Below, piece by piece: positions 1 to 37,428 of a stretch of DNA of 37,428 nucleotides. The position numbers and the translations under genes are program-made. The notes beneath the pieces were generated by a model, which was not told where the DNA came from, searched no databases, and saw only the letters and a list, made by a program, of their open reading frames with translations. This DNA comes from Clostridia bacterium (lineage in GTDB: Bacteria; Bacillota; Clostridia; Oscillospirales; Acutalibacteraceae), in assembly GCA_017521365.1 (NCBI GenBank), contig JAFXCT010000086.1:1-37428 (forward strand). Reading direction: 5' to 3'. Numbering within the stretch: position 1 is the stretch's first letter; every line of letters begins with the position of its first letter.

Positions 1-1157
1 CAGGCGTTAACGGCAGCGGCAAGCACAACAACTGGTCGCTTTCCACCAACTACGGCAAAAACCTCTTCAAGCCCGGCAAGAAGCCGCAGGATAACAAAAC
101 CTTCCTCGTCTGCCTTTGCGCTGTGCTTGAGGCTGTTGATATGAGCCAGGATTTGCTGCGTATCGCCTCTGCCTCCGCAGGCAACGACCACAGACTCGGT
201 GCGGCAGAAGCACCGCCCGCAATCATCTCGATTTTCCTCGGCGACGAGCTGACGGAAATTCTGGAGGCTGTCGAAAAGGGCGAGCACGGCGAAAACAAAA
301 AGGCTGAAACGGTTGTAACGGGCGTTGACGTGCTTCCCGATTTCAAAAAGGACACCACGGACCGCAACCGTACCTCTCCCCTTGCCTTCACGGGCAACAA
401 GTTTGAATTCCGTATGCTCGGCTCCAGCTTCTCGATTGCCGACGTAAATACTGTTATCAACACAGCCGTTGCCGACGTATTTGACCGCCTTGCAAACAGA
501 CTGGAAGCCGCTAAAGACATCGAAAAAGAGCTTGATGCGTGGATGAGCGAAACAGTTACCGCCCACAAGCGTATAATCTTCAACGGCAACAACTATACCC
601 CGGATTGGATTAACGAGGCTCACCGCAGAGGTCTGTTTGAGCTTAAGACGACGGCAGACGCCGTACCGCATTTCGTCAGCGAAAAGAACGTTGAGCTTTT
701 CACAAAGCACAAAATTTTCACCAAGAGCGAAATCGCATCACGCTGTGAAATTATGCTTGACAGCTATTGCAAGGTGCTCCACATAGAGGCGCTGACAATG
801 CTCGAAATGGCAAAGAAGGAAATTATGCCGGCAGTCCTCAGCTACACAAACGAGGTTGCAAAGAGCGTAAAGCTCAAAAAGGATATCGGCATTATCGCCG
901 AGGACGACGCTACGCTCAGACTGTGCACAAAGCTCAACGACCTTTACAACAAGCTCTACCGCAGGACGGATGCACTTGAATCCGCCGTGGCAGGTCTTGA
1001 CCGCACGGGCGACAGCCTTGAAGCCTCCTCTTATTGCAGGGATATGCTTGTGCCTGCAATGAACAAGCTCAGAAGCGTTGCGGACGAGCTTGAAACAATC
1101 GTTGCGGAAAAATACTGGCCCTATCCCAACTACAGCGAGCTTTTATTTAATGTATAA
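1..1157 (+). CDS. glnN: Glutamine synthetase type III, C-terminal part (5' end outside window)
   Basis: ATP-dependent ligation of ammonia to glutamate, the main ammonium assimilation step, in the cytoplasm. The reading frame is open from base 3 and runs 384 codons to a stop, so the N-terminal half of this roughly 700-residue family is missing. Visible type III signatures are GVNGSGKHNNWS at the very start, the SAGNDHRLGAAEAPPA block and the PPAIISIFLG segment, followed by the long helical C-terminal region that ends WPYPNYSELLF, typical of GSIII and absent from GSI and GSII. The first ATG in frame (base 123) lies inside the conserved catalytic domain and is not the start. The next gene follows after 34 bases on the same strand. 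Family assignment is secure; regulation cannot be judged because the promoter is outside the window. Confidence 0.95.
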   Translation, partial: GVNGSGKHNNWSLSTNYGKNLFKPGKKPQDNKTFLVCLCAVLEAVDMSQDLLRIASASAGNDHRLGAAEAPPAIISIFLGDELTEILEAVEKGEHGENKKAETVVTGVDVLPDFKKDTTDRNRTSPLAFTGNKFEFRMLGSSFSIADVNTVINTAVADVFDRLANRLEAAKDIEKELDAWMSETVTAHKRIIFNGNNYTPDWINEAHRRGLFELKTTADAVPHFVSEKNVELFTKHKIFTKSEIASRCEIMLDSYCKVLHIEALTMLEMAKKEIMPAVLSYTNEVAKSVKLKKDIGIIAEDDATLRLCTKLNDLYNKLYRRTDALESAVAGLDRTGDSLEASSYCRDMLVPAMNKLRSVADELETIVAEKYWPYPNYSELLFNV

Positions 1158-1191
1158 AGATACAACAAATTAATTACGGAGAGTGAAGAAA

Positions 1192-2205
1192 ATGAAGTGT
1201 GCAATTTACGGCGCAGGCTCACTCGGCACCGTTCTCGGCGCTTATATGACCAAAAACGGTGTAGAGGTTGAGCTTGTAAACAGAAACAAGGCTCACGTTG
1301 CAACCCTCAACGAAAAGGGTGCTCACATCACGGGTACTGTTGATTTCACAACACCCGTAAAGGCAATTACACCCGATGAAATGTCGGGCAAGTACGACGT
1401 GATTTTCCTTATGACCAAGCAGCTCCACAACAAAGAGGTTGTAACGTTCTTAAAGCCCTTCCTTACGGAAGACGGCGTTATTGCAACGCTTCAGAACGGT
1501 ATTCCCGAGCCCGGCATTGCAGAAATCGTCGGCAATGAGCACACGGTCGGCTGTCCCGTTGAATGGGGTGCCGCACTCACCGCTCCCGGCGAAGCAACTC
1601 TCACCTCCGAGCCCGACAGCCTTTCCTTCCATATGGGCAAGATGCCCGGCATCACCGACAGGCAGCTTACACTCGTAAAGGAACTGCTTGAAAAAATGTG
1701 CCCCGTTCACTTTGAGGAAAACCTTCTGGGTGCACGCTGGTCAAAGCTTCTTATCAATGCAACCTTCTCGGGTCTTGGCACCGTTGTCGGCGGCCGCTTC
1801 GGCGACGTTTCCGAAAACAAGGACGGTCAGAAGGTTGCCGTACGCTGTATGAAGGAGTGCATTGACGTCGGCCACGCAGCAGGCGCAACTTTTGCACCCG
1901 TTCAGGGCAAGGACATCACAAAGCTCTTCTACTACACCAACCCCGTAAAGCGTGCAATTGCACAGCTTCTCGTTCCGATTGCTATGAAGAAGCACAGAGA
2001 TATTGAGCCCTCAATGCTTCAGGATATCAAGAACGGCAAGCCCTGCGAGGTCGACGCTATCAACGGCGTTGTCTGCGAATGGGGCAGAAAGTGCGGCGTG
2101 CCCACACCCATCAACGACAGAATTGTTGAAATCATCAAAAAAGAGCAGGCAGGCGAGCTTAAGCTCGACGCATCAAACATCAGACTGTTTGACGATTTGC
2201 TTTAA
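1192..2205 (+). CDS. 2-dehydropantoate 2-reductase family protein (PanE/ApbA-like)
   Basis: Predicted NADPH-dependent ketopantoate reductase, the step giving pantoate for pantothenate and coenzyme A. The 337-residue protein starts with a Rossmann motif (IYGAGSLGTVLGAYM), followed by VELVNRNKAH and the TLQNG segment of the ApbA N-terminal domain. The C-terminal helical domain carries SKLLINATFS, the usual Lys/Asn region, and ends with PTPINDRIVEIIK. I chose ATG 1192 over GTG 1183 because GGAGAG at 1178-1183 is well spaced to 1192 and the Rossmann strand then begins at residue 2. No other pantothenate genes are nearby and several ketopantoate reductase paralogues act on other 2-oxo acids, so the exact substrate is open. 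A strong terminator hairpin follows the stop. Confidence 0.85.
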   Translation: MKCAIYGAGSLGTVLGAYMTKNGVEVELVNRNKAHVATLNEKGAHITGTVDFTTPVKAITPDEMSGKYDVIFLMTKQLHNKEVVTFLKPFLTEDGVIATLQNGIPEPGIAEIVGNEHTVGCPVEWGAALTAPGEATLTSEPDSLSFHMGKMPGITDRQLTLVKELLEKMCPVHFEENLLGARWSKLLINATFSGLGTVVGGRFGDVSENKDGQKVAVRCMKECIDVGHAAGATFAPVQGKDITKLFYYTNPVKRAIAQLLVPIAMKKHRDIEPSMLQDIKNGKPCEVDAINGVVCEWGRKCGVPTPINDRIVEIIKKEQAGELKLDASNIRLFDDLL

Positions 2206-2214
2206 TAAAAAACC

Positions 2215-2247
2215 AAGGCTTATGAGCAAAAACTCATAAGCCTTTTT
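2215..2247. terminator. Bidirectional intrinsic terminator
   Basis: A 12-bp perfect stem (AAGGCTTATGAG with CTCATAAGCCTT) closes a 6-nt loop and is followed by a T-run on the plus strand. A-rich sequence on the other side gives a T-run on the minus strand. It lies between the converging reductase gene and the RadC-like gene and probably serves both. Confidence 0.85.
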
Positions 2248-2252
2248 ACTTG

Positions 2253-2936
2253 CTATTTCTGAAATACGGTTGCCAGCCTTTCGTGGCTTGCCATTGAAAA
2301 CGCATCCGAATCGGTTAAAATAATGTGGTCGGAAACAACTATTCCTATCGGTGCCATTGCGGCAACCAAAGCCTGCGTTGTTTCAATGTCCTTCCTTGAG
2401 GGTGAAGCAACGCCCGCGGGGTGGTTGTGAACGAGTATAACCGAAGAAGCGTTGTTATTCAGCGCAAGCTGAACGCACTTGCGTATGTCCAGCGAGGTTG
2501 TGTTGAGCGAGCCCTCGCACACGAAAAGGAAGTTTTTCACCCTGTTCTGCGAATCGAGGAAAATCAATGCTCCTCGCTCGGTGCTCAGCCCGAAGAACTT
2601 CGGCTTTGAATAGTCAATTGCCTGCTGAGCCGAGCCGATTTCCGTAATACTGCTGACCTTATCTGCCGAATACCGGCGGAAAAGAGCGGGCACCATTGTA
2701 ATCAGCGTTGCGGCAACGTCGCCTATATCCTCAACCTGCACAAGCTCATCATACGGAGCTTCAAGCACGGCGGAAAGTGAGCCGAAGCGCTCAAGCAGCC
2801 TGTGTGCCGTTTCGTTGGTGTCACTGCGCTTGTTGGCATAAAAGAGCAACAGCTCCAGCACCTCGTGGTCGGCAAAGCCATCCAGCCCGTTACGGCGGTA
2901 TTTCTCTCTTATTCTTTTTCTGTGTCCCTCGTGCAT
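2253..2936 (-). CDS. radC: RadC-like JAB/MPN domain protein
   Basis: A 227-residue member of the RadC (UPF0758) family. The N-terminal part has the DHEVLELLLFYA helix and a helix-hairpin-helix-like stretch (QVEDIGDVAATLI). The C-terminal JAB domain has the metal-binding signature VHNHPAG (His170 and His172) followed by SPSRKD with Asp183, plus Glu141 as the likely general base. The family is common in bacteria and on mobile elements. Its cellular role is unsettled; an early link to DNA repair has not held up well. The gene lies 20 bases downstream of the membrane-anchored protein gene on the same strand, so the two are probably co-transcribed. The start is ATG 2936, preceded by GAGGTGAG. Confidence 0.88.
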   Translation of the reverse strand: MHEGHRKRIREKYRRNGLDGFADHEVLELLLFYANKRSDTNETAHRLLERFGSLSAVLEAPYDELVQVEDIGDVAATLITMVPALFRRYSADKVSSITEIGSAQQAIDYSKPKFFGLSTERGALIFLDSQNRVKNFLFVCEGSLNTTSLDIRKCVQLALNNNASSVILVHNHPAGVASPSRKDIETTQALVAAMAPIGIVVSDHIILTDSDAFSMASHERLATVFQK

Positions 2937-2956
2937 AGAGCTTAACTCACCTCTTA

Positions 2957-3979
2957 TTACAGCTCAACGGAAACGGTAAATTCGTCAATCGTGTCGCCGT
3001 TGCCGTCCCTGAAGGTACTGATGGTTGAGCTTGCCTTGAACGAAGTGGTTTGCGAAACAAGGGGCTGTGCCTCCTCGGGGATTATAAGCGTAACAACCGT
3101 CTGACCGCCCGTCTTGGTGACATAGGCCATTTCGTTGTACTTCTTCGTGGGTGAAAGGCTGCAGGTGCCTTTGTAGAGGTTGTAGGTAAGCGTATCGGGT
3201 ATTGAAACCATACCGCTCTTTTCACGCAGGGTAAGCGTCATAACGCTGCTTCTCGTAATATCGTACTCGCCGTCAAGATAAATCTTCATACGGACGTATT
3301 TTTCGCCGTCGCTGAAGCCCTGTGCCCATCTGGACTCGCCCGAGCTGCCGCCGACTGCCGCCGTTGTGCTTTCGGGAGCGATTGTGCCAAGCTCCGTTAC
3401 GGGGTTGCCGTTTTCATCCATAAGCTGTTCGCCGTTTTCATCCGTTACGTATACTGGTGGCGGTGCAGTTGTGACAACCTCGGAATATAATTCTGTTACG
3501 GGCTCGCCGTTTTCATCCGTTACGTTTTCACCGTTTGCATCGGTAACGTACTGCGTGTAAACCGTGGTCTGCGGCTTCGTGCGGATTTCGGTTACCTCGC
3601 TGCCGTCTTCACCCGTTACCGCTTCGCCCTTCCAGTTGGTGACTACCTCGTAATAGGTTTCGGGCACACGCTGCGTATAAAGTGGCGACACGTGTGAGGT
3701 TTCCTCTTCCTCGGTGGGGTTTTCCACAGGCTTATCAATGGCTATCTGCTGTGAGCCGTATTGCCAGAGGAATTTCGTCGGCACATCGAGAATAATCCCC
3801 TGAAACTGCGTTGTCGTTTCAGCGGCGATGCTTTGCGAAACGGTTTCCTGCGGCTGTGTGTGCTGAATTTCGGAGTGTGAATTATCCTCCGTCAGCAGCA
3901 GCACGGTCAGTATAACGGCAAGCGCAAGCAGAACGATTGCCGCAGCCGCTACAAGCTTATTGTTAACCGGTTTTGACAT
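2957..3979 (-). CDS. Membrane-anchored extracellular protein with acidic VTDENGE repeats
   Basis: Family not recognised. Of 340 residues, the first 30 form one hydrophobic segment after a short basic start and lack a lipobox cysteine, so an N-terminal membrane anchor with the rest outside is likely. Residues about 95-200 are low-complexity and rich in Thr, Glu, Val and Pro, with near-repeats of the form VTDENGEPVTEL, VTDANGENVTDENG and YVTDENGEQLMDENG. They look like an extended stalk. The last 130 residues (from SRWAQGFSDGEKYVRMKIYLDG) look like a beta-rich domain of unknown function. The same repeat style occurs in the lipoprotein at 28381-29295. The start is ATG 3979 behind a GGAGGG-like site. 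It leads a two-gene unit with the RadC-like gene. Confidence 0.8.
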   Translation of the reverse strand: MSKPVNNKLVAAAAIVLLALAVILTVLLLTEDNSHSEIQHTQPQETVSQSIAAETTTQFQGIILDVPTKFLWQYGSQQIAIDKPVENPTEEEETSHVSPLYTQRVPETYYEVVTNWKGEAVTGEDGSEVTEIRTKPQTTVYTQYVTDANGENVTDENGEPVTELYSEVVTTAPPPVYVTDENGEQLMDENGNPVTELGTIAPESTTAAVGGSSGESRWAQGFSDGEKYVRMKIYLDGEYDITRSSVMTLTLREKSGMVSIPDTLTYNLYKGTCSLSPTKKYNEMAYVTKTGGQTVVTLIIPEEAQPLVSQTTSFKASSTISTFRDGNGDTIDEFTVSVEL

Positions 3980-4142
3980 TTTGCCCTCCGATAGTTTTTA
4001 TTATTTCTGATTACTGTAAATAATAACATATTTGTTTTCAAAAAACAATAGCTAATTACCTACACTACTTATAGGCGGTTTCCGCCACACCGGGACTATA
4101 TATTGAACTTCTGCCCGACTTTTATTTAAATATAAAAAAAGG

Positions 4143-4172
4143 TTGACATTGAGGGCATTTTTGTTATATAAT
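4143..4172 (+). promoter_or_regulatory. Sigma-70-type promoter of the rpmH operon
   Basis: TTGACA (4143-4148) and TATAAT (4167-4172) match the housekeeping consensus exactly with an 18-nt spacer, in an AT-rich tract about 95 bases before rpmH. The 5' leader (about 4180-4266) holds no gene. It has weak dyad symmetry (CTAAAG near 4188 with CTTTAG near 4225). A GGAGG at 4252-4256 serves rpmH. Confidence 0.85.
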
Positions 4173-4266
4173 ATCCCGATGTAAGGTCTAAAGTGGGGTA
4201 TAAGCCCGATATGCTTTTTCTCCCTTTAGTCGTCAAACTATACCCTTGAATGGAGGTTATGCACCA

Positions 4267-4401
4267 ATGAAGAGAACGTATCAGCCCAAGAAGCGTCATC
4301 GCAAGATGGAACACGGCTTCCGCAAGAGAATGGCAGACAGAAACGGCCGCAAGGTTCTCGCCCGCCGCAGAGCAAAGGGCAGAAAGCAGCTCTCCTACTA
4401 A
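4267..4401 (+). CDS. rpmH: Ribosomal protein bL34
   Basis: Small basic protein of the large ribosomal subunit. The 44-residue product begins [13 protein letters not shown] and contains HGFRKRM and the [18 protein letters not shown] end, matching bL34 over its full length. GGAGG lies 10 bases upstream of the ATG. It is the first gene of the conserved rpmH-rnpA-yidD-yidC-jag cluster and follows a near-perfect promoter. In many Bacillota this cluster sits next to the replication origin with dnaA divergent, but dnaA is not in this window. Confidence 0.98.
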
Positions 4402-4433
4402 TCAGTAAGTTGAGCTGACACAAGGGAACGGTT

Positions 4434-4775
4434 ATGGCTTCGACTATCAAAACACTCAATCTGAATACCGATTTTCGCCGTGCGTACAAGCGCGGTAAGG
4501 TGTACACAAGCCCTGCACTGGTTTCTTATGTAACAAAAAACCGTGCAGGTATTTGTCGTATCGGAATAACTACGAGCAAGAAAATCGGCAACGCTGTCGA
4601 ACGCAACCGTTCAAGACGAGTGATAAGAGCGGCGTACCGTGCCGTTGCCCCCTATACGGGCGGCGGTTGGGACATCGTTTTTGTCGCAAGAAGCAAAACA
4701 AAATACCTCAAAAGCACTCAGCTTGAACCTATAATTCTCAAGCATCTTGAGCAGGCGGGTGTTATAAACCGATGA
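4434..4775 (+). CDS. rnpA: Ribonuclease P protein component
   Basis: Protein subunit of RNase P, which matures the 5' ends of tRNAs together with the RNA subunit. The 113-residue length is normal. The family signature is clear: FRRAYKRGK near the N-terminus and the RNR motif region [21 protein letters not shown] in the middle. It begins 32 bases after rpmH and overlaps yidD by 4 bases (ATGA), consistent with translational coupling. Confidence 0.97.
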
Positions 4776-5008
4776 AAAAGGCAGTTTTGCGGATTATCCG
4801 CTTCTACCGTGAGAAAATTTCGCCGCACAAGCCGCCAATGTGCCGCTATTATCCGACGTGCTCTCAGTACGCAACCGAAGCAATAGAGGTTCACGGCTTG
4901 CTTAAAGGCGGTCTGCTGGCGTTACGCCGGCTTTTGAGGTGCAATGTTTTGTTCCCGGGCGGATACGACCCCGTTCCGCCAAAGAAACACCAATCGGAGG
5001 ACGATTAA
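4772..5008 (+). CDS. yidD: Membrane protein insertion efficiency factor YidD
   Basis: A 78-residue protein thought to assist YidC-dependent insertion of inner membrane proteins. The family hallmarks are present: [26 protein letters not shown], an amphipathic N-terminal helix followed by the Cys-containing core, then the paired RRLLRCN and the GGYDPVP end. It overlaps rnpA by 4 bases upstream, and its stop codon overlaps the yidC start by one base (TAATG). Both suggest coupled translation. Confidence 0.96.
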
Positions 5009-5979
5009 TGACCGCACTTTATGATGCAATCGCCGTGCCTTTCGGCTGGCTACTCGGACAGTTCTATAATTTCGTAGGCAACTATTTCGTTGCCCTTGTT
5101 CTTTTTGCGCTTTTCTTCAAAATCATCCTTCTTCCCAGCGCAATCAAGCAGCAGAAGAGTACAGCCAAGCAGGCCAGACTTCAGCCCAAGCTCCGTAGAA
5201 TTCAGGAGCGCTACAAGGGCGACAAAAACGCACAGCAGAAAATTCAGGAAGAGCAGCAGGCTCTTTACCAGCGTGAAGGCTTCAACCCGATGAATCAGGG
5301 CTGTCTTCCCCTTCTTATACAGATGCCCATTATTTTAGGTCTTTACGGCGCAGTTTATAAGCCCCTCACCTACGCTGTGCGCATTTCTTCAACCGCTATC
5401 ACAACGCTTACCGAGCTTGTAAGCAAGGTTGTTTCCGCAGACGGCGGCACAGCCACAAACAACAGCAGGGCCATTGAAATCGTTATTATCGATAACATCG
5501 AAAAAATCTGGGACAGCGCACTTGAAGCAGGCATTGACGTGAGCATACTCGAGCAAATCAAAGAGTTTTCGGGCGAATTCAACTTCTTCGGCTACTCGCT
5601 TGCTCAGAATCCTTCCTTCAGCCCGCTTACCCTGCTCACAATCATCCCCGTACTTTCTTGTCTTACATCACTTGCAACATCATTTATCGGCCATATTCGC
5701 TCAAAGCGCAACAACCCGGCTATGGCAAACAACCCCACTATGGGCTGTATGACCTTTGGTATGCCCCTCATTTCCCTTTACTTCGTTACAATGTTCCCGG
5801 CAGCCATCGGTATTTACTGGATTATCAACAACGTATACTCTTTCCTTCAGACCCTTATTGTCGGTCACTTCTACAGCCCCGAAAAAGTTATTGCAAGACA
5901 AATGGTTGAAGAAACCATTGCACGCCGCTCAAAAGAGGCCAACACCAAGCTCATAGCGGCAAAGAAAAACGAAGAATAA
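5008..5979 (+). CDS. yidC: Membrane protein insertase YidC/Oxa1 family
   Basis: Inserts and folds membrane proteins with or without Sec. The 323-residue protein starts at ATG 5008, which overlaps the yidD stop and has GGAGG at 4996-5000. The longer frame opening at 4939 would overlap yidD deeply and is not favoured. Visible features are a membrane segment at about residues 28-50 (FVALVLFALFFKIILLP), the charged cytoplasmic hairpin KQQKSTAKQARLQPKLRRIQERYKG, the hallmark GCLPLLIQMPIILGLYG, and two late membrane segments. There is no N-terminal lipobox, unlike the SpoIIIJ lipoproteins of bacilli. A hydrophilic insertion (about residues 130-195) separates the second and third membrane segments. 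Confidence 0.95.
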   Translation: MTALYDAIAVPFGWLLGQFYNFVGNYFVALVLFALFFKIILLPSAIKQQKSTAKQARLQPKLRRIQERYKGDKNAQQKIQEEQQALYQREGFNPMNQGCLPLLIQMPIILGLYGAVYKPLTYAVRISSTAITTLTELVSKVVSADGGTATNNSRAIEIVIIDNIEKIWDSALEAGIDVSILEQIKEFSGEFNFFGYSLAQNPSFSPLTLLTIIPVLSCLTSLATSFIGHIRSKRNNPAMANNPTMGCMTFGMPLISLYFVTMFPAAIGIYWIINNVYSFLQTLIVGHFYSPEKVIARQMVEETIARRSKEANTKLIAAKKNEE

Positions 5980-5999
5980 AATTAAGGTGGTAAAACAAT

Positions 6000-6956
6000 T
6001 TGATTAAGGAAGCAATCGGCGTCGGCAAAACTCCCGAAGAAGCTCTCGAAAACGCAAAGGTTGTTCTCGATGCTCCTTTTGAAGCTGACGTTAAGTTTGA
6101 AATTCTCGAAATGCCCAAGAAAAAGACTCTCGGCATTTTCGGCAAGGAAACCCCCGCAAAGGTAAGAGCTTACTACGAAGCTCCCGACCCCGTTGAAGCA
6201 CCCAAGCCTGTCAAGCAGGCAAAGGCTCCCAAGGCCGCTCCTGCTCCGACACCCACTGCCGCACCCGTAAGAAAGCCCGTTGCCAACCCCGAAGCCTTTG
6301 CAGGCACGGAAAAGTATATCCGCTCAATCCTCAAGGGTCTGGGCATTGACGAGTGCACCGTTGCTTTTTCAGAAGAAGAGGACGGCGTTGCAATTGACCT
6401 TGACTGCGGCGAAAACTACGGCGTAGTAATCGGCAGAAGAGGCGAAACTCTCGACTCCATTCAGTACCTTGTCCGCCTTTATATGAACAAGGGCAAGGAA
6501 AGCTACAAGCGTGTTTCAATCAACATCGGCAACTACCGTGAAAAGAGAGCCGAAACGCTCCGTGAGCTTGCAAAGAGAAACGCCGCAAAGGTTCTCAAGA
6601 ACGGCAGAAACGTTGTTCTTGACCCGATGAACCCCTACGAGCGCAGAATTATTCACACCGCAATCCAGGAGATTGAAGGCGTTGACTCCCACTCCGTAGG
6701 CTCCGATGCCGACCGTAAGGTTGTTATCACCCTTGCAGAAGGCTTCAAGCCCACCAACCCCGACGCTAAGGGCCGTTACAACAAGGGCGGCAACCGCGGC
6801 GGCTACAACAGAGGCAGAGGCGGCAGCCGTCAGGCAAAGCCTGCACAGTCTGCTCCCGCAGCACCTGCACGTCAGCCCCGCTCCGACCTTTCCAATGCAT
6901 CACGCTACGGCAAAATCGAGCCCAAGAAGCCTGTTGTAACAGAAACTGAAGAATAA
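6000..6956 (+). CDS. jag: RNA-binding protein Jag/KhpB with RG-rich tail
   Basis: KH-R3H RNA-binding protein of the Jag/KhpB/EloR family, linked in Gram-positives to cell elongation and division and encoded next to yidC. The order is a Jag_N domain (about residues 1-55, with KKKTLGIFG), an Ala/Pro/Lys linker (about 62-100), a KH domain with VVIGRRGETLDSIQYL, and an R3H-type segment (NPYERRIIHTAIQ). The last 60 residues are a low-complexity tail with NRGGYNRGRGGSR. The start is TTG 6000 with AAGGTGG at 5984-5990; no ATG is available before the Jag_N domain. It is the last gene of the operon and a hairpin terminator follows. The RG-rich tail is longer than I expect for the family and may add nonspecific RNA affinity (inference). 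Confidence 0.94.
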   Translation: MIKEAIGVGKTPEEALENAKVVLDAPFEADVKFEILEMPKKKTLGIFGKETPAKVRAYYEAPDPVEAPKPVKQAKAPKAAPAPTPTAAPVRKPVANPEAFAGTEKYIRSILKGLGIDECTVAFSEEEDGVAIDLDCGENYGVVIGRRGETLDSIQYLVRLYMNKGKESYKRVSINIGNYREKRAETLRELAKRNAAKVLKNGRNVVLDPMNPYERRIIHTAIQEIEGVDSHSVGSDADRKVVITLAEGFKPTNPDAKGRYNKGGNRGGYNRGRGGSRQAKPAQSAPAAPARQPRSDLSNASRYGKIEPKKPVVTETEE

Positions 6957-6962
6957 TTATTA

Positions 6963-7000
6963 TCGGCGTTGTGCTCTTAATTGAACACAACGCCGATTTT
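6963..7000 (+). terminator. Intrinsic terminator after jag
   Basis: An 11-bp perfect stem (TCGGCGTTGTG with CACAACGCCGA), a 12-nt loop and TTTT lie just after the jag stop, ending the rpmH operon. Confidence 0.85.
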
Positions 7001-7001
7001 C

Positions 7002-7087
7002 TTTCAACTTGGCATAAGCCAAATACAACTATGCGAAGCATAATAAAACTACGCAGTAATATAACTCGCCGCAAGGCGAATAAAACT
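7002..7087 (+). repeat. Array of 9-nt AATANAACT boxes alternating with mini-hairpins
   Basis: The box AATANAACT occurs at 7022-7030, 7042-7050, 7058-7066 and 7079-7087, and a partial version (TTTCAACTT) sits at 7002-7010. Between the boxes lie short segments that are mostly tiny palindromes: TGGCATAAGCCA (7010-7021), ATGCGAAGCAT (7031-7041), ACGCAGT (7051-7057, weak) and CGCCGCAAGGCG (7067-7078). The last box abuts the stop codon of the minus-strand S4 gene. The layout parallels the larger array at 29300-29472 but uses a different box. Confidence 0.75.
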
Positions 7088-7836
7088 TATTTATATATCC
7101 TGACCGCCGCACGAAGGCGGTCTTTTTTTGTTTTACGAAGGACACCTTCAAAAATAAACCTTCCGCTTCCTCTGACGGAAACCGTATCGTGCTCCTCGAC
7201 AATCAAATCCGCACGCAGGGCCGCAACGCTGTTTACGCTCACCCTGCCCTGCTCAATCAGCTCCTTGGCTGTACTGCGTGAAAAGCCGTAAACGGCACAG
7301 ACAAGAGCATCCAGCCTTTGTGAAGCCACTACGGTTTCGCTTATTTCCGGCAGGGCTGTGCTTATTTCGGGTAGTGAAGCAACCTCGGTACAGCTTACGG
7401 TAGTTCTTTTTACCGACACGAGATTTTCGCAGATATAGCCGCTTATCTCTTCCTTGCAGAAAAGATAACCGCAGTTACCGCAGACGATTATATCGCCGAG
7501 CACCTCTCTTTTAAGCCCGAGTGCCATAACCGAGCCGAAGAAATCCCGATGGGTAAGCTCGTCCGCAAATTTCTGCGCCACAGGCTCAATTTTTATGCAC
7601 ACGAAGTCGGGCGTACATTCGTAACCGCAGTCATCAACACTGCCGAAGCAGGCAACTCTGCGCTCCGCACCCTCGTAGCCGCCGTGAAGCTCAAAGCGGT
7701 ACGGCAGGCGCATTGACACAAGCACACCCTGCTGAGCCGTGCTGAGGAAATCCGAAAACACCCAGATTCCCTTGTTGCGGCTTCTTGAGGCAAGCTCCTC
7801 GAAACGTTTCTTTAAAAGCAGTTCATCATCAATCAT
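7087..7836 (-). CDS. YlmH-like S4-domain RNA-binding protein
   Basis: The 249-residue protein resembles YlmH, an S4-domain protein that in Gram-positives usually lies in the division and cell-wall cluster and has been tied to stalled-ribosome handling. The N-terminal 160 residues hold the YlmH-type domain (FSDFLSTAQQG, GGYEGAERR, FFGSVMALGLKREVLGDI). The C-terminal S4 domain runs from QRLDALVCAVYGFSRSTAKELI through GRVSVNS to DTVSVRGSGRF. I chose ATG 7836 because GGAG sits 5 bases before it; the upstream ATG at 7854 lacks a good site. It follows the AbrB-like gene on the minus strand, separated by a hairpin. Here it is apart from sepF and the other division genes. Confidence 0.82.
   Translation of the reverse strand: MIDDELLLKKRFEELASRSRNKGIWVFSDFLSTAQQGVLVSMRLPYRFELHGGYEGAERRVACFGSVDDCGYECTPDFVCIKIEPVAQKFADELTHRDFFGSVMALGLKREVLGDIIVCGNCGYLFCKEEISGYICENLVSVKRTTVSCTEVASLPEISTALPEISETVVASQRLDALVCAVYGFSRSTAKELIEQGRVSVNSVAALRADLIVEEHDTVSVRGSGRFIFEGVLRKTKKDRLRAAVRIYK
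7102..7129 (+). terminator. Second plus-strand terminator, embedded in the end of the S4-protein gene
   Basis: GACCGCC (7102-7108) pairs with GGCGGTC (7116-7122) and is followed by seven T on the plus strand. It falls inside the last codons of the minus-strand gene. It could catch plus-strand read-through from the jag operon. Codons for Arg, Ala and Lys in the coding strand may also explain it. Confidence 0.5.
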
Positions 7837-7856
7837 AATTGCTCCGTAAAACATAC

Positions 7857-7881
7857 AAAAGGCCGGTTACAGTAACCGACC
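7857..7881 (-). terminator. Hairpin between the AbrB-like and YlmH-like genes
   Basis: GGTCGGTTAC and GTAACCGGCC form an almost perfect inverted repeat followed on the minus strand by TTTTGTAT; on the plus strand the T-run is TTTGTTTTTT. It is placed directly after the AbrB-like stop, so a partial terminator or attenuator between the two genes is likely. Confidence 0.5.
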
Positions 7882-7889
7882 TTTGTTTT

Positions 7890-8147
7890 TTAGGCTTGTC
7901 TGGATTTGTCAAACAGCTCGCTTGCGCAGGCACGGCAGACCTTTTTGCCGCCGAAATCAATAACGTCCTCCACGCTGTCGCAAAAAATGCAGGCAGGCGA
8001 ATATTTACGAAGGATAATACAGTCGTTCTGTGTGAATATTTCCAGATAATCCCTGTTTTCCTTCAGGTCGAGCACGGTGCGCAATTCCTTGGGCAGAACG
8101 ATTCTGCCTGCAGAGTCAATCTGCCTTGTTATTCCAGTCGATTTCAT
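7890..8147 (-). CDS. AbrB/SpoVT-type transition-state regulator with C-terminal zinc-finger-like motif
   Basis: An 85-residue DNA-binding protein. The N-terminal swapped-hairpin AbrB domain is clear (GITRQIDSAGRIVLPKELR and LEIFTQNDCIILRKY). The C-terminal third has two CxxC pairs (CIFC and CRAC), suggesting a bound metal, as in several clostridial AbrB relatives. I chose ATG 8147, 6 bases after GGAGGG; the ATG at 8153 directly abuts the ribosome binding site. A good promoter lies upstream (8178-8206). Such proteins regulate growth-phase transitions; the targets here are unknown. Confidence 0.9.
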   Translation of the reverse strand: MKSTGITRQIDSAGRIVLPKELRTVLDLKENRDYLEIFTQNDCIILRKYSPACIFCDSVEDVIDFGGKKVCRACASELFDKSRQA

Positions 8148-8177
8148 TTTCATCCCTCCGTCGGCTTATCCCAAAAC

Positions 8178-8206
8178 ACTATACCACAATACGGCAAAAC
8201 CGTCAA
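8178..8206 (-). promoter_or_regulatory. Promoter of the AbrB-like gene
   Basis: On the minus strand, TTGACG (8201-8206) and TATAGT (8178-8183) are separated by 17 nt and lie about 30 bases before the start codon. Confidence 0.7.
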
Positions 8207-8254
8207 TCAATCAGAGGGCTTGTAAATATAAACTTTCTCTAAAATATTCCGGCG

Positions 8255-8860
8255 TTAATCCTTCATAATCTGCGCAAAGTATTCGGCAAGCTGCTTTATA
8301 TCCTTGCCCGTAGTGTTTATAAGCAGGTCGTAATTCAGCCCGTCATCCCAGCGCTTGCCGGTGTAAAACTGATAATACTTCGCCCTGCCCTTATCGATTT
8401 CGTTTATTTTCTGCCTGTACTCTCTGTCGCTTAATTTTACGTTCTGCTCTTCTCTGGCCTTACAGCGCTCAATGCGTGAACCCATATCGGCATAAAGACG
8501 GATTCTCAGAGGACTGAAATCCCTGAGTATATGGTCGGCACAACGGCCTACAATAACACAGTCCGACTTTTCGGCAAGCTCCTTGAGCAGGTTCGTCTGC
8601 TCAATAAAAACGTTATTCTGCTGTGTCCACATAACGTCCGTCACGGGCGAAAACGTGTGGCCGACGGTAATCGGGAAAAGAGGTGCGGGTCGCTGCTCGT
8701 TGAGGGAGTTGATATACCCTTCGGCAAGGTTGGTTCGCTTTGCAAGCTCGGTAATTATTTCTCTGTCGTAATAGGCAATTTCAAGCCTGTCTGCAAGCCG
8801 ACGCGCAAACTCTCTGCCGCCGCTGCCGAATTCACGGCTTATCGTTATAACCCTTTTCAT
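8255..8860 (-). CDS. Cytidylate kinase-like family protein
   Basis: A 201-residue nucleotide kinase-like protein. It opens with ITISREFGSGGREFARRLAD, the modified P-loop typical of the cytidylate-kinase-2-like family, then YYDREIITELAKR, VIVGRCADHILRDF and the Arg-rich lid RIERCKAREEQNV. The best-known relatives phosphorylate CMP or dCMP, but members of this side family have not been shown to do so and their substrate is uncertain. The gene stands alone, with the AbrB-like gene downstream on the same strand after a promoter of its own. The start is ATG 8860, behind a GGAGGC site. Confidence 0.83.
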   Translation of the reverse strand: MKRVITISREFGSGGREFARRLADRLEIAYYDREIITELAKRTNLAEGYINSLNEQRPAPLFPITVGHTFSPVTDVMWTQQNNVFIEQTNLLKELAEKSDCVIVGRCADHILRDFSPLRIRLYADMGSRIERCKAREEQNVKLSDREYRQKINEIDKGRAKYYQFYTGKRWDDGLNYDLLINTTGKDIKQLAEYFAQIMKD

Positions 8861-9000
8861 ATCGAAGCCTCCTTCAGGATACTTTATATTTTCATTATAT
8901 ATTTAAGTATGGGCGTATTGTCAAGAAAAATTTGCAATATTTTTTGTGATAAAAACAAATTTCTCCGCACATAATACTGTCGAAAGGTTAGGGTGATTTT

Positions 9001-10530
9001 TTGCAGGCAAAGGTTGAAATGAAAAACGTTGTCAAGAAATTCCCCGGTGTAACAGCGCTTAACGGAATTTCGTTTGATATACGCCCCGGCGAGGTGCACG
9101 TGCTGCTGGGCGAAAACGGAGCAGGAAAATCCACACTGATGAAGATATTAAGCGGCGTGCACAAGCCCACCTCGGGTGAGATTATTATTGACGGCAAAGC
9201 CTTTTCGCACCTGACTCCCCACGATTCCTATAAAAACGGAATCAGCGTAATTTATCAGGAGCTGAGTGTCATCAACGAGCTTTCCATCGGCGAAAACCTG
9301 TTCATAGGCCGCCTGCCCACGAAAAAGCTCGGCCCTTTTGAAACGGTTGACCACTCCGAAATAAACAGGAGGGCAAAGGAAATTCTGAAAACCGTCGGTC
9401 TTAACCGTGACCCGAAAACTGCGGTTGAGGAACTGAGCATTTCGGAAAAGCAGCAGGTGGAAATTGCAAAGGCTCTTGCCGCCGACAGCAAGGTAATCAT
9501 TATGGACGAGCCGACAGCTTCACTTACGAACAGCGAGGTGGACAGCCTTTTCAAAATCATACGAAGGCTCAAAAAGGACGGCAAGGGAATCGTTTTTATT
9601 TCGCATAAGCTCGGTGAAATTATGGAAATCGGCGACAGAGTTACCGTGCTCAAGGACGGCGGCTACGTCGGCACAAAAAACATTTCCGACATAACGCAGG
9701 ACGACCTTGTAACGATGATGGTAGGACGGCAGATAAGCAAAAACTATCAGCACGATACCCTTAGCTTTGAAAACGAGCCCGTAATATTTGAGGTTATGAA
9801 CCTGTCCAGAAAGGACAACAAGGTAAGGGACGTTTCCTTTAAGCTTCACAAGGGTGAAATACTCGGCTTTTCGGGACTTGTCGGGTCGGGCAGAAGCGAA
9901 ATGATGAACGCAATTTTCGGCGCACAGCCGAAATCGTCGGGGCGGATTTTTATTGACGGCGAGGAAATAAAAACCTCTTCCCCCTATTCGGCAATCAAAA
10001 ACGGCCTTGCAATGGTAACCGAAAACCGCAGGGAAACCGGCTTTTTCCACAACTTTGATATTGCGGAAAACATTTCCGTGCTGCCGTTTGTAAAGAATTC
10101 CGGCGCAGGCGGAATTTCGGGCCTTGTAAACAGAAAAGACGAGGCACGGTGGGCTGACGAGCAAAGAGAGCGGCTGAATATAAAATGCTATTCTCCAAAG
10201 CAGCTCGTGTCCGAGCTTTCGGGCGGAAACCAGCAGAAGGTTATTCTCGGCAAGTGGCTTGCCGCCGACTCGAAAATAATTATTTTTGACGAGCCGACAA
10301 AGGGAATTGACGTGGGCTCGAAAAGCGAAATCTACTCCCTTATGAGAAGGCTTGCGGATGAGGGCAAGGGCGTACTCGTCGTGTCGTCGGAGCTGCCCGA
10401 GCTGCTCAGCGTCTGCGACACGATAGCCGTGTTCCGTGAGGGAAAAATCGTAAAAACATTCAGCCACCGTGAAGCAACGGAGGAAAATATAATTCACGCA
10501 TCAACAGCGCAGGAAAGTGAGGAAGCTTAA
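9001..10530 (+). CDS. alsA: D-allose ABC transporter, ATP-binding protein
   Basis: A double ATPase of the RbsA/MglA/AlsA type that powers sugar uptake at the inner face of the membrane. The 509 residues hold two ABC domains. The first has Walker A GENGAGKST (residues 37-45), a signature-like LSISEKQQVE and Walker B VIIMDEPTASL. The second has a degenerate Walker A (GLVGSGRSEMM), LSGGNQQKV and IIIFDEPTKGIDVG, as usual in this class. The start is TTG 9001 with a GGGTGA site; ATG 9019 is an alternative that would trim six residues. The allose assignment rests on the downstream alsE, alsK and alsB genes, since the sequence class alone would also fit ribose or galactose. No local regulator gene is seen. 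Confidence 0.9.
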   Translation: MQAKVEMKNVVKKFPGVTALNGISFDIRPGEVHVLLGENGAGKSTLMKILSGVHKPTSGEIIIDGKAFSHLTPHDSYKNGISVIYQELSVINELSIGENLFIGRLPTKKLGPFETVDHSEINRRAKEILKTVGLNRDPKTAVEELSISEKQQVEIAKALAADSKVIIMDEPTASLTNSEVDSLFKIIRRLKKDGKGIVFISHKLGEIMEIGDRVTVLKDGGYVGTKNISDITQDDLVTMMVGRQISKNYQHDTLSFENEPVIFEVMNLSRKDNKVRDVSFKLHKGEILGFSGLVGSGRSEMMNAIFGAQPKSSGRIFIDGEEIKTSSPYSAIKNGLAMVTENRRETGFFHNFDIAENISVLPFVKNSGAGGISGLVNRKDEARWADEQRERLNIKCYSPKQLVSELSGGNQQKVILGKWLAADSKIIIFDEPTKGIDVGSKSEIYSLMRRLADEGKGVLVVSSELPELLSVCDTIAVFREGKIVKTFSHREATEENIIHASTAQESEEA

Positions 10531-10535
10531 CCGAT

Positions 10536-11498
10536 ATGCCGACAAAACTCAAGGAAAAGGAGCTGTCCTTTTCACAGGCGTGGCAACGCTACGGAACACT
10601 CGGAATACTGGTTTTACTGCTGGTTATTTTGGCAGTACTAAGACCGTCTTTTTTCTTTAAAACAAGTACAATAACACAAATTCTTTCGCAAAGCTCCGTA
10701 AACATTCTGATAGCCCTCGGCGAATTTTTTGCAATTCTAATAGCCGGCATTGACCTGTCGGTAGGCAGCGTCGTGGCGCTTTCGGGTATGTTTATGGCAA
10801 AGCTGATGGTATCCGGCACGGCGCCGATTGTTGCCGTTTTGCTCGGCATTTTTATGGGTGCGCTGCTCGGATTTATTAACGGAATACTCGTAAACTCAAC
10901 AGGTCTGCACCCGTTCATAATAACGCTCGGCACGCAGGCAATCTTCCGCGGAGTGACGCTCATCATTTCGGATTCTAGCGCCGTTTTCGGCTTCCCTGCG
11001 AGCTTTTCACGGTTTATGGCACAGCGTATTCTTTACGTGCCCGTGGCGGCAATCATAGCAATTGCCGCAGCGCTGATACTTGCGTTTCTGACCAGACAGA
11101 CGAAGCTCGGCAGAAACATCTACGCACTTGGCGGCAACAGGGAAAGCGCCTGGTATTCGGGCATAAACATCAAGCTTCACACGCTGATTGTGTTCGTAAT
11201 TTCGGGTATCTGTGCAGGCATTGCCGGCGTTGTTCTTCTCGGCCGTGTAGGCTCTGCCGAACCTGCGGCGGCAACGGGCTTTGAAACCTATGCGATTGCG
11301 GCGGCAATAATCGGCGGCACAAGCTTTTTCGGCGGCAAGGGTAAAATTTTCGGCGTTGTTATGGGCGGACTTATAATCGGCGTTATAAACTTCGGTATGA
11401 ATCTGCTTTCCGTTTCAAGCACGCTGCAGCAGGTCGTAATGGGTGCGCTGATTATCGGCTCGGTAACGCTTGACCGCTTTGTTGCGGGCAGAAAATAG
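10536..11498 (+). CDS. alsC: D-allose ABC transporter, permease
   Basis: Integral membrane permease of the RbsC/AlsC family, 320 residues with about eight to ten hydrophobic segments. Family marks are the IDLSVGSVVALSGM segment, the GLHPFIITLGTQAIFRG block, the RQTKLGRNIYALGGNRESAWYSGI cytoplasmic loop that contacts the ATPase, and the late GGTSFFGGKG. It begins 5 bases after alsA ends and lies 12 bases ahead of alsE, so it is part of one transcript. The substrate is inferred from the operon. Confidence 0.9.
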   Translation: MPTKLKEKELSFSQAWQRYGTLGILVLLLVILAVLRPSFFFKTSTITQILSQSSVNILIALGEFFAILIAGIDLSVGSVVALSGMFMAKLMVSGTAPIVAVLLGIFMGALLGFINGILVNSTGLHPFIITLGTQAIFRGVTLIISDSSAVFGFPASFSRFMAQRILYVPVAAIIAIAAALILAFLTRQTKLGRNIYALGGNRESAWYSGINIKLHTLIVFVISGICAGIAGVVLLGRVGSAEPAAATGFETYAIAAAIIGGTSFFGGKGKIFGVVMGGLIIGVINFGMNLLSVSSTLQQVVMGALIIGSVTLDRFVAGRK

Positions 11499-11510
11499 GA
11501 GGGAAAACAG

Positions 11511-12194
11511 ATGAAACCTATGTTCAGTCCTTCGCTTATGTGTATGGATTTTCTCGATATTAAAAATCAGGCGGAAATTCTCAACAGCCGCTGTGACTTT
11601 TATCACATTGACATTATGGACGGCCACTTCGTGCCGAACATCACGCTTTCGCCCTGCTTTGTTGAAGCGTTCAAAAGGGTGGCGGACAAGCCGCTTGACT
11701 GTCACCTGATGGTAACGAATCCGCAGGATTATATTCAGCCGCTTAAAAATGCAGGTGCAGATATAATCTGCTTTCACGCCGAGGCAGTCAGCAACCACGC
11801 TTTCAGAATTATAAAGGCAATTAAGGACACGGGCTGTCAGGTCGGTGCGGTTTTCAGCCCGGCAACGTCTCTTGAATGTGCACGCTACTATCTGCACCTG
11901 CTTGACAAAATTACTATTATGACCGTTGACCCCGGCTTTGCAGGTCAGCCGTTTATTGCGGGTATGCTTGAGAAAATCGAGCAGGCAAAACGGCTGAAGG
12001 AAGAAAACGGCTACAGGTATATTATTGAGGTTGACGGCTCGTGCAACGAGCGCACCTTCGGCAAGCTTTACAGGGCAGGAACGGAGTGCTTCGTGGTTGG
12101 TACGTCGGGGCTGTTTTCGCTTGACAGCAGCCTTAAAAATGCGTGGGAAAAGATGGAAGAAATTTTCAGAAAAAGCACGGCAACGGAGGGATAA
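11511..12194 (+). CDS. alsE: D-allulose-6-phosphate 3-epimerase
   Basis: Converts D-allulose 6-phosphate to fructose 6-phosphate, the last step of allose breakdown. The 227-residue TIM-barrel belongs to the ribulose-phosphate epimerase superfamily but reads closer to AlsE than to Rpe: SPSLMCMDF, HIDIMDGHFVPN, TLSPCF, PLDCHLMVT, TIMTVDPGFAGQPFI, EVDGSCNERT and VVGTSGLF all follow the E. coli AlsE pattern as I recall it. The likely metal and acid-base residues are His32, Asp34, His65 and Asp175. GGAGGG precedes the ATG by 7 bases. Its position between permease and sugar kinase supports the call. Confidence 0.9.
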   Translation: MKPMFSPSLMCMDFLDIKNQAEILNSRCDFYHIDIMDGHFVPNITLSPCFVEAFKRVADKPLDCHLMVTNPQDYIQPLKNAGADIICFHAEAVSNHAFRIIKAIKDTGCQVGAVFSPATSLECARYYLHLLDKITIMTVDPGFAGQPFIAGMLEKIEQAKRLKEENGYRYIIEVDGSCNERTFGKLYRAGTECFVVGTSGLFSLDSSLKNAWEKMEEIFRKSTATEG

Positions 12195-12196
12195 AT

Positions 12197-13114
12197 TTGG
12201 CTTGCGTTTACACCCTCGGTGCAGACATAGGCGGCACTAACCTTCGGCTTGGAATCGTGTCGTCCGAAGGCGAAACAGTTTCGTTTGAGAGAAAAGCAAG
12301 CTCGGTGCTTCACGAAAATGCGGCAGAAGGCCTCGCAGAAGAAATCAACGGCCACATAGCCAAAAGCGGCTATACAGAGCGGATTTCGGCTGTTGCCGTC
12401 GGCCTTCCGTCACTGATTGACAAGAGCCGAAGCACCGTGCTTTCAACCCCCAACCTCAAAGGCTTTGACAAGCTTCCGTTAAAAAGCGAGCTTGAAAAAA
12501 TTCTCGGTATTCCGGTTTTTATTGAAAGAGACGTAAACTTTCTTCTGCAAAACGATATGGAAAAGCTGGGCCTGAAAAGCGAAAAAACCGTGCTTGGTTT
12601 TTACGTAGGCACGGGCTTCGGAAATTCGATTTTTATGGGCGGAAAATTCTACACCGGAAGCAACGGTGCCGCAGGCGAATTGGGGCATATTCCCATACTC
12701 GGAAGCAATATGAAATGCACCTGCGGAAACACGGGCTGTATTGAAACCGTTTGCTCGGGAAAGGCACTTGAAGCGCTTGCCGAGGAGCACTTTCCGCACA
12801 CAAATATAAAGCAGGTGTTTAAAGTACACGGCAACGAGCCAATACTCAAAGCATTCGTGTATAACCTTGCCGTACCGATTGCAACCGAAATCAATATACT
12901 CGACCCCGACGTATGCATTATCGGCGGCGGTGTTATTGATATGGAGTGCTTCCCAAAGGAAATACTTTCCGATGCGGTGCATTTTTACACACGAAAACCG
13001 TATCCCGAAAAAAGCCTTCGCCTGCTGTTTACACGCCACGACCAGAAAAGCGGCGTTTTCGGCAGCGGAATATTCGCACAAAAACAAATTATGAAACGAG
13101 GTAAACCTGAATGA
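12197..13114 (+). CDS. alsK: D-allose kinase (ROK family)
   Basis: ATP-dependent kinase giving allose 6-phosphate. The 305-residue ROK protein has the phosphate loop DIGGTN (residues 10-15), the catalytic Asp of ERDVNF (Asp112), GELGHIP with Glu161 and His164, and a zinc-binding Cys cluster CTCGNTGC (Cys174, Cys176, Cys181). Segments such as LSTPNL and IIGGGVIDMECFPKE resemble AlsK of E. coli rather than glucokinases. I chose TTG 12197, 6 bases after GGAGGG; the longer frame opening at 12143 lies inside alsE. The end overlaps alsB by 4 bases. Confidence 0.88.
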   Translation: MACVYTLGADIGGTNLRLGIVSSEGETVSFERKASSVLHENAAEGLAEEINGHIAKSGYTERISAVAVGLPSLIDKSRSTVLSTPNLKGFDKLPLKSELEKILGIPVFIERDVNFLLQNDMEKLGLKSEKTVLGFYVGTGFGNSIFMGGKFYTGSNGAAGELGHIPILGSNMKCTCGNTGCIETVCSGKALEALAEEHFPHTNIKQVFKVHGNEPILKAFVYNLAVPIATEINILDPDVCIIGGGVIDMECFPKEILSDAVHFYTRKPYPEKSLRLLFTRHDQKSGVFGSGIFAQKQIMKRGKPE

Positions 13115-14124
13115 AAATCAAAAAACTTACGGCACTCGCTCTTTGCATTGCCCTGCTTGCCGTTGTGCTTACAGCCTGCGGCGGCAGCGACGACACCGAC
13201 AAGACCAACCCCAACGCCGACGGCGTATCGGAGGTAGGCTCCGGCAAGGCCGAATACGCAGTAATACTCAAAACCCTTTCAAACGATTTCTGGGCAACGA
13301 TGAAAAAAGGCATTGAGGACGAGGCAAAAAAGCTCGGCGTTACCGTTGACATTTTTGCCGCACAGAATGAGGAGGACACGGCAGGCCAGCTCACCATTCT
13401 TGAAAACTGCCTGACCAAGGGCTACAAGTCAATCGGCGTTGCTCCCCTTTCACCCACAAACCTTATCAACGGCATTGTGCAGGCAAACGAAAAGGGCATC
13501 TACGTGATGAACATTGACGAAAAGATTGACATTGATTCGCTGAAAAACGCAGGCGGCAGCGTAATCGGCTTTGCTACAACGGATAACGTGGCAGTCGGTG
13601 AAAAGGGCGCACAGTTTATTATAAATCAGCTCGGTGAAGACGGCGGCGACGTTGCAATTATCGAGGGCAAGGCAGGCAACGCCTCGGGTGAAAGCAGAAA
13701 GCAGGGCGCAACGCAGGCCTTTGAAAAGGCGGAAGATATCGACCTCGTTGCCTCACAGCCTGCCGACTGGGACAGACAGAAGGCTCTCGACGTTGCAACA
13801 GGCTATATCCAGATGTACCCCGACCTTGAGGCAATTTACTGCTGTAACGACACTATGGCACTCGGCGCACTTCAGGCGGTAATCAACGCAGATAAGCTGG
13901 GCAAGATTATCGTTGTCGGCACGGACGGCTCGGCAGAAGCGCTTGAATCAATCCGTGCAGGTCAGCTTTCGGCAACGGTTGCCCAGGACCCTGCCGAAAT
14001 CGGCGCAACCTCACTCAGAGAAATGGTTGAGGCTGTTAAGGACAAGCCCGAAATTGATCCGAACAAGACACCGCAGACTATTCCCGTTGACTCCTATATC
14101 GTCACGAAGGAAAACGTGAAATGA
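13111..14124 (+). CDS. alsB: D-allose-binding lipoprotein of ABC transporter
   Basis: Substrate-binding protein of the allose importer, anchored as a lipoprotein outside the membrane. The signal peptide ends in LTAC with the lipidated Cys at residue 23. After a short polar linker the mature domain matches AlsB closely in my recollection: EYAVILKTLSNDFW, MKKGIEDEAKKLGV, VDIFAAQNEED, NIDEKIDIDSLKNAGG, FATTDNVAVGEKGA, VAIIEGKAGNASGE, LVASQPADWDRQKALDVATG and VVGTDGSAEA. This is among the most specific evidence that the operon is for allose rather than ribose. It overlaps alsK and rpiB by 4 bases each, so translation is probably coupled. Confidence 0.93.
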   Translation: MKIKKLTALALCIALLAVVLTACGGSDDTDKTNPNADGVSEVGSGKAEYAVILKTLSNDFWATMKKGIEDEAKKLGVTVDIFAAQNEEDTAGQLTILENCLTKGYKSIGVAPLSPTNLINGIVQANEKGIYVMNIDEKIDIDSLKNAGGSVIGFATTDNVAVGEKGAQFIINQLGEDGGDVAIIEGKAGNASGESRKQGATQAFEKAEDIDLVASQPADWDRQKALDVATGYIQMYPDLEAIYCCNDTMALGALQAVINADKLGKIIVVGTDGSAEALESIRAGQLSATVAQDPAEIGATSLREMVEAVKDKPEIDPNKTPQTIPVDSYIVTKENVK

Positions 14125-14546
14125 TAATTGCAATGGGCAGCGACCACGTCGGTTTTGAAATGAAAAACGAGCTCAAGACGTATCTTGAAGGCAAGGGTCA
14201 CAAGGTAACCGACCTGGGCGCACACAGCGAGGAAAGAACGGATTACCCCGTTTACGGCAAGGCGGTTGCAAAGGCGGTTACAGGCGGAGAAGCCGACTGC
14301 GGAATACTTGTGTGCGGCACGGGTGTCGGCATTTCGATTGCCGCAAACAAAACCTGGGGCGTGCGTGCCGTAGTGTGCAGCGAGCCGTATTCGGCTATGC
14401 TTTCAAAGCAGCACAACAACACCAACGTGCTTGCAATAGGTGCAAGGGTAATCGGAATTGAGCTTGCAAAAATGATTGCCGATGCGTGGCTCGGCGCAGA
14501 GTTTGAAGGCGGCAGACACCTTGACAGGGTAAATATGTTAGAGTAA
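14121..14546 (+). CDS. rpiB: Ribose/allose-6-phosphate isomerase B
   Basis: A 141-residue sugar-phosphate isomerase. RpiB interconverts ribose 5-phosphate and ribulose 5-phosphate and also allose 6-phosphate and allulose 6-phosphate, which is the missing step between AlsK and AlsE. The motifs are MGSDHVGFEMK (Asp8, His9), CGTGVGISIAANK with the catalytic Cys65, and KQHNNTNVLAIGARV with His98. It closes the operon, overlapping alsB by 4 bases. Within this operon its main role is likely the allose pathway. Confidence 0.93.
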   Translation: MIIAMGSDHVGFEMKNELKTYLEGKGHKVTDLGAHSEERTDYPVYGKAVAKAVTGGEADCGILVCGTGVGISIAANKTWGVRAVVCSEPYSAMLSKQHNNTNVLAIGARVIGIELAKMIADAWLGAEFEGGRHLDRVNMLE

Positions 14547-14585
14547 AAAAATTTCGCCCGTATCCAGCTAAGGATGCGGGCGAAA
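14545..14585 (-). terminator. Intrinsic terminator between rpiB and the GH106-like gene
   Basis: TTTCGCCCGTATCC pairs with GGATGCGGGCGAAA across a 6-nt loop. The T-run (seven T) follows on the minus strand, so it chiefly ends the large leftward hydrolase gene. The stem may also slow plus-strand read-through from rpiB. Confidence 0.8.
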
Positions 14586-14596
14586 AACATTATCCG

Positions 14597-17500
14597 TTAT
14601 TCATATTTGACAAGCATAGGCGTTGCGGTAATGCCGCTCTTGCGAACGTTGTATTCATAGGACCAGCGTGTGTGCTTGAGCCTCCACTTATCGGGGCCGT
14701 GCCAGCGTGCCGCTTCATCGTACATATGAAGTGCGGCAAAGGTGTTGAAGCGGTTACCGAAGGCGGTAATTTCAAGCGTGTGCTCGCCCTCATCAAGCTT
14801 ACCAAGCGGTGCGCTGTAGGGAGCAAGAGCAACCGTGCCCGTCTTCTTACCGTCGACAAATACCGTGCACACGGGCTGCGTGAAGTGCGGAATCATAACG
14901 CTCAGCTCCTCGTTACTGCCCTGAATTTTCAGCTTATACGTAACGTTGCCGCCGTAGAAGGGCAAACCCTGACGTGTCCAGTCGCCGAATTCAAGCTCAC
15001 GCACGGGCTCGGTAACCTTAAAGCTTCTGCCCTTGAGCTCTACGCCAAAATCACCGAGCAGGTAGCACGCCTCAAGCGTTGAAACCTTACCGAAGGCACG
15101 GCTGAGAACAATAACGTTTTCGCCCTTTTCGAGCTTTCCGAGCTTAACGACATCAATTGAATCGTCAACGTACTTGCCCGTGCTGACCATATCGACAGCC
15201 TTGCCGTTGAAGGTGATTGTGCTCTTGTCAATATCTTCAAGTGCAAAGCTTACGCAGTCAACCTCCACGTCGGAACAAACAATATATTTAAGGTCAACCG
15301 TTTCGGTTTCCTTTTCAAAGCCGAACAGCCACGGCTGAGCACCGCCCGCAATGGCGTTCTTCATTTTGAGCTCTGCCTTAAGGCCGTCGCAGATGCGGAG
15401 AATTTCCTCGTTTTCTCTCCACTCTCCGCCGTTAAGACGGTATTCGGGCATATCGAGCAGAACAACGTTGGGCTCTGCCAGCTCAACCTGAGCCTTGTAG
15501 GGAAGCAGACCGACAACAGTTCTTTCCTTCTTCTTTTCGGGGGCAACGCCGCTCTTACCTTCAACAAGCTTTAACAGAACGCTGTCCTGCGGATAGAGCT
15601 CAAAATCAATATACGTGTCGCCGTATCTGTATTCTGCGGCAAGCGGCTTTACCGAGCCGTCCATCGTGTTCCAGAGCTCGGGGGCATACTCACCCTTAAG
15701 GCGAAGCGTGTAATCCTCGCTGTAGCAGATATAGTGGTCGTCTGTGTGGTTTACGGGGGCAACGAACAGCCAGCGGCAGTCGCCGTCATCACGAAGCTGA
15801 TACATATGGTTTCTCGTTCTCTCGCCCCTGTCATCACGCAGGTCAATTTCACGGTTTGCCTCAAGCGCATTGAGAAGCTGACCCTTCGACCAGCCGACAG
15901 CCGTTGACTCTGCGGCGAATTTCTTTGCTTCGTCGCTTGCAAGAGCATCAACGTAATCAGGCTGACTGCCTGCAAAAATGACCTTGCCGCCGTTTGCCCT
16001 GAAGCGCTCAAGGAATTTAAGCGTTGAGGAACGGATTGTGAGAAGATTGGGAACAATAATCGTATCGTACTGCATCTGGCCAACTCTCGTGCCGTCTGCC
16101 TGTTGGGGAAGGTTGGCTTCGCAGATATAGTCAAAATCAACGAGGTTATAAAGAAGCCAGTCTGCAAGCTGCATAAACTGCTCGTTCATCTCGTCACGGA
16201 TTGCGGCGGTCTGTTCTTCGGGACCGTAGCGCAGCCAATAGCTTTCAATCGGATGAATTACGCCCACACGCACTATGGGTCTGCCCCTCGTGATAGCGGC
16301 GTTTACTCTTGCAAAGTGGTCTTCGATATAAGTGTATTCCTTGTACCACGGGGACTGGTGGCCGATGCAGGCAGGGTAGTCACGCTTTGCCTCGCCCTTC
16401 ATTGATACCCAATAAAGGTGGGGCACACGCACGCTTACACCGAGCGCCGCCTGCCAGTCGCCCTGAAGCTTGTGGCCTCTGAAGGTGAAATCCCAGCCGG
16501 TTACGCCGTAAAGCTCGCTGAGCATACCCTCTCTGCCGTACTGGTGAACGGCAGACTGGCACTGCTTTGCCGTTGTAAGTTCACGGCTGTCGCAAAGCAT
16601 ATCAATACCGGGCAGGCCGAAGCCCCTGTAAGAACGCATACAGTCGCCGACTGCCGCATTCTGGCTTTCGAGCGAGGGCTCCTCCATCATATGACCCGTG
16701 AGCATTATTCCGTTTTTCTCACACCAGCCGCCGATATTGTCTGCAAAGGCAACAGCAAAACGCTCGGCAACGTGGTCGTGATAGCGGTAGCGTGTCACGG
16801 AAACCTTACCGTCGGGAAGCTCCCAGAAAAGCTCGGGCAATTTTTCAAAAAGCTCCTCGCCGTACATCTCTTTGTATGTATCCGCAAAATCCGTCGTGTA
16901 GGGCAGGAAGGCATCTCTGTCGCCTATCGCCTTGCCGAACATCTTTTTGCGTGCAACCTGAGGCTCATCGGTGAAAATTGCAGGAACGGCTTCGCCGAAA
17001 TCCTCACCTATGCACTCTTTATAGCGCTCGTGTGTTATGTTGATAAACTCGTTCATAGCCTCGGGCGAGAGAGCATCAACATAGGCCTGCAGATTGAACC
17101 AGTCGCTTTCACCCTGCGTTTCGCAGTAGGCATACCAGCAATCCGCACACTCCTCGTCATCCGCAAGGCGGCGGTAGCTTTCAAGGCAGCCGTTTTGGTC
17201 AAGCGTTACGGTGTATCTTGCAAGCAGGTAGCCGTTTTCCTCTCTTACTGCGGCGGCAGAGCTGTCGTTCGAGCTGCCCGTGCCTGAGCCGTAGCCCTTG
17301 CGTGTAAACAAAAGGTACTTTGACCTGTTTTCCTTCTTCTTTGTAACAAGTCCGCCTGCAAAGCCCGAGGGCCACTTATCCTCGTCATAAAGCCAGGCAA
17401 GCATCTTTTTATCCTTGGCGGTTTCAACGCTGCCCTTAATCAAATCCATAAAGGCATCGGACAGGTATTCTGTGGACATACCGACACGCACGTGCATATG

Positions 17501-17662
17501 GAAGCCGCCGAAGCCCATCTCCTGCATATAGCCGATTTCCTTGTCAAGCAGCTCCTGATTAAGCTCACAGTTCCACGCCCAGAACGGTGTGGCTCGGTAT
17601 TCGCTTGTGGGATTTTCAAACCGTTCCTTGGTCAACGGCTCGAAGTTCTTTTTGTACAGCAT
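14597..17662 (-). CDS. Large glycoside hydrolase, GH106-like (alpha-L-rhamnosidase type)
   Basis: A 1021-residue cytoplasmic-looking protein (no signal peptide). The N-terminal segment PFWAWN (residues 26-31), EMGFGGFHMHVRVG and LYDEDKWPSGFAGG is the pattern of GH106-like enzymes, whose characterised members release alpha-L-rhamnose from plant polysaccharides and glycoconjugates. The middle has TIM-barrel-like blocks (PAIFTDEPQV, TGHMMEEPS) and a Rossmann-like region (LTIRSSTLKFLERFRANGGKVIFAG). The C-terminal part ends in beta-sandwich, sugar-binding-like sequence. I chose ATG 17662 because GGGAGG lies 7 bases before it. The absence of a signal peptide suggests action on imported oligosaccharides. 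The exact sugar is not certain. Confidence 0.78.
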   Translation of the reverse strand: MLYKKNFEPLTKERFENPTSEYRATPFWAWNCELNQELLDKEIGYMQEMGFGGFHMHVRVGMSTEYLSDAFMDLIKGSVETAKDKKMLAWLYDEDKWPSGFAGGLVTKKKENRSKYLLFTRKGYGSGTGSSNDSSAAAVREENGYLLARYTVTLDQNGCLESYRRLADDEECADCWYAYCETQGESDWFNLQAYVDALSPEAMNEFINITHERYKECIGEDFGEAVPAIFTDEPQVARKKMFGKAIGDRDAFLPYTTDFADTYKEMYGEELFEKLPELFWELPDGKVSVTRYRYHDHVAERFAVAFADNIGGWCEKNGIMLTGHMMEEPSLESQNAAVGDCMRSYRGFGLPGIDMLCDSRELTTAKQCQSAVHQYGREGMLSELYGVTGWDFTFRGHKLQGDWQAALGVSVRVPHLYWVSMKGEAKRDYPACIGHQSPWYKEYTYIEDHFARVNAAITRGRPIVRVGVIHPIESYWLRYGPEEQTAAIRDEMNEQFMQLADWLLYNLVDFDYICEANLPQQADGTRVGQMQYDTIIVPNLLTIRSSTLKFLERFRANGGKVIFAGSQPDYVDALASDEAKKFAAESTAVGWSKGQLLNALEANREIDLRDDRGERTRNHMYQLRDDGDCRWLFVAPVNHTDDHYICYSEDYTLRLKGEYAPELWNTMDGSVKPLAAEYRYGDTYIDFELYPQDSVLLKLVEGKSGVAPEKKKERTVVGLLPYKAQVELAEPNVVLLDMPEYRLNGGEWRENEEILRICDGLKAELKMKNAIAGGAQPWLFGFEKETETVDLKYIVCSDVEVDCVSFALEDIDKSTITFNGKAVDMVSTGKYVDDSIDVVKLGKLEKGENVIVLSRAFGKVSTLEACYLLGDFGVELKGRSFKVTEPVRELEFGDWTRQGLPFYGGNVTYKLKIQGSNEELSVMIPHFTQPVCTVFVDGKKTGTVALAPYSAPLGKLDEGEHTLEITAFGNRFNTFAALHMYDEAARWHGPDKWRLKHTRWSYEYNVRKSGITATPMLVKYE

Positions 17663-17691
17663 TTTTATACCTCCCGTAGGAATAATATTCA

Positions 17692-17720
17692 TTGACAAAT
17701 TCTTTTTATTATTTTATACT
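17692..17720 (+). promoter_or_regulatory. Promoter of the glycosyltransferase/GH127 unit
   Basis: TTGACA (17692-17697) and TATACT (17715-17720), 17-nt spacer, on the plus strand, about 90 bases before the glycosyltransferase start. Confidence 0.7.
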
Positions 17721-17736
17721 TTAAGGGTATATAGTT

Positions 17737-17765
17737 ATATTAGGGTATTATAATTTAAAAGTCAA
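17737..17765 (-). promoter_or_regulatory. Divergent promoter of the GH106-like gene
   Basis: On the minus strand, TTGACT (17760-17765), a 17-nt spacer and TAATAT (17737-17742). It lies back to back with the plus-strand promoter in an AT-rich gap, so joint control of the two units is possible. Confidence 0.5.
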
Positions 17766-17810
17766 CCAAATTTTTGTGAATTTTTACCATTTTGAAGGAA
17801 GTGAAAAAGA

Positions 17811-18776
17811 ATGAAAGAAAAGTTAAGCCTAATCATCCCCTGCTACAACGAGGAGGAGGTGCTTCCCCTGCTTTACAAGGAGCTTTGCTCCGTGGCAGAA
17901 AAAATGGCAGACAGCGAATTTGAATTCCTTTTTGTCGATGACGGCTCAAAGGATAAGACGCTCGGAATAATCAAAGAATATTCTCTGACAGATGAAAGAG
18001 TAAAATACGTTTCATTCTCACGCAACTTCGGCAAGGAGGCGGCAATGTACGCCGGCTTCTGCGAGGCAGACGGCGACTACGTTGCCGTTATGGATGCCGA
18101 TTTGCAGGACCCGCCCTCGCTTCTGCCCGAAATGCTGCGCATAATCAAGGAAGACGGCTACGATTCCGTTGCCACACGCAGAGTTACCCGTGAGGGCGAG
18201 CCTAAAATCCGTTCACTCTTCGCCCGTATGTTCTACAAAATTATTAACAGAATTTCCGACGCTGACATTGTTGACGGCGCAAGGGATTTCCGCCTGATGA
18301 AAAAAGATATGGTTGAGGCAATCGTCAATATGTGCGAGTACAACCGCTTTTCAAAGGGTATTTTCGGCTGGATAGGCTTCAAAACCTATTGGCTGCCCTT
18401 CCAGAACGTTGAGCGTGCCGCAGGCGAAACAAAGTGGAGCTTCTGGAAGCTGTTCAAATATTCGCTCGAGGGCATAATCAACTTTTCGCAGACTCCGCTG
18501 AATATCGCCTCGTGGATAGGCATATTCTTCACCGTTATGTCCTTCGTCGGCGTTGCAGTCGTTTTCATCCGCAGGCTGTTCTTCGACGACCCCGTGCAGG
18601 GCTGGGCTTCCCTCGTGTGCTTCATCTGCTTTATCGGCGGCATCCAGCTTTTCTGTATGGGCGTAATCGGCCAGTATCTCGCCAAAACCTATATGGAAGT
18701 CAAAAAAAGACCGATATATGTAGTCAGAGAAACGAATAAAAGAAAAGAGGAAAAACCGAATGAAACCAACCAGTAA
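17811..18776 (+). CDS. Polyprenyl-phosphate glycosyltransferase (GT2, GtrB/DPM-like)
   Basis: A 321-residue GT2 enzyme that probably loads a sugar from its nucleotide onto undecaprenyl phosphate at the cytoplasmic face. The GT-A domain has SLIIPCYNEEEVLP, FLFVDDGSKDKT, FSRNFGKEAAMYAG and VMDADLQDPP with the metal-binding Asp pair. The C-terminal part has two membrane segments (about residues 225-255 and 262-290) followed by a basic tail, the arrangement of GtrB/YfdH-like proteins. Its last 17 bases overlap the GH127 gene start, so the two are co-transcribed. The pairing of a lipid-sugar synthase with an arabinofuranosidase is not an obvious pathway. Confidence 0.88.
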   Translation: MKEKLSLIIPCYNEEEVLPLLYKELCSVAEKMADSEFEFLFVDDGSKDKTLGIIKEYSLTDERVKYVSFSRNFGKEAAMYAGFCEADGDYVAVMDADLQDPPSLLPEMLRIIKEDGYDSVATRRVTREGEPKIRSLFARMFYKIINRISDADIVDGARDFRLMKKDMVEAIVNMCEYNRFSKGIFGWIGFKTYWLPFQNVERAAGETKWSFWKLFKYSLEGIINFSQTPLNIASWIGIFFTVMSFVGVAVVFIRRLFFDDPVQGWASLVCFICFIGGIQLFCMGVIGQYLAKTYMEVKKRPIYVVRETNKRKEEKPNETNQ

Positions 18777-20565
18777 AATCATCCCTCTTAAGAACACCGA
18801 AATCACGGGCGGCTTCTGGGCAGACAAGCAAAAGCTCAACCGTGAGGTTACCATTCACAGCGTTTACGACCGCTTTGCCGAAACGGGCAGATTTGAAGCG
18901 TTCAAGGTAAACTGGAAGGAGGGCGAGCCCAACAAGCCGCACATCTTCTGGGATTCGGACGTTGCAAAGTGGCTTGAAAGTGCGGCGTACATAATTGCAA
19001 AAACTCCCGACCCGGAGCTTGAAAAAATCATTGACGAAACGGTTGACCTGATAGACAAAAACCGTTGGGACGATGGCTATTTCAACATCTGCTACACTCT
19101 TTTCGAGCCTGAGGACCGTTTCACCGCAAGATACAACCACGAGCTTTACTGCGCCGGTCACCTTATGGAAGCGGCAGTTGCATATTACTACGCCACGGGC
19201 AAGGACAAATTTCTGAAAATTATGTGTGACTACGCCGATATGATTGAAAAGGCGTTTGTCACGGAAAAATGGGCGGAGTTTGACAGCCCCGGCCACGAGG
19301 AAATTGAGCTTGCTCTCGTAAAGCTTTACCGTGCCACGGGCGAAAATAGATACCTTGAGCTGAGCAAATATTTTGTTGACGTAAGAGGTTCGGAGGAAGA
19401 CAGCTACACCCAGGCACACAAGCCCGTCAGAGAGCAGGATGAGGCTGTCGGCCACAGCGTGCGTGCGGTTTACCTCTACAGCGGTATGGCAGACCTTGCC
19501 GCAGAGTACGGCGATGAAAGCCTTTTCAACGCCGCAGACACTCTCTTTGACAGTATGGCAAAGAAGAAGATGTACATTACGGGCGGCTTAGGTCAGACCT
19601 GCGTGGGCGAAGCCTTTTTAGGCGATTACGATTTGCCCGAAACCTCGTCCTACTGTGAAACCTGTGCAGACATCGGCTATATTCTTTTTGCGCAGCGAAT
19701 GAGCGCAATCAAGCCCGACAGAAAGTACGACGATGCGGCTGAGCTTGCCCTTTACAACGGCTTCCTCTGCGGACTTTCACTCGACGGCAAAGGCTTCTTC
19801 TACGACAATTCAATTGAGGTTGACCTCATAGGAATAAACAATCCCCACGACAACAGGCACAGACCCTTCTACCCGATTACACAGCGGCTTGAGGTTTTCA
19901 GCTGCTCGTGCTGTCCCCCCAACGTTACAAGGTTAATTGCAAACATAGGCGAATTTGCCTGCACGGAAAACGACGGCACGCTCTGGCTTCACCACTTTAT
20001 GGGCGGCGAATTCAAGGGCGAGGGCAAGGCAATCCGCGTTGAAACGCTTTACCCCGAAAACGGTAAAATGAAAATCACCTGCTCGGGCAATTTCACGCTT
20101 GCGCTGCGTCTGCCCTCCTGGTGCAGAAGCTACACACTCAGCGGCGGCAAAAACGCAACGCTTAAGGAAGACGGCTTCATTTACGTTGACGTAACAGACG
20201 GCGAGGTTATTGAGTACACGCTTGATATGCCCGTACGCTTTATTCAGGCAAATCCCAAGGTTCGCCAGTGCTGCGGCAGAGTTGCCGTACAGAGAGGCCC
20301 CGTCGTTTACTGTGCCGAGGGTGTTGACAATCCCCTGCCGCTCAAGGGTCTTTACGTTGACCCGAAAAACGGCGCAACGCTCGTTGAAGCACCCGAATAC
20401 GGCATAAGCACAATTGAGCTTGACGGCTATATCCGCCCCGAAAGCGACGAGCTTTATTACGATTATGACGAAAGCTTCACCGAACAGAAAATCAAGCTCA
20501 TCCCCTACTACGCATACGCAAACAGAGGCGAGAGCGATATGCTTGTGTGGCTGACAAAGAAATAA
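18760..20565 (+). CDS. GH127 beta-L-arabinofuranosidase
   Basis: A 601-residue member of GH127 (former DUF1680), which releases beta-L-arabinofuranose, for example from hydroxyproline-rich plant glycoproteins. The catalytic set known from Bifidobacterium HypBA1 can be placed by spacing: Glu284 (in CVGEAFLGDYDLP) as acid/base, Glu300 and Cys302 (YCETCADIG) plus Cys384 and Cys385 (CSCCPPNVT) as zinc ligands, with Cys384 the likely nucleophile. There is no signal peptide, so intracellular action is likely. It overlaps the glycosyltransferase upstream and is followed, after a 114-bp repeat element, by the GNAT-like gene. Confidence 0.9.
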   Translation: MKPTSKIIPLKNTEITGGFWADKQKLNREVTIHSVYDRFAETGRFEAFKVNWKEGEPNKPHIFWDSDVAKWLESAAYIIAKTPDPELEKIIDETVDLIDKNRWDDGYFNICYTLFEPEDRFTARYNHELYCAGHLMEAAVAYYYATGKDKFLKIMCDYADMIEKAFVTEKWAEFDSPGHEEIELALVKLYRATGENRYLELSKYFVDVRGSEEDSYTQAHKPVREQDEAVGHSVRAVYLYSGMADLAAEYGDESLFNAADTLFDSMAKKKMYITGGLGQTCVGEAFLGDYDLPETSSYCETCADIGYILFAQRMSAIKPDRKYDDAAELALYNGFLCGLSLDGKGFFYDNSIEVDLIGINNPHDNRHRPFYPITQRLEVFSCSCCPPNVTRLIANIGEFACTENDGTLWLHHFMGGEFKGEGKAIRVETLYPENGKMKITCSGNFTLALRLPSWCRSYTLSGGKNATLKEDGFIYVDVTDGEVIEYTLDMPVRFIQANPKVRQCCGRVAVQRGPVVYCAEGVDNPLPLKGLYVDPKNGATLVEAPEYGISTIELDGYIRPESDELYYDYDESFTEQKIKLIPYYAYANRGESDMLVWLTKK

Positions 20566-20593
20566 AAATTTATCTGCGATAAACTTTTATTTC

Positions 20594-20707
20594 AATGCAA
20601 AATGCAAAATGATAAATGCAAAATTAAGGGTCGCTTCGCTCCGATTTATAATGGGTGAGGGCGAAGCCCTCCCACAATTTTGCACTTTGCACTTTGCGTT
20701 TTGCATT
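20594..20707. repeat. MITE-like inverted-repeat element, copy 1
   Basis: A 114-bp palindromic unit. The outer 32-bp arms (AATGCAAAATGCAAAATG at the left, CTTTGCGTTTTGCATT at the right) are inverted copies with about 27 of 32 matching. The centre holds GGGTCGCTTCGCTCC and GAGGGCGAAGCCCTC. A second copy lies at 25872-25994. There is no coding capacity. It lies between the GH127 gene and the GNAT-like gene. Confidence 0.85.
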
Positions 20708-20762
20708 CACAACAATCTCAGAAATATTAAACAACTCTACATATTGAAAGGACGTAACCACT

Positions 20763-21686
20763 ATGCTTCACAATTCAGAACACAACAGAGACGTTATGCA
20801 GAGAATCGGCTTCCCGCAGGAGGCACAGGACTGCTTTATTAAAATGTTCAAGCTCCTTGACGAAAACAAGGAGTGGGGCGATGAATTTGACAAAATCTAC
20901 GAGGACTATATGTTCCCGTGGGCAAACGAGCTTGGCGAAAAGCTTGAAAGACTGACTGCACTTGCAGAGAAAATGAAAAAGCCCGAGCAGACTTTGCATA
21001 TGACCTTCCTGCTTTGCTGCAGCGAGGAGCTTCTCAACCGCTACCGTGAAAAGGGCCTTTCCGACAAGCTCTACTACGACCATATGTGCGACCTGCGCTG
21101 TAAGCTCATCGAGTGCCGCAACTGCGAAAACTGCTGGGGCACCTTTGTCGGCGGATGGTTCCACGGCCAGTACGAGGTTGACCGCTTTGCACTGGGCCGC
21201 TTCCAGTATGAGCTTCGTGAGTTTGACGACAAGCACGACGGACACGTGCTTTCGGGCGGCCACGTTATCCACACGGGCGACAAATACGTAAACTTCCACA
21301 TTCCGTCACTCGGTATTCCGCTGACAGACGAAATCCGTATGGATTCCTACCGCCAGGCTTTTGAATTTTTCAAAGATGAGTTCAACGGCGGCCCCGTAAT
21401 TTTCGGCTGCGGCTCATGGCTGCTTTACGACAAGTACCTTGACTTCCTGCCCGAAAACAGCAACACGGCAAAATTCATCCGTGATTTTGAAATTCTGCGC
21501 CAGGAAGCAAAGGAAGAATTCAACGACGGCTGGAGAATTTTTGACCGCTTTTCCGACCTGCCCGTTGAGCAGTGGCCGAGAGACACCTCTATGCGCCGTG
21601 CGTTTGCAGAATACGTTGAGGCAGGCGGCAAAACGGGCCACGGCTTCGGTGTAATCGTATTTGACGGCGAAAAAATCGTAAGATAA
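20763..21686 (+). CDS. GNAT-like acyltransferase-domain protein (NAT_N/GNAT_C type)
   Basis: A 307-residue protein with no signal peptide. The C-terminal half, from DRFALGRFQYELREFDD through NFHIPSLGIPLTDE and GPVIFGCGSWLLYDKYLDFLPENSNTAKFIRDFEI, matches my memory of the GNAT_C domain found in uncharacterised acyltransferase-like proteins. The N-terminal helical half fits the NAT_N partner domain. Acyl donor and acceptor are unknown. Relatives are often seen close to glycoside hydrolase genes, as here, which hints at modifying or deacylating a sugar. The start is ATG 20763 with AAAGGA upstream. It precedes recF by only 11 bases. Confidence 0.65.
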   Translation: MLHNSEHNRDVMQRIGFPQEAQDCFIKMFKLLDENKEWGDEFDKIYEDYMFPWANELGEKLERLTALAEKMKKPEQTLHMTFLLCCSEELLNRYREKGLSDKLYYDHMCDLRCKLIECRNCENCWGTFVGGWFHGQYEVDRFALGRFQYELREFDDKHDGHVLSGGHVIHTGDKYVNFHIPSLGIPLTDEIRMDSYRQAFEFFKDEFNGGPVIFGCGSWLLYDKYLDFLPENSNTAKFIRDFEILRQEAKEEFNDGWRIFDRFSDLPVEQWPRDTSMRRAFAEYVEAGGKTGHGFGVIVFDGEKIVR

Positions 21687-21697
21687 AAGGGATATAA

Positions 21698-22792
21698 ATG
21701 AAAGTTCTTAACCTCAAAGCCTATGATTACCGCAACCTTGCCCGGCTGGACTATACCCCGGGCGAGGGTGTGAACATAATCTGCGGCGAAAACGGCCTGG
21801 GAAAAACAAACTTAATAGAGAGCATCTGGCTTTTCACGGGCTGCCGCAGCTTCAGAAGCGTGAGGGATAAGGACGTTGTTATGTTCAGCCAACCGCAGGC
21901 GAGACTCGAAATGGAGTTTCACTCTGGCAACCGCACGAAAAACGCCGTGATAACCGTTGACGAAAAGCGCCATGCGGAACTCAACGGCATTTCTCTTGCT
22001 TCGGGCAGGAAGATGATGGGTGAATTCACCTGCGTTGCGTTCACTCCGCTTCATCTGTCAATTGTAAAGGACGGGCCCGAGGAAAGAAGAAAATTCCTCG
22101 ACATAGCTTTAAGCCAGTTAAAGCCCAAGTACGCAAAAAGCCTGCTTGAATACAACAAGATTTTAGCCCAGCGCAACGCCACGCTCCGTGCGGCGAGGGA
22201 TAACCCGTCCTTCCTTGCAATGCTCGATATATGGGACGAGGAGCTGGCGCAAAAGGGCGCAGTTATAATTGACAGCCGTATGCGCTGTCTTGAAAGCCTT
22301 AAGGAATATGCGTGCTCTGCATACGATGAAATTTCCTCGGGCAAGGAAACGCTTACCCTGCGCTACAAGGAGTATGCCCGTGAAAAGGCGCAGGGGCGAC
22401 AAGAAATTTACGAGAGCCTCATTGCCGCACTCCGTGAAAAAAGAGACGGCGACGTTGACCGCTGTATAACGAGCGTGGGTGCACACAGAGAAGAATTTTC
22501 AATTGAGCTTTCGGGCAAAAGCGCACGCAATTTCGGCTCGCAGGGTCAGCAGAGAAGTGCCGCACTTTCGCTTAAATTGGCTGAGGCGGATTTAATTGCA
22601 AAGGCCACGGGTGAGGAGCCCGTAATTCTGCTTGACGACGTTTTCAGCGAGCTTGACCCGCAGCGGCAGAAATACGTTGTCAGCCGCCTGCAGAACAGGC
22701 AGGTTTTCATCACCTGCTGTGACGAGGAAAATCTCGTCCATATGGAAGGACTCAATGTAAAAGTTGAAAGATTGGAACAGTTGGAGAAATAA
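21698..22792 (+). CDS. recF: DNA replication and repair protein RecF
   Basis: SMC-like ATPase that, with RecO and RecR, loads RecA at gapped DNA. The 364-residue protein has Walker A GENGLGKTN (residues 30-38), the LxGCRSFR region, FTPLHLSIVKDGPEERRKFLD, the signature FGSQGQQRSAALSLKLAEA and Walker B VILLDDVFSELD. In many Bacillota recF follows dnaA and dnaN; here it follows an acyltransferase-like gene and is more than 17 kb from rpmH, so the origin cluster is split. The following uracil-DNA glycosylase gene is 3 bases away, which suggests a DNA-repair operon. Confidence 0.96.
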   Translation: MKVLNLKAYDYRNLARLDYTPGEGVNIICGENGLGKTNLIESIWLFTGCRSFRSVRDKDVVMFSQPQARLEMEFHSGNRTKNAVITVDEKRHAELNGISLASGRKMMGEFTCVAFTPLHLSIVKDGPEERRKFLDIALSQLKPKYAKSLLEYNKILAQRNATLRAARDNPSFLAMLDIWDEELAQKGAVIIDSRMRCLESLKEYACSAYDEISSGKETLTLRYKEYAREKAQGRQEIYESLIAALREKRDGDVDRCITSVGAHREEFSIELSGKSARNFGSQGQQRSAALSLKLAEADLIAKATGEEPVILLDDVFSELDPQRQKYVVSRLQNRQVFITCCDEENLVHMEGLNVKVERLEQLEK

Positions 22793-22795
22793 ATT

Positions 22796-23374
22796 ATGTA
22801 CGATAATTGGGAACAGCTTAAAAACGACTGTATGAACTGCCGTAAGTGTCAGCTCGCCGCAACGAGAACTAAGCTCGTTTTCGGCGTTGGCAACGAAAAC
22901 GCAAGGGTGCTTTTCATCGGCGAAGGCCCCGGCGCAAACGAAGATTTGCAGGGCGAGCCCTTTGTAGGCAGAGGCGGTCAGCTTCTGGACAAATTCCTTG
23001 CCGCAGTTGACCTTGACAGAAAAAAGAACATATATATTGCAAATATGGTGAAATGCCGTCCCCCGCAGAACCGTGACCCCTCCCCCGAGGAGCAGAACGA
23101 GTGCATCGGCTGGCTTCGTGAGCAGACAAGACTGCTCAAGCCGAAAATCATAGTCTGCCTTGGCAGAATTTCGGCAACAAGACTCATTTCACCCGATTTC
23201 AAGGTAACGAAACAGCACGGTCAGTTCTTTGATAAAAACGGTACCCTTATGATGGGTACGTTCCACCCCGCAGCACTCCTGCGCAACCCGAATCAGAAGC
23301 CCGAAGCACTGGAAGATTTTATTGCGTTGAGGGAAAAGATACTTGAGATTTGTCCGGAAACTTACGAGTTATGA
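22796..23374 (+). CDS. Uracil-DNA glycosylase, family 4 (iron-sulfur type)
   Basis: Removes uracil from DNA. The 192-residue protein has motif [25 protein letters not shown], the [15 protein letters not shown] segment and the late [12 protein letters not shown]. The four Fe-S cysteines can be placed as Cys12, Cys15, Cys87 and Cys103; the 71- and 15-residue gaps fit the family 4 pattern. Older annotation calls such proteins phage SPO1 DNA-polymerase-related. It lies 3 bases after recF and overlaps the DUF559 gene by 4 bases. Confidence 0.93.
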
Positions 23375-23769
23375 GTAAAGAAAAGGACTACGAATACACT
23401 TCCTACAACAGCGGCAATACCGACCTTGCAAAAGCTCTCCGAAAATCAATGACGAAGCAGGAAAAACACCTTTGGTATGATTTTCTGCAAAAATATCCCG
23501 TTAAGTTTTATAAGCAGCGACCGCTTGACAATTACATAGTCGATTTTTACTGTTCAAAAGCAAAGCTTGTTATCGAGCTTGACGGAAGTCAGCATTACAG
23601 CGAAGAAGGAATTTTGTCAGACAGCAAAAGAACCGCCGTTCTAAACCGACTCGGAATTGAAGTTCTGCGTTTTTCCAACAGCGATATAAACGAAAATTTT
23701 GAAGGTGTCTGTCTGGCAATTGATAAAAGAATCAGCGAAAAGCTTAATATTCCTATGCAGGTTTTTTGA
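23371..23769 (+). CDS. DUF559 (Vsr-like) endonuclease-fold protein
   Basis: A 132-residue protein of the DUF559 family, related to very-short-patch repair endonucleases. The core reads LRKSMTKQEKHLWYDFLQ, FYKQRPLDNYIVDFYC, KLVIELDGSQHY, RLGIEVLRFSNSDI, with the PD-(D/E)xK-like acidic residues in IVDFYC and VIELDGSQH. Activity has not been shown for most members. It overlaps the uracil-DNA glycosylase by 4 bases (ATGA), so the two are translationally coupled. I chose ATG 23371 over the longer frame from 23350, which would run back into the glycosylase. An inverted-repeat element follows. Confidence 0.88.
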   Translation: MSKEKDYEYTSYNSGNTDLAKALRKSMTKQEKHLWYDFLQKYPVKFYKQRPLDNYIVDFYCSKAKLVIELDGSQHYSEEGILSDSKRTAVLNRLGIEVLRFSNSDINENFEGVCLAIDKRISEKLNIPMQVF

Positions 23770-23784
23770 GCGTGGGTTTTTATA

Positions 23785-23942
23785 ACCTCTCCGTCGCTGC
23801 GGCGACACCTCTCCTTTCAGGAGAGGCCGGGGGCGTAGCAATTAACGGCATAAAAGCCTGAAATTCGATATGAACATCGCTGTCACGCACTAAGCCTCTC
23901 CTGAAAGGAGAGGTGGCACGGCGTAAGCCGTGACGGAGAGGT
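23785..23942. repeat. Inverted-repeat element of the CTCCTTTC-GGAG type, copy 1
   Basis: 158 bp. Left arm 23785-23827 and right arm 23894-23942 are inverted. Each has an 11-nt end box (ACCTCTCCGTC), a small hairpin that differs between arms (GCTGCGGC on the left, ACGGCTTACGCCGT on the right), and then the self-palindromic box CCTCTCCTTTCAGGAGAGG. The centre has no gene. Confidence 0.85.
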
Positions 23943-23972
23943 CAAAAAAAAATATATCCCAGAGGCAAAATT

Positions 23973-24818
23973 ATGTCATTTATCACAGCAATAACAGAAA
24001 TTTTTTCATACCCGTTTTTGCGCACGCCGTTGTTGGTGGGCATACTCGTTTCGCTTTGTGCGGCGTTGCTCGGCTCGGTGCTTGTGCTCGAGCGTTTTTC
24101 AATGATAGGCGACGGGCTTTCGCACGTGGGCTACGGCTCGCTTTGCGTTGCGGCGGCGGCAGGAATTGCACCGCTTAAAATCGCCATACCCGTGGTTATA
24201 GTTGCGGCGTTCTTTCTGCTTCGCATAAGCCGAAACAGCCGCATTAACGGCGACAGCGCAATTGCCCTGATTTCGGGCACGGCCATTGCCGTGGGCGTGC
24301 TGACGGTAAAGCTGGCAGGCAACGTGAATATTGACGTTGGCAGTTATATGTTCGGCAGTATCGTTGCCGTAAACAGCAGCGACATTGCGGTAAGCGTTGT
24401 GCTTTCCGCCGTTGTAATACTGATGTATGCACTGATGTACAAAACCGTTTTCGGCGTGACCTTTGACGAGAGCTTTGCAAGGGCAACGGGCACGAAGGTT
24501 TCGTTTTACAACACGGTCATAGCCCTGCTGACTGCGGTTACTATTGTCGTTGGTATGCGCCTGATGGGTGCAATTCTAATTTCCTCTCTTCTCATTTTTC
24601 CGTCGCTTACCGCAATGCGCTTTTTCCGCTCGTTCAGAGGTGTTGTGCTCTGCTCGGCAGTCGTTTCAACACTCGGCTTTTTCCTCGGCTTTGTTGCCGC
24701 CTACCGCTTCGATTTGCCGACGGGTGCAAGCGTCGTTGCCGTAAACGCAATTATGTTCGTAATTTTCAGCATTGCGGGAAAAATAAAGCAAAGACTGACT
24801 AAAAAGAATTGCTGTTAA
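23973..24818 (+). CDS. ABC-type metal (zinc/manganese) transporter permease, ZnuB-like
   Basis: A 281-residue ABC-3 family permease with about eight hydrophobic segments. Typical blocks are LLVGILVSLCAALLGSVLVLERFSMIGDGLSHVGYG near the start, the GTAIAVGVL region, DESFARATGTK on the cytoplasmic side and MRLMGAILISSLLIFPSLTAMR. These proteins take up Zn, Mn or Fe with an ATPase and a binding lipoprotein, neither of which is encoded next to it here. Repeat elements flank it on both sides, so rearrangement may have separated it from its partners (inference). Confidence 0.88.
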   Translation: MSFITAITEIFSYPFLRTPLLVGILVSLCAALLGSVLVLERFSMIGDGLSHVGYGSLCVAAAAGIAPLKIAIPVVIVAAFFLLRISRNSRINGDSAIALISGTAIAVGVLTVKLAGNVNIDVGSYMFGSIVAVNSSDIAVSVVLSAVVILMYALMYKTVFGVTFDESFARATGTKVSFYNTVIALLTAVTIVVGMRLMGAILISSLLIFPSLTAMRFFRSFRGVVLCSAVVSTLGFFLGFVAAYRFDLPTGASVVAVNAIMFVIFSIAGKIKQRLTKKNCC

Positions 24819-24867
24819 AAATTAGGAATTCGGAATTTAATTCGTAATGCGCAATTCGTAATTATTA

Positions 24868-24994
24868 CAATCCTCCGCCTCGCTATGCTCGGCACCTCCT
24901 TTCAAAAGGAGGTTAAACTCTACTCACAAGCGATATAAACTGCTTTGTCAAAAGCTCCTTTTGAAAGGAGCTGTCACGAAGTGACTGAGGATTG
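24868..24994. repeat. Inverted-repeat element of the CTCCTTTC-GGAG type, copy 2
   Basis: 127 bp. The ends CAATCCTC and GAGGATTG are inverted. Each arm then has a variable mini-hairpin (CCTCGCTATGCTCGG on the left; GTCACGAAGTGAC on the right) and a box CTCCTTTCAAAAGGAG (left) or CTCCTTTTGAAAGGAG (right). It has the same architecture as the element at 23785-23942 with diverged sequence. A separate AT-rich stretch with repeated AATTCG/GTAAT motifs lies just before it (24822-24866). Confidence 0.8.
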
Positions 24995-25007
24995 AAAAAA
25001 CAAAAAC

Positions 25008-25027
25008 GGCAGGAGCAAGCCCCTGCC
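25008..25027. repeat. Short GGCAGG...CCTGCC palindrome
   Basis: A 20-nt near-perfect hairpin (GGCAGGAGC with GCCCCTGCC) followed by CTACA, resembling one end of the element at 34534-34603. It lies between the permease gene and the DRTGG gene and could act as a weak transcription barrier. Confidence 0.5.
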
Positions 25028-25066
25028 CTACAATAATAAATTACACTACCGAAAGGAGAAACCGTT

Positions 25067-25423
25067 ATGAAGGTTTCCGAAATTATGAAAGTGCTTGATG
25101 CCGAGCTGGTTTACGGCGAGGAATTTCTCGACCGAGAGGTTCAATCTGCCTGCGGCAGCGATATGATGAGCGACGTGCTTGCATACGTTAAAGAGCAGGC
25201 TGTACTGCTGACGGGTCTTGTTAATCCGCAGGTTGTACGCACGGCTGAAATGATGGATATGAAGTGCATCGTTTTTGTCCGCGGCAAAAGCCCCGACCTC
25301 GGTATGATTGAGCTTGCCGAGGAGAACGGAATTCCCCTGCTCAAAACAAAGCGTGAAATGTTCACCTCCTGCGGTATTCTTTACGAAAACGGTCTGCGCG
25401 GCGGCGCACACAGACCCGAATAA
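25067..25423 (+). CDS. DRTGG-domain protein 1
   Basis: A 118-residue protein resembling a stand-alone DRTGG domain, a putative small-ligand sensor first noted in phosphotransacetylases and CBS proteins. The visible order is MKVSEIMKVLDAELVYG, the CGSDMMSDVLAYVKEQAVLLTG block, CIVFVRGKSPD and ENGIPLLKTKREMFTSCGILYENGL. It is first in an operon with an RsbW-like ATPase, a hydrogenase-like protein, a second DRTGG protein and a PHP enzyme. This gene association recurs in Clostridia, as far as I recall. GAAAGGAG precedes the ATG. Confidence 0.78.
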   Translation: MKVSEIMKVLDAELVYGEEFLDREVQSACGSDMMSDVLAYVKEQAVLLTGLVNPQVVRTAEMMDMKCIVFVRGKSPDLGMIELAEENGIPLLKTKREMFTSCGILYENGLRGGAHRPE

Positions 25424-25436
25424 GGAGGCGGAAGAT

Positions 25437-25862
25437 TTGTCTGATACGATTAAATTACACTACGACGTTGACGGCAGGGATTTTACCCGTGCAGGCGAAG
25501 CTTCGGGAAAAATCAAGAAAACGCTTAAGGATATAGGCTTTCCGCCCGAAGTTATCCGCAACACGGCAATTGCCGTTTACGAGGCGGAAATCAACCTTGT
25601 AATTCACGCAGGCGGCGGCGAAATCGACGTTGAAATTGCACCCGACTACGTTGAGGTTATTCTCACCGACCACGGCCCGGGTATTGAAAACGTTGAGCTT
25701 GCAATGCAGGAGGGCTACTCCACCGCCCCCGACCAGGTGCGTGCGCTGGGCTTCGGCGCAGGTATGGGCCTGCCCAACATAAAAAAATATACAGATGAAA
25801 TGAAAATTGATACCGTCCTTGGCGAAGGCACGGTTATGACACTTAAAATTTACGTTAAGTAA
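25437..25862 (+). CDS. Anti-sigma-factor-type ATP-binding protein (RsbW-like GHKL)
   Basis: A 141-residue GHKL ATPase of the RsbW/SpoIIAB class, which bind and phosphorylate partner proteins or act as switch kinases. It has the N-box-like AVYEAEINLVIHAGG, the G1-like LTDHGPGIENVE and the G2-like GFGAGMGLPNIKKYTDE. The start is TTG 25437 with AAGGAGG upstream; the longer frame from 25308 overlaps the previous gene and is rejected. No sigma factor or STAS antagonist is encoded beside it, so its partner is open. It may be one of the DRTGG proteins or the hydrogenase-like protein (inference). Confidence 0.85.
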   Translation: MSDTIKLHYDVDGRDFTRAGEASGKIKKTLKDIGFPPEVIRNTAIAVYEAEINLVIHAGGGEIDVEIAPDYVEVILTDHGPGIENVELAMQEGYSTAPDQVRALGFGAGMGLPNIKKYTDEMKIDTVLGEGTVMTLKIYVK

Positions 25863-25871
25863 ATTTTAAGT

Positions 25872-25994
25872 AAATGCAAAGTGCAAAATGCATAATGCAA
25901 AATTAAGGGTCGCTACGCTCCGATTATAATTTTATAACGGGTGAGGGCGTAGCCCTCCCACAATTTTGCACTTTACACTTTGCATTTTGCACTT
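25872..25994. repeat. MITE-like inverted-repeat element, copy 2
   Basis: 123 bp, the same family as 20594-20707, with arms AAATGCAAAGTGCAAAATG and CTTTGCATTTTGCACTT. The centre has GGGTCGCTACGCTCC and GAGGGCGTAGCCCTC. Compared with copy 1, T to A in the first motif is matched by A to T in the second, which keeps the pairing. It lies inside the hydrogenase-type operon, between the ATPase and hydrogenase genes. Confidence 0.85.
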
Positions 25995-26022
25995 CAAAAA
26001 TGCTGCAATTCAGGAGGAAGAA

Positions 26023-27321
26023 ATGTCAGACTTCTACCATTCCGTGCGGTTGGATTCGGAAAAGTGCCGTGGCTGTACAAACTGCATCAAGCGCTGTCCC
26101 ACGGGCGCAATCCGAGTGCGTGAGGGTAAGGCACATATAATCAAAGAGCGCTGTATTGACTGCGGTGAATGTATACGTGTGTGCCCGTACCACGCAAAAT
26201 CGGCCGAATACGATTCACTTGAACAGATACATAATTTCAAATACAAGGTTGCCGTGCCTGCGCCTGCGCTTTACGGCCAGTTCAATAATCTGGACGATGT
26301 TGACTACGTGCTGACCGCTCTTAAAAAGCTCGGCTTTGACGATGTTGTTGAGGTTGCGAAGGCGGCTGAGCTTGTAAGCGATGCGACGAGGAAGCTTTTT
26401 GAACAGGGTATGCTCAAAAAGCCCGTAATTTCCTCTGCCTGCCCTGCGGTTGTAAGGCTGATAAGGGTAAATTACCCCAACCTTATTGAGCACGTTGTGC
26501 CGCTGACCTCTCCTATGGAGGTTGCCGGCGGCATAGCAAGAGAAAAAGCAAAAAAGGACACGGGACTTGACGACAGCGATATCGGAGTATTCTTTATTAC
26601 GCCGTGCCCTGCAAAGGTAACTGCGCTCAAATCACCCGTCTGCCTTGAAAAATCCAATATCAACGGCGCAATTGCAATCAAGGATATCTACCCTGCCCTT
26701 GTTCACGAAATGAACCACCTTACCCAAACGCAGACCATAAAGGATTCGGGCGTTATCGGTGTCGGCTGGGCTACGGGCGGCGGCGAGGCAAATTCACTCC
26801 TCAAGGACAACTGCCTTGCGGCGGACGGAATTGACAACGTGATAAGTATTCTCAACGAGCTTGAGGACGAAAAGCTGCCCGATATAGAGTTTATTGAGCT
26901 CAACGCCTGCACGGGCGGCTGTGTCGGCGGTGCGCTGACTTATGAAAACCCCTACGTTGCAAAGGCAAGAATAAAGCGCCTGCGCAAATATCTGCCCGTT
27001 TCGTGCAACAGACTTGATACGGTACAGGTGCCCGACAATATGTTCTGGCACAAGGCACTTCAGGCAACCGACGTTATGAAGCTTGCGGATACCGTGCCCG
27101 AGGCAATGAGAAAAATGGCGCAAAAGCGTGAAATTCTCGACAAGCTTCCCGGTCTGGACTGCGGCACCTGCGGTGCGCCCTCGTGTGCGGCGCTTGCAGA
27201 CGATATAGTCAGGGGCTTTGCCTCGGAAAAGGACTGCGTCTTTATGCTGCGTGACCAGCTCAGCGGAGTTGACCGTGAGCTTATTCCTGCACCCTACAGA
27301 GCAAAAGAAAAGGACGAATGA
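26023..27321 (+). CDS. Divergent [FeFe]-hydrogenase-like protein, putative sensory type (group C/D)
   Basis: 432 residues. The N-terminus holds two [4Fe-4S] motifs (CRGCTNCIKRCP at 15-26, CIDCGECIRVCP at 44-55). The H-cluster domain keeps all four cluster cysteines: Cys140 (SSACPA, L1), Cys195 (TPCPAK, L2), and Cys296 and Cys300 (NACTGGCVGG, L3). Canonical enzymes read TSCCPxW, MPCxxK and MACxxGC. Here the proton-relay Cys is Ala139 and both Met positions are changed (Thr194, Asn295), as in the low-activity, presumed sensory groups. A C-terminal Fe-S domain has Cys380, Cys383, Cys388 and Cys405 (LDCGTCGAPSC). The start is ATG 26023 behind GGAGG; the frame from 25966 begins in the repeat. The likely role is redox or hydrogen sensing (inference). 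DRTGG protein 2 overlaps its end by 4 bases. Confidence 0.85.
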   Translation: MSDFYHSVRLDSEKCRGCTNCIKRCPTGAIRVREGKAHIIKERCIDCGECIRVCPYHAKSAEYDSLEQIHNFKYKVAVPAPALYGQFNNLDDVDYVLTALKKLGFDDVVEVAKAAELVSDATRKLFEQGMLKKPVISSACPAVVRLIRVNYPNLIEHVVPLTSPMEVAGGIAREKAKKDTGLDDSDIGVFFITPCPAKVTALKSPVCLEKSNINGAIAIKDIYPALVHEMNHLTQTQTIKDSGVIGVGWATGGGEANSLLKDNCLAADGIDNVISILNELEDEKLPDIEFIELNACTGGCVGGALTYENPYVAKARIKRLRKYLPVSCNRLDTVQVPDNMFWHKALQATDVMKLADTVPEAMRKMAQKREILDKLPGLDCGTCGAPSCAALADDIVRGFASEKDCVFMLRDQLSGVDRELIPAPYRAKEKDE

Positions 27322-27656
27322 TTATGACAGTAAAAACACTTATAGAAGAATTTTCGCTTGAGGTTCTCTGCGGCGCTGAGCTGGCAGAAAAAAAGCAAAT
27401 TACGGGCGGCTACTGCGGCGACCTTCTGAGCTGGGTTATGTCCAAGGCCAAAGAGGGTGACTGCTGGCTGACCGTTATGGGTAACGTAAACTCCGTGGGC
27501 GTTGCCGTGCTTGCCGACGTTGCCTGCATACTGCTCACCGAAAACGCCGTGTTTGACGATGATGCTCTCACCCGTGCAAAGCAGAACGGCGTAATAGTTC
27601 TCCGCTCGGCGGAAAGTGCATTTGACCTGGGCGCAAGGATTGCAAAGCTGATATGA
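27318..27656 (+). CDS. DRTGG-domain protein 2
   Basis: A 112-residue second member of the DRTGG-like family, diverged from the first. The order VKTLIEEFSLEVLCG, KKQITGGYCGDLLSWVMSKAKEGDCWLTVMG, ILLTENAVFDDDALTRAKQNGVIVLRS follows the same fold plan, and here the GGYCGDLLSWVM motif is better kept. The start at ATG 27318 overlaps the hydrogenase-like stop by 4 bases; ATG 27324 is an alternative two codons in. Its end overlaps the PHP gene by 4 bases. The tight coupling suggests a fixed ratio of products. Confidence 0.8.
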   Translation: MIMTVKTLIEEFSLEVLCGAELAEKKQITGGYCGDLLSWVMSKAKEGDCWLTVMGNVNSVGVAVLADVACILLTENAVFDDDALTRAKQNGVIVLRSAESAFDLGARIAKLI

Positions 27657-28363
27657 GCCTGTTTTACGATTTTCACATTCACTCCTGCCTCTCCCCCTGC
27701 GCCGAGGAGGATATGACACCGTACAACCTCGTAAACCTTTCGGCAATTATGGGTATGGAGGCTATAGCCCTCACCGACCACAACTCCTGCCAGAACTGCG
27801 GTGCGGCTATGCGGGCAGGCGAGCAGGCAGGAATAACCGTAATTCCCGGAATGGAGCTTTGCACCTGCGAGGAGGTACACGTTGTGTGCCTTTTTGAAGA
27901 GCTGAAAGCGGCAGAGGAATTTTCCGACCTTGTTTTGCGCGGTGTTCCGCAGATTAAGAACAGACCCGAAATTTTCGGCACACAGTTAATAATGGATGAA
28001 ACCGACAATATACTCGGCGAGCAGGAAATATTGCTAACCACGGCGAGCAGTATTTCAATTGACAGCGTTGAAAAATTAGTTGACGGCTACGGCGGAGTGT
28101 GCTATCCTGCACATATAGACCGAAGCAGCTACAGCGTTATTTCAAACCTTGGTATGATAACCCCCGAAATGGGCTTTGAGGTTGCGGAGGTTTCGCCTAT
28201 GGGCGACATGCACGCCTTAAAAGAAAAATTTCCCGTGCTGAACGATATGAAAATTCTCACCTCGTCCGATGCTCACAGGCTTGAAAGCCTGCGTCCTGCC
28301 GAGCTGAGCCTTCACACGGAAAACAACATAAAAAGCATTATCAGGCATTTGAAAAACAGATAA
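27653..28363 (+). CDS. PHP-domain metal-dependent phosphoesterase
   Basis: A 236-residue PHP hydrolase. The metal-binding motifs are DFHIHSCLSPC (His8, His10), ALTDHNSCQNC, PGMELCTCEEVHVVCLF, CYPAHIDRSSYS and TSSDAHRLESL, the usual trinuclear metal set. PHP enzymes of this size hydrolyse nucleotides, oligonucleotides or histidinol phosphate; the substrate cannot be read from sequence. Translation is coupled to the second DRTGG gene by a 4-base overlap. A nucleotide second messenger or 3'-phosphorylated nucleotide as substrate would fit a signalling operon (inference). Confidence 0.88.
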   Translation: MSLFYDFHIHSCLSPCAEEDMTPYNLVNLSAIMGMEAIALTDHNSCQNCGAAMRAGEQAGITVIPGMELCTCEEVHVVCLFEELKAAEEFSDLVLRGVPQIKNRPEIFGTQLIMDETDNILGEQEILLTTASSISIDSVEKLVDGYGGVCYPAHIDRSSYSVISNLGMITPEMGFEVAEVSPMGDMHALKEKFPVLNDMKILTSSDAHRLESLRPAELSLHTENNIKSIIRHLKNR

Positions 28364-28380
28364 AGAAAGGAAAGAGAATA

Positions 28381-29295
28381 ATGAAAAAGGGACTTTGTAT
28401 TCTGCTCGTTTTCGCCGTAATTTTCTGCCTTGCGGCCTGCGGCAAGAACGGCAACAAGGGCGAAATTTACACACCGCCCTACACGGAGGTTATAACCTTT
28501 GAGGACGGTGAAACCGCAATTTACGAGGTTATGACGGATGCCGAGGGTGAGCCCGTAACGGACAGCGAGGGTATAACCGAGCTCGTGCCCTACGACCCGC
28601 CCGTAACCGAGGACGGCGGCTATCTTGTAACAACCCCCGAGGGTGAAACTATCAAGCAGTCACAGACAACTGCCGCACAGAGCGTAGAGGTTGATTACGA
28701 TATTATCGACCTTGAAACAACTGTACCCGCCGCAAACGAAACCACAGCAAAAACAGACGCAACAACCAACAAGGAAGAAACCACCACTATCCCTGCCGAA
28801 ACCACGGCAAAGGCTGACGGCGGTGCACTCCAGACACCCGACACTGGCAATGAGCCGACAACGCTCAAGGAAATTCCCGAAGGCGAAACCTATGCGCTAA
28901 GCGGCACGCTTTCAAAGGAGGACGCACAGAAGCTCGTCGGCATACTCAACATTCCCAACCCCTTTGACGAAGCACTTGCTTCGGGCGATTTCTACCTTGC
29001 AGAGGAAAAGCTTCCCGACTACCTTGCAAGCATTGAAAACGCAGTAAGACGCATAAAGGAAGACAAGAAGCTGTACAAATACGTAGGCAATCAGAATCTG
29101 CAGATGTGGTACGACTATATGGTTGAGGCCGCTGACAGATACGCCGTGTTTATGGGCGTTGTAAGAGGTACGGAGGGTGAAAAGCCCGGCAAGGCCTTCT
29201 TCGCAACCTACGAGGATTTCCAGAATTACTACCGCTTCTCCCTGCAGGTTTATTACCATATGCAAAACGGTGCGGAAAGAATAATGTATTCGTAA
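28381..29295 (+). CDS. Lipoprotein with acidic repeat linker
   Basis: Family not recognised. A lipoprotein signal peptide ends LAAC with Cys at residue 20. Residues about 35-100 carry a VMTDAEGEPVTDSEG-type repeat like that of the protein at 2957-3979, followed by a Thr/Ala/Glu-rich linker (about 110-165). The last 125 residues are helical in character (KLPDYLASIENAVRRIKEDKKLY, MWYDYMVEAADRY, FQNYYRFSLQVYYHM). It starts 17 bases after the PHP gene with AAAGGAAAGAG upstream and may be the last gene of that operon. A functional link is unproven. A hairpin array and a terminator follow. Confidence 0.82.
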   Translation: MKKGLCILLVFAVIFCLAACGKNGNKGEIYTPPYTEVITFEDGETAIYEVMTDAEGEPVTDSEGITELVPYDPPVTEDGGYLVTTPEGETIKQSQTTAAQSVEVDYDIIDLETTVPAANETTAKTDATTNKEETTTIPAETTAKADGGALQTPDTGNEPTTLKEIPEGETYALSGTLSKEDAQKLVGILNIPNPFDEALASGDFYLAEEKLPDYLASIENAVRRIKEDKKLYKYVGNQNLQMWYDYMVEAADRYAVFMGVVRGTEGEKPGKAFFATYEDFQNYYRFSLQVYYHMQNGAERIMYS

Positions 29296-29299
29296 TAAG

Positions 29300-29472
29300 A
29301 ACTAAGTTTGCCCTTCGGGCAAGTGAAGTTGTCTGCGACAGTGAAGTTCACTTCGTGAGTGAAGTTTGCTTCGCAAGTGATAAGGCAAACTTAACTTCAC
29401 TGTGAGCAAGGCGAACAACTTCACTATTTACAACGTAAAAAACTTCACTTTTGCTTTTGCAAAAACTTCACT
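29300..29472. repeat. Array of 9-nt AGTGAAGTT/AACTTCACT boxes alternating with mini-hairpins
   Basis: Forward boxes AACTAAGTT (29300-29308), AGTGAAGTT (29322-29330, 29340-29348, 29358-29366) and a degenerate AGTGATAAG (29376-29384) are separated by tiny palindromes: TGCCCTTCGGGCA, GTCTGCGAC, CACTTCGTG and TGCTTCGCA. After 29393 the box appears inverted as AACTTCACT (29393-29401, 29417-29425, 29441-29449, 29464-29472), with spacers including ATTTACAACGTAAAA and TTTGCTTTTGCAAA. The array is therefore roughly mirror-symmetric. There is no coding capacity. Confidence 0.85.
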
Positions 29473-29473
29473 A

Positions 29474-29511
29474 AAAAACTCTCCCGTGAGATAATCACAG
29501 GAGAGTTTTTT
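29474..29511. terminator. Bidirectional intrinsic terminator
   Basis: AAAAACTCTCC and GGAGAGTTTTTT form a stem with an inner TGA/TCA pairing. T-runs exist on both strands, so it can end the feo operon from the right and the lipoprotein unit from the left. Confidence 0.8.
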
Positions 29512-29539
29512 AAGTATGTATGTTATAAAAAGAGGAAAT

Positions 29540-29710
29540 TTATTTGCTTTCTGTCTGTGAGCAGCCGCAGCCGCAACCGCAGGATTTTGCACAAGAGTCC
29601 GAATAGGGACAGCCTATGCACTTTTTGCCGCTTTTCTTGGCTTTGTAAATATATATACCTGCAAGGGCAACAATCAACAACACAACTGCGATAATAATAT
29701 AGTTTTCCAT
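29540..29710 (-). CDS. FeoB-associated Cys-rich membrane protein
   Basis: A small protein of 56 residues, read directly from the minus strand. MENYIIIAVVLLIVALAGIY is one membrane segment, followed by a basic stretch (KAKKSGKK) and a Cys-rich tail (CIGCPYSDSC, then SCGCGCGC). This is the layout of the small Cys-rich proteins found after feoB in Bacillota, which probably assist iron transfer at the membrane. AAAGGGGTG precedes the ATG. It is the last gene of the feo operon, 23 bases after feoB. Confidence 0.85.
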   Translation of the reverse strand: MENYIIIAVVLLIVALAGIYIYKAKKSGKKCIGCPYSDSCAKSCGCGCGCSQTESK

Positions 29711-29733
29711 TCGGACACCCCTTTCATTTTCTG

Positions 29734-31749
29734 TTACTTATTTACCGACGTTTTGCTTTTTGCTTTTTCTTCCTTTTCTTTTTCTGCCTGCTTACCTGCC
29801 CTGATACCGAGCACAGCGAGAATACCTGCAAACACCGCAACAGCTATAAGACCGGGGAAGAAGCCTGCGCCGAAAGCACCTGTTGTGATAAGTGTACCAA
29901 TCTGGTAAACAAGGAAGCCGACCGTAAAGCCTGTACCGAGCTGAAGTCCGATACCTGCAAAAAGCCATTTTGCACTTTTGAGCTCGCTGTTCATTGCGCC
30001 GATTGCCGCAAAGCAGGGCGGTGAATAGAGGTTGAACATAAGGTATGCAAGGGCGGCAACCTTTGTAATTGCCATAACGCCTGCAACCTCACTGCCTGCA
30101 CCTTCCATCATTGCAAGTTCTTCCGTGTCGATAAGATTCTCAAGTCCTACAAAGCAAACCGCAAGAGTACCGACAACGTTTTCCTTTGCAATAAAGCCTG
30201 TAACAGCAGCTGCTGCAAGCTGCCAGGAGAGAACACCGACAACGGGAACAAGAAGATAAGCAAACGGGCCTGCGATTGAAGCGAGGATTGATGTGTCTGC
30301 AGTTTCGGCAGGAGTAAAGCTCCAGGTAAACGACTGCATAACCTGAACGGCTGTGTTGCAAAGCAGAATAATCGTAGCCGCCTTTATAACGTACTCCTTG
30401 CCGCGGCTGAGCATAGCCATTGTTGCTCTGCCAAGGCTCGGTAATTTATACTCGGGCAGTTCAATAATGAAGAACGACCTTTTTGCGCCTGCGCCCGTAA
30501 TTTTATTGATAACGAGTGCGCCGAAGAAAATTATTGCTATACCCACAAAATACATCAGCGGACCGACCCACGAGGCATCCTCAAAAAATGCGCCTGCAAA
30601 AAGGCCGATTACGGGCAGCTTTGCACCGCACGGCATAAAGGGCGCAAGCAAGGCTGTTGCCCTGCGCTCACGCTCGTTGCGGATTGTGCGGCAAGCCATA
30701 ACGCCGGGAATTGCACAGCCCGTGCCGATAACGAAGGGAATGACGGATTTTCCGCTCAAGCCTACCTTTTTGAAAATCGGGTCAAGCACGACGGAAACAC
30801 GTGCCATATAGCTGCAATCCTCAAGCAGAGCAATAAGGAAGTACATAACCATAACAAGCGGCAGGAAGCCGATAACGGCAATTACGCCGCCGATTACGCC
30901 GTCAACAAGCAGGGCGTAGAGAAGCGGATTGGCGTTTGAAAGCATACCGCCTACCCATTCCTGACCCTTTTCGAGCACAGCGGTAAGCCAATCGGCAATC
31001 CAAACACCGGGACCTGCCTGCGAAATCCAGAAAACGAGGAACATTACAACGGCGAAAATCGGTATGCCGAGAAATCTGTTTGTAAGCAGGGCATCTATTT
31101 TATCGTGAACGTTTCTTTCTCTTGTGAAAACCTTACGCTTTTCAACTGACCTGACAACACCGTTTACAAACTCAAAGCGTCTTCTGTCCGCCGCCTTGAC
31201 GGATGCCTTGTCGGAAAGGTTCACGCCACCGTCGATATACGGAGCCTTCTGTCCCCTGCCGACAAGCTCAACAGCCGCCGCAACAACCTCTTCCAGACCC
31301 TCGCCGGTGGTGGAAACGGTTGTAACTACCGGACAGCCGAGTTTAGCCGAAAGAGCCTTTGTGTCAATATCGGTTTCCTTCCTTTTGTTGATATCTGTCT
31401 TGTTGAGGGCAATGACAACGGGTATGTTGAGCTCAAGAAGCTGAGTCGTGAAGAAAAGGCTTCTGCTTAAATTCGTTGCATCAACTATGTTAATAATAAC
31501 ATCGGGCTTTTCGTTCTTTATGTAAGTGCTTGTAACGCTTTCCTCCGAGGTGAAAGGCGACATTGAGTAAGCGCCGGGCAGGTCAACTGCCGTAAGCGCC
31601 GCACCGCTGTATAAACTTTTTCTGACAGCGTGTTCCTTTTTGTCAACGGTAACGCCCGCCCAATTACCGACCTTTTCACTCTGACCGGTAAGAGCGTTGT
31701 ACATCGTTGTTTTGCCGCTGTTCGGGTTTCCTGCCAAAGCTATACGCAC
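29734..31749 (-). CDS. feoB: Ferrous iron transport protein B
   Basis: Membrane GTPase for Fe(II) uptake. The 671-residue protein has a G domain with G1 GNPNSGKTT (residues 7-15), G2 around WAGVTV, G3 DLPGAYS and G4 NKTD. A polytopic membrane part follows with the Gate motifs (GVIGGVIAVIGFLPLVMVMYFLIALLED; GTGCAIPGVMACRTI) and a lysine-rich tail. I chose GTG 31749, which gives the usual MRIALAGNPNSGKTT start and lies 8 bases after GGAGG; GTG 31758 touches the ribosome binding site. It lies downstream of feoA with an iron box between them, and upstream of the Cys-rich protein. Confidence 0.96.
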   Translation of the reverse strand: MRIALAGNPNSGKTTMYNALTGQSEKVGNWAGVTVDKKEHAVRKSLYSGAALTAVDLPGAYSMSPFTSEESVTSTYIKNEKPDVIINIVDATNLSRSLFFTTQLLELNIPVVIALNKTDINKRKETDIDTKALSAKLGCPVVTTVSTTGEGLEEVVAAAVELVGRGQKAPYIDGGVNLSDKASVKAADRRRFEFVNGVVRSVEKRKVFTRERNVHDKIDALLTNRFLGIPIFAVVMFLVFWISQAGPGVWIADWLTAVLEKGQEWVGGMLSNANPLLYALLVDGVIGGVIAVIGFLPLVMVMYFLIALLEDCSYMARVSVVLDPIFKKVGLSGKSVIPFVIGTGCAIPGVMACRTIRNERERRATALLAPFMPCGAKLPVIGLFAGAFFEDASWVGPLMYFVGIAIIFFGALVINKITGAGAKRSFFIIELPEYKLPSLGRATMAMLSRGKEYVIKAATIILLCNTAVQVMQSFTWSFTPAETADTSILASIAGPFAYLLVPVVGVLSWQLAAAAVTGFIAKENVVGTLAVCFVGLENLIDTEELAMMEGAGSEVAGVMAITKVAALAYLMFNLYSPPCFAAIGAMNSELKSAKWLFAGIGLQLGTGFTVGFLVYQIGTLITTGAFGAGFFPGLIAVAVFAGILAVLGIRAGKQAEKEKEEKAKSKTSVNK

Positions 31750-31775
31750 CCGACACACCTCCTAAATATACCGTT

Positions 31776-31795
31776 AGGTTAGCCAAGGCTAACCT
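31776..31795. promoter_or_regulatory. DtxR-type iron box between feoA and feoB
   Basis: A perfect inverted repeat AGGTTAGCC-AA-GGCTAACCT. It contains the core TTAGCNNNNGCTAA shared with two sites upstream of feoA. Its position in the feoA-feoB gap suggests separate control of feoB, though I see no convincing promoter there. Confidence 0.75.
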
Positions 31796-31830
31796 CATTC
31801 CGTAAAAAAAGCAATCCTGCGATTACCGTT

Positions 31831-32052
31831 TTATATATCAAAAACCCGTATCGCCTGTGACAGCTGACGGTCGATACAATATCTGCTGTCCTTGACCGAC
31901 ATAACGCAGGTATTGCGCTGACGGGCAATAACCGTTACAGGCTCACCGCTGTAGCAGCCGAGGGAAAAGAGGAAATCCTCAAGCTCTCCGTCGTCCGTTT
32001 CAATGCGGTCTATTATGTATTCTTTTCCTTCCTGTGCCGAAAAAAGAGTCAT
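31831..32052 (-). CDS. feoA: Ferrous iron transport protein A
   Basis: A 73-residue SH3-like partner of FeoB. The order EGKEYIIDRIETDDGELEDFLFSLGCYSGEPVTVIARQRNTCVMSVKDSRYCIDRQLSQAIRV matches FeoA, with the LGCYSGEPV region and the final ID(R)QLSQAIRV strand. I chose ATG 32052, behind AGGAGAAAGG; the frame opening at 32076 starts inside the iron box. It leads the feo operon behind an excellent promoter whose start region carries an iron box, so repression by an iron-bound regulator is expected. Confidence 0.92.
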   Translation of the reverse strand: MTLFSAQEGKEYIIDRIETDDGELEDFLFSLGCYSGEPVTVIARQRNTCVMSVKDSRYCIDRQLSQAIRVFDI

Positions 32053-32076
32053 AGCCTTTCTCCTAAATACAATCAA

Positions 32077-32090
32077 TTAGCCTATGCTAA
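32077..32090. promoter_or_regulatory. DtxR-type iron box at the feoA start site
   Basis: TTAGCCTATGCTAA, an inverted repeat (TTAGC-N4-GCTAA). It begins 8 bases downstream of the feoA -10 element and covers the expected transcription start, the classic position for a repressor site. Confidence 0.78.
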
Positions 32091-32098
32091 CTGACTAA

Positions 32099-32127
32099 AT
32101 TATATCGCCGCAACGCTCAAAAGTCAA
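32099..32127 (-). promoter_or_regulatory. feoA promoter
   Basis: On the minus strand, TTGACT (32122-32127), a 17-nt spacer and TATAAT (32099-32104), just upstream of the iron box. Confidence 0.82.
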
Positions 32128-32170
32128 CGTTTTTTCCTCGGATTTTCCAATTTCGGCAGTATGCCGAAAA

Positions 32171-32186
32171 GTTAGCCTTTGCTAAC
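32171..32186. promoter_or_regulatory. Upstream DtxR-type iron box in the divergent gap
   Basis: GTTAGC-CTTT-GCTAAC, a perfect inverted repeat with the same core as the other two sites. It lies 44 bases upstream of the feoA -35 and 89 bases before the divergent gene at 32275. It could add to feoA control or control the divergent gene. Confidence 0.68.
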
Positions 32187-32274
32187 CCGTGGCGTTTGTG
32201 TATTTCGACCATTCGCTTGAAATTTCCCTTTACTTATGATATTGTTATATATATATTTATAAAAAGGTGATGCT

Positions 32275-33774
32275 ATGGAAAACTTTATTCACATAGGCTA
32301 CAACAATTTTTCGGGCAATACGGACAAAACAGATTTCCGTGACCCTGCAAAAATGGGAGCAGACTTCATTGTCTGCCACTTTGACCCGATAGGCAAAGCC
32401 CTCAAAGAGGAATGTGAATTTGCCGCAGGCGTTGCAAAGAAAATCAAAGATATGGGGCTGAATTTCGTTGCAAATTTCGAGTTTCCCAACTTTTCCGACC
32501 ACCGCCAAACCACGGACGGCTTTGACTGGTGCAACAATCCCGACGGCACTCACCGCCTCAACCTGCCCGAAGAATACGTAAAGGCAATTGCAAGCCACGG
32601 CAACCTTATCGGCATTATGCACGACGAAATGGAGCACGTGCTGATTAACACGAACCTTTCAATAACGCTGGACAAAAACGGCAGAAACCACCTGCCTATG
32701 TTTTTGCCGGGTGACACGAAGGACGTTGTTGAGCAGGGCGAAACCTGCAGCCAGCAGTTCGCCGAATATGCGGAGAATTTCCGAAAAATGGGTGCGCCCG
32801 TTTTTGTCGGCGAGCACGTTTTCCCCGTGCTTTACCACACCTTTGCAAGAAACGGCATCATCCCCAACTTCAAATCGCAGAAGGAAAGCTACAGCAACCT
32901 GCAGTTTGCAGTTGCGGCGGGTGCGGCGATGCAATACGGCACCGAGCTTTGGAGCTGTATTGACCTTTGGCACAAGCTCACCTACCCCGGCCACACGGCA
33001 GACGAAATGTACCACAACCTCGTGTTCTCCTACCTTACGGGTGTTGACAGGGTGTACGTAGAGGCCTCCAATCAATTCTATGACGGGGACAGGCTGACAG
33101 ATTACGGAAAAGCCTATAAAAAATTCATTGACAAATATAAAAACAAGCCACGCAATTACACCGTAAGGGATTACAAGCCCGAAATCGGCATTATCCGTTA
33201 CGACGACACCTACTGGGGTCAGGGCGACCCGATAGCGTGGCGCAAAATCCTTTTCGGCAACAAAAAAATAAAGCCCGACAAGCGGGCAAAGGAATGGGTG
33301 CGAGTTTTCCGCCTGATTACTCACGGCGAAACGAGCAAGCACGCCATTAACTGGAACAGAATTTCCCCGTGGTCACTTAAGCCTCACCGCTCGTTTGCCT
33401 CAATGAACGGCACAGCAGTTTTCGACGACAGAGTGGAAAAGGACAAGCTGACCTCGCTTAAGCTCTGCTTCCTTTGCGGTTATCATATAAGCGAAAAAAC
33501 GCTGAAAGCCGTGGGCGAGCTTGTAAAGGAAAACGGACTCACCGCCGTCACCTCAAAGCGCTTTGCACCCGCTCATATCAAGGCAAAAGGCAGCTTTACG
33601 AAGGTAAAAGACGGCAAGGGCTGTTGGATAATTACCAACCGCTTTGATTCCCTTAAGCTCAGAAAAGCCGTGTCGCAATTCCTCGGCAGCAAGGGCGAAA
33701 TGACCTACCGCTTCGGCAATGAAAAATTCACCCTTAAAATCTCCGAAAACGGCGAAGTATTTGAGATAATATAA
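32275..33774 (+). CDS. Unrecognised protein, possibly a TIM-barrel glycosidase-like fold
   Basis: I cannot assign a family to this 499-residue protein. It has no signal peptide or membrane segment. The first 300 residues alternate strand- and helix-like stretches with aromatic and acidic motifs (HIGYNNFSG, FDPIGKALKEE, FVANFEFPNFSD, GIMHDEMEHV, VFVGEHVFPV, ELWSCIDLWHKL), which suggests a TIM-barrel carbohydrate-active enzyme (inference). Glu in MHDEMEH and Glu in VGEHV are candidate catalytic acids. The C-terminal part (from LTSLKLCFLCGYHIS) looks like an alpha/beta domain and ends with a small beta-rich stretch. AAAGGTGATG sets the start. An iron box lies upstream. Confidence 0.6.
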   Translation: MENFIHIGYNNFSGNTDKTDFRDPAKMGADFIVCHFDPIGKALKEECEFAAGVAKKIKDMGLNFVANFEFPNFSDHRQTTDGFDWCNNPDGTHRLNLPEEYVKAIASHGNLIGIMHDEMEHVLINTNLSITLDKNGRNHLPMFLPGDTKDVVEQGETCSQQFAEYAENFRKMGAPVFVGEHVFPVLYHTFARNGIIPNFKSQKESYSNLQFAVAAGAAMQYGTELWSCIDLWHKLTYPGHTADEMYHNLVFSYLTGVDRVYVEASNQFYDGDRLTDYGKAYKKFIDKYKNKPRNYTVRDYKPEIGIIRYDDTYWGQGDPIAWRKILFGNKKIKPDKRAKEWVRVFRLITHGETSKHAINWNRISPWSLKPHRSFASMNGTAVFDDRVEKDKLTSLKLCFLCGYHISEKTLKAVGELVKENGLTAVTSKRFAPAHIKAKGSFTKVKDGKGCWIITNRFDSLKLRKAVSQFLGSKGEMTYRFGNEKFTLKISENGEVFEII

Positions 33775-33778
33775 CAAA

Positions 33779-33816
33779 AAGGACACTTTCCAAACGGAAG
33801 GTGTCCTTGCTTTTTT
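33779..33816. terminator. Bidirectional intrinsic terminator
   Basis: AAGGACACTTTCC and GGAAGGTGTCCTT form a 13-bp stem with a 4-nt loop. A T-run lies on the plus side, and AAAAA before the stem gives one on the minus strand. It sits between converging genes and its right end touches the cyclophilin stop codon. Confidence 0.85.
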
Positions 33817-34411
33817 AAAGTGTTTCGATAACGATTGTGTTGATTACAACGTCCTCAACGGGCTTGTCGCCGCGTGCAGTCTTAACGTTTGCAATGGCGT
33901 CAACAACGTCCATTCCCTCGTAAACCTGGCCGAAAACGGTGTGCTTATAGTCGAGCCACGGTGTACCGCCGACAGCCTTGTAATTTTCAACCGTTTCTGT
34001 GGGGAAGCCTCTGTCGGAAAGCTGCTCCATCTGCTCAACAAGGTCACGGCTGACCTCGTCTGCCTGAACGATAAAGAACTGGCTGCCGTTTGTGCCGGGG
34101 CCAGCATTTGCCATTGAAAGAGCACCGCGCAGGTTGTGAAGGTCTGTGCAGAACTCATCCTCAAACGTGCTGCCCCAGATGCTCTGTCCGCCGCAGCCCG
34201 TACCTGTCGGGTCGCCGCCCTGAATCATAAAATCGTTGATTACACGGTGGAAAATAAGGCCGTCATAATAGCCGTTCTTTGCGTGTGTTGTAAAATTCTC
34301 AACCGTCTTGGGTGCCGCCTCGGGGAAAAGGCGGATTTTAATATCGCCCATAGAGGTCTGCATTGTTGCTACGGTTTCGCCCGTAACGGGCTTTGCAAGC
34401 TGTGAAAGCAT
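33815..34411 (-). CDS. Peptidyl-prolyl cis-trans isomerase, cyclophilin type
   Basis: Catalyses proline isomerisation in protein folding. The 198-residue protein holds one cyclophilin domain: [41 protein letters not shown] with the catalytic Arg in FHRV, and [17 protein letters not shown] with the conserved Gln-Phe-Phe. An insertion of about 35 residues ([30 protein letters not shown]) comes before the final [17 protein letters not shown]. Such insertions are common in clostridial members. There is no signal peptide, so the protein is cytoplasmic. The start is ATG 34411 with AAGGAGA upstream. It appears to be transcribed alone. Confidence 0.94.
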
Positions 34412-34533
34412 CAGATAATTATCTCCTTATTTTTTATTGAAACGGGTAGCTCTGAAAAATCAAAGTGCACACAAGATTTGTGCGGTGATTTTGCAGAGAT
34501 GCCCCTACTACGCTGTAACAACTAAAACTTCAC

Positions 34534-34603
34534 TGTAGGGGCGGCTATCAGCCGCCAGCAAACCGAGCAATATCAGCACGGGCGGATAATATCCGCCCCT
34601 ACA
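34534..34603. repeat. Small inverted-repeat element with TGTAGGGGCGG ends
   Basis: 70 bp. Perfect 11-bp inverted ends (TGTAGGGGCGG, CCGCCCCTACA), each arm folding on itself (GGCGGCTATCAGCCGCC; GGGCGGATAATATCCGCCC). The 9-nt box AACTTCACT of the 29.3-kb array occurs directly before it (34526-34534). The rest of the 34412-34634 gap shows no gene. Confidence 0.8.
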
Positions 34604-34634
34604 AAAGTCAACTTTAAGATGTTACAATGTACTA

Positions 34635-35144
34635 CTATTTTACTGCATCAAATGCGTTGTAAGTGTAGAAGGTCATTCGGAAGTTTACGTCGTCGGCAAG
34701 GTCGTTCTTTTCGTAGTATTCATCGCCGAACCAAAAGGTTGCAACGTAAAGGCCCTTTCTGCTTCCTGCCCAGGAGGAATTGAAGCTGTCCTCTCCGAGC
34801 GTTTCGGGCAGTCTGTCCTCAGTCTTCACAAGGCCGAGACCGCTCGGGTCGTAAATTTCAAAGCCTGCCTTTTCAAGCTCAAGAATATACGCTCTGTATT
34901 CCTCGTAGCTCATATCCTTAACGGCAAACTCGTAAATATAGCCCTGCTCGTTCTTCCTTTCAGTATAAAGGTCAACACGGTCAACAGGGCCGGGAACATC
35001 GCCGAAAAGAAGGTTGTCGGGCCAATCGAAGCCGGGAGCCTTTTTCGTGCTTTCCGTAGCCTCAATGTCGGGTGTATCGTCACCGCAGGCGGCAAAGCAG
35101 AAAACCATTGAAAATGCGAGCAGCGCACAAAGTAATTTTTTCAT
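34635..35144 (-). CDS. Lipoprotein of unknown function (DUF6591-like)
   Basis: 169 residues with a lipoprotein signal peptide ending FAAC (Cys20). The mature part starts with an acidic linker, then FDWPDNLLFGDVPGPV and YEFAVKDMSYEEYRAYILELEKAGFEI. This W-P-x-N opening plus a Y-x-x-Y helix resembles DUF6591-type lipoproteins of clostridia as I recall them. The function is unknown and the protein is likely surface exposed. It is a single gene with its own good promoter and a start at ATG 35144. Confidence 0.78.
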   Translation of the reverse strand: MKKLLCALLAFSMVFCFAACGDDTPDIEATESTKKAPGFDWPDNLLFGDVPGPVDRVDLYTERKNEQGYIYEFAVKDMSYEEYRAYILELEKAGFEIYDPSGLGLVKTEDRLPETLGEDSFNSSWAGSRKGLYVATFWFGDEYYEKNDLADDVNFRMTFYTYNAFDAVK

Positions 35145-35178
35145 TTTATTATCCGTCCTTAAAAAGATTACTCGTTAT

Positions 35179-35207
35179 ATTATAATTGCTAATATGCATT
35201 TTTGCAA
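35179..35207 (-). promoter_or_regulatory. Promoter of the lipoprotein gene
   Basis: On the minus strand, TTGCAA (35202-35207), a 17-nt spacer and TATAAT (35179-35184), about 35 bases before the start codon, in an AT-rich gap. Confidence 0.7.
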
Positions 35208-35278
35208 GCAAAAGCCTGTTTTTTATAAAAGATTTTTTTAGCTTTTTAAATATTTTTTGTTTTATTTATAAAAAACAC

Positions 35279-35307
35279 TTGCAAATAACCGAAACATTGT
35301 TTATAAT
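35279..35307 (+). promoter_or_regulatory. Promoter of tRNA-Thr
   Basis: TTGCAA (35279-35284), a 17-nt spacer and TATAAT (35302-35307), ending 30 bases before the tRNA. Confidence 0.75.
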
Positions 35308-35337
35308 ATGTGAGTCGTTAATTTTAATAAGTTCTAT

Positions 35338-35412
35338 GCTGGTGTGGCTCAATGGCAGAGCAGCTCATTCGTAATGAGCAGGTTGCAGGTTCGATTCCCG
35401 TCACCAGCTCCA
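35338..35412 (+). tRNA. tRNA-Thr (anticodon CGT)
   Basis: A full cloverleaf can be drawn. The acceptor stem is GCTGGTG with CACCAGC (35338-35344, 35402-35408). The D-stem is GCTC/GAGC, the anticodon stem GCTCA/TGAGC with loop TTCGTAA (anticodon CGT at 35370-35372), and the T-loop is TTCGATT. The discriminator is T and CCA is encoded (35410-35412). It reads ACG codons. Confidence 0.97.
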
Positions 35413-35416
35413 AAGA

Positions 35417-35446
35417 AAATCCGTTCACGCAAGTGGGCGGATTTTT
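35417..35446 (+). terminator. Terminator after tRNA-Thr
   Basis: AAATCCG..CAC pairs with GTG..CGGATTT across a GCAA loop, followed by TT. It is placed 4 bases after the tRNA CCA end. Confidence 0.8.
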
Positions 35447-35448
35447 GT

Positions 35449-35477
35449 TTGTAAATAAAGTTTATATGTGATATACT
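35449..35477 (+). promoter_or_regulatory. Promoter of the orphan gene at 35506
   Basis: TTGTAA (35449-35454), a 17-nt spacer and TATACT (35472-35477). AAGGAGG follows, close to the ATG. Confidence 0.6.
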
Positions 35478-35505
35478 TATTTTAAAAATTACGCAAGGAG
35501 GACCT

Positions 35506-36297
35506 ATGGTGATTTACCGTACAGACTGTTTTAATGAAAGCGGAATAAATCCTTTTACCAATAACGAATATGATGATTCGTGGGTAATATTCATCCTCAC
35601 CGACAGTACGGATTACAAGCAAACGGTCGGTGCAAAAAGCAGCTGTGCCTACACGGTAAAAACAAGCCGTGTATTGTGTGATAACTGGCGAGTGTCCGTT
35701 GGCGATTTTATAAGCTTTCATGAAGCGGTCGGCAAAAACATTATCCTTGTAATGACACAAAAAGAACTTGAAGCGGTAAAAAGTTATTATGGCAACCACA
35801 AATACAACGATGCATATCTGCGTGAAAACGAGCCTGTTATTTTAATACATAGTACCCCGATGAGTAACTGGCTGAAAATTAAAGATGATTGTATGCTCAA
35901 AAGTTTCAATTTGCTCAATTCAAACAAGACAGATATTGTTCATCCGATAGGAAGGAGTCTGGGTGATCCTGCAGACTTTAGCGATTACATAATGTTTGGT
36001 ACAGGTATTACAGGCGAACTTGTTGTCAGTTCAAAACAGCAGGGCAAAATTGTTATGGACCCAAATGCAGAATATCTTACGGGGGCAAGACTGTATTTTG
36101 ATGCACGCAAAATGGCTCAAGACGGCTTGATAATCCGCGACGGATGCCACATAAAGGTGAAGGACAAGCTGCCTCTTTCTCCTTACTTGATTTGGACTGC
36201 TACTTGGGAAAATATCGGTTTGCCGAGTCCGATTTCCACACCCTCTGCTTTTGCGGAGCTTGCGGATGAAGTATTTAGAAGTAATTTTACCGCATAA
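35506..36297 (+). CDS. Orphan protein, possibly ADP-ribosyltransferase-like fold
   Basis: I cannot assign a family with confidence to this 263-residue protein. The N-terminal 100 residues look like a small alpha/beta domain (WVIFILTDSTDYKQTVGAKSSC). The C-terminal part begins PVILIHSTPMSNWLKIKDDCMLKS and includes GARLYFDARKMAQDGLIIRDGCHIKV and SPYLIWTATWENIG. A His-x-Thr opening followed by a helix and a late strand is reminiscent of KptA/DarT-like ADP-ribosyltransferase folds, but this is a guess. The gene is visibly more AT-rich and uses more A/T-ending codons than its neighbours, so horizontal gain is plausible. It stands alone behind the tRNA, with its own promoter and a strong AAGGAGG site. 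Confidence 0.55.
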   Translation: MVIYRTDCFNESGINPFTNNEYDDSWVIFILTDSTDYKQTVGAKSSCAYTVKTSRVLCDNWRVSVGDFISFHEAVGKNIILVMTQKELEAVKSYYGNHKYNDAYLRENEPVILIHSTPMSNWLKIKDDCMLKSFNLLNSNKTDIVHPIGRSLGDPADFSDYIMFGTGITGELVVSSKQQGKIVMDPNAEYLTGARLYFDARKMAQDGLIIRDGCHIKVKDKLPLSPYLIWTATWENIGLPSPISTPSAFAELADEVFRSNFTA

Positions 36298-36392
36298 AAG
36301 CATAGTATCCAAATTTTCGCATAGAATTATGTCACTGTGCACAAAAAATTTTTTTGAATAGTAAAATATTTGTTAAATGCGGGTTGTTATTA

Positions 36393-36422
36393 TTGACAAG
36401 TATTATAATATTTTGTTAAAAT
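36393..36422 (+). promoter_or_regulatory. Promoter of the SCP-2-like gene
   Basis: TTGACA (36393-36398), an 18-nt spacer and TAAAAT (36417-36422), in an AT-rich tract. The transcript would start just before the structured leader. Confidence 0.7.
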
Positions 36423-36435
36423 AAGGTGATTTAAT

Positions 36436-36477
36436 ATAGGCGCAGTGCCTGCGGGCAAATTCAAGTTTCTCGCCTAT
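36436..36477 (+). promoter_or_regulatory. Structured 5' leader of the SCP-2-like gene
   Basis: ATAGGCG (36436-36442) pairs with CGCCTAT (36471-36477), enclosing a second small hairpin TGCC-TGCG-GGCA (36446-36457) and an unpaired AATTCAAGTTTCT. The outer stem ends 4 bases before the GGAGG at 36482-36486. A translational control element is possible, but no known riboswitch class was recognised. Confidence 0.5.
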
Positions 36478-36494
36478 CTAAGGAGGAATGTGCT

Positions 36495-37271
36495 TTGACA
36501 GATCATATCACATTGACAGACTCAAAGACAATGGCCTACATCAATATGTACGCTGTTCTCGGTACGCTTGAAAACCTTTGCGAAATCGACCCCGTCGCTT
36601 CCGCAATCCTTTCAAACCAGAAGCCCATTTCGGTTGGCTTCGACGTTGCCGACGGCCCCAAGGCCACACTTTATTTCAAAAACGGCCGCTGCCGCATGGA
36701 GCAGGGCTGCACAGACTGTGACGTTAAGCTTCCGTTTAGCTCCTGCGAAAAGTTCAACGGTCTTATCGACGGCACGGTAACACCCATCCCCTCAAAGGGC
36801 TTCCAGCACATCAAGTTCCTGCTCAAGGTTTTCACACCCTTGACGGACAGACTTTCCGCCCTTATGCGTCCCGACCCGAAGGACCTTGAGGACAGAGAGT
36901 TTTTCGAGACCAGCACAAAGCTGATGTTCTACACAATTGCCGTTGCTCTTGCACAGATTGCAAACAACGACCAGATCGGTAAGTTCTCCGCTCACCTTAT
37001 TCCTGACGGTGAAATCGCCTTCGGAATCAAGGACAGCGTTGCGGCTACCATCCGAGTTAAGGACCACCGCCTTGTCACAATCAAGAAGGCAAGCGAAAAT
37101 CCCCGTGCCGCTATGGAATTTGCAGACCTCGACCTGGCACGTGACCTTTTCGACGGCAAGGTAAACGCTGTCGCCTGCATCGGTGAAGGTACAATCACGA
37201 TGAAGGGTATGATCAATATGATCGACAACCTTAACAGAATACTCGACAGAGTAGCTCTGTACTTAGCATAA
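36495..37271 (+). CDS. SCP-2 sterol-transfer-domain-like protein
   Basis: A 258-residue protein whose middle and C-terminal parts read like an SCP-2 lipid-binding fold: ISVGFDVADGPKATLYFKNGRCRM, DVKLPFSSCEKFNGLIDGT, and late AMEFADLDLARDLFDGKVNAVACIGEGTITMKGMINMIDNLNRIL. The domain binds hydrophobic ligands in other proteins; no ligand is known for this bacterial type. The start is TTG 36495, 8 bases after GGAGG; the nearby ATG 36488 is in another frame. The next gene, 15 bases on, encodes a class III aminotransferase, so the pair is likely an operon. Confidence 0.75.
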   Translation: MTDHITLTDSKTMAYINMYAVLGTLENLCEIDPVASAILSNQKPISVGFDVADGPKATLYFKNGRCRMEQGCTDCDVKLPFSSCEKFNGLIDGTVTPIPSKGFQHIKFLLKVFTPLTDRLSALMRPDPKDLEDREFFETSTKLMFYTIAVALAQIANNDQIGKFSAHLIPDGEIAFGIKDSVAATIRVKDHRLVTIKKASENPRAAMEFADLDLARDLFDGKVNAVACIGEGTITMKGMINMIDNLNRILDRVALYLA

Positions 37272-37286
37272 CGGAGGTACACGACA

Positions 37287-37428
37287 ATGAGTTTTCCCAT
37301 TTATGAACATAAAGTAAGCCGTGAGCTCTTCGACAGAGCAACAAAGGTAATCCCCTCAGGTGTTTACGGCCACCTCGGCCCGGCAGAGGGTAACTTCATC
37401 CCCGTTTGCGATTGGCCGCTTTTCGGCG
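37287..37428 (+). CDS. Class III aminotransferase, N-terminal fragment (cut by window end)
   Basis: 47 codons are visible. SRELFDRATKVIPSGVYGHLGP resembles the N-terminus of PLP-dependent class III aminotransferases, particularly the glutamate-1-semialdehyde aminomutase-like branch (LFERAxxVIPGGV...). GGAGG precedes the ATG by 10 bases. The cofactor lysine and the rest of the protein are outside the window, so substrate and exact subfamily cannot be judged. Confidence 0.75.
   Translation, partial: MSFPIYEHKVSRELFDRATKVIPSGVYGHLGPAEGNFIPVCDWPLFG

Follow-up and report, generated by a model that had tools for sequence, protein, structure and literature searches.

According to the accessible portions of the literature, the [FeFe]-hydrogenases of group D (M2e) are putative H2 sensors with low rates (PMC8163306, PMC13104023), which are set apart by the loss of C299, the replacement of M353 by Ser or Thr and the absence of the group A proton-path residues (PMC8163306). 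TamHydS of Thermoanaerobacter mathranii turns over H2 at low rates (PMC8163306, PMC13104023), and its secondary structure is altered by H2 (PMC13104023). A second class, group C (M2f), comprises HfsB/HydS with a PAS domain, accompanied by the serine phosphatase HfsC (PMC11837493). The linkage of group D enzymes to a kinase and HydABC is already in print (PMC3561251, PMC3608648, as far as their available portions go); hence, an earlier note on the present locus was fair in holding that the association is known while its circuit is not worked out. Nothing on the five-gene unit as a whole, on its DRTGG and PHP partners, or on the fusions and Rnf variants reported below turned up in our literature search; Calusinska 2010 may describe parts of the unit. 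The same search returned DRTGG and hydrogenase together solely for an unrelated protein, and a C. thermocellum proteome paper contained none of the terms looked for in it.

Against this background, we analyzed a 37,428-nt stretch of DNA (the window) from a Clostridia bacterium of the Acutalibacteraceae (GCA_017521365.1, contig JAFXCT010000086.1), with an operon at positions 25067–28363. The gene calls bear out the earlier reading of five consecutive plus-strand genes, the last three joined by 4-base overlaps, and each of the families then named has a Pfam match above its cut-off. The operon opens with a DRTGG partner protein, DRTGG1 (25067–25423; 118 aa; 37.4 bits, cut-off 25.2), followed by a SpoIIAB-type GHKL ATPase, a presumed protein kinase (25437–25862; 141 aa; HATPase_c_2, 42.5 bits, cut-off 27.4), whose TTG start is preceded by an AAGGAGG stretch. 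A 141-bp palindromic, MITE-like element (25866–26006), which is repeated in the genome and lies outside the conserved module, separates the ATPase from the HydS-type group D hydrogenase (26023–27321; 432 aa; Fe_hyd_lg_C, 118.5 bits, cut-off 22.1, plus Fer4 and FeS domains). There follow a second DRTGG protein, DRTGG2 (27318–27656; 112 aa), which at 25.8 bits is barely above the cut-off of 25.2, and a PHP metallophosphoesterase (27653–28363; 236 aa; 36.8 bits, cut-off 26.4). The claim that maturation and electron-transfer partner genes are lacking holds for the operon but not for the genome, which encodes HydG and HydE on one contig (C45) and a hydC-GHKL2-Fd-hydB-hydA operon on another (C39), the latter off the operon's own contig.

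By its residues, the window hydrogenase fits the published description of group D exemplified by TamHydS. All 152 loci compared, including the window, have Cys at each of the four H-cluster ligand positions; the C299-equivalent (CpI numbering) is Ala in the window and in 136/152 loci, and the M353-equivalent is Thr in the window and Thr or Ser in 151/152. It has two N-terminal 4Fe-4S sites and a Cx2Cx4Cx16C motif near the C-terminus (residues 380–405). Eight residues of TamHydS (R30, R32, K35, K58, D378, E392, D393 and D403) are given as conserved at >75% across 70 group D enzymes in the part of PMC13104023 available; at an offset of +1, seven are identical in the window protein and E392 is replaced by Asp. 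At that offset none of the TamHydS proton-path residues S249, E252, D265 and E289 match, and at +3, with an indel placed by eye, the three acids match but S249 does not. The Pfam scan gave no PAS match in the window protein, whereas a group C protein (L191) gave PAS_8. In our tree, which includes no named group D protein (TamHydS among them), the group D rows form one side of a branch supported at 100/100, apart from groups A, B and C. The earlier view that this is no bulk producer of H2 is thus borne out by the pocket residues, as well as by the low rates attributed to the class (PMC8163306, PMC13104023, in their accessible portions).

We surveyed 148 genomes of the class, 299 of the phylum and 80 named loci (closest relatives, not a random draw), among which shared ancestry inflates the counts. 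A HydS orthologue is present in 72/148 class and 120/299 phylum genomes. Leaving the window aside, all partners flank the hydrogenase in order in 57/71 class loci, seven of the 14 exceptions being truncated by contig ends, and in the same order in 71/80 named loci; this retention of order indicates that the grouping is not due to chance and upholds the earlier contention that the association recurs in Clostridia as a conserved neighborhood. Among 20 chosen phylum-level loci, 15 keep this order with five separate genes and one more does so with a fusion. Orthologues of PHP occur in 70/72 HydS genomes as against 0/76 others, and those of both the GHKL ATPase and DRTGG1 in 70/72 as against 1/76, the lone exception for the latter two being a single genome (G132) whose contig stops at the GHKL stop codon. 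These three profiles show, on the evidence of gene content, that HydS is hardly ever inherited without GHKL, DRTGG1 and PHP. The second GHKL protein of the hydABC operon, GHKL2, has a comparable distribution (71/72 versus 8/76). In one genome (G140), DRTGG1 lies on a separate contig beside a second GHKL gene. Another apparent split unit (G015) was dropped from the count, since its hydrogenase and DRTGG2 both sit at contig ends, probably reflecting an assembly break. By title, many of the 80 named loci belong to rumen or gut genomes, where H2 balance shapes fermentation.

Turning to the partners, the GHKL protein has SpoIIAB as its best equivalog (53.5 bits, cut-off 135) and RsbW as the second (27.7 bits, cut-off 145) in NCBIfam, neither cut-off being passed. 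Its earlier designation as RsbW-like therefore stands with respect to the switch-type GHKL assignment but not the nearest family. A YExExNxxIH box and a GFGAGMGL lid are conserved; the N-box Tyr, both Glu and His are kept in 147/147 rows, and conservation reaches 1.00 for the Asn as well as for the Gly boxes. It may also resemble the switch kinase RsbT. In DRTGG1, Asp32 and Ser35 are the sole Asp, Ser, Thr, Tyr, His or Glu columns kept at ≥98.5%; each is present in 129/129 clustered rows, and the window protein, which lies outside these rows, agrees at both. DRTGG2, a paralogue of DRTGG1, keeps Asp35-x-x-Ser38 in every clustered row (132/132). The PHP protein conserves His8, His10, His43, Glu68, His76, His154, Asp206 and His208, and its first metal-binding loop has an unusual Cys16 that never varies. 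Single-sequence searches of solved structures were set aside in favor of profile searches, their top results being chance matches: ubiquitin chains ranked above SpoIIAB for GHKL, and a myoglobin above PHP enzymes for PHP.

The PHP fold resembles PHP enzymes of nucleotides and nucleic acids more closely than it does the PHP tyrosine phosphatases, and one might envisage DRTGG proteins binding a nucleotide that PHP removes, with HydS setting its level or its reading. We regard this as quite improbable: the fold tells no substrate, the unit has no nucleotide-making enzyme, and one genome (G037) retains the other four components with PHP absent. PHP was likewise not seen near two phylum loci (L248, L258), and looks to be the most dispensable part of the unit, which speaks against it being the eraser of an essential signal. 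The unusual Cys16 could instead suit a minor metabolic hydrogenase with its assembly set and no sensor, in which PHP and DRTGG would be assembly factors and the GHKL protein a chaperone, as some GHKL ATPases are. We find this very unlikely, given that the group A proton-path residues are lost in group D, C299 being lost here too, and that heterologously produced TamHydS was activated with a synthetic cofactor, with no partner genes named in the accessible part of the report (PMC8163306).

Natural fusions join these components directly. One phylum genome (L248) encodes GHKL (residues 14–143) and HydS (154–574) in one polypeptide, and two genomes of one family (L238, L255) have HydS–DRTGG fusions. 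A scan of the first 152 loci found none; the fusions come solely from phylum loci chosen partly for long open frames.

The neighborhoods point to what the unit might act upon. hydB or hydA lies within 9 kb in 47/71 class and 43/80 named loci. In three split units of one family (G021, G082, G110) DRTGG2-PHP remains beside hydABC, as does PHP in a fourth (G010); in G052, PHP is located away from it. Against HydABC as the target, hydC/GHKL2 is not closely 3' of PHP in 47/69 named and 18/64 class loci, with a divergent copy upstream in 16 named and two class loci, and in the window genome HydABC is on a different contig. In some of the 46 class followers of PHP, moreover, GHKL2 is accompanied by Rnf or by further genes. 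Rnf genes directly follow GHKL2 in L086, L087 and L099, and follow Fd2, PHP or DRTGG in L239, L245 and L258, as judged by size and weak profile matches. The next commonest neighbor family is seen in just 12/152 loci. An initial assignment of the neighbors of one family (f11) as NfnAB was dropped, the scanned genes being pyrK, pyrD, an rRNA methylase, a pseudouridine synthase and a sulfatase-maturase-like protein. A GGDEF-EAL protein 3' of PHP (L057) was judged an ordinary neighbor; in a locus of the same genus (L065), the gene that comes next is of similar length.

These contexts bear on the nature of the output. The same sensor could act transcriptionally if GHKL were an anti-sigma or partner-switch kinase whose target, a STAS protein or a sigma factor, is encoded elsewhere in the genome, hydABC being one controlled operon. 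The nearest named families, SpoIIAB and RsbW, are both anti-sigma kinases, the SpoIIE-type phosphatase of the group C loci is likewise a partner-switch part, and an AraC regulator is said to flank TamHydS (PMC8163306, available portion). We nevertheless consider this unlikely, though worth entertaining: no regulator family was seen to recur beside the 152 loci, and of eight recurrent neighbor families scanned, seven matched Pfam with no regulator, STAS or PP2C among them, a count that could miss regulators drawn from many different families. With no transcription factor seen in the unit, the output is perhaps at the protein level.

As to the input, 14/72 HydS genomes, one a single-contig genome (G063), gave no match above cut-off for any of HydG, HydE and HydF, which makes the H-cluster, and hence H2 sensing, doubtful there. 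Two genomes (G140, G083) have no further PF02906 match at E 1e-10. Together with the Rnf genes that follow some units, these observations favor HydS reading the ferredoxin redox state via its 4Fe-4S clusters rather than H2, with an optional H-cluster, a possibility compatible with our main interpretation. We deem it a minority prospect, albeit one to be taken seriously. Maturase loss is weakened as a hallmark of group D genomes, because HydG is missing at the same threshold in 44/139 genomes with PF02906; the HydA motifs are intact in four of these, so that maturases may have escaped the search or been substituted; none of the four H-cluster cysteines shows any variation; and TamHydS itself turns over H2. 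Pocket residues also failed to separate genomes with and without maturases: the K358-equivalent is Arg in 4/14 genomes without them and 3/54 with HydG, and the C299-equivalent is Asp in 4/14, the remainder being mostly Ala, as elsewhere.

The unit recurs in many related bacteria, and a larger hydrogen-making enzyme frequently lies next to it, so that a role in controlling hydrogen and electron balance is probable. We lean slightly towards a dedicated redox/H2 signaling unit, in which HydS gates a serine-kinase-like GHKL switch acting at the protein level on HydABC or Rnf. Briefly, H2 or reduced ferredoxin would reduce the H-cluster/4Fe-4S chain of HydS, whose change of shape would switch the GHKL kinase; this might then phosphorylate the Ser that is invariant in each DRTGG partner, with PHP reversing or limiting the modification; and the DRTGG2/PHP arm with GHKL2 would tune whichever ferredoxin/NAD redox enzyme lies adjacent: HydABC in many genomes, but in some Rnf. 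Against a kinase stands the fact that the usual substrate of SpoIIAB-type kinases, a STAS partner, was not seen nearby. With a kinase candidate, two DRTGG proteins with one invariant Ser each, PHP and three natural fusions, the group D signal relay becomes directly testable.

In comparison with known systems, the locus shares with TamHydS the domain order, Cx2Cx4Cx16C, the loss of C299, M353 as Ser/Thr, the conserved Arg, Lys and Asp around the clusters, a GHKL-type neighbor and frequent proximity to a bifurcating HydABC; it differs at the M497-equivalent (Asn against Leu), and the accessible portions of the TamHydS papers (PMC8163306, PMC13104023) mention neither DRTGG1, DRTGG2 and PHP nor any fusions, Rnf variants or co-inheritance. 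The GHKL protein shares with the SpoIIAB/RsbW kinases the HATPase_c_2 fold, the N-box Glu and Asn and a small single-domain size, but scores below their NCBIfam cut-offs, has no sigma factor, STAS or PP2C seen in its unit and, in one genome, forms a single polypeptide with a hydrogenase. The regulatory [NiFe] hydrogenases with the PAS-bearing kinase HoxJ (PMC8163306, in part) likewise use a low-rate hydrogenase as kinase input, but with a different metal enzyme and kinase type, and no response regulator is seen beside the group D unit. Group C, a separate clade in our tree, similarly links a putative H2/redox sensor to a Ser/Thr-type signaling protein and metabolic hydrogenases; yet its C-terminal FeS site is followed by a PAS domain and its gene lies beside that of a SpoIIE-type phosphatase, in contrast to the SpoIIAB-type ATPase, DRTGG pair and PHP, and lack of PAS, of the group D unit. 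More tentatively, the unit could be a portable protein-level governor, with the hydrogenase as serine-kinase input, DRTGG written upon, PHP as eraser, HydABC and Rnf as targets, and 4Fe-4S redox alone sufficing where maturases are missing. Were this so, the group C sensor with its phosphatase would have its mirror image here, built on a kinase.

The window's gene calls bear out the five plus-strand genes (25067-28363) proposed by an earlier note, and profile results agree with the families that it gave for all five: DRTGG1, a GHKL ATPase, the hydrogenase HydS, DRTGG2 and a PHP protein. The claimed 4-base overlaps among the last three genes are likewise present, with ATGA steps joining hydrogenase, DRTGG2 and PHP. 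For the ATPase the best of the named models is that of SpoIIAB rather than RsbW, with every equivalog cut-off missed; its start is most likely the TTG at 25437, judging by an AAGGAGG stretch upstream. A palindromic repeat (25866-26006) separates the ATPase gene from that of the hydrogenase; it has 49 matches in its own genome, some of them the same places on the opposite strand, with about ten copies near full length and another copy at 20594-20712. Directly 3' of PHP lies a 304-aa lipoprotein-like protein (28381-29295) with no Pfam or NCBIfam match, and the minus strand carries frames of 674 aa (29734-31758) and 81 aa (31831-32076) that are, by reading alone, putative ferrous iron transport proteins resembling FeoB and FeoA.

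The hydrogenase almost certainly belongs to group D (M2e). Motif and alignment inspection shows the published features of that group: 4Fe-4S cysteines at 15, 18, 21, 25 and 44, 47, 50, 54; H-cluster cysteines at 140, 195, 296 and 300; a pocket with Ala at the C299 place and Thr at the M353 place (CpI numbering); and the C-terminal cysteine motif C380-C405. According to the available part of PMC13104023, eight residues are more than 75% conserved among 70 group D enzymes; of these eight, as found in TamHydS of Thermoanaerobacter mathranii, seven are identical in the window hydrogenase at an offset of +1, with E392 replaced by Asp. R42 is retained and S384 changed. The TamHydS proton-path residues S249, E252, D265 and E289 have no match at that offset; allowing for indels, the three acids would align with E255, D268 and E292, all of them conserved columns in the alignment. 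In a tree of 65 proteins that contains no named group D protein, the 23 group D rows (the window hydrogenase plus a random pick of 22) form one side of a branch with support of 100/100, separate from the rows of group A (14 HydA), group B (7) and group C (21), whose labels were assigned from profile, motif and length.

The five-gene unit is real, widespread and tightly kept, and is built round a known but unsolved sensor. Orthologues of the hydrogenase (at least 325 bits, the next whole-length matches scoring 153) occur in 72 of 148 evenly drawn class genomes, and the suspected recurrence in Clostridia holds: in 57 of the 71 class loci outside the window all five genes stand in the order DRTGG1, GHKL, HydS, DRTGG2, PHP. 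Seven of the 14 exceptions are contig-end cuts (L033, L034, L050, L081, L100, L102, L103); six retain DRTGG1-GHKL-HydS with the remainder incomplete (L036, L039, L041, L063, L071, L072); and one (L089, genome G140) retains GHKL-HydS-DRTGG2-PHP, with DRTGG1 and a second GHKL of the unit's family together on another contig (C82, locus L212), away from the hydrogenase. Among 80 named loci, the best of at least 570 relatives and hence near kin of the window, all partners are present in 74 and in the same order in 71. Gaps within the unit have medians of -4 to 34 bases. Farther afield, 20 phylum-level loci hand-chosen out of 120 genomes, with genes called as open frames, have five separate genes in order in 15 cases, and L238 has the same order with a fusion; L237, L248, L252 and L253 lack at least one part as called. 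The same is true of L256, L257, L258, L260, L261 and L263 among ten further loci chosen for long frames or second hydrogenase copies. Two copies each occur in G165, G310, G334, G358 and G428; the second in G165 (L261) has a DRTGG gene and hydABC-like genes nearby, and no GHKL, DRTGG1 or PHP.

The partners are also inherited together. PHP orthologues (above 140 bits) occur in 70 of 72 genomes with the group D hydrogenase against 0 of 76 without it; the two gaps are a contig cut with a 29-residue PHP start visible (G071) and an absence (G037). GHKL (above 140 bits) and DRTGG1 (above 130 bits, excluding a 49-bit match at a contig start before hydABC in G065) each occur in 70 of 72 against 1 of 76; their gaps (G049, G084) come from cut contigs, and in G132, the one genome that has both without the hydrogenase, the contig stops at the GHKL stop codon. 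The Fisher values, below 1e-38, overstate this co-inheritance because of kinship among the genomes. The hydABC operon has a second ATPase, GHKL2, which is found in 71 of 72 against 8 of 76, fragments included.

Natural fusions join the same parts. In L248 (G374) a single 626-aa frame comprises GHKL (14-143) and HydS (154-574), followed by DRTGG, hydC, a ferredoxin-type gene (Fd), hydB and hydA, with no DRTGG1, PHP or GHKL2 seen in the vicinity; in two loci from family f94, L238 (G179) and L255 (G256), HydS carries a C-terminal DRTGG in one frame. A scan of the first 152 loci found none. We consider it very probable that kinase and sensor are physically coupled.

At the residue level, Asp32 and Ser35 of DRTGG1 are the sole Asp, Ser, Thr, Tyr, His or Glu columns conserved to at least 98.5%, each in 129/129 clustered rows (the window row, left out of the cluster through an overlapping frame, agrees at both), as are Asp35 and Ser38 of DRTGG2, each in 132/132. 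The common D-x-x-S is a candidate phosphorylation or binding site. Alignment shows YExExNxxIH, DxGPGI, EGYSTA and GFGAGMGL nearly invariant in GHKL; in PHP the His/Glu/Asp ligands are kept in 138 or 139 of 139 rows (Asp206 and His208 in 137), and Cys16 is invariant.

Of the maturases, HydG and HydE were looked for in the window genome and are present. HydG occurs in 55 of 72 genomes with the hydrogenase versus 42 of 76 without; 44 of the 139 PF02906-bearing genomes in the sample lack it. In 14 of the 17 HydG-less hydrogenase genomes neither HydE nor HydF scores over the cut-off (G084, G023, G015, G098, G011, G101, G140, G083, G111, G134, G056, G020, G063, G128); G083 has a HydE match below threshold and G063 is a single-contig genome. 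Since HydA keeps all motifs in four of these 14, either the maturases were overlooked or another route exists.

HydABC, the bifurcating hydrogenase, is the recurrent neighbour: 47/71 class and 43/80 named loci have hydB or hydA no more than 9 kb away, while hydC or GHKL2 lies within three genes 3' of PHP in 46/64 and 22/69, and a divergent hydC/GHKL2 upstream in 2 and 16. Where units are truly split, DRTGG1-GHKL-HydS stay linked; DRTGG2-PHP lies with hydABC on another contig (G021) or 4-5 genes downstream (G082, G110), perhaps a single event as all three genomes belong to family f26; PHP alone lies with hydABC in G010 and stands alone in G052. Same-strand rnfC follows the unit in 8/71 class loci, directly after GHKL2 in L086, L087 and L099; family models were run for L087, L089 and L099, while gene sizes and weak profile matches place Rnf-like genes after Fd2, another ferredoxin-type gene (L239), PHP (L245) and DRTGG (L258). 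In these seven loci Rnf genes replace or accompany those of HydABC. L093 and L095 (G111, G056) have the unit and GHKL2, then a 975-aa protein and one of 745-749 aa (in L093 of molybdopterin hydroxylase and Fe-S flavoprotein type), with no HydABC seen in the stretch read. Further neighbour families each occur in at most 12 of 152 loci, a count blind to regulators spread over many different families; seven of the eight scanned gave a match, to a 2-hydroxyacid dehydrogenase, a class V aminotransferase, two Rnf parts and C_GCAxxG, SPOR and radical-SAM proteins. The unit probably controls HydABC, a judgement lowered slightly because G015 has no clear split and three splits come from one family; for the same reasons a redox/H2 sensor unit gating a kinase on HydABC is, overall, only slightly more likely than not. 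An output at the protein level rather than the transcriptional one has somewhat less than an even chance, and use of a nucleotide signal seems improbable.

The accessible portions of published work place M2e hydrogenases beside kinases and bifurcating hydrogenases (PMC3561251, PMC3608648, PMC8163306); no account of DRTGG/PHP partners, fusions, co-inheritance or Rnf variants was met in the openly readable literature searched. PMC3561251 lists M2e loci for Clostridium thermocellum and Thermoanaerobacter, and TamHydS has been fitted with a synthetic H-cluster. Of 20 group C loci, 19 have a 555-595-aa hydrogenase next to a gene of 380-398 codons, as judged by length, and in the two loci tested (L191, L204) that gene has a SpoIIE phosphatase domain, a pair agreeing with HfsB-HfsC of Thermoanaerobacterium as described in the available part of PMC11837493. 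By our own comparison, both groups would go with the same kind of switch, group C with its phosphatase part and group D with its kinase part.
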